This document shows positions 1-64,000 of a stretch of 64,000 nucleotides of DNA, in pieces. The first letter of the stretch is position 1. Each line of letters begins with the position of its first letter. Source of the stretch: Bdellovibrio sp. ZAP7 (GTDB taxonomy: Bacteria; Bdellovibrionota; FAC87; UBA2466). The translations under genes were made by a program, and so were the position numbers. Below the pieces are notes generated by a model. The model did not search any database, was not told the DNA's origin, and saw only the letters and a list, made by a program, of their open reading frames with translations. Location of the stretch: positions 1 through 64,000 of the forward strand of contig CAMCTJ010000007.1 in assembly GCA_945878405.1 (NCBI GenBank), in the 5' to 3' direction.

Positions 1-375
1 GATAGTCTGGGAGAGAGGACTTGCATCAAGAAGAGAAGTTAAAAGTAATTTACGAGTGACTTTTGAAATAAAAAGATCGTAAAGCCAGCGATTGAGAATC
101 GAAAAGAGAGTTGTGAAATTGGTTTCTAAAACCTGGTCGAAAGTCAGGGAGTACCACAACTCATGCAAGCGTTCTGTGCCTACTGAAAAAGGTTGTCCCT
201 GAGCCAAAAAAGAAGCGTTAATAGATCCCGAAGAAACCCCTGCAAAAACTTTTGGTGCAAATTCTGGAAATTTTTCTCCGATGTATCTTAACACCCCTAC
301 TTGGTAAGCGGCTCGGGCTCCTCCCGCAGAAAGAACGAGACCCTGAGTATGGTTTGTGCTTGCAGCTGGTGTCAC
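1..375 (-). CDS. patatin-like phospholipase, N-terminal part (runs off the window)
   Basis: The first about 125 residues of a patatin-family serine lipase are visible; the rest lies before base 1. The sequence shows the glycine-rich oxyanion motif SAGGARAAYQVGVL and, about 30 residues later, the nucleophile elbow GVSSGS (GxSxG). Patatins hydrolyse phospholipid acyl esters with a Ser-Asp dyad; the Asp region is not in the window. There is no signal peptide, so the protein is probably cytosolic or exported by another route. I chose the GTG at 375, five bases after the stop of the upstream methyltransferase gene; this gives a short N-terminus before the GGxR motif. It is the last visible gene of the thiolase-lptD-rsmI run. 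Family is secure, substrate unknown. Confidence 0.8.
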   Translation of the reverse strand, partial: MTPAASTNHTQGLVLSAGGARAAYQVGVLRYIGEKFPEFAPKVFAGVSSGSINASFLAQGQPFSVGTERLHELWYSLTFDQVLETNFTTLFSILNRWLYDLFISKVTRKLLLTSLLDASPLSQTI

Positions 376-380
376 AGATC

Positions 381-1079
381 TTATTTTACACCGGGATTGC
401 GAAGGACAAGAATGAATTCCCCTTTTTTGAGATTTTTCTCCGTAGTTCTCTGATCTAATTCCTTCAAGGAGCCCCACAGATAAGTCTCTTCAGGCATTCC
501 GATTTCCCAAGCTAAAAAAGCCTGGTGCTGTGATCCAAAAACAATGGCACAGTCTTTAAGAAGTGCCTGAAAACGATACGGAGTGTCCATCAGTACGATG
601 TGCCCCGCAGAATGAGTGAGATCTGATAATTCTTTCACCCGTTCTTCCGCTTTTGGCGAAAGAAATCCCACTAACAAGAAAGGGGGCAGCCAGCCGGACA
701 GGGCGCAGGCAGTTCCCCAAGACGTAGGTCCTGGAAGACAACGAATATTAAAGGAGAGGGCCCTGACCGCCTCTAGGATTTCTTTACCGGGATCAAAAAG
801 AATAGGCATTCCCATATCTGAAAAAATACATGCCCTACCAGATGTTTTACTGACGTTCCGTAATTCAGCCAGAAGTGTTTTTCTGTCTTGAGGTGATTGA
901 TTGTCTAAATAGAACACTTTCGCCTCGGCAACTAGACTACATCGGCTCAGAAGTCGTTCTGTGATCCGGCGGCTTTCTCCAATAATGATCGAACACTGCT
1001 CCACAATTTTTACGATGGGCGGAGAGGGGGCTGTTTTTTCAGCCAAGGGCATTCCCAAAATAAAAAAGTCAGAATTCAT
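381..1079 (-). CDS. RsmI-like SAM-dependent methyltransferase (tetrapyrrole methylase fold)
   Basis: A 232-residue protein of the tetrapyrrole-methylase superfamily, closest in pattern to RsmI, which 2'-O-methylates C1402 of 16S rRNA. Visible landmarks are SDMGMPILFDPG (RsmI usually has SDAGTPxxSDPG), the LPGPTS turn, the GFLSPKAEER segment and DTPYRFQALL where RsmI has a PHR motif. It is shorter than typical RsmI (about 280 residues) and lacks the usual C-terminal extension, so the target could differ. Its ATG overlaps the lptD stop by one base (TAATG), implying translational coupling. Methyltransferase fold is confident; RsmI function is an inference. Confidence 0.75.
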   Translation of the reverse strand: MNSDFFILGMPLAEKTAPSPPIVKIVEQCSIIIGESRRITERLLSRCSLVAEAKVFYLDNQSPQDRKTLLAELRNVSKTSGRACIFSDMGMPILFDPGKEILEAVRALSFNIRCLPGPTSWGTACALSGWLPPFLLVGFLSPKAEERVKELSDLTHSAGHIVLMDTPYRFQALLKDCAIVFGSQHQAFLAWEIGMPEETYLWGSLKELDQRTTEKNLKKGEFILVLRNPGVK

Positions 1080-3349
1080 TAGGGTTGTCCAAAAGAAAGT
1101 CCGAAAACAAGTTTAGCATAATGCTCTTTCTGAACGGTTCGCCCTGATAAAAAACTCAATGACCAGCAGCTTCTGGGCTTTGCCGAGAAAAGAAAGCCTA
1201 CCTGATAGTTTCGAGTTAAGGACTGTCGAAATGATTGTTCAATCGAGCCAAACATATCAAAATAAATGGGAAGAGTCTTGTAAGCAGAAAGAACTACCGT
1301 TTCGTCATTTTGGGTTTCATCAGATCTTTTTCTTAAGAGAGTCGCGATACTGAGTCGATCCCCTTGAGAGTTAGCATAAGAAAAAGTGCCCGACCAATCT
1401 TGTTCATGAACACCCCGTGAGGTTCGTAATTGATAAACCCCTTGGATCTGTGCTGAAAACTGTCCCAACTGGAGATCTAAATAGCTTTCAATAGGCCCCA
1501 GACCCGCCTCGCCATTATTCACCGATGAAGGTTTCAGAAAGTAGTTGTTCGATATTTGAGCCAGTAAAAATCGCTGAGATCCGAGCGAAGTTTTTTTCAT
1601 CAGACGGTTATTTAATTCAAACCGGAAATATTCATAGGGAGAGTTGTCATCTAAGGCATCGAAGCGCGGAGACGCAAAATCTGGGTATGTTCCTTGTTTA
1701 AAAAACGGATGGTTTGGAGTTTTGCTTTTAAAAAGACTTGCTCCATAGAGCACTCTTGGTTGAAAGACATGGCGAACTACTTCTTTTTGGGGTCCGTCGG
1801 ATTCAAAGTTTCGGGCCAGATACAAGGCAAAAGGAATCTCTGTTTCAACAAAAGTCTGGCTTTTAAAGGAAGGCTGGGGAAGCGAAAAATGGTAAGCCAA
1901 GAGGCCTGCTCTCAGCGAAGGTTGCAACTGAAACCCAGGTGCCAGAGGAGAATTTGCGATAAGCCTACGAGACATATAAAGGCGTTGGCCAGTTCTAATA
2001 TAGTCATTGCTATCGTAGTCTGGGCTCGCATCCGTGTTTAAGGGATGGTTTAGGTCAACAAGCGGATCATTCTGAGAATTATCAGGATTAGTGGTGAGTC
2101 TTTGATCGGGAATGTTATCAAAGGCTCCTTCGGGACGAAAGTAATTGGAAAAACGATTGTCCCATTCGAAGTACAAATGGTTCAGTAGGAAAGGCTCCGT
2201 TTTTTTGTGAAAACGAACTTCGGGTAACTGGACCACCGCTCCCCGATCAGCTCCGGAGTCAAGGGTATTTACCAGAGATTGATTGATTTTCATTGCGGCT
2301 GTGGAGAGGTAAGAGTCGGTAGGATAAGAAAAAGATAAAAGATTTCTCAGATACTGAAAGTCTCCGATCGGGCCAAAGTCGTTTGGGAAATCCTGGTTCC
2401 AATAACGGTTAGTGACCAAGTTAATGTCTTGTCGACTGTAAACGTCTCCAACAAAAAATTGATGGTGAATGTCCACTGCAGCTTCGCTGGCAACTCCTAA
2501 GTAACGTCTTCCGGGGGTCCGTATCCAGGGGATGGTAGCATCTGGATTAAAGGATCTTTCTAATAAGAAGAATCGGGCCCGACCTTTTTGGGTCGTGGAA
2601 TAAACATACCGGTAATCGAGTTCCAAGTGGTAACCGATCAGTGTCCACCACGTCGGCGTAATGGTTAAGTCTTGCCAGCGTGATAAAGCTAAGAAAAGTG
2701 GGATTGAAAAACCAGTCCCCAAGCGTTGGCGATAATTTGTTGAAGGAACCAAGATGCCGCTTTGCCGCGACGTCTTGGCTGGAGCAATAAAATAGGGCGT
2801 GTAAAAAACGGGTAGTTCCTTTGCGTAAATAATTCCATCGTAGATATGGACATAGGAGTCGAGAGTCAGGAAGAACTTGCGAGCGTAAATCTTCACATCG
2901 AAGGGGCAGCGTCCTGCCTCTTTATCGATAAAGGGGGTAGTGTTGCAGTTTGTGAATATGCCGTTGGTCAGCTCATATTGATCTTGGGCGACTTGTTTGA
3001 GCGCAGTTCCTGAGATAACGGTTTGACCAAAAAGGACGGTAACATTCTCGAGTGTACCATCCGCACCTTCTAGAGAGTAAGTGCCACTATCACAAAAAAT
3101 ATCGATTTTTCCATCGTTGATATGAACATTACCTGTCGCAAAGACGCGATTTAAAGTGAGGTCAACCTCTAGCTCATCCGCCCAGATCTGACGACTGCCC
3201 TTACGAACCCAGGCGGCTCCCCGGCCCTTCAGTGTATTTCGACTATTATCTCTTTGGTAAAACTGCGCTTTAAAATCCCAATCCCTTCCCACTTCCGCTT
3301 GGGCAAACAGGGGAAAAAGAGAAAATAAAATGTAAAAAAACAGTTTCAA
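1079..3349 (-). CDS. lptD: LPS-assembly outer-membrane protein LptD (OstA/Imp)
   Basis: A 756-residue LptD homologue, the barrel that inserts lipopolysaccharide into the outer leaflet. An N-terminal signal peptide (about residues 1-18, ending AQA) is followed by an OstA/LptA-like beta-jellyroll (about 40-150: ADELEVDL, ATGNVHI) and a long barrel domain (about 200-756). The family hallmark LPVFYTPYFIAP followed by SGILVPS is present. Two cysteines (CNTTPF and GRCPF) lie at the jellyroll-barrel junction and may form the disulphide typical of LptD. The start is TTG, four bases after the thiolase stop, with only a weak ribosome site; no better ATG exists before the signal peptide. Confidence 0.9.
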   Translation of the reverse strand: MKLFFYILFSLFPLFAQAEVGRDWDFKAQFYQRDNSRNTLKGRGAAWVRKGSRQIWADELEVDLTLNRVFATGNVHINDGKIDIFCDSGTYSLEGADGTLENVTVLFGQTVISGTALKQVAQDQYELTNGIFTNCNTTPFIDKEAGRCPFDVKIYARKFFLTLDSYVHIYDGIIYAKELPVFYTPYFIAPAKTSRQSGILVPSTNYRQRLGTGFSIPLFLALSRWQDLTITPTWWTLIGYHLELDYRYVYSTTQKGRARFFLLERSFNPDATIPWIRTPGRRYLGVASEAAVDIHHQFFVGDVYSRQDINLVTNRYWNQDFPNDFGPIGDFQYLRNLLSFSYPTDSYLSTAAMKINQSLVNTLDSGADRGAVVQLPEVRFHKKTEPFLLNHLYFEWDNRFSNYFRPEGAFDNIPDQRLTTNPDNSQNDPLVDLNHPLNTDASPDYDSNDYIRTGQRLYMSRRLIANSPLAPGFQLQPSLRAGLLAYHFSLPQPSFKSQTFVETEIPFALYLARNFESDGPQKEVVRHVFQPRVLYGASLFKSKTPNHPFFKQGTYPDFASPRFDALDDNSPYEYFRFELNNRLMKKTSLGSQRFLLAQISNNYFLKPSSVNNGEAGLGPIESYLDLQLGQFSAQIQGVYQLRTSRGVHEQDWSGTFSYANSQGDRLSIATLLRKRSDETQNDETVVLSAYKTLPIYFDMFGSIEQSFRQSLTRNYQVGFLFSAKPRSCWSLSFLSGRTVQKEHYAKLVFGLSFGQP

Positions 3350-3352
3350 CGA

Positions 3353-4531
3353 TTACTCAACTTTCAAGAGCACAGCGATTCCTTGACCGCCCCCAATACA
3401 GGCTGTTCCGATTCCCAAGCCGCCTCCGAGATTTCTCAGTCGATGAACTAAGTGGACAGCCAATCGAGCACCACTCGCAGCTAGCGGGTGTCCCAGGGCA
3501 ATCGCACCGCCATCCACATTCAGTTTTGCATCGGGAAAGCGGAGTTCTTTTTGAACAGCCAGGACTTGGGCAGCGAACGCCTCGTTGATCTCAATCAAGC
3601 GAATATCATTGGCAGACCGATTGCTCTTCTGGAGCAGAGAGTGAGTCGCACTCACAGGGCCTATTCCCATTTCTTTGGGTTCACAGCCTACGACCGAGGA
3701 ACCTTCCCAATTAGCAAGAACATTCCACTGATTTCTTTTCGCGGTAGACTCAAGGGTCAAAATTAAAGCGGCCGCCCCATCACAGATACCACTCGCATTT
3801 CCCGCAGTGACCACGCCATCTTTTTTGAAAACGGGAGAAAGTTTCTTCAGAGAATCCAGAGAAGCGTTAGGACGGAGGTGTTCGTCTTTTGCGAGTGCTG
3901 CAAGGGGAGCTAATTCTGGAGCAAAAATATTTTGTTCATAAGCTTGGGCCGCCAAGTGATGTGAGCGTACAGCAAAGCTATCTACTTCATCTCGAGTGAG
4001 TGAATATTTTTCCGCAAGGCGTTCTGCTGTTAAAGCCATGGGGAGCTGGGCATAAGAATCATAAAGTCCAGCGACTAGTGTATCTTCCAGCTCTCCATTT
4101 CCCATTCGATAACCAAATCTTGATTTTCGTAAAGTGAAGGGAGCTTGGCTCATGTTTTCAGTTCCGCCCACAAGAACTGTAGTCGCTTCCCCTAATTTCA
4201 AGCGGCGCACCCCATCAGCCATAGCTTCAAACCCAGATCCGCAGAGGCGATTCAAAGTAAGAGCGGGAGTGGTGAGAGGAATTCCCGATTTCAAACCTAC
4301 GTGACGGGCAAGATAAGCAGCATCCGAAGAGCTCGGGATGACATTTCCAAAAATCACATGATCAATTTGCTCCGGAGAAACCCGGCTTTCTTGAAGAACT
4401 GCCTTCGATGCCTCTACTGCTAAATCAGTTGCAGTGATGGCTTTCAAGCTTCCGCCAAAAGCTCCAAACGGGGTCCGCTTGGCGCCCACAATAACTACTT
4501 TGTCATTCATGGCCGGAGTGGGTCGATTCAT
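3353..4531 (-). CDS. thiolase (acetyl-CoA C-acyltransferase)
   Basis: A 392-residue thiolase of the normal family length. The nucleophilic cysteine is Cys97 in LNRLCGSG; the GHP motif (His348) and the second catalytic cysteine, Cys378 in TACIGGGQG, are present. It should carry out reversible Claisen condensation or cleavage of acyl-CoA in the cytosol; whether it is the biosynthetic acetoacetyl-CoA enzyme or a beta-oxidation thiolase cannot be decided from sequence alone. An AAGGAAA ribosome site lies about 8 bases before the ATG. It heads the minus-strand run thiolase-lptD-rsmI-patatin, although its chemistry does not obviously match LptD; it may serve the leucine-catabolism genes at 24-28 kb. 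Confidence 0.9.
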   Translation of the reverse strand: MNRPTPAMNDKVVIVGAKRTPFGAFGGSLKAITATDLAVEASKAVLQESRVSPEQIDHVIFGNVIPSSSDAAYLARHVGLKSGIPLTTPALTLNRLCGSGFEAMADGVRRLKLGEATTVLVGGTENMSQAPFTLRKSRFGYRMGNGELEDTLVAGLYDSYAQLPMALTAERLAEKYSLTRDEVDSFAVRSHHLAAQAYEQNIFAPELAPLAALAKDEHLRPNASLDSLKKLSPVFKKDGVVTAGNASGICDGAAALILTLESTAKRNQWNVLANWEGSSVVGCEPKEMGIGPVSATHSLLQKSNRSANDIRLIEINEAFAAQVLAVQKELRFPDAKLNVDGGAIALGHPLAASGARLAVHLVHRLRNLGGGLGIGTACIGGGQGIAVLLKVE

Positions 4532-4737
4532 AAGTATTTCCTTGTGGTTAAAGACAGAAACTATCGAAAGGGATGAGATTGGTAAACGGTTTAACGAGGG
4601 GAAAAGGAAATGAAGATAACGCGAAGCAAAAAACTCGTTGAAGTTTTAGGCGACTGTTAAGCGTCTCCAAAATGTTGAACTTTTAGACAGGGTAAGGCCT
4701 TGAAGCCTTTTGGGAATCTACCGACAAAAAAACCTTC

Positions 4738-4752
4738 ACAATTCACAATTGT
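4738..4752. repeat. inverted repeat, possible operator upstream of the secreted-protein genes
   Basis: ACAATT-CAC-AATTGT is a perfect 6-bp inverted repeat with a 3-base spacer, 60 bases before the ATG at 4812. The 280-base divergent gap 4532-4811 that contains it shows no gene. Its position would suit a transcription-factor site, but no partner site or clear promoter box is visible. Confidence 0.3.
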
Positions 4753-4811
4753 TTCCAGCGGAAATCACGCTCAAAAATCTTGGATCCTAGCTTGCAGCTT
4801 TGAAGGGGTGA

Positions 4812-6257
4812 ATGAAGACTAGTGCGCTAAAACTGAACCTGGTGCTGCTGATGCTTTTAACAGCACACTTGACCGTTGCTGAACCAGCTCCAGATTCATC
4901 CCATTTACCTGTCGGGGCTGATGCTCAAGTAGCTGCGAGCAAGCTTGTATCTACCGAGAGGAAGCTTCAAGAAATTGCAGATGAAATGGGTAGAGATTCA
5001 TTTCGCCTTCTGGTGGATTCCCGAGGGCAGGAAGTAAAATCACAATTTGGGGAAAAAAAAGTTAACGAAGCCTTAGAGCTAGTGGACCAATACCATCAGT
5101 TAAGTCGGGATCTCGGCCAGCCCATTTCCAATACAGATGAATTTGAGACAAGACTATTTGCTGCTGGAAGTGCTAGTTCAGACAAAGAATCCAAATCGAA
5201 GAAGTCTGGTGACGAAGAAACTCCTGAGGAAAAAGAAGCACGAGAAGCAGCTGAAAAGAGAGCTGCTAAAAAAGCCGCTCAAGATAAAGATGGCATCAGA
5301 GCTTTGGAACAAGCACAAAATCAAAACCTGCTTGCCCAACAACTCGCAGCTGCGCAGCAGGGGGGGCAAGGAGGAAAAGGAAAAAACAGCGGAGGCGAAA
5401 GCGATAGCGGCAGCTCACAAGGGCCTGCCGGATTTCCCCAGCAAAATAACAGTGATGATAATTCACAAAATCAATTTTCAAATGGGTTTGACCGACTCGC
5501 AAATCGCTTGGGCAATATCGGAAATCAAGGATTTGGAAATTTTTCTTCTTCTCAGAATTCATCTAAGAAAGACGACGATAAAAAACCAAGTTTCTCTTTG
5601 CCACCCTCAAAAAACAGTGCCGGTGATGATTTTAAATTAGATACCAAACCTAAGACGTCCCTGTCTCTGCCGCAGCTTCAAACGGGTAATCAAAGTATGG
5701 ATCTGGGAAAGTCTACTGGATTTGGAATGCAAGGAACTCCTGTTCCTGCTGGCTCCTATTCAAATAACTCTTCGAATTTTGGTATGAACAGTGGAAATTC
5801 CGGTTCAGGAATGAGCGGCGGAACGGGTGCGGGCATGGGGGGAATGTTAGGGGCCCAGCCAGGATCTAATCAGGCAAGCCTCGGTTCCTTAGGCGGAGAC
5901 TTTCCTTTTAATATTACGGGTGAAACGTTTGACGAAGAGGCGGAATATGACGGATCCCCACGATACCGAGTTTACGATGTTTCGATGACTGGCTCTTCAA
6001 CCGGCGGAGGCGACGGAGCTTCGGCTGGGGAAGCAGCAACCAGTAACGAATTTTCTTCGCAGAGTTTTAAAAAGAACGGAATTCCCCAGTTTCTTTATTT
6101 TATTACTCCTGAAGAACAATCCTTAAAAGGAGTTCCAGGAATTTTCAGAAGTTTATCAGCGGGTTACCAAAAAACTCGCGTTCAAATGTTATGTCATTTG
6201 AAAGATAGAAAAAAAATCGGACTTTGTGAGAAGGTCCGAAAAGATTTAGATATTTAG
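4812..6257 (+). CDS. secreted low-complexity protein of unknown function
   Basis: I do not recognise this 481-residue protein. It has an N-terminal signal peptide (about 1-23, LLMLLTAHLTVAEPA). A helical acidic region (25-115) is followed by a charged Lys/Glu stretch (about 120-170), a long Gln/Gly/Ser/Asn-rich segment (about 170-400, with GMSGGTGAGMGGMLGA) and a folded-looking C-terminal region with two cysteines (MLCHLK and GLCEK). A GAAGGGG ribosome site precedes the ATG. The central part is likely disordered or a surface linker. It is followed after 9 bases by a second secreted protein and then a subtilase, suggesting one export-linked unit. Confidence 0.75.
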   Translation: MKTSALKLNLVLLMLLTAHLTVAEPAPDSSHLPVGADAQVAASKLVSTERKLQEIADEMGRDSFRLLVDSRGQEVKSQFGEKKVNEALELVDQYHQLSRDLGQPISNTDEFETRLFAAGSASSDKESKSKKSGDEETPEEKEAREAAEKRAAKKAAQDKDGIRALEQAQNQNLLAQQLAAAQQGGQGGKGKNSGGESDSGSSQGPAGFPQQNNSDDNSQNQFSNGFDRLANRLGNIGNQGFGNFSSSQNSSKKDDDKKPSFSLPPSKNSAGDDFKLDTKPKTSLSLPQLQTGNQSMDLGKSTGFGMQGTPVPAGSYSNNSSNFGMNSGNSGSGMSGGTGAGMGGMLGAQPGSNQASLGSLGGDFPFNITGETFDEEAEYDGSPRYRVYDVSMTGSSTGGGDGASAGEAATSNEFSSQSFKKNGIPQFLYFITPEEQSLKGVPGIFRSLSAGYQKTRVQMLCHLKDRKKIGLCEKVRKDLDI

Positions 6258-6266
6258 GAGAGAGCT

Positions 6267-7271
6267 ATGAAGAAACTCCATTTGTGCATCGTGACTGTAT
6301 TCGCAGCGACTACAGCTTTAGCCGGTGTCGGGTCTGCTTATCTTAGCAATGAACAAGTCACTAATCGGGATGAAGTGGTTGGCTATGGAAGAGAGTATGC
6401 ATTAGGCACCGCGAGAGACAGTGCGAGTCATGCTGCACAAGTAGCTGGGGCAACCGGCGCGGCACTCACCTCAGCTGGCGTTGGATTTTTATTATTGGGA
6501 AATCTGCCACTGGGTGCAACACTCATTTCGATGGGCTCTATTGAATTTGCACAAATGGGAGCAAGCAATGGGGTTGGTCAACAAAATGGAAGCCAGCGAC
6601 AACAATTGGTTTTGGGGTCACCCAATAGTGGTGCTAACACAGGGGAAAACTCCTCATCAAATTCCTATCCTGAACTGGATTCGCAACTTGACGAGTACTT
6701 GAACAAAAATGGAATTGAACCAAATCGGTTTAAAGAATTGGTTTATTCGGGGCAATTAAATGATCCAGTGGCTGCCCTAACAGCACTCGGTGTGAATCCA
6801 AATGATTATTCCTCAAAGAGCTTGGAAAAAGCGCAATCTGATGCTCAGAAAGAATTTTCGAAAATTGCGAATGACGTAATGGGAACTTCCGACAACACTG
6901 CAGGAGGAATGCTTGGAGCAGGATCCGATTCGAATAAACCCGAGGCTCTTACCAAGATCAACCCTGAGTCTCGCGATAAGAAAGAAGAAGAAAAAGGAAT
7001 AAAAGTCGCTAAGAGCAACAAAAATGCAGTTGAGGTTCCTGGCTCTCCCGTTTCTACTCAGTTTATTCCGAACTTATTTGGTTTACCCGCTGAGGCTTTT
7101 TCAGCTCAGGATCAGATGCTTCTATTCAATGCTTATTTAAGAGAGCAGGGGATCGTACCCAATCATCCTGGGATGAATATTTTTCAAATGGCCCAACAAA
7201 GCTATCGAGCCTTTTCCAAATCAAGAGCGCAAACTAAAATCGCAAAAAGCCGAGTCGCCAAGGCGAACTAA
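6267..7271 (+). CDS. secreted protein with Gly/Ala-rich hydrophobic segment, unknown function
   Basis: A 334-residue protein I cannot assign. A signal peptide (about 1-20, ending TALAG) is followed by a Gly/Ala-rich hydrophobic stretch at about 50-95 (VAGATGAALTSAGVGFLLLG), which could insert in a membrane. A Gln/Asn/Ser-rich linker, a charged Lys/Glu stretch and a basic C-terminus (KIAKSRVAKAN) follow. The start has a TAGGAGAGAG ribosome site 9 bases after the stop of the preceding gene. It shares composition and style with its upstream neighbour, so the pair may work together at the cell surface. Confidence 0.75.
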   Translation: MKKLHLCIVTVFAATTALAGVGSAYLSNEQVTNRDEVVGYGREYALGTARDSASHAAQVAGATGAALTSAGVGFLLLGNLPLGATLISMGSIEFAQMGASNGVGQQNGSQRQQLVLGSPNSGANTGENSSSNSYPELDSQLDEYLNKNGIEPNRFKELVYSGQLNDPVAALTALGVNPNDYSSKSLEKAQSDAQKEFSKIANDVMGTSDNTAGGMLGAGSDSNKPEALTKINPESRDKKEEEKGIKVAKSNKNAVEVPGSPVSTQFIPNLFGLPAEAFSAQDQMLLFNAYLREQGIVPNHPGMNIFQMAQQSYRAFSKSRAQTKIAKSRVAKAN

Positions 7272-7341
7272 CATGGCGCGCTACCCGCTGCTTTAGACAT
7301 TCCCGCCAACTACCGAAGGACTAACAGGCTTTTGGAGTACT

Positions 7342-8946
7342 ATGGTGAGATGCTGGACCCTCTGGGTCCTGGGGCTTTGCCTCTTTTCGCAAAGCCTTAC
7401 CGCGAAGGAAAAAGCGGGAGAATGGATTCTCACAATAGATAGCCCACGGAATTGGGAAACGGTCGCAAAATCCTTACGAGGTCGGGCTAAGTTCATTCGG
7501 TTCTTGGGGAGATCCCAGCGCTATGCTCTGGTTTCGGCTCCCAAACCTTTGACATTTTTCTGGGGCCTTCTTCCGCCTCATCTCTTAGGTATTCAACCCA
7601 ATTTTCTTTACGCCACTCTTGATCAAGTCGATCCCCAAGTCAGCCAAAGCTGGGCTCTTTATAATCAAGGACAATCCATTTCTCATTGGGGAACGGGTTT
7701 AAGCGGCGTCGACATTCATGCCGATGGGGCCTGGAAATCTACCACCGGGTCCAAAAGGGTAACGGTCGCGATTTTAGATTCTGGAATAAATCGATTGCAC
7801 GAAGATCTTCAAAAAAATATCTGGAGTCATCCCATTGAAAGTGAGGCGAATCAAAAAGACGACGATGGAAATGGTTGGAGTGATGATACGTGGGGGTGGA
7901 ATTTTGTGCACCAAAACAACGACCCCATGGATGACAACGGTCACGGTTCGTTCTGTGCGGGAATCATTGGGGCTGATTGGGAAAATGGGAAAGGCTCAAA
8001 GGGAATCAATCAGTTTGTAAGTTTACTATCTGTGAAAATACTGGACTCGTTGGGCTTGGGAAGTACGGCCACTGCCATTGAGGGTATCGATTATGCCGTT
8101 CGAAACGGAGCTCATATTATCAATATGAGTTGGGGTGGTGTGCGATTTGATCCAGCCCTTTATGAAGTGATTCGAAAGGCAACCCAAAAAGGGGTTTTGT
8201 TTGTTGCTGCAGCTGGAAACTCGGGTGTTAACAATGATGAGCGGGAAAATGCGATTTATCCAGCTAGCTTTGAACTTCCTGGATTGATATCCGTCGCAGC
8301 TTATGACCCGCGAGGAGAAAGGGCGACGTTTTCAAATTACGGAAAAAAGCGAGTTCACTTGGGCGCTCCTGGAATTGAAATATTTGGAACGGACCTCAAC
8401 GGGTATGGTTTTCGAAGTGGGACTTCTTTTGCAGCTCCGCATGTCAGCGGAACCGCAGCTCTTCTCAAAGCGCTCTGGCCGGCAATGACTGGTCTCGAAC
8501 TAAAGAATCGAATTCTCAAAACTACAAATCCGCTTCATCCGTATGAAATGAACTATTCTCAAACAGGGGGAATGGTCCATGCCGAGAATGCGATCCGCAG
8601 TTTTTATCCAGAGAAACCAAAGCCGCCATCAAAATGGCGAAAAGTCCCTATTCACTGGGAGACACCCCACCCGTATTTAGCTAATTCAGAATTAAGGCTC
8701 AAAATTCATGAGCCGGGAGCTTCTCGAGTACGTGTTCATTTTAAAAAAATGGACGTTGAAAAAAAACATGACGTAGTTACTTTGCGGGATTTAACTGGCA
8801 GAAAAATTATCGATTATTCGGGGCTAGAAGAGGATTCAATGAGTGCAGAAGCATTCGGAGATGAACTCCAATTGGAATTCATCTCCGATTACAATCGGCA
8901 GGCTTATGGAGTCGATATCGACTACTACGAAGCCGCCTTCGAATAA
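7342..8946 (+). CDS. subtilisin-like serine protease (S8 family), secreted
   Basis: A 534-residue exported subtilase. The signal peptide (about 1-21) is followed by a propeptide-like region (about 22-120). The catalytic triad is visible: Asp146 in AILDSG, His201 in NGHGSFCAG and Ser362 in SGTSFAAPHVSG, with oxyanion Asn293 in AAAGNSG. An acidic insert (DDDGNGWSDD) between Asp and His resembles a calcium-binding loop. About 120 residues after the catalytic domain may form a small C-terminal domain. A GGAG ribosome site lies before the ATG. For a predatory or scavenging bacterium it would be a hydrolase; it could instead process the two secreted neighbours. Confidence 0.92.
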   Translation: MVRCWTLWVLGLCLFSQSLTAKEKAGEWILTIDSPRNWETVAKSLRGRAKFIRFLGRSQRYALVSAPKPLTFFWGLLPPHLLGIQPNFLYATLDQVDPQVSQSWALYNQGQSISHWGTGLSGVDIHADGAWKSTTGSKRVTVAILDSGINRLHEDLQKNIWSHPIESEANQKDDDGNGWSDDTWGWNFVHQNNDPMDDNGHGSFCAGIIGADWENGKGSKGINQFVSLLSVKILDSLGLGSTATAIEGIDYAVRNGAHIINMSWGGVRFDPALYEVIRKATQKGVLFVAAAGNSGVNNDERENAIYPASFELPGLISVAAYDPRGERATFSNYGKKRVHLGAPGIEIFGTDLNGYGFRSGTSFAAPHVSGTAALLKALWPAMTGLELKNRILKTTNPLHPYEMNYSQTGGMVHAENAIRSFYPEKPKPPSKWRKVPIHWETPHPYLANSELRLKIHEPGASRVRVHFKKMDVEKKHDVVTLRDLTGRKIIDYSGLEEDSMSAEAFGDELQLEFISDYNRQAYGVDIDYYEAAFE

Positions 8947-8955
8947 AAGCTGTAC

Positions 8956-9600
8956 TTACCGACGCTTGGTATTCACTAGTTCCTTCTTAGGCAATAAGGG
9001 AACGCTACGATAAGCAATTTGTTGAGAAATGGTATGAGCATTATTTTCCAAGAATCGATTTGAATAATGCCAAGTAGAGATAACTAACAGAGCTGTGAAT
9101 CCGCCCAGGAAAGCCGTTTCTACAAAACCAATTCGAAATTGTTCACGAAGAGAAAAGAATCCTAAGAGGCCCGCCCAGAAGAAAACAAAAAGACTGGCTG
9201 TTTCCATCCAAGGATAAAGATGTGTCAAATGGCGAGCAGTATGAGCCGTTAACACTAAAGTGAAAACAATTGAAAGCCTTCGGAACAAAACTCTCTGACT
9301 TGAGGAGTGCCCGATGAAGGATCCAGCAAACCAAACGAGTACGGTAATAAGAAAAGCAGCGATCACGGTACAGATAAGCTTGGTGGAAACCATGAGCCAC
9401 ATAGCTAAATCTCTTCCGATTCCTAATCTAAAAGAGAGCGCATCGGCAAAATTTTCAATCAGGAGATGGTTGCGGCCAATGTGCGCTTCAACGCCGGCCA
9501 CAATCAGAAAAGCGATCATCAACCAAGTATGGTGGCTCGACCACTGAAGTTGATTCACGAATGCATTTGGCTTAACAAAAAATCTTACCCCTTGTCTCAC
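8956..9600 (-). CDS. multi-pass inner-membrane protein, unknown function
   Basis: About 214 residues with five hydrophobic segments: WLMIAFLIVAGVEAHIG, a long one around LICTVIAAFLITVLVWFAG, LSIVFTLVLTAH, LFVFFWAGLLGFF and FLGGFTALLVIST. The pattern resembles small Yip1-type membrane proteins, but I see no decisive motif. I prefer the GTG at 9600, which has a GAGGT ribosome site four bases upstream; an earlier GTG at 9645 has none. It is convergent with the subtilase (9-base gap) and divergent from the lipoprotein gene at 9891. Confidence 0.65.
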   Translation of the reverse strand: MRQGVRFFVKPNAFVNQLQWSSHHTWLMIAFLIVAGVEAHIGRNHLLIENFADALSFRLGIGRDLAMWLMVSTKLICTVIAAFLITVLVWFAGSFIGHSSSQRVLFRRLSIVFTLVLTAHTARHLTHLYPWMETASLFVFFWAGLLGFFSLREQFRIGFVETAFLGGFTALLVISTWHYSNRFLENNAHTISQQIAYRSVPLLPKKELVNTKRR

Positions 9601-9637
9601 ACGTACCTCACAACGACGTTGGCCTTCGTCCCCAAGG

Positions 9638-9761
9638 GTGTACACTGCAAGTGTGTGCCAAATCGAAATGGGCGTCTGAGAGCGAAAAAGGGGTGTCGAA
9701 CTTTTTGACAGGGGCCCCGGTTAGGGCACCTGAAGGGCCAAGAGGCCTAATGTGTATACAC
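9638..9761. promoter_or_regulatory. intergenic region with GTGT/ACAC palindromes
   Basis: The divergent gap between the membrane protein and the lipoprotein gene holds three related symmetric elements: GTGTACAC at 9638-9645, overlapping ACACT-GCA-AGTGT at 9642-9654, and GTGTATACAC at 9752-9761. They could be sites for one dimeric regulator. A TTGACA lies near 9708, but no convincing -10 box follows at the right distance. Confidence 0.25.
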
Positions 9762-9890
9762 CTTGAGCACGAGCTCACGGCCTTAACAAAATCTGAGCGC
9801 GAAGAGGCAAGAAAAGCCAATAGTTTCAGGGGCCAGACTATGGAACGTCCATTGCAACTGTATTCTTCAAACAGCTTTAAGGACGCACCT

Positions 9891-10928
9891 ATGGTAAGCA
9901 ACCAGTTTTACAAAATGAAGCTTCTAGCCCTCGGAGCTCTACTTGTTTTTACTCAAGGGTGTTCTCAGAAATTGGGATATATCCAGCCGAGGCAGGGAAG
10001 AGATACGGGGATTGCGCGGATATTTACGCTGGGTGAAATTGTTGAAAATGCAACTTTGTTGGGTGCGGATGGTTACCTCTTTGGAACAGGATCTGATGGA
10101 CAGGATGTTCGAAACTTATTTGGCTATTACGGTTTTTCTTCCGGGGCCTATATTTCCGGAGTATCTGCGCTTGCATTTGATCCCGCAGCCAAAACCTTTA
10201 TCGACGGCGATGTTCGCAATATTTTGTCCATGGTAAAAGCTGGAAACACTCTTTACGTCAGTAGCAATTTAGGACTTTATGAAATCGATTTAAGAAATAT
10301 TACAGTACCGACGGTCCGATATAGTTTACCTTACAGCGCTCGGTTGACCGATCCCTCGGCTTATCGATTTGACAGCATGGTTTATGTGCCCTCCCTCAAC
10401 GAAGTGTGGGGGTTCAGAGGAAATTGGCGGGCTCGATTTGTAGCCGGCGCCTTGAATATTAATACCTTGATCTGGGAACAGCAGCCAATCAACACGAGTT
10501 GCTTTTCTGAATACAAGAGCTCATCTGCATTCTTTCAAGGAAAAGTATTTGTCGCCGCATGTAATCAAGTGGTTGTCTACGATTCAAATCGCAATATTCT
10601 GGTTCCGGCAAATAGCGCTAGTCCAGATCCCTTAGATATCATTCGACAACTAAAAGCCGTGCAAGTCGTTACTTCTGGAAATATGCTTTATGTCCACCAC
10701 CTAGCCCAATCTGGAAACGGCTCCGGTTTTGGAGGGTACTCAAATCCTTATTCGAGCATTCCGACTGGAGTCTACGTCTTTGACTCAAACCTCAAATACG
10801 TAAATTATATCGATATCGATCCTCTTAGTTTCGCCGTTTCCCCCGACAACCAGATCATTTTTGCTAATGAAGACAATGCCGACGTTGGGGCTTACCGCAT
10901 CCCATGGACAAATTCCACAATTCGATAG
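9891..10928 (+). CDS. probable lipoprotein with beta-propeller-like repeats, unknown function
   Basis: A 345-residue protein of unknown role. A frame opens further upstream at 9651, but an AGGA ribosome site 7 bases before the ATG at 9891 and the signal peptide that follows (KLLALGALLVFTQGC) fix the start here. Cys24 would be the lipidated residue, though the lipobox is imperfect (Gln at -2). The rest is rich in short beta-strand patterns with aromatic residues (NTLYVSSNLGLYEI, QVVVYDSNRN, TGVYVFDSNLKYV), as in WD40/YVTN-type propellers, which suggests a periplasmic or surface binding protein. The YceI-like gene follows after 19 bases. Confidence 0.7.
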   Translation: MVSNQFYKMKLLALGALLVFTQGCSQKLGYIQPRQGRDTGIARIFTLGEIVENATLLGADGYLFGTGSDGQDVRNLFGYYGFSSGAYISGVSALAFDPAAKTFIDGDVRNILSMVKAGNTLYVSSNLGLYEIDLRNITVPTVRYSLPYSARLTDPSAYRFDSMVYVPSLNEVWGFRGNWRARFVAGALNINTLIWEQQPINTSCFSEYKSSSAFFQGKVFVAACNQVVVYDSNRNILVPANSASPDPLDIIRQLKAVQVVTSGNMLYVHHLAQSGNGSGFGGYSNPYSSIPTGVYVFDSNLKYVNYIDIDPLSFAVSPDNQIIFANEDNADVGAYRIPWTNSTIR

Positions 10929-10947
10929 AGAATAAGACTCTATCACC

Positions 10948-11613
10948 ATGATTCTCCGCCTCTTCTTAATCTTTACCTTCGCCATTTCAGCATGGGCTGA
11001 TCCCGCACGTTTTCAGATTAAAGATCTCACTCAGAGAAACCTCATGGCTTTCATCTCCGAAGCCCCCTTGGAGAAGATGATTGCGCAGTGTCATCTTCTA
11101 AGAGGGTGGATTGAATTAGACCCGCAAAGCTTAGAGTCGGGAATCAAAGGGGAGCTTGAGCTCGATGTCCGTTCCTGTGAAACGGGAAGTGGCATTCGAG
11201 ATCTCTTGCTTCAGGAAAAAATTTGGGAAGTGAAACAATATCCGACTGCGAGCCTCACCCTTAACAAATGGGCCAAAGAAACCAAAGGCAGTCTAAACGA
11301 GAAAATGGATCAACCCCACTCTGTTGAGCTCAGTCTTAATTACCATGGCAAAACGGTTTCTCTTGAGGTTCCACTAAAGCTTTCCTACTTTGTGGAAAGC
11401 GACAAAACTCGAAATCGATTACCTGGTAACTTGTTACGTATTTCCTGCGAGAAAACGCTCGCACTATCCGAAGTGGGAATTTCCATCCCCGATGAACTCA
11501 AATCTACCCTTAGTTCCAAAGTAGACGTCGTCTTTGATGCCGTTGGAGCGAGCAAACTTCCCAATGAAAAAATCCTTCTTCCTGAAGGCCCCAAGCCAAA
11601 AGAGAGAACGTAA
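10948..11613 (+). CDS. YceI-like periplasmic protein
   Basis: A 221-residue exported protein with signal peptide about 1-17 (ending AWA) and the YceI pattern: a strand-rich start, LRGWIELDP, then GELELDVRSCETG and EVKQYPTASL, where YceI family members have the F-x-x-x-x-YP-x-A region. YceI forms a lipocalin-like barrel that binds polyisoprenoid or similar lipids. The C-terminal tail (KLPNEKILLPEGPKPKERT) is Pro/Lys-rich and probably disordered. The ligand is unknown. It likely shares a transcript with the preceding lipoprotein. Confidence 0.65.
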   Translation: MILRLFLIFTFAISAWADPARFQIKDLTQRNLMAFISEAPLEKMIAQCHLLRGWIELDPQSLESGIKGELELDVRSCETGSGIRDLLLQEKIWEVKQYPTASLTLNKWAKETKGSLNEKMDQPHSVELSLNYHGKTVSLEVPLKLSYFVESDKTRNRLPGNLLRISCEKTLALSEVGISIPDELKSTLSSKVDVVFDAVGASKLPNEKILLPEGPKPKERT

Positions 11614-11747
11614 TTTCCCCTTGAGCCAACTTTCGGCTCTCCCTTTCCGAGAAAACGACAAGTTCTGTCAGTTTTAGTGAGTGTCCACGCTTAAGACAGT
11701 TGGTCTTACCCTTGCATTTCGTCTCCGGCAGCGGTGGGGGGGACACC

Positions 11748-12302
11748 TTGCGAGACTCTATTATCATTATTACATTCGTTGGAGTTTTGGTTGGAGGCTA
11801 TTTTAGCCTGCTACATCGATTCCAACCCGAACAGCTTGTAAAAAACACCTCATCCAAAACGGTTAGTAAAAACAAAATTAAATCATTAGGAGACACCAAG
11901 CATGAAAGCACAAATTATCGACGCCATGAACAAAAGCGGCTTGTTAAATCGCGCACGCGAGTTACAAGAGAAGCTTCAGAAAGTGATCAACTCCCTGATC
12001 TCTACGAAAGAGAAGATTCAACAGAAGGACTCTCATTAGAAGGAGACTCTGAGATATTGACTTCATCCGAGCAGCCTACAGGAGAAACTGTGATTGCAGG
12101 GGTTCCTGTGGGCGCTTGGGTGAGAGCCAATAAAGATAAGCTAAAAGACTTTCAAGTCAGTGCGCCTTCTCAACAGAACCTTCGTGTTTTTGTCGGCTGC
12201 TACGAATTAAAAAAGGGACCTCAAACCCTTGAAAAAGAAAATTGTGAAAAACTTCTGACGGCAAAAGATGCTAAATTGTTCAACGAAAGAAATCGTTACT
12301 AA
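11748..12302 (+). CDS. single-pass membrane protein of unknown function
   Basis: About 184 residues. The longest frame opens at a TTG at 11700, but the TTG at 11748 has a GGGGGG tract as a possible ribosome site and directly precedes a membrane anchor (SIIIITFVGVLVGGYF). The middle (about 45-110) is charged and probably disordered. A compact C-terminal region (VIAGVPVGAWVRANKDKL, FVGCYELKKG, ENCEKLL) has two cysteines and might be a small folded domain. A second, strongly initiated frame overlaps its middle (11902-12039), so the central reading frame deserves checking. No family recognised. Confidence 0.5.
   Translation: MRDSIIIITFVGVLVGGYFSLLHRFQPEQLVKNTSSKTVSKNKIKSLGDTKHESTNYRRHEQKRLVKSRTRVTREASESDQLPDLYEREDSTEGLSLEGDSEILTSSEQPTGETVIAGVPVGAWVRANKDKLKDFQVSAPSQQNLRVFVGCYELKKGPQTLEKENCEKLLTAKDAKLFNERNRY
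11902..12039 (+). CDS. candidate nested small ORF (45 residues, coiled-coil-like)
   Basis: In a different frame inside the preceding gene, an ATG at 11902 follows TTAGGAGAC (AGGAG, about 9 bases upstream), a better ribosome site than the host gene has. The product (starting MKAQIIDAMNKSGLLNRARE) is amphipathic, continues LQEKLQKVINSLISTKEK with heptad-like spacing, and ends at TAG 12037-12039. It may be a real overlapping gene, or a chance frame in a low-constraint linker. I cannot name a family. Confidence 0.35.
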   Translation: MKAQIIDAMNKSGLLNRARELQEKLQKVINSLISTKEKIQQKDSH

Positions 12303-12311
12303 ATCAGCTCG

Positions 12312-15996
<3,685 letters not shown>

Positions 15997-16000
<4 letters not shown>

Positions 16001-17112
16001 AAGGCCAGGGGAGAGTAGGCAAGCCCGTGAGCTTCTGCAACAGCTTGATGGACGATTTTTCCTTGGTAAGTATTGAAACCTTTTCGAATGGCTTCGGAAG
16101 CCTTACCAGCCCCTTCGGGGCCCTTATCTGCAATTTCTAGGGCGTAACGAAGAGTGACGTTGGTCAAAGCATAGGTTGATGTTCTTGAAACTGCACCTGG
16201 CATATTCGTAACGCAGTAATGGATAACCCCTTCATCCATAAAAATGGGATTTTCGTGGGAAGTAGGTTTACAGGTTTCCACACATCCCCCTTGGTCTACC
16301 GCAATGTCTACCACCACAGAACCTGGCGACATGGAGCCTACTGTTTTTCGCGAGACTAGTTTTGGTGCTTTCGCTCCTGGAAGAAGAACGGAGCCAATCA
16401 AAAGATCTGCCTTGGAGACGCTCTCTTCAATGTTGTCGATGTTGGACATCAAAGTCAAAACTCGGCCAGCAAAAATATGTTCGAGATATTCTAAACGGCG
16501 AGCATCCTGATCGATGATTGTGACTACTGCGCCCATTCCTAATGCAACTTTAGCAGCATGCGAACCAGCCACTCCACCACCAAGGACCACTACTTTTCCA
16601 GGCATCACACCAGGAACTCCTCCTAAGAGAATTCCTTTTCCTGATTGGGTACTGCCCCAACTGCTTTGCAAATAAAAAGCTCCTACTTGAGCAGACATTC
16701 TCCCTGCGACTTCACTCATTGGTCTTAGGAGAGGAAGAGAAAGATCTTTCTCTTGGATGGTCTCATAGGCAATTCCGGTAACTTTCTTTTCAGCCAAAAC
16801 TTCAGTGAGTTTTTTTTCTGCTGCGAGATGAAGATAAGTAAAAAGAATTTGGCCTTGCCGAAGTAATTCGAACTCCGAAGAAAGAGGTTCTTTAACTTTA
16901 ATCACCATGTCAGCGGCCCAAGTGTCTTGCGCCGTTGGAACAAGTGTTGCGCCAGCTTTTTGATAAGCCTCATCCGTAATCCCGCTGCCGACACCCGCAT
17001 TTTTCTCAACGAGAACTCGGTGTCCTCGAGCGGTTAATGCACGAACTCCAGCGGGAACTAAGCCCACTCGGTTCTCTCTGTTTTTGATCTCTTTTGGTAC
17101 GCCAATGATCAC
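15997..17112 (-). CDS. ald: alanine dehydrogenase
   Basis: A 371-residue Ald, which reversibly deaminates L-alanine to pyruvate with NAD. It begins IGVPKEIKNRENRVGLVPAG, with the Arg/Lys pair of the substrate site. LLRPMSEVAGRMSAQVGA, the Rossmann turn VVLGGGVAG, DIAVDQGGCVET and NMPGAVSRTST are all family signatures. Length is standard. Its start overlaps the small upstream gene by four bases and its stop overlaps the GT2 gene by four, indicating a compact operon. Confidence 0.95.
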
Positions 17113-17333
17113 GGTGTTTTCTCCGGTAAAAGGTCTAAAATATCATTCGCATCAATTTCTATGGGGCCCTTCTCTTCGGAATGAAATTGGAGCTTTCCTC
17201 TGAGTTTGCCTCCAGAAATTCTGATCCACGAATCAGTAACTGTTCCGTGGAAGTGCTTTCCGGCTTTGTTCATTAAGGTATGTTTATCCTTAGATTCCAA
17301 AGCTTTATCTATTTTTTCCAGAATCGGAAACAT
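17109..17333 (-). CDS. small protein of unknown function
   Basis: A 74-residue protein, start ATG. A helical N-terminus (FPILEKIDKALESKDKH) precedes a beta-rich part (HGTVTDSWIRISGGKLRGKLQF, written here in pieces: HGTVTDSWIRI and GGKLRGKLQF) and an acidic end (DANDILDLLPEKTP). Its stop overlaps the ald start by four bases, so the two are translationally coupled, and a regulatory or accessory role in the same operon is possible. No family recognised. Confidence 0.6.
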   Translation of the reverse strand: MFPILEKIDKALESKDKHTLMNKAGKHFHGTVTDSWIRISGGKLRGKLQFHSEEKGPIEIDANDILDLLPEKTP

Positions 17334-17375
17334 AGGGCAAAGTTGTATCAGAGACTAGGCAAGTGGGCAAGATTA

Positions 17376-18728
17376 CTACCAATAATGGGCGAGGGGGACC
17401 GTACCCGGGAATTCTAGGGCTGGGCTAAGAGCAGCTGAAGAGGTTACTTCTACAAAGAGTTTTTGACCGCGCTGGGACCAAGTAAGTGGATGCGGAGTAC
17501 TGGAGTCCGAAAATAATTTAAAGGAGGACAAGAGATCTAAAAGAGGAAGTTCCCAAGTTACTGGCTCTACAAACTCTCCCTCAACTCCCTGATGAACAAG
17601 AGCCGCTTCGGTAATTTTTAGGGAGATAAGTCCGGTGCTTGCTTGGAAAGCTTGAACGTCCATCTCTCGTATTGAAATACCATTCCCCAGTTGCATAAAA
17701 ATGTTGGACTCTCTCTCTCTTCCGAAGAGAGCGGGCTCCCATGGGGCCGTTATGGGAAAGTCACGAGACGAGTTTCTCCGCGAAAATCCGGAAACTTGCT
17801 CATTGAAAATAACCGAAGGGCTACCGCCATCAATCAAGAGGGTTTCACTACGGGGACGGCCTTCTACATCTACTCTGTTCTGTTGTTTCCAGTTATCAAT
17901 TACTTGAAAAGACAATTGGGGGAAGCTTCCTCTTAAAAGTTCGAAGGACTCCTGGGTCCGTGATAAAAATTCAAATTGCTGGATGAAATGCAGAAGCAGT
18001 TTGGCAACACAAGAAGCCGACCAAAGCACACTGAGCTTGCCTCTTGGAGCGGGCCAGGGTTGTTGAAGAGCTTTTTCTAAGTGCTCTCGAGTCATCAGTG
18101 TTTGTTCCAAATCAGAAATGAACGATTCGACATCAGTTCGGCCACGTTGGATTTTAAATCGACGAGTTTGTTCTCCCTTTTGCGCCTGAAATTCAACACA
18201 AAAGCGAGCGAGTGATTCGTTTCCTTCGTGCAAAGAGGTGTCCGTATTAGCAAATAAAAAGTTCTTCGTTACTTCCTCGTATCGAGCACTAAAGTCTGAA
18301 ACATTTCCGAGATCCAGAAGAAGGCGCCTGCAGGCCTGTTCTATTTCGCGAGTTCGATCCCAAGATTTTCCAGTTGGCTCCATGCAGCGAGTAAAACCAT
18401 TTGGAAAGCTAGTTGTTTTGTGATGGTGGAAAAACTCAGAAAATCTGGAAGGATCTAAGAGAGTACAATGAAAAGTGTTAGGTCCTTCAGGACCTTGTAA
18501 AATGAGTTGAGCTCCCCCCGTTTCGCAACTTCTTAGACGAGATCCTTTGGGTTCAAATGTGAAGCTGCGTTGAAACGCAGAATCAGCATAAAACTCAAAA
18601 GAATGAAGCGGTGTGTTTTCAGGAAATTTAAACAGATTTTCCCAAACTGGCTTTTTTAGCATTTGCGTTGAACTTTTTAGCGAAATATCCTCGATATTGC
18701 CCCGAGCCACCGGATAGAATAATAACAT
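17376..18728 (-). CDS. PmbA/TldD-like protein (divergent)
   Basis: A 450-residue protein whose second half follows the PmbA/TldD layout: APRGKLSVLWSASCVAKLL (PmbA: segment around VLFSAEVA), VDVEGRPRSETLLIDGG (FDSEG...), then STGLISLKITEAALVHQG and EPVTWELPLLDLLSS, matching the family's glycine-poor C-terminal barrel. I see no HExxxH zinc motif, so it would resemble PmbA rather than TldD. Family members process peptides such as microcin precursors. The ATG at 18728 overlaps the divergent lipoprotein start; the ATG at 18662 (MLKKPVWENL) would leave promoter space and may be the true start. Confidence 0.5.
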   Translation of the reverse strand: MLLFYPVARGNIEDISLKSSTQMLKKPVWENLFKFPENTPLHSFEFYADSAFQRSFTFEPKGSRLRSCETGGAQLILQGPEGPNTFHCTLLDPSRFSEFFHHHKTTSFPNGFTRCMEPTGKSWDRTREIEQACRRLLLDLGNVSDFSARYEEVTKNFLFANTDTSLHEGNESLARFCVEFQAQKGEQTRRFKIQRGRTDVESFISDLEQTLMTREHLEKALQQPWPAPRGKLSVLWSASCVAKLLLHFIQQFEFLSRTQESFELLRGSFPQLSFQVIDNWKQQNRVDVEGRPRSETLLIDGGSPSVIFNEQVSGFSRRNSSRDFPITAPWEPALFGRERESNIFMQLGNGISIREMDVQAFQASTGLISLKITEAALVHQGVEGEFVEPVTWELPLLDLLSSFKLFSDSSTPHPLTWSQRGQKLFVEVTSSAALSPALEFPGTVPLAHYW

Positions 18729-19392
18729 GGCTCATCCCAGCACACCTAAGGTAAATTTGGTTTTTCTGGCGTTGCTCGTCGTCGGCGGAACCGGCTTAGT
18801 CGGTCTTTTTGGTTGTGCGGGCTCTCGACTGTGTCAGGAAAGTCCAGCCCGTGTTTCACTTGAGAAAAAGATTTTTTCTCTAGAAGATCAAATTGAGGTC
18901 CAAAAAAGAAAGATTTTGTCATTGCAAGGAGAATTAACCCACCGAAAGCCGAACCCGGTTCTTGAAGAGTCTATGGGAGAAACTCTCGCGGACTCATCCT
19001 TTGAGAGCATGAATACCTACTACGAAGCTATTAGTCTCAGAGATGCAGGGAAATATGACGAAGCAGTTGAAAAATTGAACCGATTTATTTTGGAAAATCC
19101 AGATCATGTTTATTCTGACCGAGCCCAGTTTCTGATTCTTGATTCGCATTTTAAAAATCGGGAATATGGATTAGCCCTTGTTGATTCATTTCTACTTGAG
19201 AACCGTTACACTGATAGTAGAAAAATTCCAGAAGCCATTCATAAAAGAGCGTTAGCTTATCTGAACTTGGGCGACAAAGAAAAAGGGGCCCAGACCTTAA
19301 AAATATTAGTGGAATCATTTCCCAATAGCGCTGTTCTGCCGAGTGCAAAAGAAACCCTAGCATCCCTTCAACCCAGTGAGACTCAACCATGA
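18727..19392 (+). CDS. TPR-containing lipoprotein (CpoB/YbgF-like)
   Basis: A 221-residue lipoprotein: N-terminal hydrophobic stretch with lipobox GLFGC, a coiled coil (about 40-75, EKKIFSLEDQIEVQKRKIL) and TPR-type helices (about 95-215: YYEAISLRDAGKYDEAVEKL, QFLILDSHFKN, ALAYLNLGDKEKG). Coiled coil followed by TPRs is the CpoB/YbgF architecture that coordinates envelope and wall synthesis; that function is inferred. The ATG shares bases with the divergent start at 18728. The stop overlaps the LysM gene by four bases. Confidence 0.75.
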   Translation: MAHPSTPKVNLVFLALLVVGGTGLVGLFGCAGSRLCQESPARVSLEKKIFSLEDQIEVQKRKILSLQGELTHRKPNPVLEESMGETLADSSFESMNTYYEAISLRDAGKYDEAVEKLNRFILENPDHVYSDRAQFLILDSHFKNREYGLALVDSFLLENRYTDSRKIPEAIHKRALAYLNLGDKEKGAQTLKILVESFPNSAVLPSAKETLASLQPSETQP

Positions 19393-20492
19393 ATCCATTA
19401 TTTTTAAGTCTTTTTGTAGCCTTGGGGGTATCTCATTTATGTTCGGGGCAAACTCCTAGTTTGTTGGGAAACTCGAAACAGACCGAACGGTTTTCAGAGG
19501 CTCGTTGGAACTATCTGGTGGGCGATAAATCCAGTAGTACCTACACGGTACGTTCTGGAGATACATTATCAAGAATCAGTCAGGAGCAACTGGGAGATCT
19601 GAGTTATTGGCCTAAAATATGGGAAGTAAACCAAGAAAGTATTCATAATCCTCATCTACTTGAACCCGAGCAAAAAATAATCTTTAGTCGGACAGAAAAT
19701 CAAATTTCTCGACAGCCCACCAATCAAACCGCTGATCCCAAAAAAAGAAAGAGCCTTGAAGAGGAACCAGACCAGCTACTCTGGTCAGGCTATACAAATC
19801 ACCACAGATTAAGGTTTTTAGTTCTGGAAGGTGAAGAAATGTTAGGCATTGTTACTGGGTCTTATGAAGATAAGAACTTCTTTGGTTCTGATAGCAAGAT
19901 TTACATTGGGCCTTTAATAAAAGAGAAACTTTTGGTGGGCAAAAAGTACGCTGTGATTCGAGAAGTTGAGAAAACACCATTAATTTCCAAGGCGGTGATT
20001 CAGTTAGTCGGTGAGGTTGAAATCGAAGCCTATGGAGATGAGTTAGCGAGAGCAGCCGTGGTCTCTGCCTATGATACTTTAGAAAGAGGCGATAGAATCA
20101 TGGATATTCCCGCTTTATCGATGCAGGAAGCTCCTCTAACGCCACCACCGGATCTGTCAACTCGCGTTCTCTTGGGTGATAATTTAGAACACACTTGGTT
20201 CCATGAGGGACAATTATTGGTTTTAGATAAGGGACGGGAAGCAGGGATAAAATTGGGACATGTATTTAGGGTGTTTGAAGACACAGATCCAATTCTAAAA
20301 GACCAAAAATTAGTCGAACCTTCTTCAAAGGGAGAAGTGAAAATTGTTCACCTCAGCGAGAAATCTAGTGTGGGATATATCCTCAAAAGTAGAGCCGGAA
20401 TAGAAGTAGGAGATGTATTACTTTCTCAAACTCAGCTCCCGGATCGTGTAAATAAAATCAATACCAGTCGCCAAACGGTCACGCTCGACTAG
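19389..20492 (+). CDS. secreted LysM-domain protein
   Basis: A 367-residue exported protein with signal peptide (about 1-20, ending CSG) and one LysM peptidoglycan-binding domain at about 52-100 (YTVRSGDTLSRISQEQLGD ... HLLEPEQKIIF). The remaining 250 residues are beta-rich (GIVTGSYEDKNFFG, GDRIMDIPAL, LDKGREAGIKLGHVFRVF), a layout seen in predicted envelope proteins with FlgT-like or similar folds. No catalytic motif is seen. It is coupled to the TPR lipoprotein by a four-base overlap, suggesting a peptidoglycan-associated pair. Confidence 0.8.
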   Translation: MNPLFLSLFVALGVSHLCSGQTPSLLGNSKQTERFSEARWNYLVGDKSSSTYTVRSGDTLSRISQEQLGDLSYWPKIWEVNQESIHNPHLLEPEQKIIFSRTENQISRQPTNQTADPKKRKSLEEEPDQLLWSGYTNHHRLRFLVLEGEEMLGIVTGSYEDKNFFGSDSKIYIGPLIKEKLLVGKKYAVIREVEKTPLISKAVIQLVGEVEIEAYGDELARAAVVSAYDTLERGDRIMDIPALSMQEAPLTPPPDLSTRVLLGDNLEHTWFHEGQLLVLDKGREAGIKLGHVFRVFEDTDPILKDQKLVEPSSKGEVKIVHLSEKSSVGYILKSRAGIEVGDVLLSQTQLPDRVNKINTSRQTVTLD

Positions 20493-20552
20493 TTTCTTAG
20501 GTGCTTCCCTGAGAATCTTGTCAATTTGTTATCTGATTTCTAATTAAGGGGA

Positions 20553-21518
20553 ATGAATGTTTATGGCGTTCTCCTCAAATTATTTAGCTCACCGAATTAT
20601 CTATCTCAAAATCCTGTTGAACTTACCGAAAAGACCCTTCTTTGGTGTACGAAGAACAAATGTCAGATTCTTGCATCCGAAAAGGTAAGTCCGTTACTGA
20701 GTAAAATTGGAACTTTGCCCCCCGTTTTTTTTGTTCGGGGAAACTTGGAATGTTTTCAATTACCCGCAGTGGCAGTAGTAGGCTCTCGAAAAGCCACCAA
20801 TTATGGCCTGGCCTGTGCTTATCGGCTTTCAAGAGAGCTTTCCGCCCGAGGAATTTGTATTGTGAGTGGACTTGCCAGAGGGATTGATGGGGTTAGTCAT
20901 CGTGGAGCGCTCAGTGTTGGGGGGCGCACGATCGCTGTTATGGGGTCCGGTTTTGCTCACCTCTATCCAAAGGAACATCAGAAATTAGCTTTTGATATTT
21001 TGGATTCAGGAGGTGGTTGGCTAAGTGAATACCCACCCTTTGAACCGCCACTTCCGTTTCATTTTCCACAACGCAATCGACTCATATCAGGTCTAAGTCT
21101 TGGGACTCTGGTGATTGAAGCAAAAAAGAAAAGCGGTTCTCTCATTACTGCACTCTGCGGCCTGGAACAGGGGAGAGATGTTTATGTTGTTCCGGGCCCA
21201 ATTGATTCGGATTTGTTTCAGGGGGGGCACGAACTCATTCAGAATGGCGCAAAATTAGTCTCGTCAGTAAGAGATGTTCTCGAGGAGCTTCCTTTTGATT
21301 ATGATTCATCACTTGTAAATGAAACAAGAGAAGCAACCTGCTTTTCTTTTGGGCGGGCATTTACTTTGTCGGATTGGTTAAAAAGTTACGGACAAAACGG
21401 AATCGCCGAACTTCAGATCGCAGTAGAGCAGGGACAAGTTTTTGAAATCGCTCCACAGCGGTATTTATCAACTTCGGATGGTGCTCCCAAAGAATCTTGC
21501 CAAATGAAGTTTTCTTAA
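20553..21518 (+). CDS. dprA: DNA-processing protein DprA (Smf)
   Basis: A 321-residue DprA, which binds incoming single-stranded DNA and loads RecA in transformation or recombination. The Rossmann-like core shows VVGSRKATNYGLACAYRLS, SGLARGIDGVSHRGAL, GSGFAHLYPKEH, FPQRNRLISGLS, EAKKKSGSLITA and VYVVPGPIDSDLFQGGHELI. The C-terminal region (about 245-321) could be the winged-helix domain. An AAGGGGA ribosome site precedes the ATG. dprA-smg-topA is a widely conserved neighbourhood. Confidence 0.95.
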   Translation: MNVYGVLLKLFSSPNYLSQNPVELTEKTLLWCTKNKCQILASEKVSPLLSKIGTLPPVFFVRGNLECFQLPAVAVVGSRKATNYGLACAYRLSRELSARGICIVSGLARGIDGVSHRGALSVGGRTIAVMGSGFAHLYPKEHQKLAFDILDSGGGWLSEYPPFEPPLPFHFPQRNRLISGLSLGTLVIEAKKKSGSLITALCGLEQGRDVYVVPGPIDSDLFQGGHELIQNGAKLVSSVRDVLEELPFDYDSSLVNETREATCFSFGRAFTLSDWLKSYGQNGIAELQIAVEQGQVFEIAPQRYLSTSDGAPKESCQMKFS

Positions 21519-21554
21519 GAACAATATTAAGAAGTACAACACAAATTCAATACA

Positions 21555-22007
21555 TTGCGACAAAAAATACTCAACATCCTGGGGCATCTGTCCCACAGTT
21601 TGCAGCAAAACAAGGATCTCTTTTATGATGCTGATCAGATCTGGGAAGAGTTGAGCTCTCATGGATTCTCCGAAGAAGAAATTCTCGGAGCTCTTTCTCA
21701 TATTGAAAAAACAATGTTGGAAGAAATTGGACCTTTCTGGAGCCAAGATATACCCGTTTGTCGCGTTTACTCACCTAAAGAATCGAATCAAATTAGTTGC
21801 AAGGCGCGAGGTTATCTTTGGAAATTAAAAGTTCGTGGTATTATTGACCACGCCTTGGAGGATGAAATTATTGAAAAAGCGATGAATTTGGAGGGGGAAA
21901 CAGGGATTCGAGAAATAAAAACCGTTGCAGCCCTTACCCTTTTCGGTTATGAGCACAAACTCCACGGCGAGTCTCAAGTTGGGTTAACAGATTCATTTTT
22001 GATTTAA
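21555..22007 (+). CDS. smg: Smg family protein (DUF494)
   Basis: A 150-residue Smg protein. It has the family's N-terminal helices (NKDLFYDADQIWEELSSHGF), then EEEILGALSHIEK, VYSPKES followed by the ARGYLWKLKVRGIID segment (Smg: RGFLLFLEQIQ), and an ALTLFGYEH ending motif near MVLFN in E. coli. The role of Smg is not well defined, but its position between dprA and topA is conserved. The start is TTG at 21555 with no clear ribosome site. Confidence 0.8.
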   Translation: MRQKILNILGHLSHSLQQNKDLFYDADQIWEELSSHGFSEEEILGALSHIEKTMLEEIGPFWSQDIPVCRVYSPKESNQISCKARGYLWKLKVRGIIDHALEDEIIEKAMNLEGETGIREIKTVAALTLFGYEHKLHGESQVGLTDSFLI

Positions 22008-22015
22008 GACACTTA

Positions 22016-24376
22016 ATGGAAACAGCTAAAGTAAAAAAGAAAACATCTTCTAAAGCCAAGAAATCAGGCAGTGTAGATTCCATCCCTCGATCGGGTCCTG
22101 CTAAAGGTTTAGTTATCGTTGAGTCTCCAGCCAAGGCAAAGACCTTAAAAAAATATTTGGGCAGAAACTTTGATGTGAAAGCATCGGTCGGTCACATTCT
22201 GGATCTTCCAAAAAGCAGTCTTGGGGTAGATCTAGACCATGATTTCACCCCCACTTATGAGCTCATTAAGGGCAAGACCAAAGTGGTTGAGGAGTTAAAA
22301 AAGGCTGCCTTAAATGCAAAGAAAATTTACTTGGCGGCTGACCCTGATCGCGAAGGAGAAGCGATAGCCTGGCATATTGTTGAGGTTCTCAAATTACCTG
22401 AAGACCAAGCCCACCGAGTGCTGTTTCATGAAATTACAAAGCCTGCGGTACTCAAAGCTATCGAAAATCCAGTTCCCATGTCCAAGGAACGGTACGAGTC
22501 TCAACAAGCACGCAGAGTTTTGGATCGTTTAGTGGGGTATAAAATTTCTCCGCTCCTCTGGACTAAAGTCCGTAGAGGATTATCGGCCGGGCGAGTTCAG
22601 AGCGTTGCGGTTCGGATGATTGTTGAGAGAGAAAAAGAAGTCTTAGCTTTTCAACCAAAAGCTTATTGGACCATCGAGTCGCTTCTGGAAGCGGATGGCA
22701 AAAATTTCCCGGCTCGATTGATTAAAGTTGCAGATAAAAAAATTGAGAGAACGGATATTGATACCGAGGAATGGGCAAAAGAGATTGTTAAAGATTCGGC
22801 CAGTGCTCAGTGGAAAATTACGGGAGTGACCCAAAAGCAAAGAAGGCGCAATCCGGATCCTCCATTCATCACCTCTACTTTGCAGCAGGAAGCTTCAAAG
22901 AGACTCTACTTCAGCGCGAAAAAGACGATGACCCTTGCTCAACAGCTTTATGAAGGGATTGAGTTGGGAGATTTGGGTGCCCAGGGGTTAATCACCTACA
23001 TGAGAACGGATTCCACCCGACTGTCTGACGAGGCCATTAGAAATGCTCGGGAAATCATTCAAAAGATTTTGGGCAATGAATACCTTCCCAAAACGCCTTT
23101 AGAATATCGTAATAAGAAAAATGCTCAGGATGCCCACGAAGCGGTGAGACCGACCTCGGTGGAATTCACGCCCGAAATAGTTAAACCTTATTTGGACGTC
23201 GATCAATATCGTTTGTACGAGTTAATCTGGAAGCGCTATCTCGCTTCGCAAATGGAACAGGCTGTGTTTGATCAAACGTCTGTTGATATCGAGGCCACTG
23301 CTAAGAATGGAAAAGTTTACGGATTTAGAGCCAATGGCTCTATCTTGAGATTTGATGGCTTTTTAGTTATGTGGCAATCGGATGAAAAATCTCCTGATGA
23401 AACAGATTCGGTCAATCTTCCCGATCTTAGCGAGCAAACCCGTTTGATGAATAAGGGTGTAAAGGACGAAAAGCATTTTACCCAGCCTCCGCCAAGGTAT
23501 TCAGAAAGCTCATTGATTAAAGAGCTGGAGGAAAAAGGAATTGGAAGACCGTCTACTTATGCTTCAATCCTAAGTACGATTCAGGATCGAAAATACGTAG
23601 AGAAAAAGGAAAACCGTTTTTATCCCACTGAGCTGGGAAATATCGTCACGGAATTACTCATTCAAAGCTTTGCTGAGATCTTAGATGTTAAGTTTACGGC
23701 TAACCTCGAAGATCAGCTGGATCAAATTGAAGAAGGAAAGCTGAACTGGAAGAAGACGCTAAAAGATTTTTACGTTCCCTTTGAGAAAGAGCTGGCTACC
23801 GCCTCTGAAAAGATGCGCAATGTTAAGCGCGAAGAGACGGTCACCGATTTAAAATGTCCTAAATGTGAAAAGCCCGTCATTTTGAAATGGGGAAAAAACG
23901 GGAAGTTTGCTGCTTGCCAGGGGTATCCCGATTGTCGTTTTACGAGTGAATATACTTTAGATGATGACGGAAAAGTAAAACTAGTCGAACAGCAAGTGAC
24001 CGATGAAAAATGTCCTGCTTGCTCAGCTCCGATGACCATTAAAACGGGACGTTTTGGAAAGTTTTTAGCTTGTTCGAGTTATCCAACATGTAAAACAACC
24101 AAAGCTATCACTACGGGGATTCAATGTCCCGAGTGTCAAAAAGGTGAATTGTCTGAGAAGAGAACTCGATTTGGAAAAGTGTTTTATAGTTGCACTCAAT
24201 ATCCTAACTGTAAGTATGCCATGTGGGATAAGCCCATCAAGGGCCGAGCCTGTCCCCAATGCCAACATCCCTTTTTAGCAGAACACTACACAAAAAAAGA
24301 AGGCGCCTCTATTCGTTGCCCTAACAAAGAGTGTGGTTTTGTCGAGAAAGTAGAATCAAGCGGTCTCACTTCATAA
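22016..24376 (+). CDS. topA: DNA topoisomerase I
   Basis: A 786-residue type IA topoisomerase that relaxes negative supercoils. A Lys-rich leader (1-35) precedes the Toprim domain (IVESPAKAKTLKKYLG, AADPDREGEAIAWH). The catalytic Tyr328 lies in ITYMRTDSTR. QARRVLDRLVGYKISPLLW and GIGRPSTYASI are also standard. Four C-terminal zinc-ribbon units follow (CPKCEKP, CPACSAP, CPECQKG, CPQCQHP), one more than the three cysteine motifs of E. coli TopA. There is no strong ribosome site, so coupling from smg is likely. Confidence 0.96.
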   Translation: METAKVKKKTSSKAKKSGSVDSIPRSGPAKGLVIVESPAKAKTLKKYLGRNFDVKASVGHILDLPKSSLGVDLDHDFTPTYELIKGKTKVVEELKKAALNAKKIYLAADPDREGEAIAWHIVEVLKLPEDQAHRVLFHEITKPAVLKAIENPVPMSKERYESQQARRVLDRLVGYKISPLLWTKVRRGLSAGRVQSVAVRMIVEREKEVLAFQPKAYWTIESLLEADGKNFPARLIKVADKKIERTDIDTEEWAKEIVKDSASAQWKITGVTQKQRRRNPDPPFITSTLQQEASKRLYFSAKKTMTLAQQLYEGIELGDLGAQGLITYMRTDSTRLSDEAIRNAREIIQKILGNEYLPKTPLEYRNKKNAQDAHEAVRPTSVEFTPEIVKPYLDVDQYRLYELIWKRYLASQMEQAVFDQTSVDIEATAKNGKVYGFRANGSILRFDGFLVMWQSDEKSPDETDSVNLPDLSEQTRLMNKGVKDEKHFTQPPPRYSESSLIKELEEKGIGRPSTYASILSTIQDRKYVEKKENRFYPTELGNIVTELLIQSFAEILDVKFTANLEDQLDQIEEGKLNWKKTLKDFYVPFEKELATASEKMRNVKREETVTDLKCPKCEKPVILKWGKNGKFAACQGYPDCRFTSEYTLDDDGKVKLVEQQVTDEKCPACSAPMTIKTGRFGKFLACSSYPTCKTTKAITTGIQCPECQKGELSEKRTRFGKVFYSCTQYPNCKYAMWDKPIKGRACPQCQHPFLAEHYTKKEGASIRCPNKECGFVEKVESSGLTS

Positions 24377-24386
24377 AGGTAATCAA

Positions 24387-24602
24387 ATGCCATCAAAAAT
24401 CGTGAGCAATATGGCCGGTACGTTATTAGAAGTGACGGTCAAAGTTGGAGATAACGTTAAAATTGGGCAAGAGGTGCTCATTTTGGAATCTATGAAAATG
24501 GAAGTGCCCATTACAAGCTCTGTCGCAGGTAAGGTAACTGCGATCTTGAAGAGCAAAGGCGATTTTGTGAATGAAGGCGAAACAGTCATAGAGATGGCCT
24601 AG
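24387..24602 (+). CDS. stand-alone biotin/lipoyl carrier protein
   Basis: A 71-residue biotinyl domain with the biotinylation motif ESMKM (Lys37). It is the carboxyl carrier piece of an acyl-CoA carboxylase, here a separate protein instead of being fused to biotin carboxylase. It lies next to the carboxylase beta gene and leucine-catabolism enzymes, so it probably serves a methylcrotonyl-CoA or related carboxylase. It starts 10 bases after topA, and its TAG overlaps a GTG of the next frame. Confidence 0.9.
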   Translation: MPSKIVSNMAGTLLEVTVKVGDNVKIGQEVLILESMKMEVPITSSVAGKVTAILKSKGDFVNEGETVIEMA

Positions 24603-24613
24603 TGCAGAATCGC

Positions 24614-25522
24614 ATGATTCAACTCACCGATGTTACACTCAGAGATGGGTTACAGAGCGAATCCGTAGTTCTTTCCACACAACAAAAGTTAAGTTTATTT
24701 CAGCATCTTCTCAGTTGTTCCTACTCTCGGCTAGAATTCACCAGTTTCTCTCACCCAAAGTGGATTCCCCAATTGGCGGATAGCGAAGAGTTTTGCCAAG
24801 CACTATTCAAGTCTCCTTATTTTGGACAAACGGAACTGATGGCTTTTGTGCCCAATGAAAAGGGGTTGGATCGGTTTTTAAAATTTCCAATAACATGGGC
24901 TAGTTTTTTTACTGCAGCGAGTGAAACCTTCCAGCAGAAAAATGTTAATACGACAATAGAAGTGGGGCTCAAGAATCTCGAAGGAATGATAAAAAAAGTT
25001 AAAAGTGAGAAGAGGCGAAGCCGAGTTTATATTTCGACTGTATTCGGTTGTCCTTACGAAGGGAATATTTCTTCTGAAAAACTCGATCGGGTTCTTAGTC
25101 GAGTAATTGATTTGGGGCCTGATGAAATAGCCTTGAGCGATACGATTGGAGTGGCAAGTCCATCGCGAGTTGAAACAGTAGTGAAGAAGGCATTGGCAGT
25201 CTACCCAGCGGAAAAACTGGCACTCCACTTTCACAACACCTACGGGATGGCTCTCAGCAATATTACTGCCGCTATGGAACTAGGAATAAGTCAATTCGAT
25301 GGTTCTACGGGTGGAATCGGCGGCTGTCCCTACGCAAAGGGTGCTTCTGGAAATGTTCCTACGGAAGAAATAGCCTATTTGTTGAATCGCCAGCAAAACA
25401 CTCATCAAATTGACTGGGATGGATTGAGCAAGACAATCAGACTTTTGAGTCAACTGGGTTTAACCTTGGATAGTAGGTTGGCATCAGTTCTAAAAAAGGG
25501 AGGTACCTTGTATGGCATCTAA
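24614..25522 (+). CDS. hydroxymethylglutaryl-CoA lyase
   Basis: HMG-CoA lyase splits HMG-CoA to acetoacetate and acetyl-CoA, the last step of leucine breakdown. Motifs: DVTLRDGLQSE at the start, the divalent-metal and catalytic region ALHFHNTYGMAL, DGSTGGIGGCPYAKGASGN with the lid cysteine, and TEEIAYLL. The TIM-barrel length (about 302) is normal. The ATG at 24614 is preferred; a GTG at 24602 overlapping the previous stop (TAGTG) is the alternative. Its end overlaps the hydratase gene by 11 bases. Confidence 0.9.
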   Translation: MIQLTDVTLRDGLQSESVVLSTQQKLSLFQHLLSCSYSRLEFTSFSHPKWIPQLADSEEFCQALFKSPYFGQTELMAFVPNEKGLDRFLKFPITWASFFTAASETFQQKNVNTTIEVGLKNLEGMIKKVKSEKRRSRVYISTVFGCPYEGNISSEKLDRVLSRVIDLGPDEIALSDTIGVASPSRVETVVKKALAVYPAEKLALHFHNTYGMALSNITAAMELGISQFDGSTGGIGGCPYAKGASGNVPTEEIAYLLNRQQNTHQIDWDGLSKTIRLLSQLGLTLDSRLASVLKKGGTLYGI

Positions 25523-26294
25523 TCATGTGCTTTTGAAAAGAGAAGGGCCAGTGGTCGTGGTGACTTTGAATCGCCCAGACAAGATGAACGCTCTCAATAA
25601 AGAAATTTTAGAAGAGTTTAAGAAACTGCTCGACGTACTTGAAACCGATCGAGTGGCCCGAGCGATCGTTCTGACCGCTTCGGGTGAAAAAGCATTTTGT
25701 GTGGGTGCCGATCTCAAAGAACGTCAGGGCATGAATGAAAAAGATGTTCTTTTAAGATTAGAGATGGTTCGGTCGTTGTATCTTCGATGGGAGCGACTGG
25801 CGATTCCGAGTATCGCAGCCCTGAATGGGATGGCATTAGGTGGGGGATTAGAACTAGCCCTTGTGTGCGATTTAAGAATTGCATCTGAAAATGTCGTGCT
25901 GGGTTTACCAGAGACGGAACTGGCTATCATTCCTGGAAATGGGGGAACTCAGCGTTTGACTCGGACTGTTGGGGTTAGTCGAGCAATGGAGATGGTGCTT
26001 CTCGCAAAAAGATTAACGGCTCAAGAAGCGCTTACGTGGGGAATTTTAAATCATGTTTCAGCTCCTGGACAATTGCTCAAAGACGCACTGATCTGGGCTA
26101 ATAAAATATCCGAAGCCGGCCCGATTGCTATCCAGCAAGCTAAGAAAGCTATTCAGCGAGGAAAAGAAAAACCTTGGGAAGAGGCCCTACAATGGGAAGT
26201 GGAGTGTTATAAGCCCTGTCTTTATTCCAAGGATCGATTAGAGGGATTAAGAGCTTTCACTGAAAAGCGGAAACCAAGTTATCAAGGAGAATAA
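25512..26294 (+). CDS. enoyl-CoA hydratase, methylglutaconyl-CoA hydratase type
   Basis: A 260-residue crotonase-fold hydratase. The oxyanion-hole segments are AFCVGADLKER and NGMALGGGLELALVCDLRI; PETELAIIPGNGGTQRL carries the catalytic glutamate region. The GADLKER signature and neighbours favour methylglutaconyl-CoA hydratase (AUH/LiuC), which forms HMG-CoA for the adjacent lyase. The start has an AGGTACC-type weak site inside the preceding gene, consistent with coupling. The next gene starts one base after its stop. Confidence 0.88.
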   Translation: MASNHVLLKREGPVVVVTLNRPDKMNALNKEILEEFKKLLDVLETDRVARAIVLTASGEKAFCVGADLKERQGMNEKDVLLRLEMVRSLYLRWERLAIPSIAALNGMALGGGLELALVCDLRIASENVVLGLPETELAIIPGNGGTQRLTRTVGVSRAMEMVLLAKRLTAQEALTWGILNHVSAPGQLLKDALIWANKISEAGPIAIQQAKKAIQRGKEKPWEEALQWEVECYKPCLYSKDRLEGLRAFTEKRKPSYQGE

Positions 26295-26295
26295 G

Positions 26296-27822
26296 ATGCC
26301 AGATTCAGAAGAGTTTAAGCGGCACCGTGAGCGTATTCTTCAAGGTGGGAATCAGAAATACCACGAAAAAAATGCGAGTGAGGGAAAATTATTCGCGAGA
26401 CAAAGAATAGAACTGCTTGTGGATGCAGAGTCATTTGTGGAGGATGGCCAGTTCGCAAACTGTTTGAACGATGAGCTTCCAGCTGACGGGGTTGTTACCG
26501 GGATTGGGAAAGTTGATAATCGACTGGTTGCAGTCCTTGCGAATGATTCTACGGTAAAGGCAGGATCTTGGGGGGCTCGAACCGTTGAGAAAATGATTCG
26601 CCTTCAGGAAAAAGCCCAGCAATTAAAAATTCCAGTCTTTTATCTAGTGGATAGCGCCGGGGCGCGGATTACAGATCAAGTAGAAATGTTTCCCGGGAGA
26701 AGAGGGGCCGGAAGAATTTTCAGAAACCAGGCGATTTTATCCGGACAGATCCCCCAGGTATGTATCCTATTTGGGCCTTCTGCTGCTGGGGGCGCTTATA
26801 TTCCAGCCTTTTGCGATATTTTGATCATGGTGGAAGGAAATGCCAGTATGTATCTGGGTTCTCCACGAATGGCAGAAGCTGTCATCGGAGAAAAGGTGAG
26901 CCTTGAAGAAATGGGCGGCGCGCGAATGCACTGCACACAGAGCGGGTGTGGAGATATTCTCGTCAAGGATGAGGCAGAAGCCATTCAAGCTGCCAAGAGA
27001 TATTTATCTTATTTTCCTCAAAATTATTCTGAACATCCCAATCAGATTGCGAGTCGAAAAAGTAAACGGGCTGCTCAAGACCTAAAAACTCTGATCCCCG
27101 AGTCGCCCTCTCGCGCTTATGACATCAAAGAAGTCATCGAGACGATTGCAGATGAGAATACCTTTTTTGAGCTTAAGGCGTTGTATGCGGCCGAATTGGT
27201 GACAGGTCTTTGTCGCATTCAGGGAAGAGCGGTTGGAATAGTAGCGAATCAACCTCGAGTTAAAGGGGGCGTGCTCTTTGTGGAGTCCTCTGACAAGGCG
27301 GCTAGATTTATTCAGATCTGTGATGCTTTTAATATTCCCATTTTGTTTCTGTCAGATGTTCCCGGTTTCATGATTGGTTCAAAAATTGAGAAAGAGGGAA
27401 TGATTCGAGCGGGTGCAAAGTTTATTCATGCCATGTCGAATGCAAGCGTTCCAAAAATTACGTTAATTATTCGGAAAGCATTTGGCGCAGGACTCTATGC
27501 AATGTGCGGCCCCGCTTTCGATAGTGATTCAGTGATTGCTCTGCCATCAGCTGCGATCGCAGTGATGGGTCCTGAGCCAGCTGTAAACGCCGTGTACTAT
27601 AACAAACTAGCTACCATGGCACCGGATGAACGGAAGGCATTTGTTCAAGAAAAAATGCGAGAATACGAAAAGGATGTAAATATTTATCGGATGGCGTCTG
27701 AATTAGTCGTAGATACGATTGTTGATTTTGAGGAAACGCGAACTGAGATTTCTCGACGGTTAGAATTAATGGAGAACAAAAAAAAGGATATGAAATCTCA
27801 TACGGCTATTCTTCCCATGTAG
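26296..27822 (+). CDS. acyl-CoA carboxylase, carboxyltransferase (beta) subunit
   Basis: A 508-residue carboxyltransferase of the PccB/MccB type that moves CO2 from carboxybiotin to an acyl-CoA. It has ASEGKLFARQRIELL, LANDSTVKAGSWG, LVDSAGARITDQ, FGPSAAGGAYIPAF, VKGGVLFVESSDKAARF, SDVPGFMIGS and AFGAGLYAM, all family motifs. Context (biotin carrier, HMG-CoA lyase, hydratase) suggests methylcrotonyl-CoA carboxylase. The ATP-dependent biotin carboxylase subunit is absent from the window. An AAGGAG ribosome site precedes the ATG. The gene ends 9 bases from the convergent ABC permease. Confidence 0.9.
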   Translation: MPDSEEFKRHRERILQGGNQKYHEKNASEGKLFARQRIELLVDAESFVEDGQFANCLNDELPADGVVTGIGKVDNRLVAVLANDSTVKAGSWGARTVEKMIRLQEKAQQLKIPVFYLVDSAGARITDQVEMFPGRRGAGRIFRNQAILSGQIPQVCILFGPSAAGGAYIPAFCDILIMVEGNASMYLGSPRMAEAVIGEKVSLEEMGGARMHCTQSGCGDILVKDEAEAIQAAKRYLSYFPQNYSEHPNQIASRKSKRAAQDLKTLIPESPSRAYDIKEVIETIADENTFFELKALYAAELVTGLCRIQGRAVGIVANQPRVKGGVLFVESSDKAARFIQICDAFNIPILFLSDVPGFMIGSKIEKEGMIRAGAKFIHAMSNASVPKITLIIRKAFGAGLYAMCGPAFDSDSVIALPSAAIAVMGPEPAVNAVYYNKLATMAPDERKAFVQEKMREYEKDVNIYRMASELVVDTIVDFEETRTEISRRLELMENKKKDMKSHTAILPM

Positions 27823-27831
27823 AAGTAAAAC

Positions 27832-28689
27832 CTATTTGCTTCCGATGGCTCTGGGGGGACGGGCGGAACCAACTGTTGTCACAAGAATGCCGAGAGTAAG
27901 CACATAAGGGATGGCTTGAATCCATTGAACTGGGAGCGATAATCCTCTCCAAGTAACCCCCTGAAGTATCATGGGGAGTGCTTCGGTAAATCCAAAAAAT
28001 AGAGATGCCAAAAAAACGGGGATGGGGCGCCATTTACCAAAAATAATCGCTGCCAAAGCGATAAAGCCACTTCCGGCCGTCATGTCTCTTAAAAACTGGC
28101 TTGAATGGCCAATAGACAAATAAGATCCTCCTAAGGAGGTAAGAGCGCCTCCGAGCAGAAGAGCTAATGTTCTGACTCTTCCAACAGAAATGCCAGAGGT
28201 TTGCAAAGCTTCTGGACCATCTCCAGCGCTGCGTAACCTCAACCCGAATGATGTTCGATAAATTAAGTAATGCATTGCTAGTGGGAGGATCAGAGCGGCA
28301 GCAATTATCGCTGGTTCACTGAGTCGGGCGTTCGAAGGAACAGAAGGCGTATTGGTAGAACTTCCGAACCAAGCTTGAGATAAAAGAGGCGGTAGGCCTG
28401 CCGCGAGGATATTGATAGCAACACCACTAATGATGTGGTCGGCTTTTGCTTTTTGAGTGAGCAAAGCATGAAGCCCCATAAAAGCCGAGCCAGCGATCAT
28501 TCCGACAAGAATACTGGTGAGAGGACTTGAAGTAAAAACATCTACTGTGGCGGCTGTAAAAGCCGAGATCAAAAGAACTCCTTCTAAACAGATGGTTGCT
28601 ACTCCAGCACGCTCGCATAATAGCCCCCCCAGTGCAGCAAAAACTAGTGGTGTGGACAGCCTGAGACTTGATTGTATCAGCTCAATCAT
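27832..28689 (-). CDS. BMP-type nucleoside/sugar ABC transporter permease
   Basis: A permease of about 285 residues with eight or so hydrophobic segments and the conserved block GRVRTLALLLGGALTSLGGSYLSIG, quoted in part: ALLLGGALTSLGGSYL, then GSGFIALAAIIFGKWRP. This matches the second permease of RbsC-like nucleoside importers (NupQ/YufQ type). I use the ATG at 28689, whose ATGA overlaps the stop of the upstream permease; the longer frame adds seven residues with no ribosome site. Confidence 0.88.
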   Translation of the reverse strand: MIELIQSSLRLSTPLVFAALGGLLCERAGVATICLEGVLLISAFTAATVDVFTSSPLTSILVGMIAGSAFMGLHALLTQKAKADHIISGVAINILAAGLPPLLSQAWFGSSTNTPSVPSNARLSEPAIIAAALILPLAMHYLIYRTSFGLRLRSAGDGPEALQTSGISVGRVRTLALLLGGALTSLGGSYLSIGHSSQFLRDMTAGSGFIALAAIIFGKWRPIPVFLASLFFGFTEALPMILQGVTWRGLSLPVQWIQAIPYVLTLGILVTTVGSARPPRAIGSK

Positions 28690-29696
28690 ATTTGTTTTTT
28701 CCTCTGCCAAAAGTCCCGGGTCGAAACTAAAATGATGATAACGGCTTGGACAATTAAGGAAACGTCCTTCGAGATGTTCTGAGTAAAAAACTCCAACTCT
28801 CGAGAAAAGTTCTGGAGACTGCCAAAAAGAAAACTAGAAAAAATAATTCCTATCGGATGATTCCGTGCCAAGAGAGCCACAGCGATGCCGGTGAAACCGT
28901 AACCCGGAGAAAAGCCCTCAATGAGTTTGTGCTCATTTCCCAAGATGTCGTTAGTTGCTACTAATCCAGCAAGTGCCCCAGACATCACGAAAACGGCCAG
29001 CGTTCGTTTCTGGAGTGAAACGCCAGAAAAAACAGCAGCTCTGGGGCTTTGACCCATGGTACGGAGCTCAAAACCAAATGAAGTTCTAAAAAGAAAAACA
29101 TAGACGGCTAGAGCGATTGCAATCGCAACTGCCAGACTTGCATTCACGGGAGTAGTAGGGAACCAAAGAGTATGTAGCTGATAGCCCGCCGGCATAACAC
29201 TTGTTTCCGCAGATTGGCTTTCTGGATTCTTAAAAGGATAGAGGATGAAGTAATTTACACACGAAAGAGCGATAAAATTAAGCAGAATGGTCGTAATAAC
29301 TTCATGCGTGCCTCGCCGGGCCTTGAAGTAACCCGGTAGAAATCCCCAAATACCTCCTGCAATTGCAGAAACAGAAAATGCCAGGGGGAGAGCGAGCCCC
29401 GCTGGGAGATTTGGGAAAGCCTTTGCCAGAGCCACTACAGAGAGAGCCCCCCAGAGAAGTTGTCCCTCAGCACCGATATTAAAAAGACCTGCGTGAAAAC
29501 ATAGCGCCACCGAAAGACCCGTAAAAATAAGCGGCGTTGTGTAAAACAGGGTGTAACCGAGACCAAATCGATTAAAGAAAGTATATTTTAGCGCCTCTGT
29601 CAGGGATGTTAAATCCTCGCCCATGAGAAAAAGCAGCAATACCACCAGGATCAAGGATACCAACAACGCAAGTGTAACGGATAAGAGCTGTTTCAC
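28686..29696 (-). CDS. BMP-type nucleoside/sugar ABC transporter permease
   Basis: About 336 residues, multi-pass, with the family segments CFHAGLFNIGAEGQLLWG and GYGFTGIAVALLARNHP (NupP/YufP type). The longest frame begins at 29717, but a GTG at 29696 has GGAG about 8 bases upstream and overlaps the ATPase stop as GTGA, like the other junctions in this operon, so it is the better start. It should pair with the adjacent permease in a heterodimeric channel. Confidence 0.88.
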   Translation of the reverse strand: MKQLLSVTLALLVSLILVVLLLFLMGEDLTSLTEALKYTFFNRFGLGYTLFYTTPLIFTGLSVALCFHAGLFNIGAEGQLLWGALSVVALAKAFPNLPAGLALPLAFSVSAIAGGIWGFLPGYFKARRGTHEVITTILLNFIALSCVNYFILYPFKNPESQSAETSVMPAGYQLHTLWFPTTPVNASLAVAIAIALAVYVFLFRTSFGFELRTMGQSPRAAVFSGVSLQKRTLAVFVMSGALAGLVATNDILGNEHKLIEGFSPGYGFTGIAVALLARNHPIGIIFSSFLFGSLQNFSRELEFFTQNISKDVSLIVQAVIIILVSTRDFWQRKKQI

Positions 29697-31201
29697 GTCT
29701 TTGCTCCAGTCATCCATAGTCCTAATTCTTTCAGTGTCAGATTTGAGGTAGCGCTTTCAAATACGATTGTTCCCTCTCGGATAACGGCAATAGAGTCCGT
29801 TAAGGTTAAAAGTTCATCGAGATCTGATGAAATCAATAAAATACTCGCACCCTTTTCGGCTAAATGTAGAAAGTGGGAGTGAATAAACTCGATGGAACCA
29901 ATATCAACACCCCTAGTCGGGTGACACGCTAAGAGAAATTTAACTTCTGAGCTAGTCTCTCTGGCAATCAGGAGTTTCTGTTGATTTCCTCCTGAGAGTG
30001 CTCTGGCCGGAAGCGTAGGATTCGCCGGTCGCACGTCAAAACGATCCATGAGTGTTTGAGAAAACTGCCTAATTTGGTAGGGGCTTAAAAAACCATGTTT
30101 CCGAAAACGATCTTCATCCTGGTGTCCTAAAATAAAATTATCAGCATTTGAAAAATTTAAAATCAGGCCTTCCTTCTGGCGATCGGGGGGAATCAACGAA
30201 AAACCAGCCTGACGTTTGGAGTAAGCAGAGGTCGCATTCAAGGGAGTGTCAAAAAGTAGTGCTGTTCCCGTAAACGGCTCTACTTGGCAAAGCACATCTA
30301 CTAGTTCCTGTTGTCCTTGTCCTTCGATGCCCGCGATCCCCAAAATACGCCCGGGATAAAGGTCTAGGTTGATGTTATTTAGTTTGTGCGCAGATTTGGT
30401 TGAGGTCGAAAGCTGATGCAGTTTTAAAACAGGTTGTGTGTTGACGGGGAAGAGTTTGCGTTTGCGTAGGGGACTGCGTTCGCGACCCATGATCAGTTGT
30501 GATAAGTCTTCTTCAGTCAAGTCGATAGTCTCTTTGGTTGCAATCACTTTTCCAGATCTCATCACGGTAACCGTTTGTGTATAGTTTAGGATTTCCTTCA
30601 GCTTGTGCGAGATCACAACTATCGTTTTTCCCTGTTCTTTCAGGGATGTTAATTTATCAAACAGTACAGTGACTTCTTGCGGAGTGAGCACTGCTGTGGG
30701 TTCATCTAGAATCAGTATGCGTGCCTCTCTGTAAAGAAGCTTCAATATTTCAACTTGTTGCTGCTCCCCAAGTGAAAGGCTTTCTACCGGCGCTGAAAGA
30801 TTCAGATTGAAACCGAAATCATTTTGAAGGGAAGCGATTCGGCTAATAGCACTACTCTGATCGATATGAAATCGATTGGGTTCCAGTCCCAGAATGACGT
30901 TCTCCCAGACGCTGAGAGTAGGAACCAGCATAAAGTGCTGGTGAACCATTCCGATTCCCGCTTGGATGGCTTCCTGAGGGGTCTTAAAGACAACTTGGTG
31001 GCCATTGTGAAAAATCTCGCCGGAATCTGGTTTGATAAGACCATAAAGGATCTTCATGATGGTAGATTTTCCAGCTCCATTTTCACCGATAATTCCGTGA
31101 AAGGTTCTGGGATAAATGGCGAACGAAACTTGATCATTCGCTGAGATCGAACCGTAACGTTTCGAAACTTTCTTAAATTCGATCAGAGGAGAATGATTCA
31201 C
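29693..31201 (-). CDS. BMP-type ABC transporter ATP-binding protein, two ABC domains
   Basis: A 502-residue tandem ATPase. Domain 1 has GENGAGKSTIMKILYG, the VHQHFMLVP Q-loop, SLGEQQQVEILKLLYR, LILDEPTAVLTP and VISHKL. Domain 2 has a degenerate P-loop region (GIEGQGQQEL), ALSGGNQQKLLIARE and CHPTRGVDIGS in place of a full Walker B, as is normal for ribose/nucleoside-type tandem ATPases. It belongs with the two permeases and the binding protein. The start is GTG, overlapping the binding-protein stop (GTGA). Confidence 0.92.
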   Translation of the reverse strand: MNHSPLIEFKKVSKRYGSISANDQVSFAIYPRTFHGIIGENGAGKSTIMKILYGLIKPDSGEIFHNGHQVVFKTPQEAIQAGIGMVHQHFMLVPTLSVWENVILGLEPNRFHIDQSSAISRIASLQNDFGFNLNLSAPVESLSLGEQQQVEILKLLYREARILILDEPTAVLTPQEVTVLFDKLTSLKEQGKTIVVISHKLKEILNYTQTVTVMRSGKVIATKETIDLTEEDLSQLIMGRERSPLRKRKLFPVNTQPVLKLHQLSTSTKSAHKLNNINLDLYPGRILGIAGIEGQGQQELVDVLCQVEPFTGTALLFDTPLNATSAYSKRQAGFSLIPPDRQKEGLILNFSNADNFILGHQDEDRFRKHGFLSPYQIRQFSQTLMDRFDVRPANPTLPARALSGGNQQKLLIARETSSEVKFLLACHPTRGVDIGSIEFIHSHFLHLAEKGASILLISSDLDELLTLTDSIAVIREGTIVFESATSNLTLKELGLWMTGAKT

Positions 31202-32211
31202 TTGGGAGTACTCAGGGGTTTATTTAAGTGGTAGTAATCAGGAACCTTGATAAGCCCGTTCAATATTTGTTCTCGAATGTTTAGCGCTTCCTGTTCTACC
31301 GCCGGAGTCAGCACTTTTCGATTGTTTTCATCAATTGAAAATGAAATGGCATCTTCCTTAAGGCCCATGTGGACAGTTCCGCCTGTAAAGCTACCTCTGA
31401 GTTTGAGCCGAATAGAATCAAAAACCGCTTGGTCAACCCCTTTCACCATACTGGTTAAAATCGTGCCTGGTTTAACCCAGTTCTGATTAGAGTCGACGCC
31501 AATGGCAAACTTTTTTCTTTCTTCTGCCGCATCAAAAACCCCGAGACAAGAAGAGCCTGCAGCACAAAAAACTACGTCTACGCCTTTTGAAAATTGAAGC
31601 AGGGCTAGCTCTTTCGCACGAGCGGGATCTCTCCAGGCTTCTGAAGAGGACCCAACATAGTGGGTGAGTATCTTAACTAATGAAGAAACCGATTGGGCAC
31701 CGGTGCGATAACCCAATTCAAATCGCCTGATGAGAGGAATATCCATTCCCCCGATGAAACCCACGGATTTTGTTTTGCTAGTAAGAGCTGCGATAGTTCC
31801 AACAAGATATGAGCCTTCGTGCTCTTGAAAAATGATTGAGCGGATATTGGGCAGCGTGCTTGGGGCATCAATCAGTAGGAAAGAGAGATTAGGAAATTGT
31901 TTTGCCACCGCCTCAATAGCAGATTTTTGAACAAAGCCGATACCGATAATGAGATCATAACCGTGTTGCGCAAAGGTCCGGATAGATGGAACAAATGCTG
32001 AGTCACTGGAGCATTCCAAAACTTTCAAATGAATAGTTAATTCTTTTTGAGCCCGAGTTGCGCCTCGAAAGGCTGAAGCATTAAATGACTTATCATCTTT
32101 GCCGCCTCGATCGAGAACCAAGCCTACTTTTAGAGGCTGCGTTGCCAGAGGAAATGCTCGGTGGGTTAACAAAAATAAAATGAGACAGAGAAGCCAAGAA
32201 CGCCGGGGCAT
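31198..32211 (-). CDS. BMP family periplasmic binding protein
   Basis: About 337 residues with a signal peptide (ending at about AFPLA) and the BMP/PnrA core: VGLVLDRGGKDDKSFNASAF, the segment KVLECSSDSAF, GIGFVQKSAIEAVAKQFPN, VGFIGGMDIPLIRRFELGY and VFCAAGSSCLGVFDAA. These proteins bind purine nucleosides in several bacteria. No lipobox is seen, so it may be soluble in the periplasm. I prefer the ATG at 32211; a TTG at 32217 overlaps the TonB stop (TTGA). Confidence 0.85.
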   Translation of the reverse strand: MPRRSWLLCLILFLLTHRAFPLATQPLKVGLVLDRGGKDDKSFNASAFRGATRAQKELTIHLKVLECSSDSAFVPSIRTFAQHGYDLIIGIGFVQKSAIEAVAKQFPNLSFLLIDAPSTLPNIRSIIFQEHEGSYLVGTIAALTSKTKSVGFIGGMDIPLIRRFELGYRTGAQSVSSLVKILTHYVGSSSEAWRDPARAKELALLQFSKGVDVVFCAAGSSCLGVFDAAEERKKFAIGVDSNQNWVKPGTILTSMVKGVDQAVFDSIRLKLRGSFTGGTVHMGLKEDAISFSIDENNRKVLTPAVEQEALNIREQILNGLIKVPDYYHLNKPLSTPK

Positions 32212-32213
32212 GA

Positions 32214-32846
32214 TCAACTTTTTAACTCGTATCTGAGCGGCAATTCAAATTGGAGTTGTTGGTAAGTGTAATCAGAAGGAGGAAGGGGTACCGTCTCTAA
32301 CTTTTGTAGAAAACGAACTGCCTCTTGTTGGAGCAGTTTCGGAGCATCGGATTCTGCCAAACGAATATCCTCGAGATGTCCCTCGGGAGTGACCTGAAAA
32401 CGAACTTTAACAACTCCAGATAATCCCAAGTCCTTTAAAGAACGGGGGAACACCTTTGCGGAGTCTAAATAGGCATGAAGGATTGAAGCGTATTGAGTTG
32501 AACTCCCCCCTTGGCCAATTCCTTTTGAATCCGTATGGGTTGCAGCAGGGGACTGGGCGAGTTCGGAGCTGGTTTTTTGATGCCCCTTGTTTTGAGTGGG
32601 AATATCAAGGGGACTGCTACCGGTCGTCGGGGGTCGGCTGGAACGCATCGCAAAGCTGGGGAAAAAAGAAACCTCAGTTGCATTTGCTAATCCGCCTTTT
32701 CTTCCCAAAAGTTTGTCAAAAGCTCCGGGAGCCAAGGGTGAAGCCACTTTATAAAACAGAAGTAAATGCACAAAAATACTGACAAAACCAGCTAGCTGGA
32801 GTTTGATCGAATCAATCGAAAACGTGGTCTTGCAAATCGTGGTCAT
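32214..32846 (-). CDS. TonB-family energy transducer
   Basis: A 210-residue TonB-like protein: short cytoplasmic tail, one membrane helix (about 17-38, LAGFVSIFVHLLLFYKV), a Pro/Ser/Thr-rich periplasmic linker and a C-terminal TonB domain (about 125-210: SGVVKVRFQVTPEGHLEDIRLAESDAP in part, VTPEGHLEDIRL shown). It is divergent from the TonB-dependent receptor unit at 32889 and also heads the BMP transporter genes, its stop lying next to their first start. It probably energises the nearby receptor. Confidence 0.85.
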   Translation of the reverse strand: MTTICKTTFSIDSIKLQLAGFVSIFVHLLLFYKVASPLAPGAFDKLLGRKGGLANATEVSFFPSFAMRSSRPPTTGSSPLDIPTQNKGHQKTSSELAQSPAATHTDSKGIGQGGSSTQYASILHAYLDSAKVFPRSLKDLGLSGVVKVRFQVTPEGHLEDIRLAESDAPKLLQQEAVRFLQKLETVPLPPSDYTYQQLQFELPLRYELKS

Positions 32847-32888
32847 GGGGCATTAAACCTTAATCAAAGTCCTCGAAAGGAGCAAGTT

Positions 32889-33278
32889 TTGGTTCTCTTT
32901 ATTTTAGGGTTTTTTTTGTTGGGCGCAACGGCAAGTGGAGAGGTTTCTCTCTCTTTCCAAGGGACCGACAAAGGGCGACCTTGTTTTCTTTATGTCCACA
33001 CGGAGGGGGAAAAAAGCGGGACCTACGAAGTTGAAGTCTCCACAAGCTACGAACATGAGGGACAAGGCCTTGGAAAAGTAGTCTTGAAATTCGATCCACA
33101 CTCACAGGGTAAAATCCTGCAATGGCAAGAGGCCAACACGAAAGAGTTTTTGAAGGTTGTGCTAAAAAAAGCAAGTGAAAGTTTATCCGAACCCTCTGCT
33201 TTCCGGTTAAAGTGGATGCACTTTGATCATTTACATGATGCTACTTGCAGCGAACTTAAACTGGTTGGTGAAGAATGA
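32889..33278 (+). CDS. small secreted protein preceding the TonB-dependent receptor
   Basis: A 129-residue protein of unknown family. It starts at a TTG with a strong AAAGGAG site 7 bases upstream and has a hydrophobic signal peptide (about 1-17, LFILGFFLLGATASG). The mature part is beta-rich with two cysteines (RPCFLY and ATCSEL) and a His/Asp/Cys cluster near the end (MHFDHLHDATC) that could bind metal. It overlaps the receptor start by four bases, so it is co-expressed with it and may be a periplasmic partner. Confidence 0.65.
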   Translation: MVLFILGFFLLGATASGEVSLSFQGTDKGRPCFLYVHTEGEKSGTYEVEVSTSYEHEGQGLGKVVLKFDPHSQGKILQWQEANTKEFLKVVLKKASESLSEPSAFRLKWMHFDHLHDATCSELKLVGEE

Positions 33279-35437
33279 AAAAACTTCTAGGTTCCTTAAT
33301 TTTGATTGTCACCTGTAGTGTTTTTGCAGAAGGACAGGAAGTTGGTTCGCTTCCGGAGATCGTGGTTCAAGAAGAAGGATCAGGTTCAAGTTCGGAGTTA
33401 GATAAGTCTTCAGTCGTTCCTACAATTAAACTTCCTAAAAAGAAGCTCGAACAGAAAAAGGCACCCAATTTATCTGAAGCAATTTCGGGGGAGAGCGGGG
33501 TGGATAGTCAAACCTCGTGTGCCACCTGCGGCTCAAAACGAATTACAGTGAATGGCCTACGCGGTGAACATACCACTATTTTAGTAGATGGTGTTCCCTT
33601 GCATTCGGCTGTTTCCAGCTTTTATGGAGTCGACGCAGTTCCGCTATCTGGAGTTGAGTCTATTGAAATCAGTCGAGGTTCCGGAGCCTCATTAGTTGCT
33701 CCTGAGGCAATTGGTGGCGTTTTAAACATCCTCACTGAAACACCACATAAGAATGAAGTGGATTTAAATTTGGCTTCTGGGTCTTCTCAAAATTGGCTTC
33801 TCAGTGGCGCAGTTTCAGATACTACTTTTATGAAGAATACCCGAGTGTTTGTTTCGGGCCAGTGGAATCGACAGGGGTATTGGGATTCTGATCGTACGGG
33901 AGTATGGGACGTAGACAAAAATGGAGTTGCTGACGCTCCTTTCTTCTCAAATGCGGGCATCTTGGCAAAAGGTTTAATCGATTTGGGAGCTCGAGATAGT
34001 CTAGAGCTCAGATACGGTTGGCAAAATGTATCCATTTTGGGAGGAACGGTGGATGGCACCAAACCGACAACTTTTCTGCCCATTGTGGAGCTCCCAAAGT
34101 TTCAGGATAACAATGTTGAAAAACCTTATTTAGATGATCAATTAAAAATTGCTGACACGATAAATCTATCTCGACAAGAAGCTGTGGGACGTTGGCGCCA
34201 TCGACTGGGCGAAAGCTCCCAGCTTCAAGTAACCTCCAGCGCAGCTTGGCAGGATCAGGATTCGATATATTTTCATGGATACGATTATCGCAATCGAGAT
34301 CTTCTTGCGTTTCAGGACGTCCGGGTATCTACGCCCCTTTCTTCGGAACACGTGATGAGTTTTGGAGCCGACGGTCGCTATGAGCGGATGCAGTCATTTT
34401 CTCAGAAGCTCTATGACATAAAGGGGCTTCCCCCCGATGATTTTAAGTTTCGAAATGTGGCTCTGTTTGTTCAGGATACCTGGTCGCCGAGCCTAAATCA
34501 TGAATTTAACATCGCCGGTCGTTTGGATTATTTGGATATCGATTGGCCTTTTCAAAAATCAGAAGAACGCCAAGTGCGGAAAGTCTTAGGGTCGCCTCGA
34601 TTTTTCTGGAAATGGAACCAGTCTTCGAACTGGACTGCCCGAATTTCCTATGGGCGAGGATATCGAGCGCCTTTAAGTTTTTTTGAATCCCAACACGGAT
34701 TGAGTGAAAATGGATTCACTATTGGTCTTACGGAAATTGAAACTGCACACTCGGTCGGAGTTTCCGAAAACTATACGAGCGGCGCTTGGGATTGGAATGC
34801 CAGTGTATACGGCACTCAGTTAAGTCATTTAGCCTACGCTGCTGATCCAGTCGATGAGTTCAGTCCTGCAAAGTTTGAAAACCTAAACAGGGACGTAACA
34901 GTCCTCTCGTCAGGAATCTCTGGCACTTACCGATCTGGATCCTGGCTTGTGGAATTAGGACTAGAGGATTTCCGATTACCTCAAGACTATAAAAAGCTTC
35001 TTCCTGTAGCTGCAGTTGAACAAAGAGCGCGAATCCGGGCTGAGAAAAAGGTTGGCGCAGGGTGGGATGTCTTTGTGTCTGCTCAAATCACTGGGCCAAG
35101 AAATTTATCAGATTATGGTTATGACAAACACTATGTGAGTTTTGAGCCTGTCGATACAGAATTAGGACCCGTAGATACTTTGAAGGAGTTGAAAAATCAG
35201 AAGGCTCCTCTGTTTGCTACGGTAGATATCGGCACTAACTATCGTCCCTGGAAAAACTGGGAATTGTCTTTAACCGTTCTCAATGCGACTAATTTCACTC
35301 AAACGGGTTGGGGGGATTCCCCCCTTGCCTGGAACCAGCATGGTTCTGATCCCAGTCATTTCCACCTAGATAATTTACATGTCTGGGGGCCCCTGAGAGG
35401 ACGAGTGTTTATGATGTCTGTGAGAGCGACCCTCTGA
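33275..35437 (+). CDS. TonB-dependent outer-membrane receptor with plug Cys pair
   Basis: A 720-residue receptor. Signal peptide about 1-18; a possible TonB box near EIVVQEEG (28-35); plug domain about 45-165 (ITVNGLRGEHTTILVDGVP, SIEISRGSGASL, AIGGVLNIL); then a 22-strand-type barrel ending in ...SVRATL. Before the plug core is SCATCGSKR with Cys82 and Cys85. A His-rich turn near the end (HGSDPSHFHLDNLH) might line the entrance. The substrate cannot be read directly; the Cys pair and His cluster make a metal, a metal chelate or haem worth testing. It is followed with a one-base overlap by a thioredoxin-like gene. Confidence 0.9.
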   Translation: MKKLLGSLILIVTCSVFAEGQEVGSLPEIVVQEEGSGSSSELDKSSVVPTIKLPKKKLEQKKAPNLSEAISGESGVDSQTSCATCGSKRITVNGLRGEHTTILVDGVPLHSAVSSFYGVDAVPLSGVESIEISRGSGASLVAPEAIGGVLNILTETPHKNEVDLNLASGSSQNWLLSGAVSDTTFMKNTRVFVSGQWNRQGYWDSDRTGVWDVDKNGVADAPFFSNAGILAKGLIDLGARDSLELRYGWQNVSILGGTVDGTKPTTFLPIVELPKFQDNNVEKPYLDDQLKIADTINLSRQEAVGRWRHRLGESSQLQVTSSAAWQDQDSIYFHGYDYRNRDLLAFQDVRVSTPLSSEHVMSFGADGRYERMQSFSQKLYDIKGLPPDDFKFRNVALFVQDTWSPSLNHEFNIAGRLDYLDIDWPFQKSEERQVRKVLGSPRFFWKWNQSSNWTARISYGRGYRAPLSFFESQHGLSENGFTIGLTEIETAHSVGVSENYTSGAWDWNASVYGTQLSHLAYAADPVDEFSPAKFENLNRDVTVLSSGISGTYRSGSWLVELGLEDFRLPQDYKKLLPVAAVEQRARIRAEKKVGAGWDVFVSAQITGPRNLSDYGYDKHYVSFEPVDTELGPVDTLKELKNQKAPLFATVDIGTNYRPWKNWELSLTVLNATNFTQTGWGDSPLAWNQHGSDPSHFHLDNLHVWGPLRGRVFMMSVRATL

Positions 35438-35898
35438 TGAAAGAGTTGGTTTTTGTATTTTGCTTTCTGATATCAGCGGCTGGGATCGGATGCATGGAAG
35501 ATGAGCTCTCAGGCCTTATTCCAGTGACCCAAAAGCCGATTTGTATTCGGAGATGGCAAAATGAGCAAATAACTGTGATTTCCGAAGAGGACTGCATTTT
35601 TTGTCGTGAGTTGTTGGAGAGAATGCGAAAGGAAATGCCAGCTATCGAAAGAAAAAGAGTTGAAGTCCTCTGGATCGATTCGAATCCAGCAAGTTGTCTT
35701 AAAAGTTCACAGCAGTTTCCTGAGTTTGGGTCTGCTCGATGTGTTTCCAGAAGAGAAGTGGCTGGGAAATGGGGGGTGAGTTCTACTCCGGTGATGTTTT
35801 GGATTCAAAAAGATAAAAAAATCACACAAAAGGGACTAGTCGATCGAAAAAAGAAACTTCCCTGGATTAGTTCTCCTTCTCGAAGCGTGGTAAAATGA
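35437..35898 (+). CDS. thioredoxin-like envelope protein with CIFC motif
   Basis: A 153-residue exported protein. The N-terminus (FVFCFLISAAGIGC) could be a lipoprotein signal with Cys19, though the lipobox is imperfect. A thioredoxin-like fold is suggested by EEDCIFCRELL (Cys53, Cys56, CxxC) and the cis-Pro region VSSTPVMFW about 70 residues later. Two further cysteines (PASCLK, SARCVS) lie between. It may reduce or oxidise disulphides of neighbours such as the receptor's Cys82/Cys85. It starts at the receptor stop and is 4 bases from the MCE ATPase. Confidence 0.7.
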   Translation: MKELVFVFCFLISAAGIGCMEDELSGLIPVTQKPICIRRWQNEQITVISEEDCIFCRELLERMRKEMPAIERKRVEVLWIDSNPASCLKSSQQFPEFGSARCVSRREVAGKWGVSSTPVMFWIQKDKKITQKGLVDRKKKLPWISSPSRSVVK

Positions 35899-35902
35899 GC
35901 AG

Positions 35903-36694
35903 ATGAGCCCTATCCCGTACGAACCGCAAATTGAGATTTCTCATCTGGGGTTTGCGTTTTCCGCTGATAAAACTCACTTGTTAAAAGAGATTAACTTAGC
36001 TCTACGTGCGGGAGACAGATTGGGCATCCTGGGGCCCTCCGGTTCGGGCAAATCTACTTTATTGAAACTTGTATCGGGGCTTCTCATCCCTTCTCAAGGC
36101 GAGATACGTGTGGATGGCGAGTTGATAAAACGTCAGGGATTAAAACAAAGTCGTTCTTTCTCGCAAAAAATGGCGATGAGTTTTCAAAAAGGTGGACTCT
36201 TAGATGCATACAATGCCTGGGAAAATATCGATTTTGCCCTAGCGGAACTGACGGATTTTTCGGAATCCGAACGGAAGGAACGTTCGTTTCATTTCCTTAA
36301 GCAAGTGGGCCTTTCTGGATCTGAAAATAAAAGGCTGAAGGAGCTAAGTGGTGGCATGTTAAAAAGGCTCTCCCTCGCTCGAGTCTTTGCTCTCAGTCCC
36401 TCGATACTCCTTCTGGATGATCCCACGGCAGGGCTCGATCCTGTCACTGCAGATGAAATTGTTTCGATTATTGAGGAGTATGCTGAAAACAGGAGTGTAA
36501 TTCTGATTTTTGCCAGTGGGGATTTGGCTGTAAGCTTTCGGTTAGCCAATAGATTAGGATTTTTGTGGAACGGCTTTCTCACGTACGAACAATCTGTTTA
36601 CGATTTTAAAAAATGCGATAATCCCGCTATCCAACAGTTCATCCGAGGGGGATTGAGCGGGCCATTAACCGAACCAGTTTATGCTCGAACTTAA
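35903..36694 (+). CDS. MCE/Mla-type ABC ATPase, catalytically degenerate (NBD1)
   Basis: A 263-residue MlaF-like ATPase. Walker A is intact (GPSGSGKST, Lys50), as is the signature LSGGM (148-152). Walker B reads LLLDDPTAGLDP, with Asp173 where the catalytic glutamate should be, and the H-loop reads FASGDLA, with Gly206 instead of the histidine. The C-terminal FIRGGLSGPLTEP tail matches MlaF proteins. It overlaps the next ATPase by 14 bases. With the next gene it probably forms a heterodimer in which this protein supplies the working signature motif but not the hydrolytic residues. Confidence 0.9.
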   Translation: MSPIPYEPQIEISHLGFAFSADKTHLLKEINLALRAGDRLGILGPSGSGKSTLLKLVSGLLIPSQGEIRVDGELIKRQGLKQSRSFSQKMAMSFQKGGLLDAYNAWENIDFALAELTDFSESERKERSFHFLKQVGLSGSENKRLKELSGGMLKRLSLARVFALSPSILLLDDPTAGLDPVTADEIVSIIEEYAENRSVILIFASGDLAVSFRLANRLGFLWNGFLTYEQSVYDFKKCDNPAIQQFIRGGLSGPLTEPVYART

Positions 36695-37400
36695 ATCGAT
36701 CACAAAAAAATTCGCAAACAAGGTGGTACTGAATAGTGTCAACCTAAGACTACAGCGAAGCCAGATTCTTTTTGTTTTGGGAAGATCCGGGGTGGGAAAA
36801 TCGGTTCTTCTAAAAACGATTGTTGGGCTTATCCCTCAAGATAGGGGAGAAGTGTGGATCAATGGGGAGAAAACGGATCCCCTAAACGAAGAGAAAATGG
36901 TTACGGTTCGGCAGAAATGCGGATTGGTTTTTCAAATGCCAGCCTTACTCGATTCCTTAACGCTCCAAGAAAATCTAGAGTTTGGCTTAGAAGGAAATCA
37001 GAAATCAGGACTTAGGAAATATTTAGATTGGGTTCAGCTTTCAGAAGGTGTTTTGTCTCGGTATCCCAGCGAAGTTAGTTTTGGAACCCAAAAGAAGGTA
37101 AGTGTTGTTCGGACGTTGCTACGAGAACCTCAGTTCATTTTATTTGACGAACCCACGACCGGTCTTGATCCCGTCTCCCGAGAAGTAACAAATCAAATGA
37201 TTCGAAACGTTGTAAAAGAGTCAGAAACGGGTTGTGTAGTTGTTTCACACGACATTCAGAGTGCAATTGAACTTGCCAACTCGATCATGCTTCTCGACGA
37301 GGGGAGGGTCGTTTTTGAGGGAACTCCTGAAGCTTTTCGGAATTCCGATCAGGGGTTAATCAGGTCGTTTTGTAAGGGGATGGTGGTTCTCGATGCCTGA
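36681..37400 (+). CDS. MCE/Mla-type ABC ATPase with degenerate signature motif (NBD2)
   Basis: A 239-residue MlaF-like ATPase. Walker A is GRSGVGKSVLL, Walker B is FILFDEPTTGLDP with the catalytic Glu157, and the H-loop has His190 in VVSHDIQS. The signature motif, however, is VSFGTQKK (132-139) rather than LSGGQ. This is the mirror image of the defects in the preceding ATPase. It overlaps the first permease by 8 bases. Alone it should be unable to form two normal ATP sites. Confidence 0.9.
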   Translation: MLELKSITKKFANKVVLNSVNLRLQRSQILFVLGRSGVGKSVLLKTIVGLIPQDRGEVWINGEKTDPLNEEKMVTVRQKCGLVFQMPALLDSLTLQENLEFGLEGNQKSGLRKYLDWVQLSEGVLSRYPSEVSFGTQKKVSVVRTLLREPQFILFDEPTTGLDPVSREVTNQMIRNVVKESETGCVVVSHDIQSAIELANSIMLLDEGRVVFEGTPEAFRNSDQGLIRSFCKGMVVLDA

Positions 37401-38163
37401 TTTAAAAGAGCTTATGGGCAGCATCGGCAACTGGTTTCTTTTTTCGAAAAGAGTGATCGGACTCTTTTTCAGGGAGGGGATTAGCCGGAAAGTGTTGATC
37501 CAGCAGATGTACCAAGTAGGGGTTCGTTCCATGGTCACCACGTGTGTAGCGGGGATTTTCGTGGGTGCCATTCTCGCAATACAAATCAATCTTCAACTAA
37601 AAGATTTTGGGGCACAGAGCTTCTTAGGGGGCCTGAGTACCTCCACAACCATTAGGAATTTAGGACCGGTATTGATAGCTTTTCTGTTATCCGGCCGAGT
37701 GGGAGCTTTTTCGTCTGCAGAACTGGGCACCATGGCTATTACTGATCAGTTGAACGCTATCCGGTGCCTGGGGCTAAATCCGCTCGCAGTGATTATTATG
37801 CCGCGACTAGTTGCTCTTACGATTTCAAGTTTTTTGCTTTTGGTATTGGGCCTGGGATTAACCGTTTTTGGTGGAATCATTATTTCCTCCATTTATTTGA
37901 ACGTGAATCCATTACAGTTTGTATCTCACATACCCCAATTTGTTTCGGGATCGAGTATTTTCATTGGGGTACTAAAAAGCTTTCTCTTCGGATTGATCAT
38001 TGGAACGATTTCCTGTTTCGTAGGTTACAAAACCACAGGGGGAGCTGAAGAGGTGGGTCGGTCTGTGAGAAGAACGGCCGTCGTGACTTTGGTCTCAATC
38101 ATCGTGATTGATTTCTTGGTTTCATTTGTTGTGGAGTCAGTCACCCAATTAATAATGAGTTGA
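37393..38163 (+). CDS. MlaE-family permease, first of two
   Basis: A 256-residue permease of the MlaE/YrbE type with about five membrane helices. The conserved block around GPVLIAFLLSGRVGAFSSAE and the MAITDQLNAIRCLGLNPLA region, then IMPRLVALTISSFLLL, matches the family. MlaE proteins carry phospholipids between membranes with MlaD and MlaF. It differs from the next permease in length and sequence, so the channel is likely a heterodimer, as with actinobacterial YrbEA/YrbEB. Confidence 0.9.
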   Translation: MPDLKELMGSIGNWFLFSKRVIGLFFREGISRKVLIQQMYQVGVRSMVTTCVAGIFVGAILAIQINLQLKDFGAQSFLGGLSTSTTIRNLGPVLIAFLLSGRVGAFSSAELGTMAITDQLNAIRCLGLNPLAVIIMPRLVALTISSFLLLVLGLGLTVFGGIIISSIYLNVNPLQFVSHIPQFVSGSSIFIGVLKSFLFGLIIGTISCFVGYKTTGGAEEVGRSVRRTAVVTLVSIIVIDFLVSFVVESVTQLIMS

Positions 38164-38173
38164 GGTTCTTTGA

Positions 38174-38953
38174 ATGAGAGCGTTAGGAAACTGGGCAATC
38201 AGGGAGTGGGGCCAGCTGGCATATCCTACTGGACTTTTCTGGGCCTCTATTGTGGGACTGCTTAAGTCTCTAACTAGGGCTTCATTAAGAGGAAAAGAAA
38301 TCACAAAGCAGATCTATGAATGTGCTGTGATGAGCCTTCCTGTCATCGCTTTTTCACTGGGAATCGTATCTTTGATGAGTGTGCTTGAATTTTCGTGGCA
38401 TATGAAGGTCGTATTAAAGCAAGATGCTTTAGTTCCTGGTTTCTCCTTGATTCTAACGATAAGAGAAGTGGCTCCTGTAGTGACTGCGATGCTTTTGGCG
38501 TCACGAGTGGGAGCCTCCATCTCTGCTGAGATGGGAGTGATGAAGATCACCGAACAACTAGATCAATTAAAATTATTAGCGGTTTCTGAAGTGGACTATC
38601 TTCTCATTCCACGCTGGATTGGGTGTATAGTAGCAAATGTCACTTTAACTCTGATATCAATCGCTATCGCTGGAATCGTCACAGTATTTATTGCGGCTCG
38701 TTGGATGGGTTACCAGCCAGCGGAGTTTTACAATTCCTTGCTTTTGTTCACGACTGGTCATGACCTGGAAGGGGCTTTGCTTAAGGCCCTCTGTTTTGGT
38801 ACTTTGATTCCCTTTGTTTCTGCAAGTTATGGATTACGCTGTGCTCAGGGGAGTCAAGGGGTGGGAGATGCAGCGACGCAAGCAGTCGCGAGAAGCAGTT
38901 TATTGATTATTATTTCGGATTTATTAATCAATTCAATTTGGTGGATGCCGTAA
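38174..38953 (+). CDS. MlaE-family permease, second of two
   Basis: A 259-residue permease with the same block (REVAPVVTAMLLASRVGASI, then MGVMKITEQLDQLKLLAVS and LLIPRWIG). It is the partner of the preceding permease. It starts 10 bases after it and ends the tightly packed part of the operon; a 111-base gap with a promoter-like -10 follows. No STAS (MlaB) or MlaC homologue is present nearby. Confidence 0.9.
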   Translation: MRALGNWAIREWGQLAYPTGLFWASIVGLLKSLTRASLRGKEITKQIYECAVMSLPVIAFSLGIVSLMSVLEFSWHMKVVLKQDALVPGFSLILTIREVAPVVTAMLLASRVGASISAEMGVMKITEQLDQLKLLAVSEVDYLLIPRWIGCIVANVTLTLISIAIAGIVTVFIAARWMGYQPAEFYNSLLLFTTGHDLEGALLKALCFGTLIPFVSASYGLRCAQGSQGVGDAATQAVARSSLLIIISDLLINSIWWMP

Positions 38954-39009
38954 AAATAATAACTGCTCCGCATCAACTTTTCTCGTTCGGTCACAGCCTG
39001 CCTTTAAGG

Positions 39010-39015
39010 TATAAT
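39010..39015 (+). promoter_or_regulatory. candidate -10 box for the MlaD-like gene
   Basis: A perfect TATAAT sits 50 bases before the ATG at 39065, in the largest gap of the MCE region. The -35 side is poor (a TTCGGT near 38985). It suggests that the MlaD-like gene and its followers can be made independently of the ATPase/permease genes. Confidence 0.4.
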
Positions 39016-39064
39016 CAAAGAGTAAGTTTCATTCTTTCCCTCGATTCATCCAACATAAAACTCC

Positions 39065-39838
39065 ATGGAACAACAGCGTAAAGAATTTTGGGTCGGCACA
39101 CTCGTTCTTTTTTCTATTGGATTGCTTGTCTTTTTTGCTTGGCTCTTAGGTTTAGTTCAACCTTTGGGCAAGCAACTTCATTTATCGGTCTTCTATCAAT
39201 TCGCTGGGGGCGTTGAGGTCGGAGCTCCTGTACGAGTGAGCGGGGTAAAAGTTGGAAAAGTTGAAAAGATAGAATTTTTAGCGACTCCCGCTTCGGATCT
39301 TTTGGCCGGAACATCAGTTAAGGTTCGCGTTGGCGTAGACCCCGAAGTGAAAAAACTCGTTCGGCAAAATTCAAAATTTTATATCAACATTGCGGGAATT
39401 ATCGGTGAACGCTATTTGGAAATCACACCTGGCAGTGAGGATAGTCCCATTTTAGAAGATGGCGCAGAGGTGAGGGGGATGGACCCCCCTCGAGTAGACC
39501 AGCTTTTATCGCAAGGCTATGGAGTTTTTGGACGAGTTCAAGAGTTTCTGGAACGAAATGAAAATACAATGCAGGACCTTCTTACAAGTGTCCATTCGCT
39601 GATGACCGATACCAATGTCATTTTAAAGAAATTAGATAAGAAAAAAGTTAGTCAACTCATTGAAAATCTGAATACCGTGAGTGCCAATTTCGCTGTCTTA
39701 TCTCAACAATTGAGAAGTCCAAAAAGTTCAAAGTTCATTGATCAGTTGGCCGACTTGGTTGATCGCGCTCATGAAATAGATAAGCCCGCTCTCCAAAAGT
39801 TTCTCCAAGAAGAGGGCGTCAGGGCACGAATTTTCTAG
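39065..39838 (+). CDS. MCE-domain (MlaD-like) periplasmic lipid-transfer subunit
   Basis: A 257-residue protein with an N-terminal membrane anchor (about 9-31, WVGTLVLFSIGLLVFFAWLL) and one MCE domain (about 38-150: VEVGAPVRVSGVKVGKVEKI, GIIGERYLEITPG). A helical, coiled-coil-prone tail (about 160-257) follows, longer than in E. coli MlaD. MCE proteins form hexameric rings that carry lipids. It is the only MCE gene near the transporter, so it presumably works with both permeases. Confidence 0.92.
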   Translation: MEQQRKEFWVGTLVLFSIGLLVFFAWLLGLVQPLGKQLHLSVFYQFAGGVEVGAPVRVSGVKVGKVEKIEFLATPASDLLAGTSVKVRVGVDPEVKKLVRQNSKFYINIAGIIGERYLEITPGSEDSPILEDGAEVRGMDPPRVDQLLSQGYGVFGRVQEFLERNENTMQDLLTSVHSLMTDTNVILKKLDKKKVSQLIENLNTVSANFAVLSQQLRSPKSSKFIDQLADLVDRAHEIDKPALQKFLQEEGVRARIF

Positions 39839-39862
39839 TTCCAAAGAACCGGAGATATTCCT

Positions 39863-40375
39863 ATGAGAATGTTAGTTTTGTTTTTTCTGCTGGTGGCTAG
39901 TGTGTGCCAGGCAGGCTTTCTGGATGACTTTAAAAATGAGCGCCGTTTTGGTGCGGGCGTAGGAGTAGGGGGGCCGTTAAGTGCCTTGGGGTTAGAGATT
40001 GAATTCAATATCAAACCAGAAATCTCCATTGCGGGTGGCTTGGGAACCGGGGGGGATTACTCTAGCTTAGCGGTTAAGGGAAAATACTTTCTTTTGGGCG
40101 ATCAGGTCAGTCCTTACTTTCTTTTTGGTCTATCTAGGTGGTGGAGCCAAGGGAGCACTCAAAGAGACATAGGACCAGCAGTTTTGAAAAATATTTTCTT
40201 AGAGGGAGCTGATCCCAGAAATGGATTTAGTATTTGGACGATGTATCCTGGGGTAGGAGTTCAATTTATTCACGATTCAGGATTTTCTGTTTATTTAGAG
40301 GCTCACTATCTCTTTAAAATTCCAAACTTTGCAAATGGCACCTATGCGGGGATGGGAGTTTCCTGGTTCTTTTAG
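39863..40375 (+). CDS. small outer-membrane beta-barrel-like protein
   Basis: A 170-residue exported protein: signal peptide about 1-18 (ending CQA), then alternating amphipathic strands (FGAGVGVGGPLSALGLEIEF, YFLFGLSRWW, GVGVQFIHDSGFSVYLEAHY) and a C-terminal phenylalanine (GVSWFF), the usual signal for barrel insertion by BAM. It lies 24 bases after the MlaD-like gene and may be an outer-membrane partner of the transporter. No family recognised. Confidence 0.65.
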   Translation: MRMLVLFFLLVASVCQAGFLDDFKNERRFGAGVGVGGPLSALGLEIEFNIKPEISIAGGLGTGGDYSSLAVKGKYFLLGDQVSPYFLFGLSRWWSQGSTQRDIGPAVLKNIFLEGADPRNGFSIWTMYPGVGVQFIHDSGFSVYLEAHYLFKIPNFANGTYAGMGVSWFF

Positions 40376-40381
40376 TCGATT

Positions 40382-42331
40382 ATGAGACCAGTTCTTTCAC
40401 ATTTTAAAACCAGTACGAGAAGCCTAAAGACTCAACTGGCTTTTTATTTCGTTCCAGCCGCTCTGCTTCCGATTGTAGGATTGAGTTATTACGCCACCCA
40501 CGTATTTGAAAAAAGCAGCCAACAGGGACTCTTTCGGCAAGCCACTTCCGAAAGCACCTTGATCATTAGCGAAGTCAGCTCCCTTGAAAAAACACTATCC
40601 AGTCAATTGAAAAAAATTTCGGGGCAACCCAGCCTCATTCGAGGGCTTGTTAAAAAAGACTTCAGAAACCTTACCGATACACTGAACGGATTTAGAAATC
40701 TGGGACGGTTAAGAATCTACGACCCAGAGGGAGATTTTATCGCAGAGGGTTCAGGAGAAAAAGCCAATCGCCCAAGGATTCATTATATCCCCCGAGAGAG
40801 TCTCAAAAAGATTAAAACCCAAGGCTTCATTGTAGAGCGATACTTCAGTGAGGATGGATCAGGTCTCTTAATTCTAGGGCGAGCGCTTCTCCAGGACGAA
40901 AATAAACTTTATGGAATTTTGGAGCAGGAATATCTTTTTGGTGCTGCCCAACTTGCAGAAATTAGAAACAAACGGCATGTGGAGGCATTACTCATTAAAC
41001 GAGACTTTAGTGTGGCTGCCTCCAGTATGGCAATTGGCAGAACCGAGCTCAACGGCTTGTCCAAGGCCCTGATTGCGTCGCCTGCGGTCGGCGGTCAAAG
41101 TTTCTATCCGATTTGGCTCGGCGAAACACGGTATGCCTCTTATCTTTATGACCTTCCCGATATTTCGGGCAAAAAGCAGGACTGGGCTTACCTGGCGATG
41201 CTTTTACCATTGAGCGCAAGTGATGAGGCCACTCGTCAGTTACGTTGGAATATCATTTACATAACCGCTTTTCTTGTTTTGGGCTTTGGGTATTTAGTTG
41301 TGGTTTTTTCAAACCGTGTTGTTAAGCCAATTGAAATTCTTGTGACGGCAATGAAGCGAGTGAAAACGGGAAATATGGAGGAGATCCCAGCAAGTGATTC
41401 CAGCTATGAGATTGATTACCTTATTAGTGCATTTAATGACATGATACGCAATGTGAGTGTTACTCGAAGGGCACTAGAATCAAAATTAGAAGAGCTCAGA
41501 AAAGCAAATACTGAAATTAGAAACACGCAGACCACCCTCGTTCAATCGGCGAAGATGATTTCGTTGGGACAAATCGTGGCAGGAGTGGCACACGAGTTGA
41601 ATAATCCAGTTGCTTTCATCTACAGCAATATGCACCATCTTTCGACTTACATCGAGAAAGTAAAGCGAATCATTACTGAGTACCGAGGAGTGAGAGATGG
41701 ACTCTCTCAAGGGGAAAAAGAGAGGATTGAAGCCCTGGAAAAAGAGCTGGATATTGACTTCATCCTAACGGATATGAGTGAACTCACTAACAGTTGTTTA
41801 GACGGTGCTAATCGCACGAAGGACATCGTGACGGGGCTCAGGACTTTTTCGAGAATGGATGAGTCGGTTTTTAAGTACACCGATTTACATGAGGGTATTA
41901 AAAGTACCGTTCGACTCTTGAACACAGAATTTAAAAACCGTATTATTGTTCACCAAGAATTTGGCGAAATACCAGAAGTTGAATGTTCACCCACACAAAT
42001 AAACCAAGTATTTATGAACCTTCTGGCTAACGCGGCCCAAGCCATTGTTGGTAGGGGCAACATATGGATCAGAACTCGGGTGGTACGTGATTCGGTTGAG
42101 GTTCAAATTGAAGACTCTGGTGCAGGAATGAGTTCAGAGACCGTTAGTCAAATATTTGATCCGTTCTTCACTACAAAAAAGGTGGGTGAGGGTACTGGAT
42201 TAGGGTTGTCGATAGCTTATGGGTTAATACAAAAACACAATGGAAAAATTGATGTTAAAAGTCAGTTAGGAAAGGGAACCGTTTTCACGGTTGTGATTCC
42301 TATAAGTCAAAGATTGAATAAAGTAAGTTAG
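40382..42331 (+). CDS. membrane sensor histidine kinase
   Basis: A 649-residue kinase. Two membrane helices (about 16-37 and about 295-317) flank a large periplasmic sensor domain (about 38-294). HAMP (about 318-370) and a coiled coil lead to the H-box VAGVAHELNNP with phosphoacceptor His404. The ATPase domain has the N-box NQVFMNLLANAAQ, G1 EDSGAGMS, F-box FDPFFTTK and G2 GTGLGLS. No response regulator is adjacent. It starts 6 bases after the barrel-like gene and ends 8 bases before the MetE-like gene, so it may sense something connected with either. Confidence 0.93.
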   Translation: MRPVLSHFKTSTRSLKTQLAFYFVPAALLPIVGLSYYATHVFEKSSQQGLFRQATSESTLIISEVSSLEKTLSSQLKKISGQPSLIRGLVKKDFRNLTDTLNGFRNLGRLRIYDPEGDFIAEGSGEKANRPRIHYIPRESLKKIKTQGFIVERYFSEDGSGLLILGRALLQDENKLYGILEQEYLFGAAQLAEIRNKRHVEALLIKRDFSVAASSMAIGRTELNGLSKALIASPAVGGQSFYPIWLGETRYASYLYDLPDISGKKQDWAYLAMLLPLSASDEATRQLRWNIIYITAFLVLGFGYLVVVFSNRVVKPIEILVTAMKRVKTGNMEEIPASDSSYEIDYLISAFNDMIRNVSVTRRALESKLEELRKANTEIRNTQTTLVQSAKMISLGQIVAGVAHELNNPVAFIYSNMHHLSTYIEKVKRIITEYRGVRDGLSQGEKERIEALEKELDIDFILTDMSELTNSCLDGANRTKDIVTGLRTFSRMDESVFKYTDLHEGIKSTVRLLNTEFKNRIIVHQEFGEIPEVECSPTQINQVFMNLLANAAQAIVGRGNIWIRTRVVRDSVEVQIEDSGAGMSSETVSQIFDPFFTTKKVGEGTGLGLSIAYGLIQKHNGKIDVKSQLGKGTVFTVVIPISQRLNKVS

Positions 42332-42339
42332 AGAGAACG

Positions 42340-44529
42340 ATGAAGATTTGGAATATTGGATATCCAAGAGTGAGTCAGGAAAATGAGTGGTTTCCTGCTG
42401 TACGTGCGTATGAGCTTGGGAACTGTTCCGAAGAATCTCTGCTTGAAATCGGCAAAAAGATTCTGAGTGAAAGATGGAAAACCCAACATGAGTTGGGCGT
42501 CGACAGTATCCCCCTTAATGATTTCAGTATTTGGGATCCCCTACTGGACACCGCCTGGCTCTTTAATCTATTACCCCAAGCCATGGGGGGCGGCGATCAA
42601 TGGATCCAATCCCAACTGAGCTTAATCCGCGGCAGCGCGGAACAAAACGTTCGGGTAATGAATCGCTTTAGCTGGTTTCGAACCCCCTATCAATCCTTTC
42701 AGCCCGAATGGGACGGAAAGATTTCCCTGCGTCTCAATCGCGAAAAAATCGATTGGGAAATCAAATGCCAAAAGGGCCTTCCTTATCAGTTTCATATTAC
42801 CTTGATCGGACCTTGGACTTTAGCGTATGTCACTAAAACTCAAGGGCGCACCAGAGCCGAGCTTCTCAAAGAACTAGCCCCTCTGTATTCGGAGCTTTTG
42901 AGAGACCTGAAGAAAAAAGGGTTTGAATGGGTTCAGTTGGAAGAACCTGCATTTTGTGTGGATCTCCAAAAAGATGAGGTGAAAAACATTTCCTCTGTCT
43001 ACGATGGGTTTAAAGGCCCGCTTCCGAAGATCTTGATCACCACCCATTATGAATCACCCGATCCTTGGTTGACGGAGTTTAGTCAGTTGCCAGTGCAAGG
43101 ATTTCATTATGACTTGGTCTCTGGACCTGCTGTCCTGAGTTGGATTAAGACCCGATCGTTCCCCAAGGATAAATTGTTAGGCTTGGGCCTTGTGAATGGT
43201 TTGAATGTGTGGGCTTCCTCTGTTGCAAGTTTGTATAAACAGATTGAGATCCTGAAGGGGTTTCATCCAGCTGCAAAGCTTCTTCTTTCGCCGAGCTGTT
43301 CTTTAGCTCATTTGCCTCTGACAAAAAATAATGAAACAGGCCTTAAAGCCAAGGTCGGTGTTTATGATAATCTTAGCTTTGCAAATGAAAGAATAGAAGA
43401 ATTGGCATTGCTCAAACAAATGCTATTAGGAAATGTTAGTCTCTCAGATGTTGAGAAAGCAGAGGCGGCAAGGCGTGAGAAGTTAATCCCTCTCCAGAAA
43501 AAGGTTGATTCAGTTCGTAATCAGATTAACCGCCTTGATTTAACCTTTAGAAAAAGAGGGGCTTCTTTTGCCAAGCGCAGTAAAACGCAGGCTAAACGAC
43601 TGGGGCTTCCCCGGTTGCCCATGACTGTCTGCCAGGACCTCTCAGCCGGTTGTTGTTTGGTAAGAGATTCGGGAAATGATGTAGTACTCACCGATTCACT
43701 GAATTACGAGCAACGGCTAACCGAATATACAAAAAGATGGTCTGGGTTCATGTCGACAGAAGGGGGATGGGTTCAGATAAGTGGCAGTTCTTGTGTGAGA
43801 CCCCCCATTATTGTTTCGGATATTGAATGGAAAGATCACAGCAAGGAAGAACGGAGTAAAACGATGTGGACGCCAGGGGCTCCACTCGTTAAAGCTGTCG
43901 CTCTAGGACCCGTGTCGATTATTAACTTGTCTTTTATACGGTCGGATATTCCAAGAGAACAAGTGGTTCTTCAAGCCGCTATTGCCGTTAGGAGTGAGGT
44001 TAAGGCCCTTGAGACTAGGGGAGCTCCCATTATCCAGATAGATGAACCGGGATTGACGGAGAGTGTCCCTTTAAAGAAGCAGAAAATATCTGTTTTCTTA
44101 AAGCACCAGATGGACAACCTAAAAGTGGCGACGTGCGGGGTGAAAGATGAGACCAGTCTCCATTTGAATTTGGACAATGCGGAACTTCCCGTTCTGGTCG
44201 ATACTTTACCAAAAAGTGATGTGGATGTGCTCTATTTTAGTACGAGTTCGGGCTCTCAACTCAATGAAAAGCTTCTCTTGCTAAAAGGAATCAGCTTTGA
44301 GTGTGGCTTTGGTCCTGGAATTATTGGACAAAGAGATGAAAGCATTCCGGCAGATAGGGAAATTGAAATCAATATTCGAAAATGTTTTGAAGTGATTCCT
44401 CCCGACAAATTATGGATATGTGCCGATGTGCCGATACGTGTAGTGTCCGAGGAGTATGCACGGACTTTAATGCAAAAGATTGTTTTGGCTACCCTTCGAA
44501 TTCGTCGTCTTCTGGCGGGAAACGCTTAA
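42340..44529 (+). CDS. MetE homologue lacking zinc and homocysteine-site residues
   Basis: A 729-residue, uninterrupted two-barrel protein aligning end to end with cobalamin-independent methionine synthase (E. coli MetE 753). Recognisable stretches: GYPRVSQENEW at the start, LIGPWTLAYVTKTQG, GFEWVQLEEPAF, PVQGFHYDLV, LLSPSCSLAHLP, GGWVQISGSSCVRPPI and APIIQIDEPGLTE. The four zinc ligands of MetE (His641, Cys643, Glu665, Cys726) align with Asn610, Asp612, Ser634 and Val697 here. The IGSFPQT segment and about 25 residues around it are deleted. It should not make methionine; a binding or regulatory role is inferred. An AGAGAACG site precedes the ATG. Confidence 0.85.
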   Translation: MKIWNIGYPRVSQENEWFPAVRAYELGNCSEESLLEIGKKILSERWKTQHELGVDSIPLNDFSIWDPLLDTAWLFNLLPQAMGGGDQWIQSQLSLIRGSAEQNVRVMNRFSWFRTPYQSFQPEWDGKISLRLNREKIDWEIKCQKGLPYQFHITLIGPWTLAYVTKTQGRTRAELLKELAPLYSELLRDLKKKGFEWVQLEEPAFCVDLQKDEVKNISSVYDGFKGPLPKILITTHYESPDPWLTEFSQLPVQGFHYDLVSGPAVLSWIKTRSFPKDKLLGLGLVNGLNVWASSVASLYKQIEILKGFHPAAKLLLSPSCSLAHLPLTKNNETGLKAKVGVYDNLSFANERIEELALLKQMLLGNVSLSDVEKAEAARREKLIPLQKKVDSVRNQINRLDLTFRKRGASFAKRSKTQAKRLGLPRLPMTVCQDLSAGCCLVRDSGNDVVLTDSLNYEQRLTEYTKRWSGFMSTEGGWVQISGSSCVRPPIIVSDIEWKDHSKEERSKTMWTPGAPLVKAVALGPVSIINLSFIRSDIPREQVVLQAAIAVRSEVKALETRGAPIIQIDEPGLTESVPLKKQKISVFLKHQMDNLKVATCGVKDETSLHLNLDNAELPVLVDTLPKSDVDVLYFSTSSGSQLNEKLLLLKGISFECGFGPGIIGQRDESIPADREIEINIRKCFEVIPPDKLWICADVPIRVVSEEYARTLMQKIVLATLRIRRLLAGNA

Positions 44530-45869
44530 AAATAAGAGTCCTCCACTAAAGAACCCCCCAGCGCAGTTTCTTCGAGATATTGAAGCCGTTCTAGAGTTTT
44601 TATCGGTTCGTGAATCATTTCATCTAATCCAAAAAACGGTGCTTTCTGCAGCGCCTCTTTCCATACCAGTCTAGGAAAACATCTTTCCTCAATTAAGTGA
44701 ACCAGACGGAGCGTCTTTAGTGCGTCAAAAGAAGTGTGAAAATGTCTTAAACGCTGGGCCGGTTTCGTTCTTGTTAAAAAAGCTGCATCGATAATTTCAG
44801 GAACCTGCAAATCCTTAAGACAGCTAAATAGATTCGGCTGGGAAGCAGCCAGATCATTCCAGTAATCCTTAAATTGCTTTCGACCTAAATCTGTATCCTG
44901 CAAAAGCGAATCTGTTATTTGTGAGAGAAGGCTCTTTAAAAAAGAAAAAGAAGCGGGTGAATAGAGGGTGTAGGGTATTTGGTGAAGCAATTGGTTGTGG
45001 ATTTCAATGGTGGACTGGCCCGTGCCGAAGGGAACTCTCTGTGAGAAACGACCTCTTAAAGTTATTGGCAGAGATTTTCGGTATCCAATGGGGCCCAGTT
45101 TCCGGAGTTTATTAAGCAGATGAAAATCTTCACCCGCCTGTCTGTCTTGGAAACCACGCACTTTTTCGTAAGATTCAACTCTTATTGCTAAGCAGCTTCC
45201 GATGGTGGGATAGGCATATGGCGAACGGGCCCAAAGAAGTCCCAAAAAATAATAACGAAGATGGATTTCGTAAAGAATGAGCGCTTCGCTCCCCTCGAAC
45301 CCAGAGTGGTCGTGACGGTACGAAAAGTGAAAAGCAGTTGCCAGCGCCTCGGGCATTTCAAAATAGTCTGGGGGGAGGGTTGCATCCGCATCAGTAGTAA
45401 AGAGCCAGGGACTGAGGAGTTTATTTTCTGAGTGGAAGCGACAAAGTAGGTCACAACCAATTTTTCTTGCGAGCCCGACTCCTTGTTTTGATTGAAAAGG
45501 CTGATGGATTGCACGATCGACCCAAAGGACTGTCATATGAGGCGAACGGTGCTGGACTAAGAAAGAGTCCTTCCAGCTCGGTGATTGAGCCCTCAAAAAA
45601 GAAACGAGATCCTGATTGGCCTGGTGGTAGTCTGGTTGGGAATCTCTGGCGCCGTTAATAACCGCCACCAGAAGGAGACGTTTGTTTTGTTGAGTAACCA
45701 ACTCCTGAAGTGAACTGAGTCTTTGAGTAATTTCAGTGGGAGATTCACCTCTCAAGGGAAGAGAAACTCCATAATCAAACGAATGGTCCAAACCCAAATC
45801 TGAAGGTAAGTTCCGTGTTTCTGGTTCGGCATAAGTTCTGAGGTATTTAGAAGACTGAGAAGTTGCCAT
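44526..45869 (-). CDS. family-2-like glycosyltransferase
   Basis: A 447-residue protein with a GT2-like core (about 60-280). LLLVAVINGARDSQPDYHQAN, then the donor/metal segment FTTDADATLPPDYF, and an acceptor-side GEDFHLLNKLRKLG (an ED motif like the catalytic base of GT2 enzymes) are visible. The C-terminal 150 residues are helical with no recognised domain. The ATG at 45869 overlaps the miaE stop (TGATG). Its 3' end overlaps the MetE-like gene by four bases on the other strand. The sugar and target are unknown. Confidence 0.7.
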   Translation of the reverse strand: MATSQSSKYLRTYAEPETRNLPSDLGLDHSFDYGVSLPLRGESPTEITQRLSSLQELVTQQNKRLLLVAVINGARDSQPDYHQANQDLVSFLRAQSPSWKDSFLVQHRSPHMTVLWVDRAIHQPFQSKQGVGLARKIGCDLLCRFHSENKLLSPWLFTTDADATLPPDYFEMPEALATAFHFSYRHDHSGFEGSEALILYEIHLRYYFLGLLWARSPYAYPTIGSCLAIRVESYEKVRGFQDRQAGEDFHLLNKLRKLGPIGYRKSLPITLRGRFSQRVPFGTGQSTIEIHNQLLHQIPYTLYSPASFSFLKSLLSQITDSLLQDTDLGRKQFKDYWNDLAASQPNLFSCLKDLQVPEIIDAAFLTRTKPAQRLRHFHTSFDALKTLRLVHLIEERCFPRLVWKEALQKAPFFGLDEMIHEPIKTLERLQYLEETALGGSLVEDSYF

Positions 45870-46438
45870 CAATGAACTGCGGGTCTAATCGGACAGTGTT
45901 TAAAAATTCTAGCTTCCAAATCAAGCCAAAAATCGAGTCTTTTTTCTACTGTGTCTTCTGGGAAAAACCGTTTTGCTAAATGGTAGAATAAGTGCAGATG
46001 ATGATACTCAGCTTTAGCAAGTTTCTGATAAAAGGCTCTTAAATCGGGATCAGTTAAATGTTCTGAAAGCAAAGAAAGTTTTTCTGTGCCCCGAGCCTCA
46101 ATAACGCCAGACACCAGTAGGCGATCCAAAAATCGTTCATCTCGACCGAACCGGACTTCCTTCATTAATGCATTAACGTAGGGATCCTGTTCATCGGGAG
46201 TGAGTGGAACCCCGCGCTTTACCATGATTCGGTACACTTGATGAAAATGGTCTAGTTCTTCTCGAGCAAACGAGATCATCGGCTCCAGCAGTCCCGGTCG
46301 ATCAGGGTACCTGACAACAAAGGACATCCCCACAGCGCTTGCTTTTCGTTCACAAGAGGCGTGATCCGCCAAAAACGGATTAAAATCTTTTAAAACGCAG
46401 TCAGCCCATTCAGGAGTGGTCTTAGCCCGAAGTTCCAT
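45869..46438 (-). CDS. miaE: tRNA 2-methylthio-N6-isopentenyladenosine hydroxylase
   Basis: A 189-residue MiaE, the O2-dependent di-iron enzyme that hydroxylates ms2i6A in tRNA. The ferritin-like iron ligands are in place: Glu30 (CERKA), Glu61 and His64 (EELDH), Glu114 (IEARG), Glu144 and His147 (EYHH). Length fits the family. Its stop is shared with the glycosyltransferase start. The miaA/miaB genes that make its substrate are not in the window. Confidence 0.9.
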   Translation of the reverse strand: MELRAKTTPEWADCVLKDFNPFLADHASCERKASAVGMSFVVRYPDRPGLLEPMISFAREELDHFHQVYRIMVKRGVPLTPDEQDPYVNALMKEVRFGRDERFLDRLLVSGVIEARGTEKLSLLSEHLTDPDLRAFYQKLAKAEYHHLHLFYHLAKRFFPEDTVEKRLDFWLDLEARIFKHCPIRPAVH

Positions 46439-46470
46439 GGTCGAATGGATAGCTGTTTGAGCGACTCAGG

Positions 46471-47283
46471 TCAATAAGCCTGTTGTTGAAGAGGAATCCA
46501 GGCTCTTTTTTTACTGGTTTGAAGATTCCAGAGCAGGCCCGTGGTAACAAAAAAGGGAAAGAGAAAAAGCCACCAACACTCGCTATTGTCTTGAAACTGT
46601 CGAAATAGTTCTGAGAGCGTGGGAGTGGGAATGGGAAATCCCAATCCAAAGTAGTCGAGTGTCGAAATGGTCAAAATGGTTGAAAAAAGAAGAAGGGGAA
46701 AAAATATAAAGCCCAGGGGAAGAAGAAGCGGCAAAAGATGCCTCCATAGGATTCGAATACGAGGGATGCCTTGTGATCTGGCTGCTTGAATAATGGGCCC
46801 CGCCAGTAATAGTTCACTTTCCATTCGAACGAGTTGTGCAAGGGGCCCCCAACTCAGGAGCGATTTTAGGAGTCCAAGAATAAGAAGGTTGCTTGGATAA
46901 AAAGTCAGACAAATGAGTGCTAGGGGAAGAAAAGGAAGGGAGGCGAGAGTATCTGTTCCGAGATTTAACCCTCTTTTGATCCGAGGAGGGGCGATACTCA
47001 GGAGGACTCCAAATATCATGCCCAGACAGCAGGTTACGGTTGCAACTAAAAAACTAAAAGCAAGGGAATAACCAGTGCCAAAAAGGAGGCGAAGTAAAAC
47101 ATCTCGTCCTAATTCATCCGTTCCCCATAAATGAAAAAGGGAAGGGGGTTGGAGAGGAGGGCGAGAACTGTCGATCCATTCGGGAATGAGACGGGGAAAA
47201 AAACGTTCCCATCTTTGTTTAAAAAGGACCAGTAAGAGACTGAGGCCCATCCAAGCAAATGAAAAGAGGCGAAACAATGTCAT
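46471..47283 (-). CDS. peptide ABC transporter permease (DppC/OppC type)
   Basis: About 270 residues, six hydrophobic segments, with the DppC-type HLWGTDELGRDVLLRLLFG opening and the ARSQGIPRIRILWRHLLP EAA-loop region. The longest frame starts at 47337, but the ATG at 47283 gives an ATGA overlap with the upstream permease stop and a proper first helix, so it is the better start. The EAA segment binds the ATPases, which are absent here. Confidence 0.85.
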   Translation of the reverse strand: MTLFRLFSFAWMGLSLLLVLFKQRWERFFPRLIPEWIDSSRPPLQPPSLFHLWGTDELGRDVLLRLLFGTGYSLAFSFLVATVTCCLGMIFGVLLSIAPPRIKRGLNLGTDTLASLPFLPLALICLTFYPSNLLILGLLKSLLSWGPLAQLVRMESELLLAGPIIQAARSQGIPRIRILWRHLLPLLLPLGFIFFPLLLFSTILTISTLDYFGLGFPIPTPTLSELFRQFQDNSECWWLFLFPFFVTTGLLWNLQTSKKRAWIPLQQQAY

Positions 47284-48194
47284 CGAGCGTCTCCCCAAAC
47301 CAGATCCCGAAGACACCCGAGAAGAACACGCCCACAACCCAGCAAAAGCGAGATAGCAAGAAGAACCGGAATGTCTTGATTTCTAAAAGCCTCAAAACTC
47401 AACATTCCAATCCCCGAGATTCTAAAAATAGGCTCAGCAATAATCGAAGTGCCTAACACTACAGACCACCACCACGGCACCACTGAAAGAAGGGAGGGAA
47501 TGCAAGACTTGAGAAGATGTCTCTGAAAAAGCTGTCGGCGACTCAATCCTTTGGCCCGCGCAGCCTGAGCATAAAGCTGCTTTTCTTCTTCGAGCAATCG
47601 ATCACAAACAAGCGATGCCAAAGTGGGTACTGTTGCACCTACATAAACCAAGAGTGCGAGAAATTCCGAACTCAAAGGCAAAGGAAGACGAGCCAATCCA
47701 GAGGCAAGAGAAAAAGCGGGAACACAAAACAAACTTGCATTCACGAAGCTAGCTATTTTTCCTGTTCTTGTTTTGATTTGAATGGCTTGGAAGGTACCCC
47801 AGACAATCCCCAGGGCTAAAAACAGAAAAAAAGCAGGAACAATTATCATGAAAGTTATGGGGATTCGCGGGCCAATCAATTGTCCAACGCTTTGGCCCGT
47901 CCAGAATGAAGTTCCCATTGAGCCCCTAAAAATAACAGTAAAAAAATGGCCTAAACGATTCGTCAGAGACCCATTTAAACCCAAGTGTTCTCTTAGCTGT
48001 GCTCTGTGTTCTTGACTTAACTGCGCTTGAGGAAAAGTTTGGTTTGATTTTGAAGCTAAAATCTCGATAGGGTTTGAAGAAAAAGACGAGTAAATAAAAA
48101 ACAAGAGCGTTGCAAGACAAAAAAGGGAAGTGAGAAGCTGGAAGAACCCCTCTATGAACTTACTGGCTTTTTTGTGCTGTCGATTGCCATTCAT
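47280..48194 (-). CDS. peptide ABC transporter permease (DppB/OppB type)
   Basis: About 304 residues with the usual N-terminal helix, a long periplasmic loop (HLGLNGSLTNRLGHFF), LFIYVGATVPTL-like helices and the ARAKGLSRRQLFQRHLLK loop. The reading frame extends back to 48311 inside the binding-protein gene, but the ATG at 48194 begins a typical N-terminus (NGNRQHKKASKFIEGFF); it still overlaps the binding-protein gene by 35 bases and has no clear ribosome site. Confidence 0.8.
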   Translation of the reverse strand: MNGNRQHKKASKFIEGFFQLLTSLFCLATLLFFIYSSFSSNPIEILASKSNQTFPQAQLSQEHRAQLREHLGLNGSLTNRLGHFFTVIFRGSMGTSFWTGQSVGQLIGPRIPITFMIIVPAFFLFLALGIVWGTFQAIQIKTRTGKIASFVNASLFCVPAFSLASGLARLPLPLSSEFLALLVYVGATVPTLASLVCDRLLEEEKQLYAQAARAKGLSRRQLFQRHLLKSCIPSLLSVVPWWWSVVLGTSIIAEPIFRISGIGMLSFEAFRNQDIPVLLAISLLLGCGRVLLGCLRDLVWGDAR

Positions 48195-49773
48195 TAAAAA
48201 TCTGGTTCCATTTCGAGTAATGGTGGTATCCCCGACCATTAAAGGTGTACTCGTTCCAAAAAGCAATTCTTTGAAACCTGGGCTCCCAAGAAAAAGCCAT
48301 TGGGAAGTCATCAGCTATCAATTTATCTAGTTTCTGAACTAGGTTTCTTCTTTCCAGGGGAGAAGAGGCTTGATGAAGTGCTGCTAAGATCTCATCTACT
48401 TTGGAGTTAGAAAATCCTGTAATGTTTCCTGATTCGGGAACGAGGGACCCTTTGCTATTCCAGGTCATATCCAGATCGGTCATAAACTCATCTCGATTAC
48501 GCGAAAAATCGAGAGCCTCAAACTGTCCCTGATTGCGTAGTTTTAGATAAGTACCCCAGTCTACCACTCGAATCGAAACACGAATGCCCAGTTTTCTCAG
48601 GTCCTCTTGGTAAAGGGCTAAGTATTTTGCTGCTGGCGGATTACCGGTAAGTATTTCAAAGGAAAAAGCCTGACCGTTGTGTTCCAAAACCTTTTGTGAA
48701 TTGAAAGTCCATCCCGCTTCTGTTAGGAGTTTCAGCGCTTGTTGGGGATCGTAGGGAAGGGGAAGATTGTCGGGATGGTGGTACTCCGATCCGAAGTAGG
48801 CAATTCCCGTTGTTGGTTGATATTGATCATAAAAGAAGTCATGGATCAAGCGTTTTCGATTGAATAGCAGAGCAAGAGCCTTTCTTACTCGTCTATCTTG
48901 AAACAAAGGTTTTCGCATATTCCAAGCGATCCCCGCCATTCCATACGAAAGGCGATTCGCGACTTCTAGTTTTCGTATGGCCCCCTTTTGAAATAACGGG
49001 TGGTGAGTATCCGCAGCCCATGATTTAGCTGACAAAAAATAAAGGTAGTCGATTTCATGTTTGATCAACATTTGGAATAATAAAGAGGGATCAGATTGAG
49101 TGTGAAACTCAATTCGATTTAAGAGGTACTTCCGATTATTTAGGGGAGAATGGTGGCCCCAATAGCGGGGATTTTTATTTAAAGAGATGCTGTGCCCCCA
49201 CTTTACTGAGTCAAAAACATAAGGCCCAGAACCTATAAATCGTTCATTGAAATCTTTGGTAAATGTTCCAGCAGAAAAATGTTTTTTTGAAAGAACATAA
49301 AACTGGGAAAAAAGAGTCATCCCGAGTGGGACCGGTCGTTTCGAAGAGAAAATAATTTTCCCCTGTGAAATCTGACAGTCGGTCAGATCCATAAAGAGTG
49401 AAGCGTAGGCTTGTACTTGATTGGCAGAGGATTTAAGGATGTTCCAGGTAAACAATACATCTTCTGAGGTTACCGGAGAGTCGTCCGAAAATTTGGCCTT
49501 GGGGTCTAATGTGAATTCAAATTGGGTATGGTCTCGATTGACTGAAAACCAGTTGGCTAAGCTCGGTTCAGGTTCCAAACTGTCCAAATTCAGGCGGACT
49601 AATGGCTCTAAAACAAGGGAAGTAACGGCTTCCGAGTAATCATCAAAGCCCAAGTAGTACAGATTAGAAATCGGATACCCGGCAAATCCGACTCTGATCC
49701 GACTCTCGTATGGGGCCGCGCCGTAAGCCGAACTAACGAGAACCCCTAAGAAAAGAAACAGTAAACCTTTCAT
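48160..49773 (-). CDS. extracellular solute-binding protein, family 5 (peptide-type)
   Basis: A 537-residue DppA/OppA-like binding protein with signal peptide about 1-18 (FLFLGVLVSSAYG). Family features: LVLEPLVRLNLDSLEPEPSLA, FTLDPKAKFSDDSPVTSEDV, IGSGPYVF, RKALALLFNRKRLIHDFF and YDPQQALKLLTEAGW. It lacks a lipobox. It delivers substrate, probably a peptide, to the two permeases that follow. A TATAAT lies only 10 bases before the ATG, which suggests a very short or absent 5' leader. Confidence 0.92.
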   Translation of the reverse strand: MKGLLFLFLGVLVSSAYGAAPYESRIRVGFAGYPISNLYYLGFDDYSEAVTSLVLEPLVRLNLDSLEPEPSLANWFSVNRDHTQFEFTLDPKAKFSDDSPVTSEDVLFTWNILKSSANQVQAYASLFMDLTDCQISQGKIIFSSKRPVPLGMTLFSQFYVLSKKHFSAGTFTKDFNERFIGSGPYVFDSVKWGHSISLNKNPRYWGHHSPLNNRKYLLNRIEFHTQSDPSLLFQMLIKHEIDYLYFLSAKSWAADTHHPLFQKGAIRKLEVANRLSYGMAGIAWNMRKPLFQDRRVRKALALLFNRKRLIHDFFYDQYQPTTGIAYFGSEYHHPDNLPLPYDPQQALKLLTEAGWTFNSQKVLEHNGQAFSFEILTGNPPAAKYLALYQEDLRKLGIRVSIRVVDWGTYLKLRNQGQFEALDFSRNRDEFMTDLDMTWNSKGSLVPESGNITGFSNSKVDEILAALHQASSPLERRNLVQKLDKLIADDFPMAFSWEPRFQRIAFWNEYTFNGRGYHHYSKWNQIFNEWQSTAQKSQ

Positions 49774-49783
49774 GTCGGTCCGA

Positions 49784-49789
49784 ATTATA
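49784..49789 (-). promoter_or_regulatory. candidate -10 box for the peptide-transporter genes
   Basis: On the minus strand the sequence reads TATAAT, ten bases before the ATG at 49773. No good -35 hexamer lies 16-18 bases further up. If used, transcription would start within a few bases of the start codon. Confidence 0.35.
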
Positions 49790-49898
49790 AGGTTTTTTGT
49801 TCCCTAAGTCGCGTTCCTGTCACTCAAACTGAGAATCACCGCCCAATTTAAAACTGGCAGCCATTGCAATAGCTCCGACTCAAGAAAGAGAGGAATCG

Positions 49899-50159
49899 AT
49901 GAAACATTACCAACTGAAAAGAGAAGAAGTGATTCGAATTCTGGGAGACCAGTCACTAAAACGGTGGTGGGTAGCTGAGTATGCCGGGGTTCATAAGACG
50001 ACGCTCAGGCGCTGGCTCCAGGGAAAGACCCGCTTTGTGCTTAATAAGAATGCTGAAAGGCTAGCTCAAGTTCTGGAAACGCCGTTAAGTCAGATCGCTG
50101 AACCCGCTAAAAGGTTCCGGGGAAACACGGAAAAGAATAATAAAAACAATATTATATAG
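49899..50159 (+). CDS. small helix-turn-helix DNA-binding protein
   Basis: An 86-residue protein whose middle is a helix-turn-helix: WVAEYAGVHKTTLRRWLQGK, followed by NKNAERLAQVLETPLSQIAE, the XRE-like second part. The tail is Asn/Lys-rich. A GAGAGGAA ribosome site precedes the ATG. As the gene just before the motility region it may regulate it, but that is only positional. Its targets are unknown. Confidence 0.75.
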   Translation: MKHYQLKREEVIRILGDQSLKRWWVAEYAGVHKTTLRRWLQGKTRFVLNKNAERLAQVLETPLSQIAEPAKRFRGNTEKNNKNNII

Positions 50160-50174
50160 CTTGCTAGACGCCGC

Positions 50175-50203
50175 TTGACGATCTCGCCCCCGTCTCCTAG
50201 GCT
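50175..50203 (+). promoter_or_regulatory. weak sigma-70-like promoter
   Basis: TTGACG (50175-50180), exactly 17 bases, then TAGGCT (50198-50203). The -35 is 5/6 and the -10 only 3/6 of consensus. It would place a start about 35 bases before the ATG at 50243. Confidence 0.35.
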
Positions 50204-50242
50204 GCTTTGAATATTCAAGGGTTTAGGTGCCGGGGGACCCCC

Positions 50243-50863
50243 ATGAGAAATTTAATCTCAAATAAAATTACTCTGCTTATTTGGCTGTTCAGTTTATCTG
50301 GAAATGCTGGCGTTGCTCTTTTTTCCGATGTTTCCTCTATTCGAAGGGAATTTTTGGAGGAACACAGAGTTTTTGAAAAAATCATCGAAGGCAAAAGTGA
50401 TTGGGAAAGCACCTTCTGTCATGGGGTGTATTCCTACCGGATTATGGTTCGTACCCAGCTCAAAGATTTGGATATTCAATTAGGCCCAGATGGTTCTGTT
50501 TTTCTAAAAGCCGTCTTGCACGAGCCCTACATTGGGTTTCAGGGAAGTTATCAGGGAGCCTATTCATTTTGTTTTCCGATCTCCAAATGGTCTGGGGTAA
50601 CCGCAGAAGATGCCAAAATTGAAGCAAAAGTTGAATTTACCGATACTGAAGACGGCCGAGTCCGCGTGAATATTAAGGTAAGTTCAGTGGAGCTCGGAAG
50701 ATTGATGAGTGATTCCTTATATACGTCATGGGAGGAATCGATGACTCAAATGGTGAATAATGGACTCAGTCAGGTTTGGTCTTCTTCACTAGGAGATTGG
50801 TTCAGCTCGAAGATTTCATCAGTTGTAAATGAACATTTGCCGTCTCTGCCTAAGGAAAAATAA
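50243..50863 (+). CDS. exported protein of unknown function next to FliL
   Basis: About 206 residues with a signal peptide (NLISNKITLLIWLFSLSGNAG). I use the ATG at 50243; a TTG at 50207 would add twelve residues ahead of the signal. The mature part has two cysteines (ESTFCHGVYSY and SFCFPIS) and beta-rich stretches (DIQLGPDGSVFLKAVL, RVRVNIKVSSVELG), reminiscent of lipid-binding beta-cups, followed by a helical end. A GGGGGACCCCC palindrome sits right before the ATG and may hide the ribosome site. It is 3 bases from the FliL-like gene. Confidence 0.6.
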   Translation: MRNLISNKITLLIWLFSLSGNAGVALFSDVSSIRREFLEEHRVFEKIIEGKSDWESTFCHGVYSYRIMVRTQLKDLDIQLGPDGSVFLKAVLHEPYIGFQGSYQGAYSFCFPISKWSGVTAEDAKIEAKVEFTDTEDGRVRVNIKVSSVELGRLMSDSLYTSWEESMTQMVNNGLSQVWSSSLGDWFSSKISSVVNEHLPSLPKEK

Positions 50864-50866
50864 GCC

Positions 50867-51394
50867 ATGATCAGAAATTTTCTTGATTGGTTGCGAACAG
50901 CACCTACTGAAAAACGTCAAAAAGCACTCATTCTTCTCGGACTGGGAGCGATTGTTTTGCTTGCTGCTGTTATTTCAACGGTGGTTATTTTGAAAGCGCA
51001 GAACCCAACAACTCAGGTCAGTCATGTAGCGGAACCGGAGGCATCTCACTCAGTGGAAGCCCATCCAAAAGGGCCTTACAGTCTTTCCTATGAGATTAAT
51101 CAAATTTCTATGGCGGTTATGAACCGTAAGGGCACAAAAACCGCTTATGCTCAGTTTAGTCTGGTACTAGATTGCCCCGATGAGGAGTCCCACAAAACAT
51201 TGTCGATGAACCGAGCCAAACTTTTAGATGCTATTTTTGTTATTGGTGGCGGTTTCTATTTAGAAGACTTTCAAGGGGAGAAAGCTCAAAAGTCTTTTGA
51301 AAAGTTCAAGAAAGACCTACTTCAAAAATATCAAACCGATTTTCACGCACAGGCCCCTCGAGAGATTTCACTAAAAGATTGGTTCGTTAACTAG
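50867..51394 (+). CDS. FliL-like protein, first of two
   Basis: A 175-residue single-pass protein: cytoplasmic N-terminus, membrane helix (about 20-43, ALILLGLGAIVLLAAVISTV), linker, then a FliL-like periplasmic domain (TAYAQFSLVLDCPDEESHKT, AKLLDAIFVIGG). FliL supports stator function at the flagellar motor. It is distinct from the second FliL at 52210 and ends in KDWFVN instead of the usual YFTxFxxQ. It may belong to an alternative stator complex. It is coupled to the preceding exported protein. Confidence 0.7.
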   Translation: MIRNFLDWLRTAPTEKRQKALILLGLGAIVLLAAVISTVVILKAQNPTTQVSHVAEPEASHSVEAHPKGPYSLSYEINQISMAVMNRKGTKTAYAQFSLVLDCPDEESHKTLSMNRAKLLDAIFVIGGGFYLEDFQGEKAQKSFEKFKKDLLQKYQTDFHAQAPREISLKDWFVN

Positions 51395-51457
51395 CCTGTT
51401 TTTGTCACACTCTTGTCATTCTTTTTAGCATTTTTTTCTGTGTTCTAATGGAATGCT

Positions 51458-51469
51458 CTGCCTAGGCAG
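51458..51469. repeat. 12-bp perfect palindrome next to a sigma-54-like element
   Basis: CTGCCTAGGCAG is a perfect 12-bp palindrome ending two bases before the TGGCAC element at 51472. Its position would suit a repressor or activator site over the promoter of the Gly/Tyr-rich lipoprotein. Confidence 0.35.
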
Positions 51470-51471
51470 TT

Positions 51472-51486
51472 TGGCACTCTTTTGCA
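51472..51486 (+). promoter_or_regulatory. sigma-54-like promoter, spacing one base short
   Basis: TGGCAC and TTGCA are both present, but the GG-to-GC distance is 9 bases rather than the standard 10. It may be weak or inactive. The lipoprotein ATG at 51537 lies 50 bases downstream. Confidence 0.4.
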
Positions 51487-51502
51487 AATAAAAATGAGGA
51501 GA

Positions 51503-51518
51503 CGCGTTTATTCACGCG
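51503..51518 (+). other. small leader hairpin
   Basis: CGCGT-TTATTC-ACGCG forms a 5-bp GC-rich stem with a 6-base loop in the likely 5' leader of the lipoprotein gene at 51537. It has no T-run, so it is not an intrinsic terminator. Confidence 0.3.
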
Positions 51519-51536
51519 GTATACGGAAGTAGAAAA

Positions 51537-52079
51537 ATGGCCTGGAAAAGAACAATTATTTTAGCCGTTGTGTTCCTGCTCATGAGTTGTGGGAAAAATG
51601 ATGGCATCCGTACTGCCGGAGGAGGGATTTATCCACAAGGTCCTTCAATGCCTGCTTTGCCTCCAGCTTCCCCTGGAAATTATTATCCGGGTTATGGAGG
51701 TGGCTATGGAGGCAGCTATGGTCCCGGAATGGGAGGTTATGGAGGCGGTAGCTTTCAACCGGGATATTACAATCCCTATGGAACTCAGTTTTACCCTTGG
51801 ATGCCTATTTACGTGTACTACCAACAGGTTGTTTATCTACAACCCACTTTTGTTACCCTCTGGAGTGGTTGGGAGAATTTTGCTTTGGTAAATCAGATTC
51901 CCGTCTATGACTTTACGCAGTTTTGGTACAACTACTGTCCTCAGGTAATGCCCACCCAACTCTACACTTATTTTTCTAATACGTTTTATCCTTGGATGAC
52001 GCCATCCACCGTATTTTATCCAAGCTATTCTCCTCAAACTTTCTGGCAGAATTATTCGGGGTTGCCTTACCAGTTTTAG
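51537..52079 (+). CDS. Gly/Tyr-rich lipoprotein
   Basis: A 180-residue lipoprotein with a clear signal and lipobox (VFLLMSC, Cys18). Residues 30-80 are Gly/Tyr/Pro-rich (GGGYGGSYGPGMGGYGGG), and the rest is Tyr/Phe/Pro-rich (FYPWMPIYVYYQQVVYL, TFYPWMTPSTVFYPSY). No enzyme motif is seen. Such composition is found in adhesive or coat proteins. It interrupts the two FliL genes, which raises the possibility of a sheath or envelope role near the flagellum, but this is only positional. Confidence 0.75.
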   Translation: MAWKRTIILAVVFLLMSCGKNDGIRTAGGGIYPQGPSMPALPPASPGNYYPGYGGGYGGSYGPGMGGYGGGSFQPGYYNPYGTQFYPWMPIYVYYQQVVYLQPTFVTLWSGWENFALVNQIPVYDFTQFWYNYCPQVMPTQLYTYFSNTFYPWMTPSTVFYPSYSPQTFWQNYSGLPYQF

Positions 52080-52153
52080 TCAAATCCGTGACGCTCTTTT
52101 TGCGAGACTGACGTTCGGCGCACCGCTCCCTCCGGTGAAATGTGGCATTTTTC

Positions 52154-52169
52154 TGGCACCTCCTTTGCA
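52154..52169 (+). promoter_or_regulatory. sigma-54 (RpoN) promoter of the flagellar operon
   Basis: TGGCAC-CTCCT-TTGCA matches the sigma-54 consensus (GG and GC separated by 10 bases). The ATG of fliL lies 41 bases downstream, giving a 5' leader of about 30 bases. A CACCG/CGGTG inverted repeat at 52121-52137 just upstream might be an activator site. Sigma-54 control of flagellar export genes is common in polarly flagellated bacteria. Confidence 0.85.
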
Positions 52170-52209
52170 CAATCGGCGATCAATCAATTTAATCTAGCGG
52201 GGGGAGTCT

Positions 52210-52800
52210 ATGGCCGAAGCAGCCAAGAAACTACAAGAAGTACCCAAGAAATTAGAAGCAGTTCCAGCAGCTGGTGCTCCAGAGAAAAAGAAGTTTGATG
52301 TGTTGGGCCTCGTTTCCGTTCTCATCATCTCTTTAAACCTAGCAGCTGTTGTGGGCTTGGGAATGTACATGAAAAAGGTCTGGGCCAAGATGATGGAAGT
52401 TGAAACAAAAATGGAAGAGGTCATGCAAGCTCAGAAAGAGGAAGAAGCACCTCCCGCAAAAGAGAAACTAGCTGGAAGAGCTATCACTCCTCCAGTTCCC
52501 GCGACTCTCTACCCCCTAGAGAGCTTTCTAGTAAACATTACAAGTGATCAAGGCCCCAAATTTCTTCAAACTCAAATGGAGCTCGAACTCACCGACTCTG
52601 CTACAGAGGAAGAGATCACTAAGAAAAAGGCGGCTATCCGCGACGCAGTTATCGTGCTCTTGAGTAGTCGTTCCTATAAGCAAATCCGAGAGGCAAGCGG
52701 AATGGTTACTTTGCGTAGAGATATTCTTCGCGCAGTAAATAATCTTTTAACGAGTGGTCAGGTTCGGGAAGTTTATTTCACACAGTTTCACTTCAACTAA
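52210..52800 (+). CDS. fliL: flagellar basal-body protein FliL
   Basis: A 196-residue FliL: Ala/Glu/Lys-rich cytoplasmic N-terminus, membrane helix (about 37-58, LGLVSVLIISLNLAAVVGLG), a Glu/Lys coiled coil and the FliL domain ending in the classic REVYFTQFHFN. FliL encircles or assists the stators. The GGGGGGAG ribosome site is strong. It is the first gene behind the sigma-54 promoter and of the fliL-to-fliA run. Confidence 0.92.
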   Translation: MAEAAKKLQEVPKKLEAVPAAGAPEKKKFDVLGLVSVLIISLNLAAVVGLGMYMKKVWAKMMEVETKMEEVMQAQKEEEAPPAKEKLAGRAITPPVPATLYPLESFLVNITSDQGPKFLQTQMELELTDSATEEEITKKKAAIRDAVIVLLSSRSYKQIREASGMVTLRRDILRAVNNLLTSGQVREVYFTQFHFN

Positions 52801-52813
52801 GAGGAGCAACCAA

Positions 52814-53875
52814 ATGCCCGAAGTGCTTAGCCAAGCTGAGATTGATTCCTTACTCTCCGCTGTTTCCAATGGTGATTTGGAAAGCGATGCTGGGAAAAAG
52901 GAAGAAAATCAAAAAGCGAATTCTGCGGGATCCGAAGGCGGTCCCAATTGGATAGCTTATGATCTTACATCTCACGAAAAAATTGTCCGTGGGAAAATGA
53001 TCGCTCTTCAGGGGATACATGAGCGATTTGCTAGACTCTTTCGAGCTTCACTCACAAATCATTTAAAGAGACAAGTATCAGTCAGTCTGAACCGAATGGA
53101 TTTCATGAAGTTTGGGGACTATCTCAATAATTTAGTTCTCCCCACTTCTGTGAATATCGTTAGCATGACTGACCTGAAGGGAAGTCTCTTATTCATCGTC
53201 AGTTCAAAACTCACCTATGCGTTGGTGGATGCCTATTACGGGGGATCTGAGCGTCCCTTTTCAAAAGTGGGAAATCGAGATGAATTCACAAGTATTGAAA
53301 ACAATATGATCTCGAAGGTTTCGGGATTGGCGCTAAAAGACCTGCAAGAATCCTGGAAACTTAATTATCCTTTAAAGCTTCAACCTCTTCGAAACGAGAC
53401 CAATCCACACTTTATTGGAACGATCCATCCCTCTGAACTCGTTGCCGTACTAACCGTCGATGTCGAATTCGAAAGTCTTTCGGGGTCTTGTTTTGTGGTT
53501 CTTCAGCTGGAACCACTTAATAAAATCCAGGAGTATTTAGCTTTCAATGTTACCGGTGATTTTTCAGTAGAGAACGGTGAGTGGCGAGAGCATTGGATCA
53601 GAGAAGTGATGTCCACGGAACTTCTCCTTCAGGTTGAATTGGGAGCGACACAGAAAAAGTTAGGCGAAATCGAAAACCTCCAGAATGGAAACACAATCGT
53701 TCTCGCTCAGGATTCCGTTGCTCCCCTCACTGTATATGTTCAGGGACTACCCCTCATGGCAGGAATGATGGGAAATGTCAGAGGCAATTTGGCTATTCGA
53801 ATGACTAAGACTCTTCAAAGCGAAGATTCATCAGAAGGAGATATCAATGAACAAAGCAAAGTGGCAAATGGCTAA
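52814..53875 (+). CDS. fliM: flagellar motor switch protein FliM
   Basis: A 353-residue FliM, the CheY-binding C-ring subunit. It starts LSQAEIDSLLSAV, the N-terminal CheY-P binding peptide of FliM. The middle domain has IALQGIHERFARLFRAS, and the C-terminal SpoA domain has VTVYVQGLPLMAGMMG. The frame is open back to 52754, but the ATG at 52814 with a GAGGAG site is correct. It overlaps fliN by 29 bases. Confidence 0.95.
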   Translation: MPEVLSQAEIDSLLSAVSNGDLESDAGKKEENQKANSAGSEGGPNWIAYDLTSHEKIVRGKMIALQGIHERFARLFRASLTNHLKRQVSVSLNRMDFMKFGDYLNNLVLPTSVNIVSMTDLKGSLLFIVSSKLTYALVDAYYGGSERPFSKVGNRDEFTSIENNMISKVSGLALKDLQESWKLNYPLKLQPLRNETNPHFIGTIHPSELVAVLTVDVEFESLSGSCFVVLQLEPLNKIQEYLAFNVTGDFSVENGEWREHWIREVMSTELLLQVELGATQKKLGEIENLQNGNTIVLAQDSVAPLTVYVQGLPLMAGMMGNVRGNLAIRMTKTLQSEDSSEGDINEQSKVANG

Positions 53876-54206
53876 TCACGATCAGGGTGGAGAAGGCTCA
53901 GCCCCTAGCCTAAAAGTGGTTGAAAACAATCCAAAAGATGGTCAGCTTGAGTATGTTTTAGATATTCCCTTAAGAGTCAGTGTCGAATTGGGCCGCACAA
54001 AGATTTTAGTTCAGGATTTGATCAAGTTACACAAAGGCTCAGTTATCGAACTGCAAAAAATGGCAGGAGAGGCTTTGGAGGTATTAGTAAATGATAAGGT
54101 CGTCGCAAAGGGTGAAGTAATTGTTGTTAATGATAAGTTTGGAGTGCGATTGACTGACATCGTTAGCAGTACACAGCGAATCCGACAATTAGGAGAAGTC
54201 GCATGA
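53847..54206 (+). CDS. fliN: flagellar motor switch protein FliN
   Basis: A 119-residue FliN with a short charged lead and one SpoA domain (VLDIPLRVSVELGRTKILVQ, GSVIELQKMAGEALEVLVND, KFGVRLTDIVS). It completes the C-ring with FliM and FliG. The ATG at 53847 has an AAGGAG site; a second ATG at 53868 is possible. Its end overlaps the FliO-like gene by four bases. Confidence 0.94.
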   Translation: MNKAKWQMANHDQGGEGSAPSLKVVENNPKDGQLEYVLDIPLRVSVELGRTKILVQDLIKLHKGSVIELQKMAGEALEVLVNDKVVAKGEVIVVNDKFGVRLTDIVSSTQRIRQLGEVA

Positions 54207-55003
54207 GGCAGGTTGTTCTACTAACACTCATATTCATGGGCTATCTGGCCTTTGGTTATGAAGTAGAAAATGTCGCTGTTACAGGTCAGGATCGGGCACA
54301 AATTGAAGTGGCCGGACAACTCCCTCCGAGTGCGCCTGCGTGGAAAGTGCAGGAGAATGTCCTCGAGGTTTCCTGGCCCAACACAAAATTAGCTCCCAAA
54401 CATGGTGAAAAGTTAGAGCTGACTGCTCCTCATGCGTTGATTAAAAGAGTAACTCTCCTGCAAGGTGCCAATGATACGTTAAAAGGCAGAATCGTTATCA
54501 ACGGAAGTATGGAAGCGATTCGGGAGCGAATGAAATTATCCAATTCCGGTAGCTCTACCCTAGTCTCAATCGACTATCCCTCTCAAAATGGAAATACCAT
54601 GAAGCTCCTTCAAGAAGAGCAAACACCCATTGCTGCTTCAGCTTTCATGCAAAAAAATGAAAGCGCTGGGAGTTACCGAACAGTAGTTGGAATCATTTCT
54701 TTGTTTCTTTTGCTCTGTGTGGTTGGAGGCTTAGTCTTCTTCCGCTTTTTTAAGGGCAAGGGAGCGCTCCGAGGTGCCCGCCGCTATCTGATTGAACAAC
54801 TAAGCTACTGTCCGTTAGGAGCTAAATCGGGAGTAAGTTTACTTAAAATCGGCAAAGAATTCGTTTTGGTGGGCATTACTCCGAATCAAATTAGCATGCT
54901 CTCTCAACTCCCAAAATTGCAAGAACAATATGAAGAGGAAACCGGCTTTGAAAGAGGAGTATTTCAAGAAGCCGTAGCAGAAGAAGTACAAAGACTCCGT
55001 TAG
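54203..55003 (+). CDS. fliO: FliO-like flagellar export protein with periplasmic N-terminal extension
   Basis: A 266-residue protein in the fliO position. A signal-like N-terminus and about 140 residues of beta-rich, AMIN-like periplasmic sequence (VENVAVTGQDRAQIEVAGQL, VLEVSWPNT) precede the membrane helix (about 160-181, VVGIISLFLLLCVVGGLVF) and the FliO cytoplasmic part (LLKIGKEFVLVGITPNQISML). Ordinary FliO is about 100-150 residues. FliO helps FliP assemble the export gate. The extension is unusual and may anchor FliO to peptidoglycan; that is inference. Confidence 0.8.
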   Translation: MRQVVLLTLIFMGYLAFGYEVENVAVTGQDRAQIEVAGQLPPSAPAWKVQENVLEVSWPNTKLAPKHGEKLELTAPHALIKRVTLLQGANDTLKGRIVINGSMEAIRERMKLSNSGSSTLVSIDYPSQNGNTMKLLQEEQTPIAASAFMQKNESAGSYRTVVGIISLFLLLCVVGGLVFFRFFKGKGALRGARRYLIEQLSYCPLGAKSGVSLLKIGKEFVLVGITPNQISMLSQLPKLQEQYEEETGFERGVFQEAVAEEVQRLR

Positions 55004-55012
55004 GATCTCACC

Positions 55013-55759
55013 ATGATGATACCGTTTGTAAAAATGCTGGCCACGGTTTTTCAAAGCGGTTTGCTGTTTGCCGCTGAGAAAGGCGCACTCCCACCAGTTC
55101 AATTGTCTTTTGGAGCTGCTAATTCTCCTGAGCAGACTGCCGTTGCTCTTAAAATTATTGCACTTCTAACGATTCTTGGGCTTGCACCGTCTTTGCTCAT
55201 CATGCTCACATCCTTTATTCGGATAGTGATCGTCATGTCCTTTTTGAGGCAGGCAATTGGAACGCAAGTTCTTCCGCCAAACCAACTCATTGTCGCGCTC
55301 TCGCTATTTTTGACGGTATTTATTATGGCTCCAGTATGGAAGGGGATAAATCAAGATGCCTTACAGCCCTATTTGAAAAACAAGATAACGCAAACTGAAG
55401 CGTTAAGCTTTAGTGAGAGCTATATCCGAAAGTTCATGTTTAAACAAACTCGGGATAAGGATCTCGGATTGTTTGTAAAACTTGCTGGGCTACAAACCCC
55501 AGAAAAACGGGCAGAAGTCCCAACGTATATCTTGATCCCAGCTTTCATGATTTCTGAATTGAAAACAGCCTTCTATATCGGATTCATGATCTACATTCCG
55601 TTTCTAGTTCTTGATATGGTGGTTGCCTCTATTTTGATGGCCATGGGGATGATGATGCTTCCACCCGTGGTGATTTCTTTGCCATTCAAACTCATCCTGT
55701 TTGTTCTTGTGGATGGTTGGCAGCTGATTGTTGGTTCATTGGTGAAGAGTTTTGGTTAA
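55013..55759 (+). CDS. fliP: flagellar export gate protein FliP
   Basis: A 248-residue FliP with signal-like N-terminus and four membrane segments. Family signatures: LLTILGLAPSLLIMLTSFIR and SFLRQAIGTQVLPPNQ, then YILIPAFMISELKTAFYIGF and ASILMAMGMMMLPPV. FliP forms the core of the type III export gate with FliQ and FliR. It is 9 bases after the FliO-like gene. Confidence 0.96.
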   Translation: MMIPFVKMLATVFQSGLLFAAEKGALPPVQLSFGAANSPEQTAVALKIIALLTILGLAPSLLIMLTSFIRIVIVMSFLRQAIGTQVLPPNQLIVALSLFLTVFIMAPVWKGINQDALQPYLKNKITQTEALSFSESYIRKFMFKQTRDKDLGLFVKLAGLQTPEKRAEVPTYILIPAFMISELKTAFYIGFMIYIPFLVLDMVVASILMAMGMMMLPPVVISLPFKLILFVLVDGWQLIVGSLVKSFG

Positions 55760-55768
55760 GGGGGAATC

Positions 55769-56038
55769 ATGACACAGGAACATGTGTTAGATATCTTAAG
55801 ACAGGCTCTGAAGACTGCGGTGCTTTTATCAGCTCCTCTTCTGTTGTTTGGACTTGTCGTTGGGGTTATTACCAATATTTTTCAAGCCGTCACACAGCTG
55901 AGCGAAACAACATTAGCTGTCGTACCTAAATTTGCAGCTATGTTTCTAGCACTGCTCCTCTTTTCTCCCTGGATGCTAGATATCATCACCGACTTTACTA
56001 TTCAGCTATTTGAAAACATCCCTGCTGCTGTGAGATAA
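55769..56038 (+). CDS. fliQ: flagellar export gate protein FliQ
   Basis: An 89-residue FliQ with two membrane helices (LLSAPLLLFGLVVGVITNIF and AMFLALLLFSPWMLDII) and the conserved FQAVTQLSETTLAVVPK loop. An AGGGGGA ribosome site precedes the ATG. Standard length and order. Confidence 0.95.
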   Translation: MTQEHVLDILRQALKTAVLLSAPLLLFGLVVGVITNIFQAVTQLSETTLAVVPKFAAMFLALLLFSPWMLDIITDFTIQLFENIPAAVR

Positions 56039-56039
56039 A

Positions 56040-56828
56040 ATGTTATCGGAACTTTACCCCTATGCTTGGAATAACTATCTCGATATTTCCTGTGTCCTCT
56101 TAAGATTGCTTGGCCTTTTTCTCCTAGCCCCGGCCTTTAACCATCGCTCTATTCCAGCGGTTATCAAGGTCGTCCTCGCTTTCTCGCTTGCTCTGGCTCT
56201 GTATCCAGTTGTTCGACCCTACTTAACTCCTTTTCCAAATGATTTATATGGAATCATCGCGCTCGCAGTGAGAGAGACCCTTATCGGCTTCTTCTTGGGT
56301 TTTTCAATTCACCTTGCAGTCGAAAGCATTCATACCGCCGCGCAGTTTATCGGCTTCCAAATGGGATTTGGGGTCGGTGGATTGATGGATCCGCAAATGC
56401 AGAGTTCAGTAACTGTTCTCGTTCCGCTCTATGGCTGGGTAGTTCTGATGCTTTTCTTTGTTTTGAATTTGCATCATGAACTTCTCTATCTATTTGTTCA
56501 GAGTTTTCGAATCACTAAAGGGATTGAGAATAGTTTCCTGGAGCAGGGTGAGCTCATGAAACTGATTATGGGAATGTTCGGTGAACTCTTTGTGACAGCA
56601 GTGAGAATGGCCGCTCCCTTTACCCTCTTGGCTCTTACGAGCAATTTAGCCGTCGGCGTGTTGAATCGACTGATTCCACAGATGAATGTGATGCTGTTCA
56701 GTTTTCCCATCACCATTCTGCTGGGCCTGATTGTTTTTTACCTTGTAGCCCCAGAGCTCATCGATTTCATTGAGAACATTATTACTGGGTCGGGAGAAAA
56801 AACACTCGCGATTTTAAAAGCACTTTAA
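56040..56828 (+). CDS. fliR: flagellar export gate protein FliR
   Basis: A 262-residue FliR, multi-pass, with the family segments APAFNHRSIPAVIKVVLAF, QFIGFQMGFGVGGLMDPQ and LNRLIPQMNVMLFSFPI. It closes the FliP5-Q4-R1 gate. It starts one base after fliQ ends and lies 6 bases before flhB. Confidence 0.94.
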   Translation: MLSELYPYAWNNYLDISCVLLRLLGLFLLAPAFNHRSIPAVIKVVLAFSLALALYPVVRPYLTPFPNDLYGIIALAVRETLIGFFLGFSIHLAVESIHTAAQFIGFQMGFGVGGLMDPQMQSSVTVLVPLYGWVVLMLFFVLNLHHELLYLFVQSFRITKGIENSFLEQGELMKLIMGMFGELFVTAVRMAAPFTLLALTSNLAVGVLNRLIPQMNVMLFSFPITILLGLIVFYLVAPELIDFIENIITGSGEKTLAILKAL

Positions 56829-56834
56829 GACTTT

Positions 56835-57911
56835 ATGGCATTCTTTGAAGGATCAGACGAAGAAAGAACGGAGAGCGCAACTGCGTATCGCCGTGAGGAG
56901 TTCCGGAAACAAGGAACTGTTGCTCTGTCACGAGAAGTCATATCGGTCATTATTCTTTCTACTGTCATGGGGGTTCTCTATTTCTCTCTTAAGGGTTCTT
57001 TTTACGAGTTCTCGAGACTTATAGAAAGTTTTTTCAAGTTTGGCAGAGGCTCTGAGCTTTCGAAACAAGATATTCTTTCAATGAAAAACCAAATTGGAAC
57101 AAGTTTCTTTCTGATGGTGGGTCCCGTATTCGTGGGAGTAGTTGTGACAGCTTTTCTTGCCTGCGCGGCTCAAGTTGGTTTTTACGTGACTTGGGAGCCC
57201 CTGACTCCGAAATGGGATCGCTTGAATCCCATTGCGGGATTTCAGCGGTTGTTCTCATCAAAAGGTGCCATTGAGGCTGTTAAATCTGTTTTTAAGATGG
57301 GACTAATCGGCTGGGTTGTTTGGAAATTTGGGGTTTCACAGGTTAACACCTTAGGGCTTCTTTTTGGCAAACTACCTGGAGAAGAGCTTGTACTGATTCT
57401 CCAATTATTGGCCAAGCTTCTGTTTTCGATCATGGTTGGATATTGCGTGATTGCTGCTGCGGACTATGGATTTCAAAAATATAGTTTAGAGAAGCAGATG
57501 CGAATGACTCGACGAGAGATTAAAGAGGAGTTCAAGTTAAGAGAAGGGGATCCTCTGATCAAGTCTCGAATTCGCGGGATACAGAAGCGAATCGCTAGTC
57601 GCCGGATGATGGATGACGTTCCCAAAGCTACGGTGGTCGTCACCAACCCGACCCACTTAGCAGTGGCACTTCTTTACGAAGAAGGAATGGCGGCTCCTAG
57701 AGTCGTTGCAAAGGGAGCTGGATTCATTGCAGATAAGATTCGTGAACTCGCAAAAGAGAATAGTGTGCCTATCGTTGAGAACAAACCACTCGCAAGAACC
57801 CTCTTTAAAAATATTAAGCTGGGCCATCCCATTCCCAAAGATTTGTATAAAGCAGTAGCAGAAGTGTTGGCATATGTCTTCAAACTTAAGGGACTAAGAA
57901 GGGCAACATGA
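56835..57911 (+). CDS. flhB: flagellar export switch protein FlhB
   Basis: A 358-residue FlhB, the substrate-specificity switch. It starts with DEERTESATAYRREEFRKQG (FlhB N-terminal motif), has four helices, then the cytoplasmic domain with the self-cleaving Asn271-Pro-Thr-His274 motif, all residues intact. KENSVPIVENKPLARTLF is also standard. Its stop overlaps flhA by four bases (ATGA). Confidence 0.96.
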   Translation: MAFFEGSDEERTESATAYRREEFRKQGTVALSREVISVIILSTVMGVLYFSLKGSFYEFSRLIESFFKFGRGSELSKQDILSMKNQIGTSFFLMVGPVFVGVVVTAFLACAAQVGFYVTWEPLTPKWDRLNPIAGFQRLFSSKGAIEAVKSVFKMGLIGWVVWKFGVSQVNTLGLLFGKLPGEELVLILQLLAKLLFSIMVGYCVIAAADYGFQKYSLEKQMRMTRREIKEEFKLREGDPLIKSRIRGIQKRIASRRMMDDVPKATVVVTNPTHLAVALLYEEGMAAPRVVAKGAGFIADKIRELAKENSVPIVENKPLARTLFKNIKLGHPIPKDLYKAVAEVLAYVFKLKGLRRAT

Positions 57912-59986
57912 ACGATCAAAAACCCTCATTTCTGTCGATATTTAAGCAAACGGATCTCCTCATTGCAGTGGGGGTCTTAGGAACCTTGCTCGTAATGATT
58001 GTTCCCATGCCGGCAGCAATCATGGATCTTTTACTTGTAGGGAGTATCACTCTCAGTATCATTATTCTTCTGGTGGCCGTCTATTCGGGAAGACCATTAG
58101 AATTCTCGGTCTTTCCTACTATCCTCCTGTTCGCCACTTTGTTTCGACTCTCCCTTAACGTTGCAAGTACTCGACTAATTCTCCTCAATGGAAATTTGGG
58201 AACTGCGGCAGCCGGACACGTTATTGAGACTTTTGGTAGTTTTGTGGTCGGGGGAAATTATATTGTTGGGTTAGTGGTCTTTACCCTGCTGATAGTAATT
58301 AACTTTGTGGTGATCACGAAGGGTTCCGGGCGTGTTGCTGAAGTGGCAGCTCGATTTATCTTAGATGCTATGCCTGGAAAGCAAATGAGCATTGATGCGG
58401 ATTTAAATGCAGGACTGATCAATGAAACTCAAGCGAGAGAGAGACGTTCTAAAATTGAACAAGAAGCTGATTTTTACGGGGCCATGGACGGTGCCAGCAA
58501 GTTTGTTCGCGGCGACGCAATTGCCGGTATTATTATTACCGTTATTAATATTATTGGTGGTTTTCTGATTGGTGTTTTTCAAAAGGGTCTCGATCTCGGA
58601 AAGGCAGCTGAAATTTATACCTTAATGACTATCGGTGATGGTTTGGTCACTCAAATTCCCTCGCTGATCGTTTCTACCGCTGCTGGTATCGTCGTGACTC
58701 GCGCTGCTTCGGGAAACAATCTCTCAAAAGAAGTAGCAAAACAATTATTTTTCCAATCCCGAGCGCTAGCCGCAACGGCGGGAATTCTAATTCTCATGGC
58801 CCTCATGCCCGGTCTTCCTACCGGTCCATTCCTTTTCCTTGGAATCATTTGCGGAAGCATCTCCTATTTCGTCAGCAAAAAAGAAAAAGCCGAAAACGTG
58901 CAAAAGGAACAGGAAGAGAAGAGACAAGTTGAGGTGCAAGCCAGTGAGACCAATGTTCCACCCGAAGTAGATACTCTGGAATTGCAGGTGGGTTATGGCA
59001 TTGTAAACTTGGTTGAATCAGAAAATAAGGGTGAGCTGATTGATAGGATTTATCAGATTCGCAAAGAGTTCGCCAAAGAGCTTGGGGTAATCGTCCCGAA
59101 AGTTCGAATCAAAGACAATCTTGAGCTGCAGCCCGCTCAGTACTCCATTCTTATTAAGGGCGTACCAGTAGGAGGGGGAGAAATTCTTTCGGGATATGTT
59201 CTTGCCATGGATCCGGGCGGTGTTGAAGAACCCGTTCCAGGAATAGAAACGAAGGAACCCGTGTTTGGATTGCCCGCATTGTGGGTTCCTGAAAAAGAAA
59301 AAGAGCGAGCTCAGATGGCTGGGTACACGGTCGTTGATTCCGCCACAATCATTGCTACCCATATGACGGAAATAATCCGACGGTATTCACAAGAGCTGAT
59401 TGGAAGACAAGAACTACAAGCCTTAATAGATAACCTAGCTAAGAGTCATCCTAAAGTGGTTGAAGAAGCCATCGGCACCAATGCATTTAATCTGGGAGCT
59501 GTATTGAAAGTGTGCAAGGGCCTTCTGAAAGAACAGGTACCTATCCGAGATCTGAGAACGATTCTTGAGACCTTAGCGAATTATGCAAGTGTCACTAAAG
59601 ATACAGATCAACTGGTTGAATATGTAAGAGCGGCCCTTTCAAGAACCATTACTAGCCGCCTAAGCAATGGCACTGGTTCCTTGGAAGTGATGACGATGTC
59701 TCCATCAACGGAAGAGCAAATTATTCGCGCCTACCAGCGGCAAGAAAATGGTGGAGCCACTCTAAACTTGGAGCCAGGATACTTTGAACGTCTCGTAAAG
59801 GCTCTCAACAGTACACTCGAAACAACAGTCTTTAATTCAGGAACACCGGTTCTCCTGTGTCGGCCGATGATCCGAGGGCTATTGAAGAAAGCGATCGAGC
59901 GTTTTGTTCCGAATCTTCAGATCGTGTCCGCGAATGATATTTCGCCGGATGCGAGCGTAAAAATCATAGCTTCAGTGGAGGCATAA
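57908..59986 (+). CDS. flhA: flagellar export ring protein FlhA
   Basis: A 692-residue FlhA. Eight N-terminal helices include the FHIPEP signature RPLEFSVFPTILLFATLFRL. SRKIEQEADFYGAMDGASKF-like sequence (SKIEQEADFYGAMDGASKF) marks the cytoplasmic loop. The C-terminal domain (about 340-692) forms the nonameric ring that docks export chaperones. Motifs and length are standard. It is followed after one base by flhF. Confidence 0.97.
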   Translation: MNDQKPSFLSIFKQTDLLIAVGVLGTLLVMIVPMPAAIMDLLLVGSITLSIIILLVAVYSGRPLEFSVFPTILLFATLFRLSLNVASTRLILLNGNLGTAAAGHVIETFGSFVVGGNYIVGLVVFTLLIVINFVVITKGSGRVAEVAARFILDAMPGKQMSIDADLNAGLINETQARERRSKIEQEADFYGAMDGASKFVRGDAIAGIIITVINIIGGFLIGVFQKGLDLGKAAEIYTLMTIGDGLVTQIPSLIVSTAAGIVVTRAASGNNLSKEVAKQLFFQSRALAATAGILILMALMPGLPTGPFLFLGIICGSISYFVSKKEKAENVQKEQEEKRQVEVQASETNVPPEVDTLELQVGYGIVNLVESENKGELIDRIYQIRKEFAKELGVIVPKVRIKDNLELQPAQYSILIKGVPVGGGEILSGYVLAMDPGGVEEPVPGIETKEPVFGLPALWVPEKEKERAQMAGYTVVDSATIIATHMTEIIRRYSQELIGRQELQALIDNLAKSHPKVVEEAIGTNAFNLGAVLKVCKGLLKEQVPIRDLRTILETLANYASVTKDTDQLVEYVRAALSRTITSRLSNGTGSLEVMTMSPSTEEQIIRAYQRQENGGATLNLEPGYFERLVKALNSTLETTVFNSGTPVLLCRPMIRGLLKKAIERFVPNLQIVSANDISPDASVKIIASVEA

Positions 59987-59987
59987 C

Positions 59988-61079
59988 ATGTTCGTAAAAA
60001 AGTTCGAAGCTGAGACCCTTGAGCAAGGGCTAAAGAAAATTCGTCAAGAGCTGGGACCTAACGCACTTATTTTAGGTACCCAAAAGAAGAAGAATGGTCT
60101 TCTCGGAAAAGGGTTTATTGAGATAACGGTTGCCGCCGAGAAAAAGCCGGAACCCGCAAAGAAGGAAATCGACGAACAGGCCTTGGCGAGATTGTTTCCT
60201 CATCGTAAGGAAAACGAAACAGTAGCTAGAGTGGAAGTGCGTCAGACTCCAGTTGCAAAAAAGGCAGTTGGTTCCTCAGCTCGATACATTGATATCGAAG
60301 ACGAACCCAGCAAGGCATCACTGAAACCGTCCAATAAAAATCGGTATGAGCTAGAGTTTGTTCGTCTTGGAATTTCTCAACAAGCCTCTAAAGACTTGGG
60401 TAACCGACTGATCTGTGATTTCCCCGAAGGGCTATCTGATCCTCAAAGTGTAGAAAACAAAAAGGGAAGGCTTTTACTCAGTCAAATGAGAACACTTAAT
60501 CCAAATACTTTGCTTGATAGAAAGGCTTGGGCAGTGGTCGGTACTGCTGGTTCTGGAAAGACAACGAGTTTGGTTAAGCTTGCTCTTTATCTTCGCCAGC
60601 AGAACAAACCAGCCTTTCTGTCTACATTGGATTCCCGCAAAGTAGTGAGCGCGGTTGAAATGAGCCAATACAGTCGAATGTTAAAAATCCCCTTAAAAAA
60701 GATGGAAGAAACTGGAACGCCGGGAATTCAGTTAATCGATACTCCCAGCATTCGTCTTGATTCCGAACAGAGTAATTGGGGTCTGGTAAAAAAATTAGAG
60801 GCTAATCGCCCCTCTGTATTTCTCTGTTTGGAAGCGACTCACCGGTTGCCCGAGATGATGAGGATTGTAGATTTGGCTCAAACTCTCTTTTCAATCGAAG
60901 CTATTTTGTTAACCAAGATGGATTTAGTAACGCAAACTGGTTTTATCTACGATTTACTAAATTTAACTAAATTGCCAATTTGCGCAGTCAGTCAGTCTCA
61001 ATCATTCAAAGATTCAATTCAATTTCCAGATCCTGCGGGGTTAAGTCAGTTGATTTTAAGACGAGGAGCAAGCTTATGA
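59988..61079 (+). CDS. flhF: flagellar placement GTPase FlhF (divergent)
   Basis: A 363-residue FlhF with its typical N-terminus (FEAETLEQGLKKIRQELGPN, ALILGT), a basic linker and an SRP-type GTPase domain (about 180-363). The P-loop GTAGSGKTT is intact and TKMD stands for TKLD. The usual DTYRxGA and DTAGR motifs are replaced by STLDSRKVV and IDTPSIR, so catalysis may be altered. FlhF sets flagellar position and number. Its stop overlaps the flhG start by four bases. Confidence 0.88.
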   Translation: MFVKKFEAETLEQGLKKIRQELGPNALILGTQKKKNGLLGKGFIEITVAAEKKPEPAKKEIDEQALARLFPHRKENETVARVEVRQTPVAKKAVGSSARYIDIEDEPSKASLKPSNKNRYELEFVRLGISQQASKDLGNRLICDFPEGLSDPQSVENKKGRLLLSQMRTLNPNTLLDRKAWAVVGTAGSGKTTSLVKLALYLRQQNKPAFLSTLDSRKVVSAVEMSQYSRMLKIPLKKMEETGTPGIQLIDTPSIRLDSEQSNWGLVKKLEANRPSVFLCLEATHRLPEMMRIVDLAQTLFSIEAILLTKMDLVTQTGFIYDLLNLTKLPICAVSQSQSFKDSIQFPDPAGLSQLILRRGASL

Positions 61080-61891
61080 GTTACGGATATTCTGGAACTA
61101 AAGTGGTGAGTTTTTCTAGCGGTAAGGGCGGCGTGGGAAAGACTAGCTTAGTCGCTAATTTGGGGTCCTTATGGGCTTCTAGAGGAAAAAAGACTCTGAT
61201 TATTGATGCAGATTGGACTTTGGGAAAGCTGGGAATTGCAATGGGAGTCCGTCCCCAATGGACAGTTGAGAAGGTTCTTTCAGGACAAATCGCGTTAATG
61301 GATGCCCTTGAAAAGGTAAGCGAGAATTTATATCTCCTGGCGTCTCCCTCTGGACTTTTGGGATTTGAAGAACTCGATGAAACATGTCGCAATCAGTTAT
61401 ATTTTGAAATTGAAAATCTTCATGATCAATTTGATCTTATTCTTCTTGATCATTCTTCGGGACTGCATAGCAGCGTAACTGCTTTTGCAGCTGCGGCGCA
61501 CCAACATGTTGTGGTTACTACTTCTGAACCCACCAGTTATACGGATGCCTATGCTATAATGAAAATACTTTCACAGAAATATTCCGTGAGGGAGTTTTGG
61601 TTAATCGTTACAATGAGCCACAACTCATTAGAGACCGATAAAATCATGGGTCGGTTCATGGATGTCGCGAGGAGCCAGTTGGATGTGAGAGTAAAATTAT
61701 TAGATATATTTCCCTGGGAGCCTCGATTGAGCGAGGCGATTAGAAAACAAAAAGCTTTTACGAGTTTGTTTCCCAAGGATGCTTTCACCGGAAAGCTAAC
61801 AGATATTTGCAGGAAAATGGATGATTCTCCCCTTTCAAAGAATCATGGATTGCGGTTTTTTTATGGTTCAATGACGGAGAAGACAGCCTAA
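61076..61891 (+). CDS. flhG: FlhG (YlxH/MinD-like) flagellar number ATPase
   Basis: A 271-residue MinD-family ATPase with deviant Walker A SSGKGGVGKTS, then LIIDADWTLGKLGIAMG, LILLDHSSGL and a C-terminal MinD fold. The true start is the ATG at 61076 with GAGGAG upstream, not the longer frame inside flhF. It lacks the N-terminal DQAxxLR peptide that activates FlhF in some species. It is followed 25 bases later by fliA. Confidence 0.9.
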   Translation: MSYGYSGTKVVSFSSGKGGVGKTSLVANLGSLWASRGKKTLIIDADWTLGKLGIAMGVRPQWTVEKVLSGQIALMDALEKVSENLYLLASPSGLLGFEELDETCRNQLYFEIENLHDQFDLILLDHSSGLHSSVTAFAAAAHQHVVVTTSEPTSYTDAYAIMKILSQKYSVREFWLIVTMSHNSLETDKIMGRFMDVARSQLDVRVKLLDIFPWEPRLSEAIRKQKAFTSLFPKDAFTGKLTDICRKMDDSPLSKNHGLRFFYGSMTEKTA

Positions 61892-61916
61892 TCTTTTTAA
61901 TTGAAACGAGAGACCT

Positions 61917-62693
61917 ATGGCGACACCCAGTGCAAAGAAGTTCAAGACGACCGGAAAAAGAGTAGATCGGAGAACTAAGGAAAAACTCATCATTGAGTAT
62001 TCTCCTTTAATTAAATTCATCGCCCAGAAAATTGCCGTGAGATTACCTTCCAATATTGAGTTTGATGATTTGGTATCTAGTGGCGTGATTGGATTGATGG
62101 ACGCCATCGATAAGTATGATCCCACTCGCGATAACAAGTTTAAAACTTATGCGGAGTTTCGGATTCGTGGCGCCATTTTGGATGAGTTAAGAGCACAAGA
62201 TTGGGTGCCAAGATCCGTAAGAGAGAAGGCAAAACAACTGGAACGCGCTCATAGCAAATTAGAGCAACAGTTGAGCAGGCTTCCCACCGAAGATGAGCTC
62301 ATCGATGAATTAAAAATATCAAAAGAAGAGTATTTTGAACTTTTAAATCAGGTTAAATCAGTTTCGATCTTGAGTTTAGACGAAGCAGGTAGCTTCAATA
62401 GTAGCGATCGCAAAAACCTGTTAAATCTTTTGGACAGTTGCAAGGTTCCAAATCCTATTTCGGAATTAAACTTAAAGGGCGTAAAAGAAATTGTGACAAA
62501 AGCGATTGAAAGCCTGCCAGAAAAACAAAGACTCGTTCTGAGTTTGTACTACTACGAAGATTTAAATTTGAAAGAAATCGGAGAAGTATTAGACGTCACG
62601 GAAAGCCGCGTGTCCCAGCTGCACACGCAAGCTATCATGTGGTTAAGAAGAAAATTGAAGACCCACTTTGAACATGATAGAGAGATTGAGTGA
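61917..62693 (+). CDS. fliA: sigma-28 factor FliA
   Basis: A 258-residue sigma factor of the FliA type. Region 2 reads LIKFIAQKIAVRLPSNIEFD, DLVSSGVIGLMDAIDKYDP and KFKTYAEFRIRGAILDELR, and region 4 includes ESLPEKQRLVLSLYYYEDL followed by NLKEIGEVLDVTESRVSQLH. It directs late flagellar and chemotaxis genes. Its end overlaps the xerD start by four bases. Confidence 0.95.
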   Translation: MATPSAKKFKTTGKRVDRRTKEKLIIEYSPLIKFIAQKIAVRLPSNIEFDDLVSSGVIGLMDAIDKYDPTRDNKFKTYAEFRIRGAILDELRAQDWVPRSVREKAKQLERAHSKLEQQLSRLPTEDELIDELKISKEEYFELLNQVKSVSILSLDEAGSFNSSDRKNLLNLLDSCKVPNPISELNLKGVKEIVTKAIESLPEKQRLVLSLYYYEDLNLKEIGEVLDVTESRVSQLHTQAIMWLRRKLKTHFEHDREIE

Positions 62694-63583
62694 TTGAAAA
62701 AGAGCTAACTGAATTTCTAGCATTTATTTCCACTGAAAAGGGACTTTCGTCCCATACTATAGAAGCCTACCAGCGAGACCTGGAGCAGTTCGCGGAAACT
62801 TGCCAAATAAAAAAATGGTCTCTAGAGGACATACGGTTACCGCATGTCCGAGAACACCTTGCAGGACTAAGAAAAAGAGAACTAAGCGCCAGATCGCTTG
62901 CGAGAAAAAGTTCAGCGTTAAAACAGTTTTTTAAGTTTTTATTGAGAGAAAAGAAAATAAAAACGGATCCTACTGAGTTGTTACTGGTGCAAGTAAAACA
63001 AAAGCGCCTGCCAAAACATCTCAGTGTAGAAGAAATGTTTCGGGTAATTTCGATGGCTTCTGGAGAGACAGAGCTGGAAATCAGGGATCGAGCTCTTTTG
63101 GAGCTGTGGTACGCCACTGGAACTCGGATTTCAGAAATGTGCCAGCTTCAAATTTCAGATATCGATTTTGAAGAAAAAACAATTCGCGTTTTAGGAAAAG
63201 GCAATCGTCAGAGATTATTGCCAGTAGGGGAGGTGGCAATCTCATGGTGTCGGAGATATCGTGATATTCGGCATGAATGGATTCGCCAGTCAAATCTCAA
63301 ACAAACAGAACCCTTTTTTCTTTCTCCCCATGGAAGCCAGCTATCCAGGCAAAGTATTTGGAAGATTCTAAAAAAATATACAAAAAAGGCTGGGATCAAG
63401 CGAAGCGTATGGCCGCATATGATTCGACATTCTTTTGCGACTCATATTCTGAGAAATGGTGCTGATTTGCGGGCTGTCCAAGAGCTCCTGGGGCACCGCT
63501 CAATTAGCACCACTGAAGTCTACACTCATTTGGATATCGAAAATTTGAAAGTGATGCAGTCAAAATACCATCCTCGCAGCTGA
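62690..63583 (+). CDS. xerD: tyrosine recombinase XerD/XerC
   Basis: A 297-residue tyrosine recombinase with the core-binding domain (1-90) and catalytic domain. All six catalytic residues are seen: Arg146 (TGTRISEM), Lys170 (LGKGNR), His243 and Arg246 (HMIRH), His269 (LGHRS) and Tyr278 (VYTH). It resolves chromosome dimers at dif. The KYHPRS end favours XerD over XerC. The start GTG overlaps fliA. No transposon features are near, so it is a housekeeping recombinase. Confidence 0.9.
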   Translation: MIEKELTEFLAFISTEKGLSSHTIEAYQRDLEQFAETCQIKKWSLEDIRLPHVREHLAGLRKRELSARSLARKSSALKQFFKFLLREKKIKTDPTELLLVQVKQKRLPKHLSVEEMFRVISMASGETELEIRDRALLELWYATGTRISEMCQLQISDIDFEEKTIRVLGKGNRQRLLPVGEVAISWCRRYRDIRHEWIRQSNLKQTEPFFLSPHGSQLSRQSIWKILKKYTKKAGIKRSVWPHMIRHSFATHILRNGADLRAVQELLGHRSISTTEVYTHLDIENLKVMQSKYHPRS

Positions 63584-63607
63584 GGGTGAATTACCAAGGA
63601 ATAAACT

Positions 63608-64000
63608 ATGAGAGACTATTTAGTTCTTGGCGTTCTCGTCATTGCAGTTTCTGGATGTTTGCTAAAGCCCTATGAAAAGCCACCAGCCAAGCAAGAAACG
63701 CCGTTTACCGGCTCGGTATCTTTAGTTGATCTCTCAACTCTTTCTAACAAAGGTGAACTGATTGGAGAAGCACAGATCTCTGCGCAATTTGTAAAGCCCA
63801 ATCAAAGCCCGTCACCCAGTTCATCTATTCGTCAATTTCCTATTGAGATAGATAAAAATAATCGTGCGGTCCAGTGTCAATTAGTAAGCCGTCGTATTCA
63901 GGCCGAGTCTCCTAAACCGGTTTCAGTAGGTCGATTAGTAATGGGAACGCCGACTTCTAATCAGAAAATTGATATTCCTGAGATCAGCACGGGCGTCTAT
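63608..64000 (+). CDS. lipoprotein, N-terminal part (runs off the window)
   Basis: The first 131 residues of a lipoprotein: ATG with an AAGGAA site 24 bases after the xerD stop, signal peptide and lipobox IAVSGC (Cys17), then a Pro/Ser-rich lead and beta-strand-rich sequence (PVSVGRLVMGTPT). No family recognised from this part. Confidence 0.75.
   Translation, partial: MRDYLVLGVLVIAVSGCLLKPYEKPPAKQETPFTGSVSLVDLSTLSNKGELIGEAQISAQFVKPNQSPSPSSSIRQFPIEIDKNNRAVQCQLVSRRIQAESPKPVSVGRLVMGTPTSNQKIDIPEISTGVY

Follow-up and report, generated by a model that had tools for sequence, protein, structure and literature searches.

Complementary motif losses in a conserved pair of MCE-transporter ATPases point to a probable heterodimeric lipid transporter with one complete ATP site

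We analysed a 64,000-nt window (positions 1 to 64,000, forward strand, of contig CAMCTJ010000007.1, Bdellovibrio sp. ZAP7) and conclude, with a probability of roughly 0.86, that it encodes an MCE lipid ABC transporter built on an obligate heterodimeric core, which joins two different permeases (TMD1 and TMD2) to two different ATPases (NBD1 and NBD2) that share a single complete ATP site. The motif losses behind this conclusion are observed directly in the translations; heterodimer formation, single-site hydrolysis and the lipid substrate are inferred from sequence, and there is no physical evidence of heterodimerisation. The locus is laid out as follows.

35903..36694, + strand: NBD1, ABC ATPase (PF00005), 263 aa, from ORF call and Pfam QFIRGGLSGPLT
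36681..37400, + strand: NBD2, ABC ATPase (PF00005), 239 aa, from ORF call and Pfam
37393..38163, + strand: TMD1, MlaE-type permease (PF02405), from Pfam
38174..38953, + strand: TMD2, a second and distinct MlaE-type permease (PF02405), from Pfam
39065..39838, + strand: MCE protein (PF02470/MlaD; Pfam E 7.3e-16), with an N-terminal TM helix, MCE barrel domain and helical C-terminus of about 105 residues, from Pfam and predicted structure
39863..40375, + strand: predicted 8-stranded outer-membrane beta-barrel, a possible outer-membrane partner, from a weak Pfam beta-barrel match and predicted structure

The two ATPase reading frames overlap by 14 nt and lie directly upstream of the permease and MCE genes, and the locus meets the criteria for an MCE-family (MlaFED-like) ABC transporter; the two permease matches to PF02405 in the window have E-values of 6.8e-61 and 1.2e-48. 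An NCBIfam search of both ATPases assigned them to no specific family, every match falling far below the cut-off. Just upstream, at 32214-35898 of the window, are genes for a TonB C-terminal protein, a TonB-dependent receptor and a thioredoxin-like protein, an arrangement confined to the same genus.

The ATPase motifs, all on the + strand, are these.

NBD1 residue 44: Walker A, GPSGSGKST (translation)
36344..36358: NBD1 signature LSGGM, residues 148-152; in the proposed live site it would pair with the NBD2 Walker motifs (translation)
36419..36421: NBD1 Asp173, in the catalytic-Glu column (translation and alignment)
36518..36520: NBD1 Gly206, in the H-loop His column (translation and alignment)
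NBD2 residue 34: Walker A, GRSGVGKSV (translation)
37074..37088: NBD2 degenerate signature VSFGT, residues 132-136 (translation)
37149..37151: NBD2 catalytic Glu157 (translation)
37248..37250: NBD2 H-loop His190 (translation)

The residues that a preliminary description of this DNA had listed for both ATPases (Walker A motifs, signatures, D173, G206, E157 and H190) proved exact in translation. Alignment with E. coli MlaF and with the ATPase of the same genome's single-ATPase MCE operon places D173 and G206 in the catalytic-Glu and H-loop columns and aligns VSFGT with LSGGQ. Neither of these ATPases therefore carries a complete motif set, and the locus lacks the single ATPase, capable of working as a homodimer, that marks the Mla pathway proper. 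Each site of an ABC dimer takes its Walker A and B motifs and its Q- and H-loops from one NBD and its signature from the other. A homodimer of NBD1 or of NBD2 would thus contain no complete site, and only the NBD1/NBD2 heterodimer can hold one.

In the mechanism that we propose, NBD1 and NBD2 would form the cytoplasmic layer and TMD1 and TMD2 the inner-membrane layer, the whole carrying the MCE ring. Within a head-to-tail NBD dimer, the Walker A and B motifs and H-loop of NBD2 would combine with LSGGM of NBD1 to give the complete (consensus) site, and the Walker A of NBD1 would face VSFGT of NBD2 in a degenerate site expected to keep ATP binding, with slow hydrolysis or none. ATP is thus probably hydrolysed at only one of the two sites, although this has not been measured: the consensus site would fire in every cycle and the degenerate site, by analogy with TAP1/TAP2 or Pdr5, would act as a hinge held by its nucleotide. 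Lipid would be moved between the inner membrane and the MCE tunnel, in an unknown direction, possibly towards the co-encoded outer-membrane barrel.

The pattern is not peculiar to one genome. A search with MlaE, and then with a TMD1 profile over 369 genomes, gave among the matches listed 149 genomes with a TMD1 match at E <= 3.1e-92 and a handful more between 1e-91 and 1e-78, while the remaining genomes had only matches weaker than about 1e-60, to ordinary MlaE, which makes a clean split. In a scan of the named genomes the strongly matching group was Bdellovibrionota, Bdellovibrio bacteriovorus (L078) included. The loci that were fetched reduced to 115 unique operons with a nearly constant order, NBD1-NBD2-TMD1-TMD2-MCE. 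Four TMD1 genes carry one in-frame stop codon (G268:C479:5635, G254:C41:16700, G320:C5:334022 and G361:C77:3123).

All 115 Bdellovibrionota NBD2 sequences have the catalytic Glu and the H-loop His, and none has Gly at the third signature position, which is Tyr in 97, Phe in 16, and His and Leu in one each. Among 105 NBD1 rows SGGM is retained in every one, and the Walker A Lys in nearly all. The NBD1 His column holds Asn (86), Ser (14), His (2), Thr (2) or Gly (1), so that His is lost in 103/105, and the Glu column holds Asp (79), Glu (25, or 24%) or Ser (1). The complementary pattern is found in 105/105 Bdellovibrionota operons with both ATPases, the NBD2s of these operons also retaining the Walker Lys, and all of the losses map to one composite site. 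By comparison, Glu, His and GG are intact in 89/89 single-ATPase MCE controls (93 rows less 4 that were fragments or members of paired operons). Because the pattern is universal among the paired operons and absent from the controls, it is not due to chance, and its conservation likewise rules out a sequencing error in a single genome.

The complementarity suggested in the preliminary description is thus conserved, in the Bdellovibrionota and in a Myxococcota homologue described below, but the same two exact losses do not recur everywhere, since Glu-to-Asp is not invariant: Glu persists even in the same-genus relative L036, where Ser replaces the His. In Bdellovibrionota NBD1 it is the absence of His that is nearly constant, a steadier mark than Glu-to-Asp. 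Homologues of the kinds that would have refuted the idea were sought and did not appear: no NBD1 of either phylum keeps Glu and His together (0/134), and no NBD2 keeps LSGG (0/115 rows in Bdellovibrionota, 0/19 in Myxococcota).

Tandem permeases occurred on three contigs among the named matches (L091, L100 and L124; Myxococcales, Polyangia and Deltaproteobacteria). Myxococcota-type genomes have a homologous set in a rearranged order, NBD1-TMD1-TMD2-x-NBD2-MCE. Here NBD1 has LSGG with either Asp and His (26/29) or Glu and Ser (3/29), and NBD2 keeps Glu and His with a signature that is mostly FGDGM and otherwise LSDGM or IGDGL, so that the pair has the same complementarity as in Bdellovibrionota by way of other residues. 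An independent-pairs test for mutual exclusion of Glu and His in NBD1 was not significant, there being too few independent pairs. Only these two phyla were surveyed systematically.

In trees, NBD2s of both phyla group together (branch support 96, and 98 without the motif columns), and the corresponding cross-phylum branches have supports of 94 for TMD1 and 97 for TMD2. A branch with an SH-aLRT of 98 sets the NBD1s of both phyla apart; its support drops to 71 once the motif columns are removed, so that the cross-phylum grouping of NBD1 becomes weaker. The simplest reading of these trees would be one ancient duplication of both layers, with transfer between the phyla not excluded. A broader proposal, to which we give slightly less than even odds, is that the two phyla share an ancient, separate MCE class in which both ATPases and permeases are heterodimeric and which has one consensus site and its own barrel, forming a trans-envelope lipid bridge that would be driven by one-site hydrolysis and whose direction might be fixed by the asymmetry.

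The main reading has to be weighed against two others. The retention of Glu by about a quarter of Bdellovibrionota NBD1s and of His by most Myxococcota NBD1s, together with the tolerance of Asn or Gln at the H-loop His in ABCC1 and the Met by which MlaF itself deviates from LSGGQ, could mean that both heterodimer sites are active, with Asp or Asn in NBD1 and an aromatic NBD2 signature tolerated and the asymmetry doing no more than tuning rates. We regard this as improbable, since the defects are confined to one composite site in every operon and, through different residues, in both phyla, and an NBD1 with Glu and His together was never seen, whereas neutral tuning would be expected to strike the other site sometimes. 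The same facts do, however, temper the earlier prediction of one dead and one live site. All defects do lie in one composite site, but 'dead' is too strong and 'degenerate' fits better, because degenerate sites in known ABC proteins usually bind ATP and an H-loop Asn is tolerated in ABCC1; in its Walker half, moreover, the weak site is not fully crippled everywhere, given the NBD1s that keep Glu (25/105) or His (2/105 in Bdellovibrionota, 26/29 in Myxococcota).

Alternatively, NBD1 could stand outside the transport engine as a regulatory pseudo-ATPase, with the work done by an NBD2 homodimer whose signature is relaxed. NBD1 does evolve faster than NBD2, judging by branch lengths, and is unlinked in a few genomes. 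In an NBD2 homodimer, however, both signatures would be degenerate and neither site complete, and a bystander need not keep the Walker A Lys and SGGM that NBD1 almost always retains. The permeases, too, are a conserved non-identical pair, from which the whole transporter core is probably heterodimeric. We therefore consider a regulatory NBD1 very unlikely indeed, and retain the heterodimer with one complete site.

Decay of NBD1 into a pseudogene can also be discounted. Its dN/dS, taken from other family members (dS is saturated for the window's nearest relatives), is 0.02-0.10 in most close pairs and 0.26 at the highest, far below 1, and thus indicates purifying selection. Apparent loss of NBD1 from L063/L173, L198 and L226, where none lies beside NBD2, was likewise rejected, as NBD1 orthologues with DDP and TND are present elsewhere in those genomes; orthologues away from the operon lie at G256:C109:19538-20257, G227:C96:1-693 and G231:C4:12151-12876. 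In L049 a 440-aa opposite-strand ORF with a low-complexity KEPKEP-like stretch (8526-9848) separates NBD1 from NBD2. The two ATPases also differ at their C-termini: an MlaF-like tail containing GP is present in 83/105 NBD1s and 1/115 NBD2s, the window's NBD1 having it and its NBD2 not. Through this tail the two subunits of E. coli MlaF form a reciprocal handshake, and the contacts within the NBD1/NBD2 dimer are therefore probably asymmetric as well.

Structure prediction for the MCE protein gave a high-confidence MCE domain, with MlaD and Mce1 chains as structural matches, and a helical tail of about 105 residues at lower confidence. The barrel was predicted with 8 strands at a mean pLDDT of 92.7, its nearest folds being OmpA/Ail/OprF, and a homologue directly follows the MCE gene in 47/79 operons with enough flanking sequence. 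The predicted tail and barrel, and this gene order, make a bridge from inner to outer membrane plausible, though it has not been shown. Elsewhere in the genome, contig 14 carries a further MCE operon of the ordinary kind, with one complete ATPase and one permease, and contig C5 carries one MlaC, of which there is none in the NBD1/NBD2 operon; MlaA (PF04333) has no match anywhere in the genome, which is an estimated 96% complete. Two further marks of the Mla pathway proper (MlaA-MlaFEDB-MlaC), an MlaA in the genome and an MlaC encoded with the system, are accordingly missing. In the Myxococcota version, a secreted-looking protein encoded between TMD2 and NBD2 (L302:8100-8831) may be the counterpart of the barrel. 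Labelling it a barrel goes no further than a reading of the sequence, because the Bdellovibrionota barrel profile did not match the gene and Pfam assigned it no family.

The system resembles E. coli MlaFEDB (an MCE, or type VIII, ABC transporter) in its homologous NBD (PF00005, LSGGM), permease (PF02405) and MCE protein (PF02470), in the structural match of its MCE domain to MlaD and in the MlaF-like GP tail of NBD1. However, mlaF and mlaE are each single genes in E. coli and MlaF works as a homodimer, whereas this operon encodes two distinct ATPases and two distinct permeases, lacks genes for MlaB and MlaC, has an MCE protein whose helical tail is longer, and has an outer-membrane barrel gene alongside. 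Mycobacterial Mce1 (YrbE1A/YrbE1B, MceG and Mce1A-F) likewise has two different permeases and helical-tailed MCE proteins, but it has a single ATPase, the homodimeric MceG, and six different MCE proteins, in place of two ATPases and one MCE protein here. For MlaF and MceG, then, the premise that the studied MCE systems use one homodimeric ATPase is borne out. So is the likeness drawn earlier to heterodimeric exporters: the motif pattern agrees with the one reviewed for degenerate ABC sites, in which one NBD has lost Glu (often to Asp), frequently with H-loop changes, and the other has a degenerate signature. In TAP1/TAP2, TM287/288, PatAB, the ABCC family, CFTR and Pdr5, as here, the losses are split over two NBDs and one consensus site is left, but these have other folds and are not MCE/MlaE-type transporters.

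Most of what is known of degenerate ATP sites comes from exporters such as TAP and CFTR, and the role of the second, slow site is debated. What would be new, by comparison with these systems, is the presence within an MCE lipid transporter of an asymmetric ATPase pair like that of TAP, degenerate ABC sites themselves being already known. Among the solved ATPases close to NBD1 or NBD2, none carries an annotation that places it in a heterodimeric MCE system, and a literature search of open-access papers (most subscription papers lying outside its scope) found no description of such an asymmetric MCE ATPase pair. That the same asymmetry recurs through different residues in two phyla, and in a lipid transporter whose fold is not that of the exporters, suggests that degenerate sites exist for some general reason. 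Each ATP site and each permease can, moreover, be mutated on its own, which gives a natural way to approach the disputed direction of MCE lipid transport.

Two Myxococcota-type contigs encode MlaF-like fusion proteins, in which a single chain holds two ATPase domains (L262:2454-4004 and L263:6648-8339); both contigs are short, and no MlaE was found on them. The L262 fusion has LSGGM as its first signature and LSAGQ as its second, and the second domain of the L263 fusion has an altered signature region.
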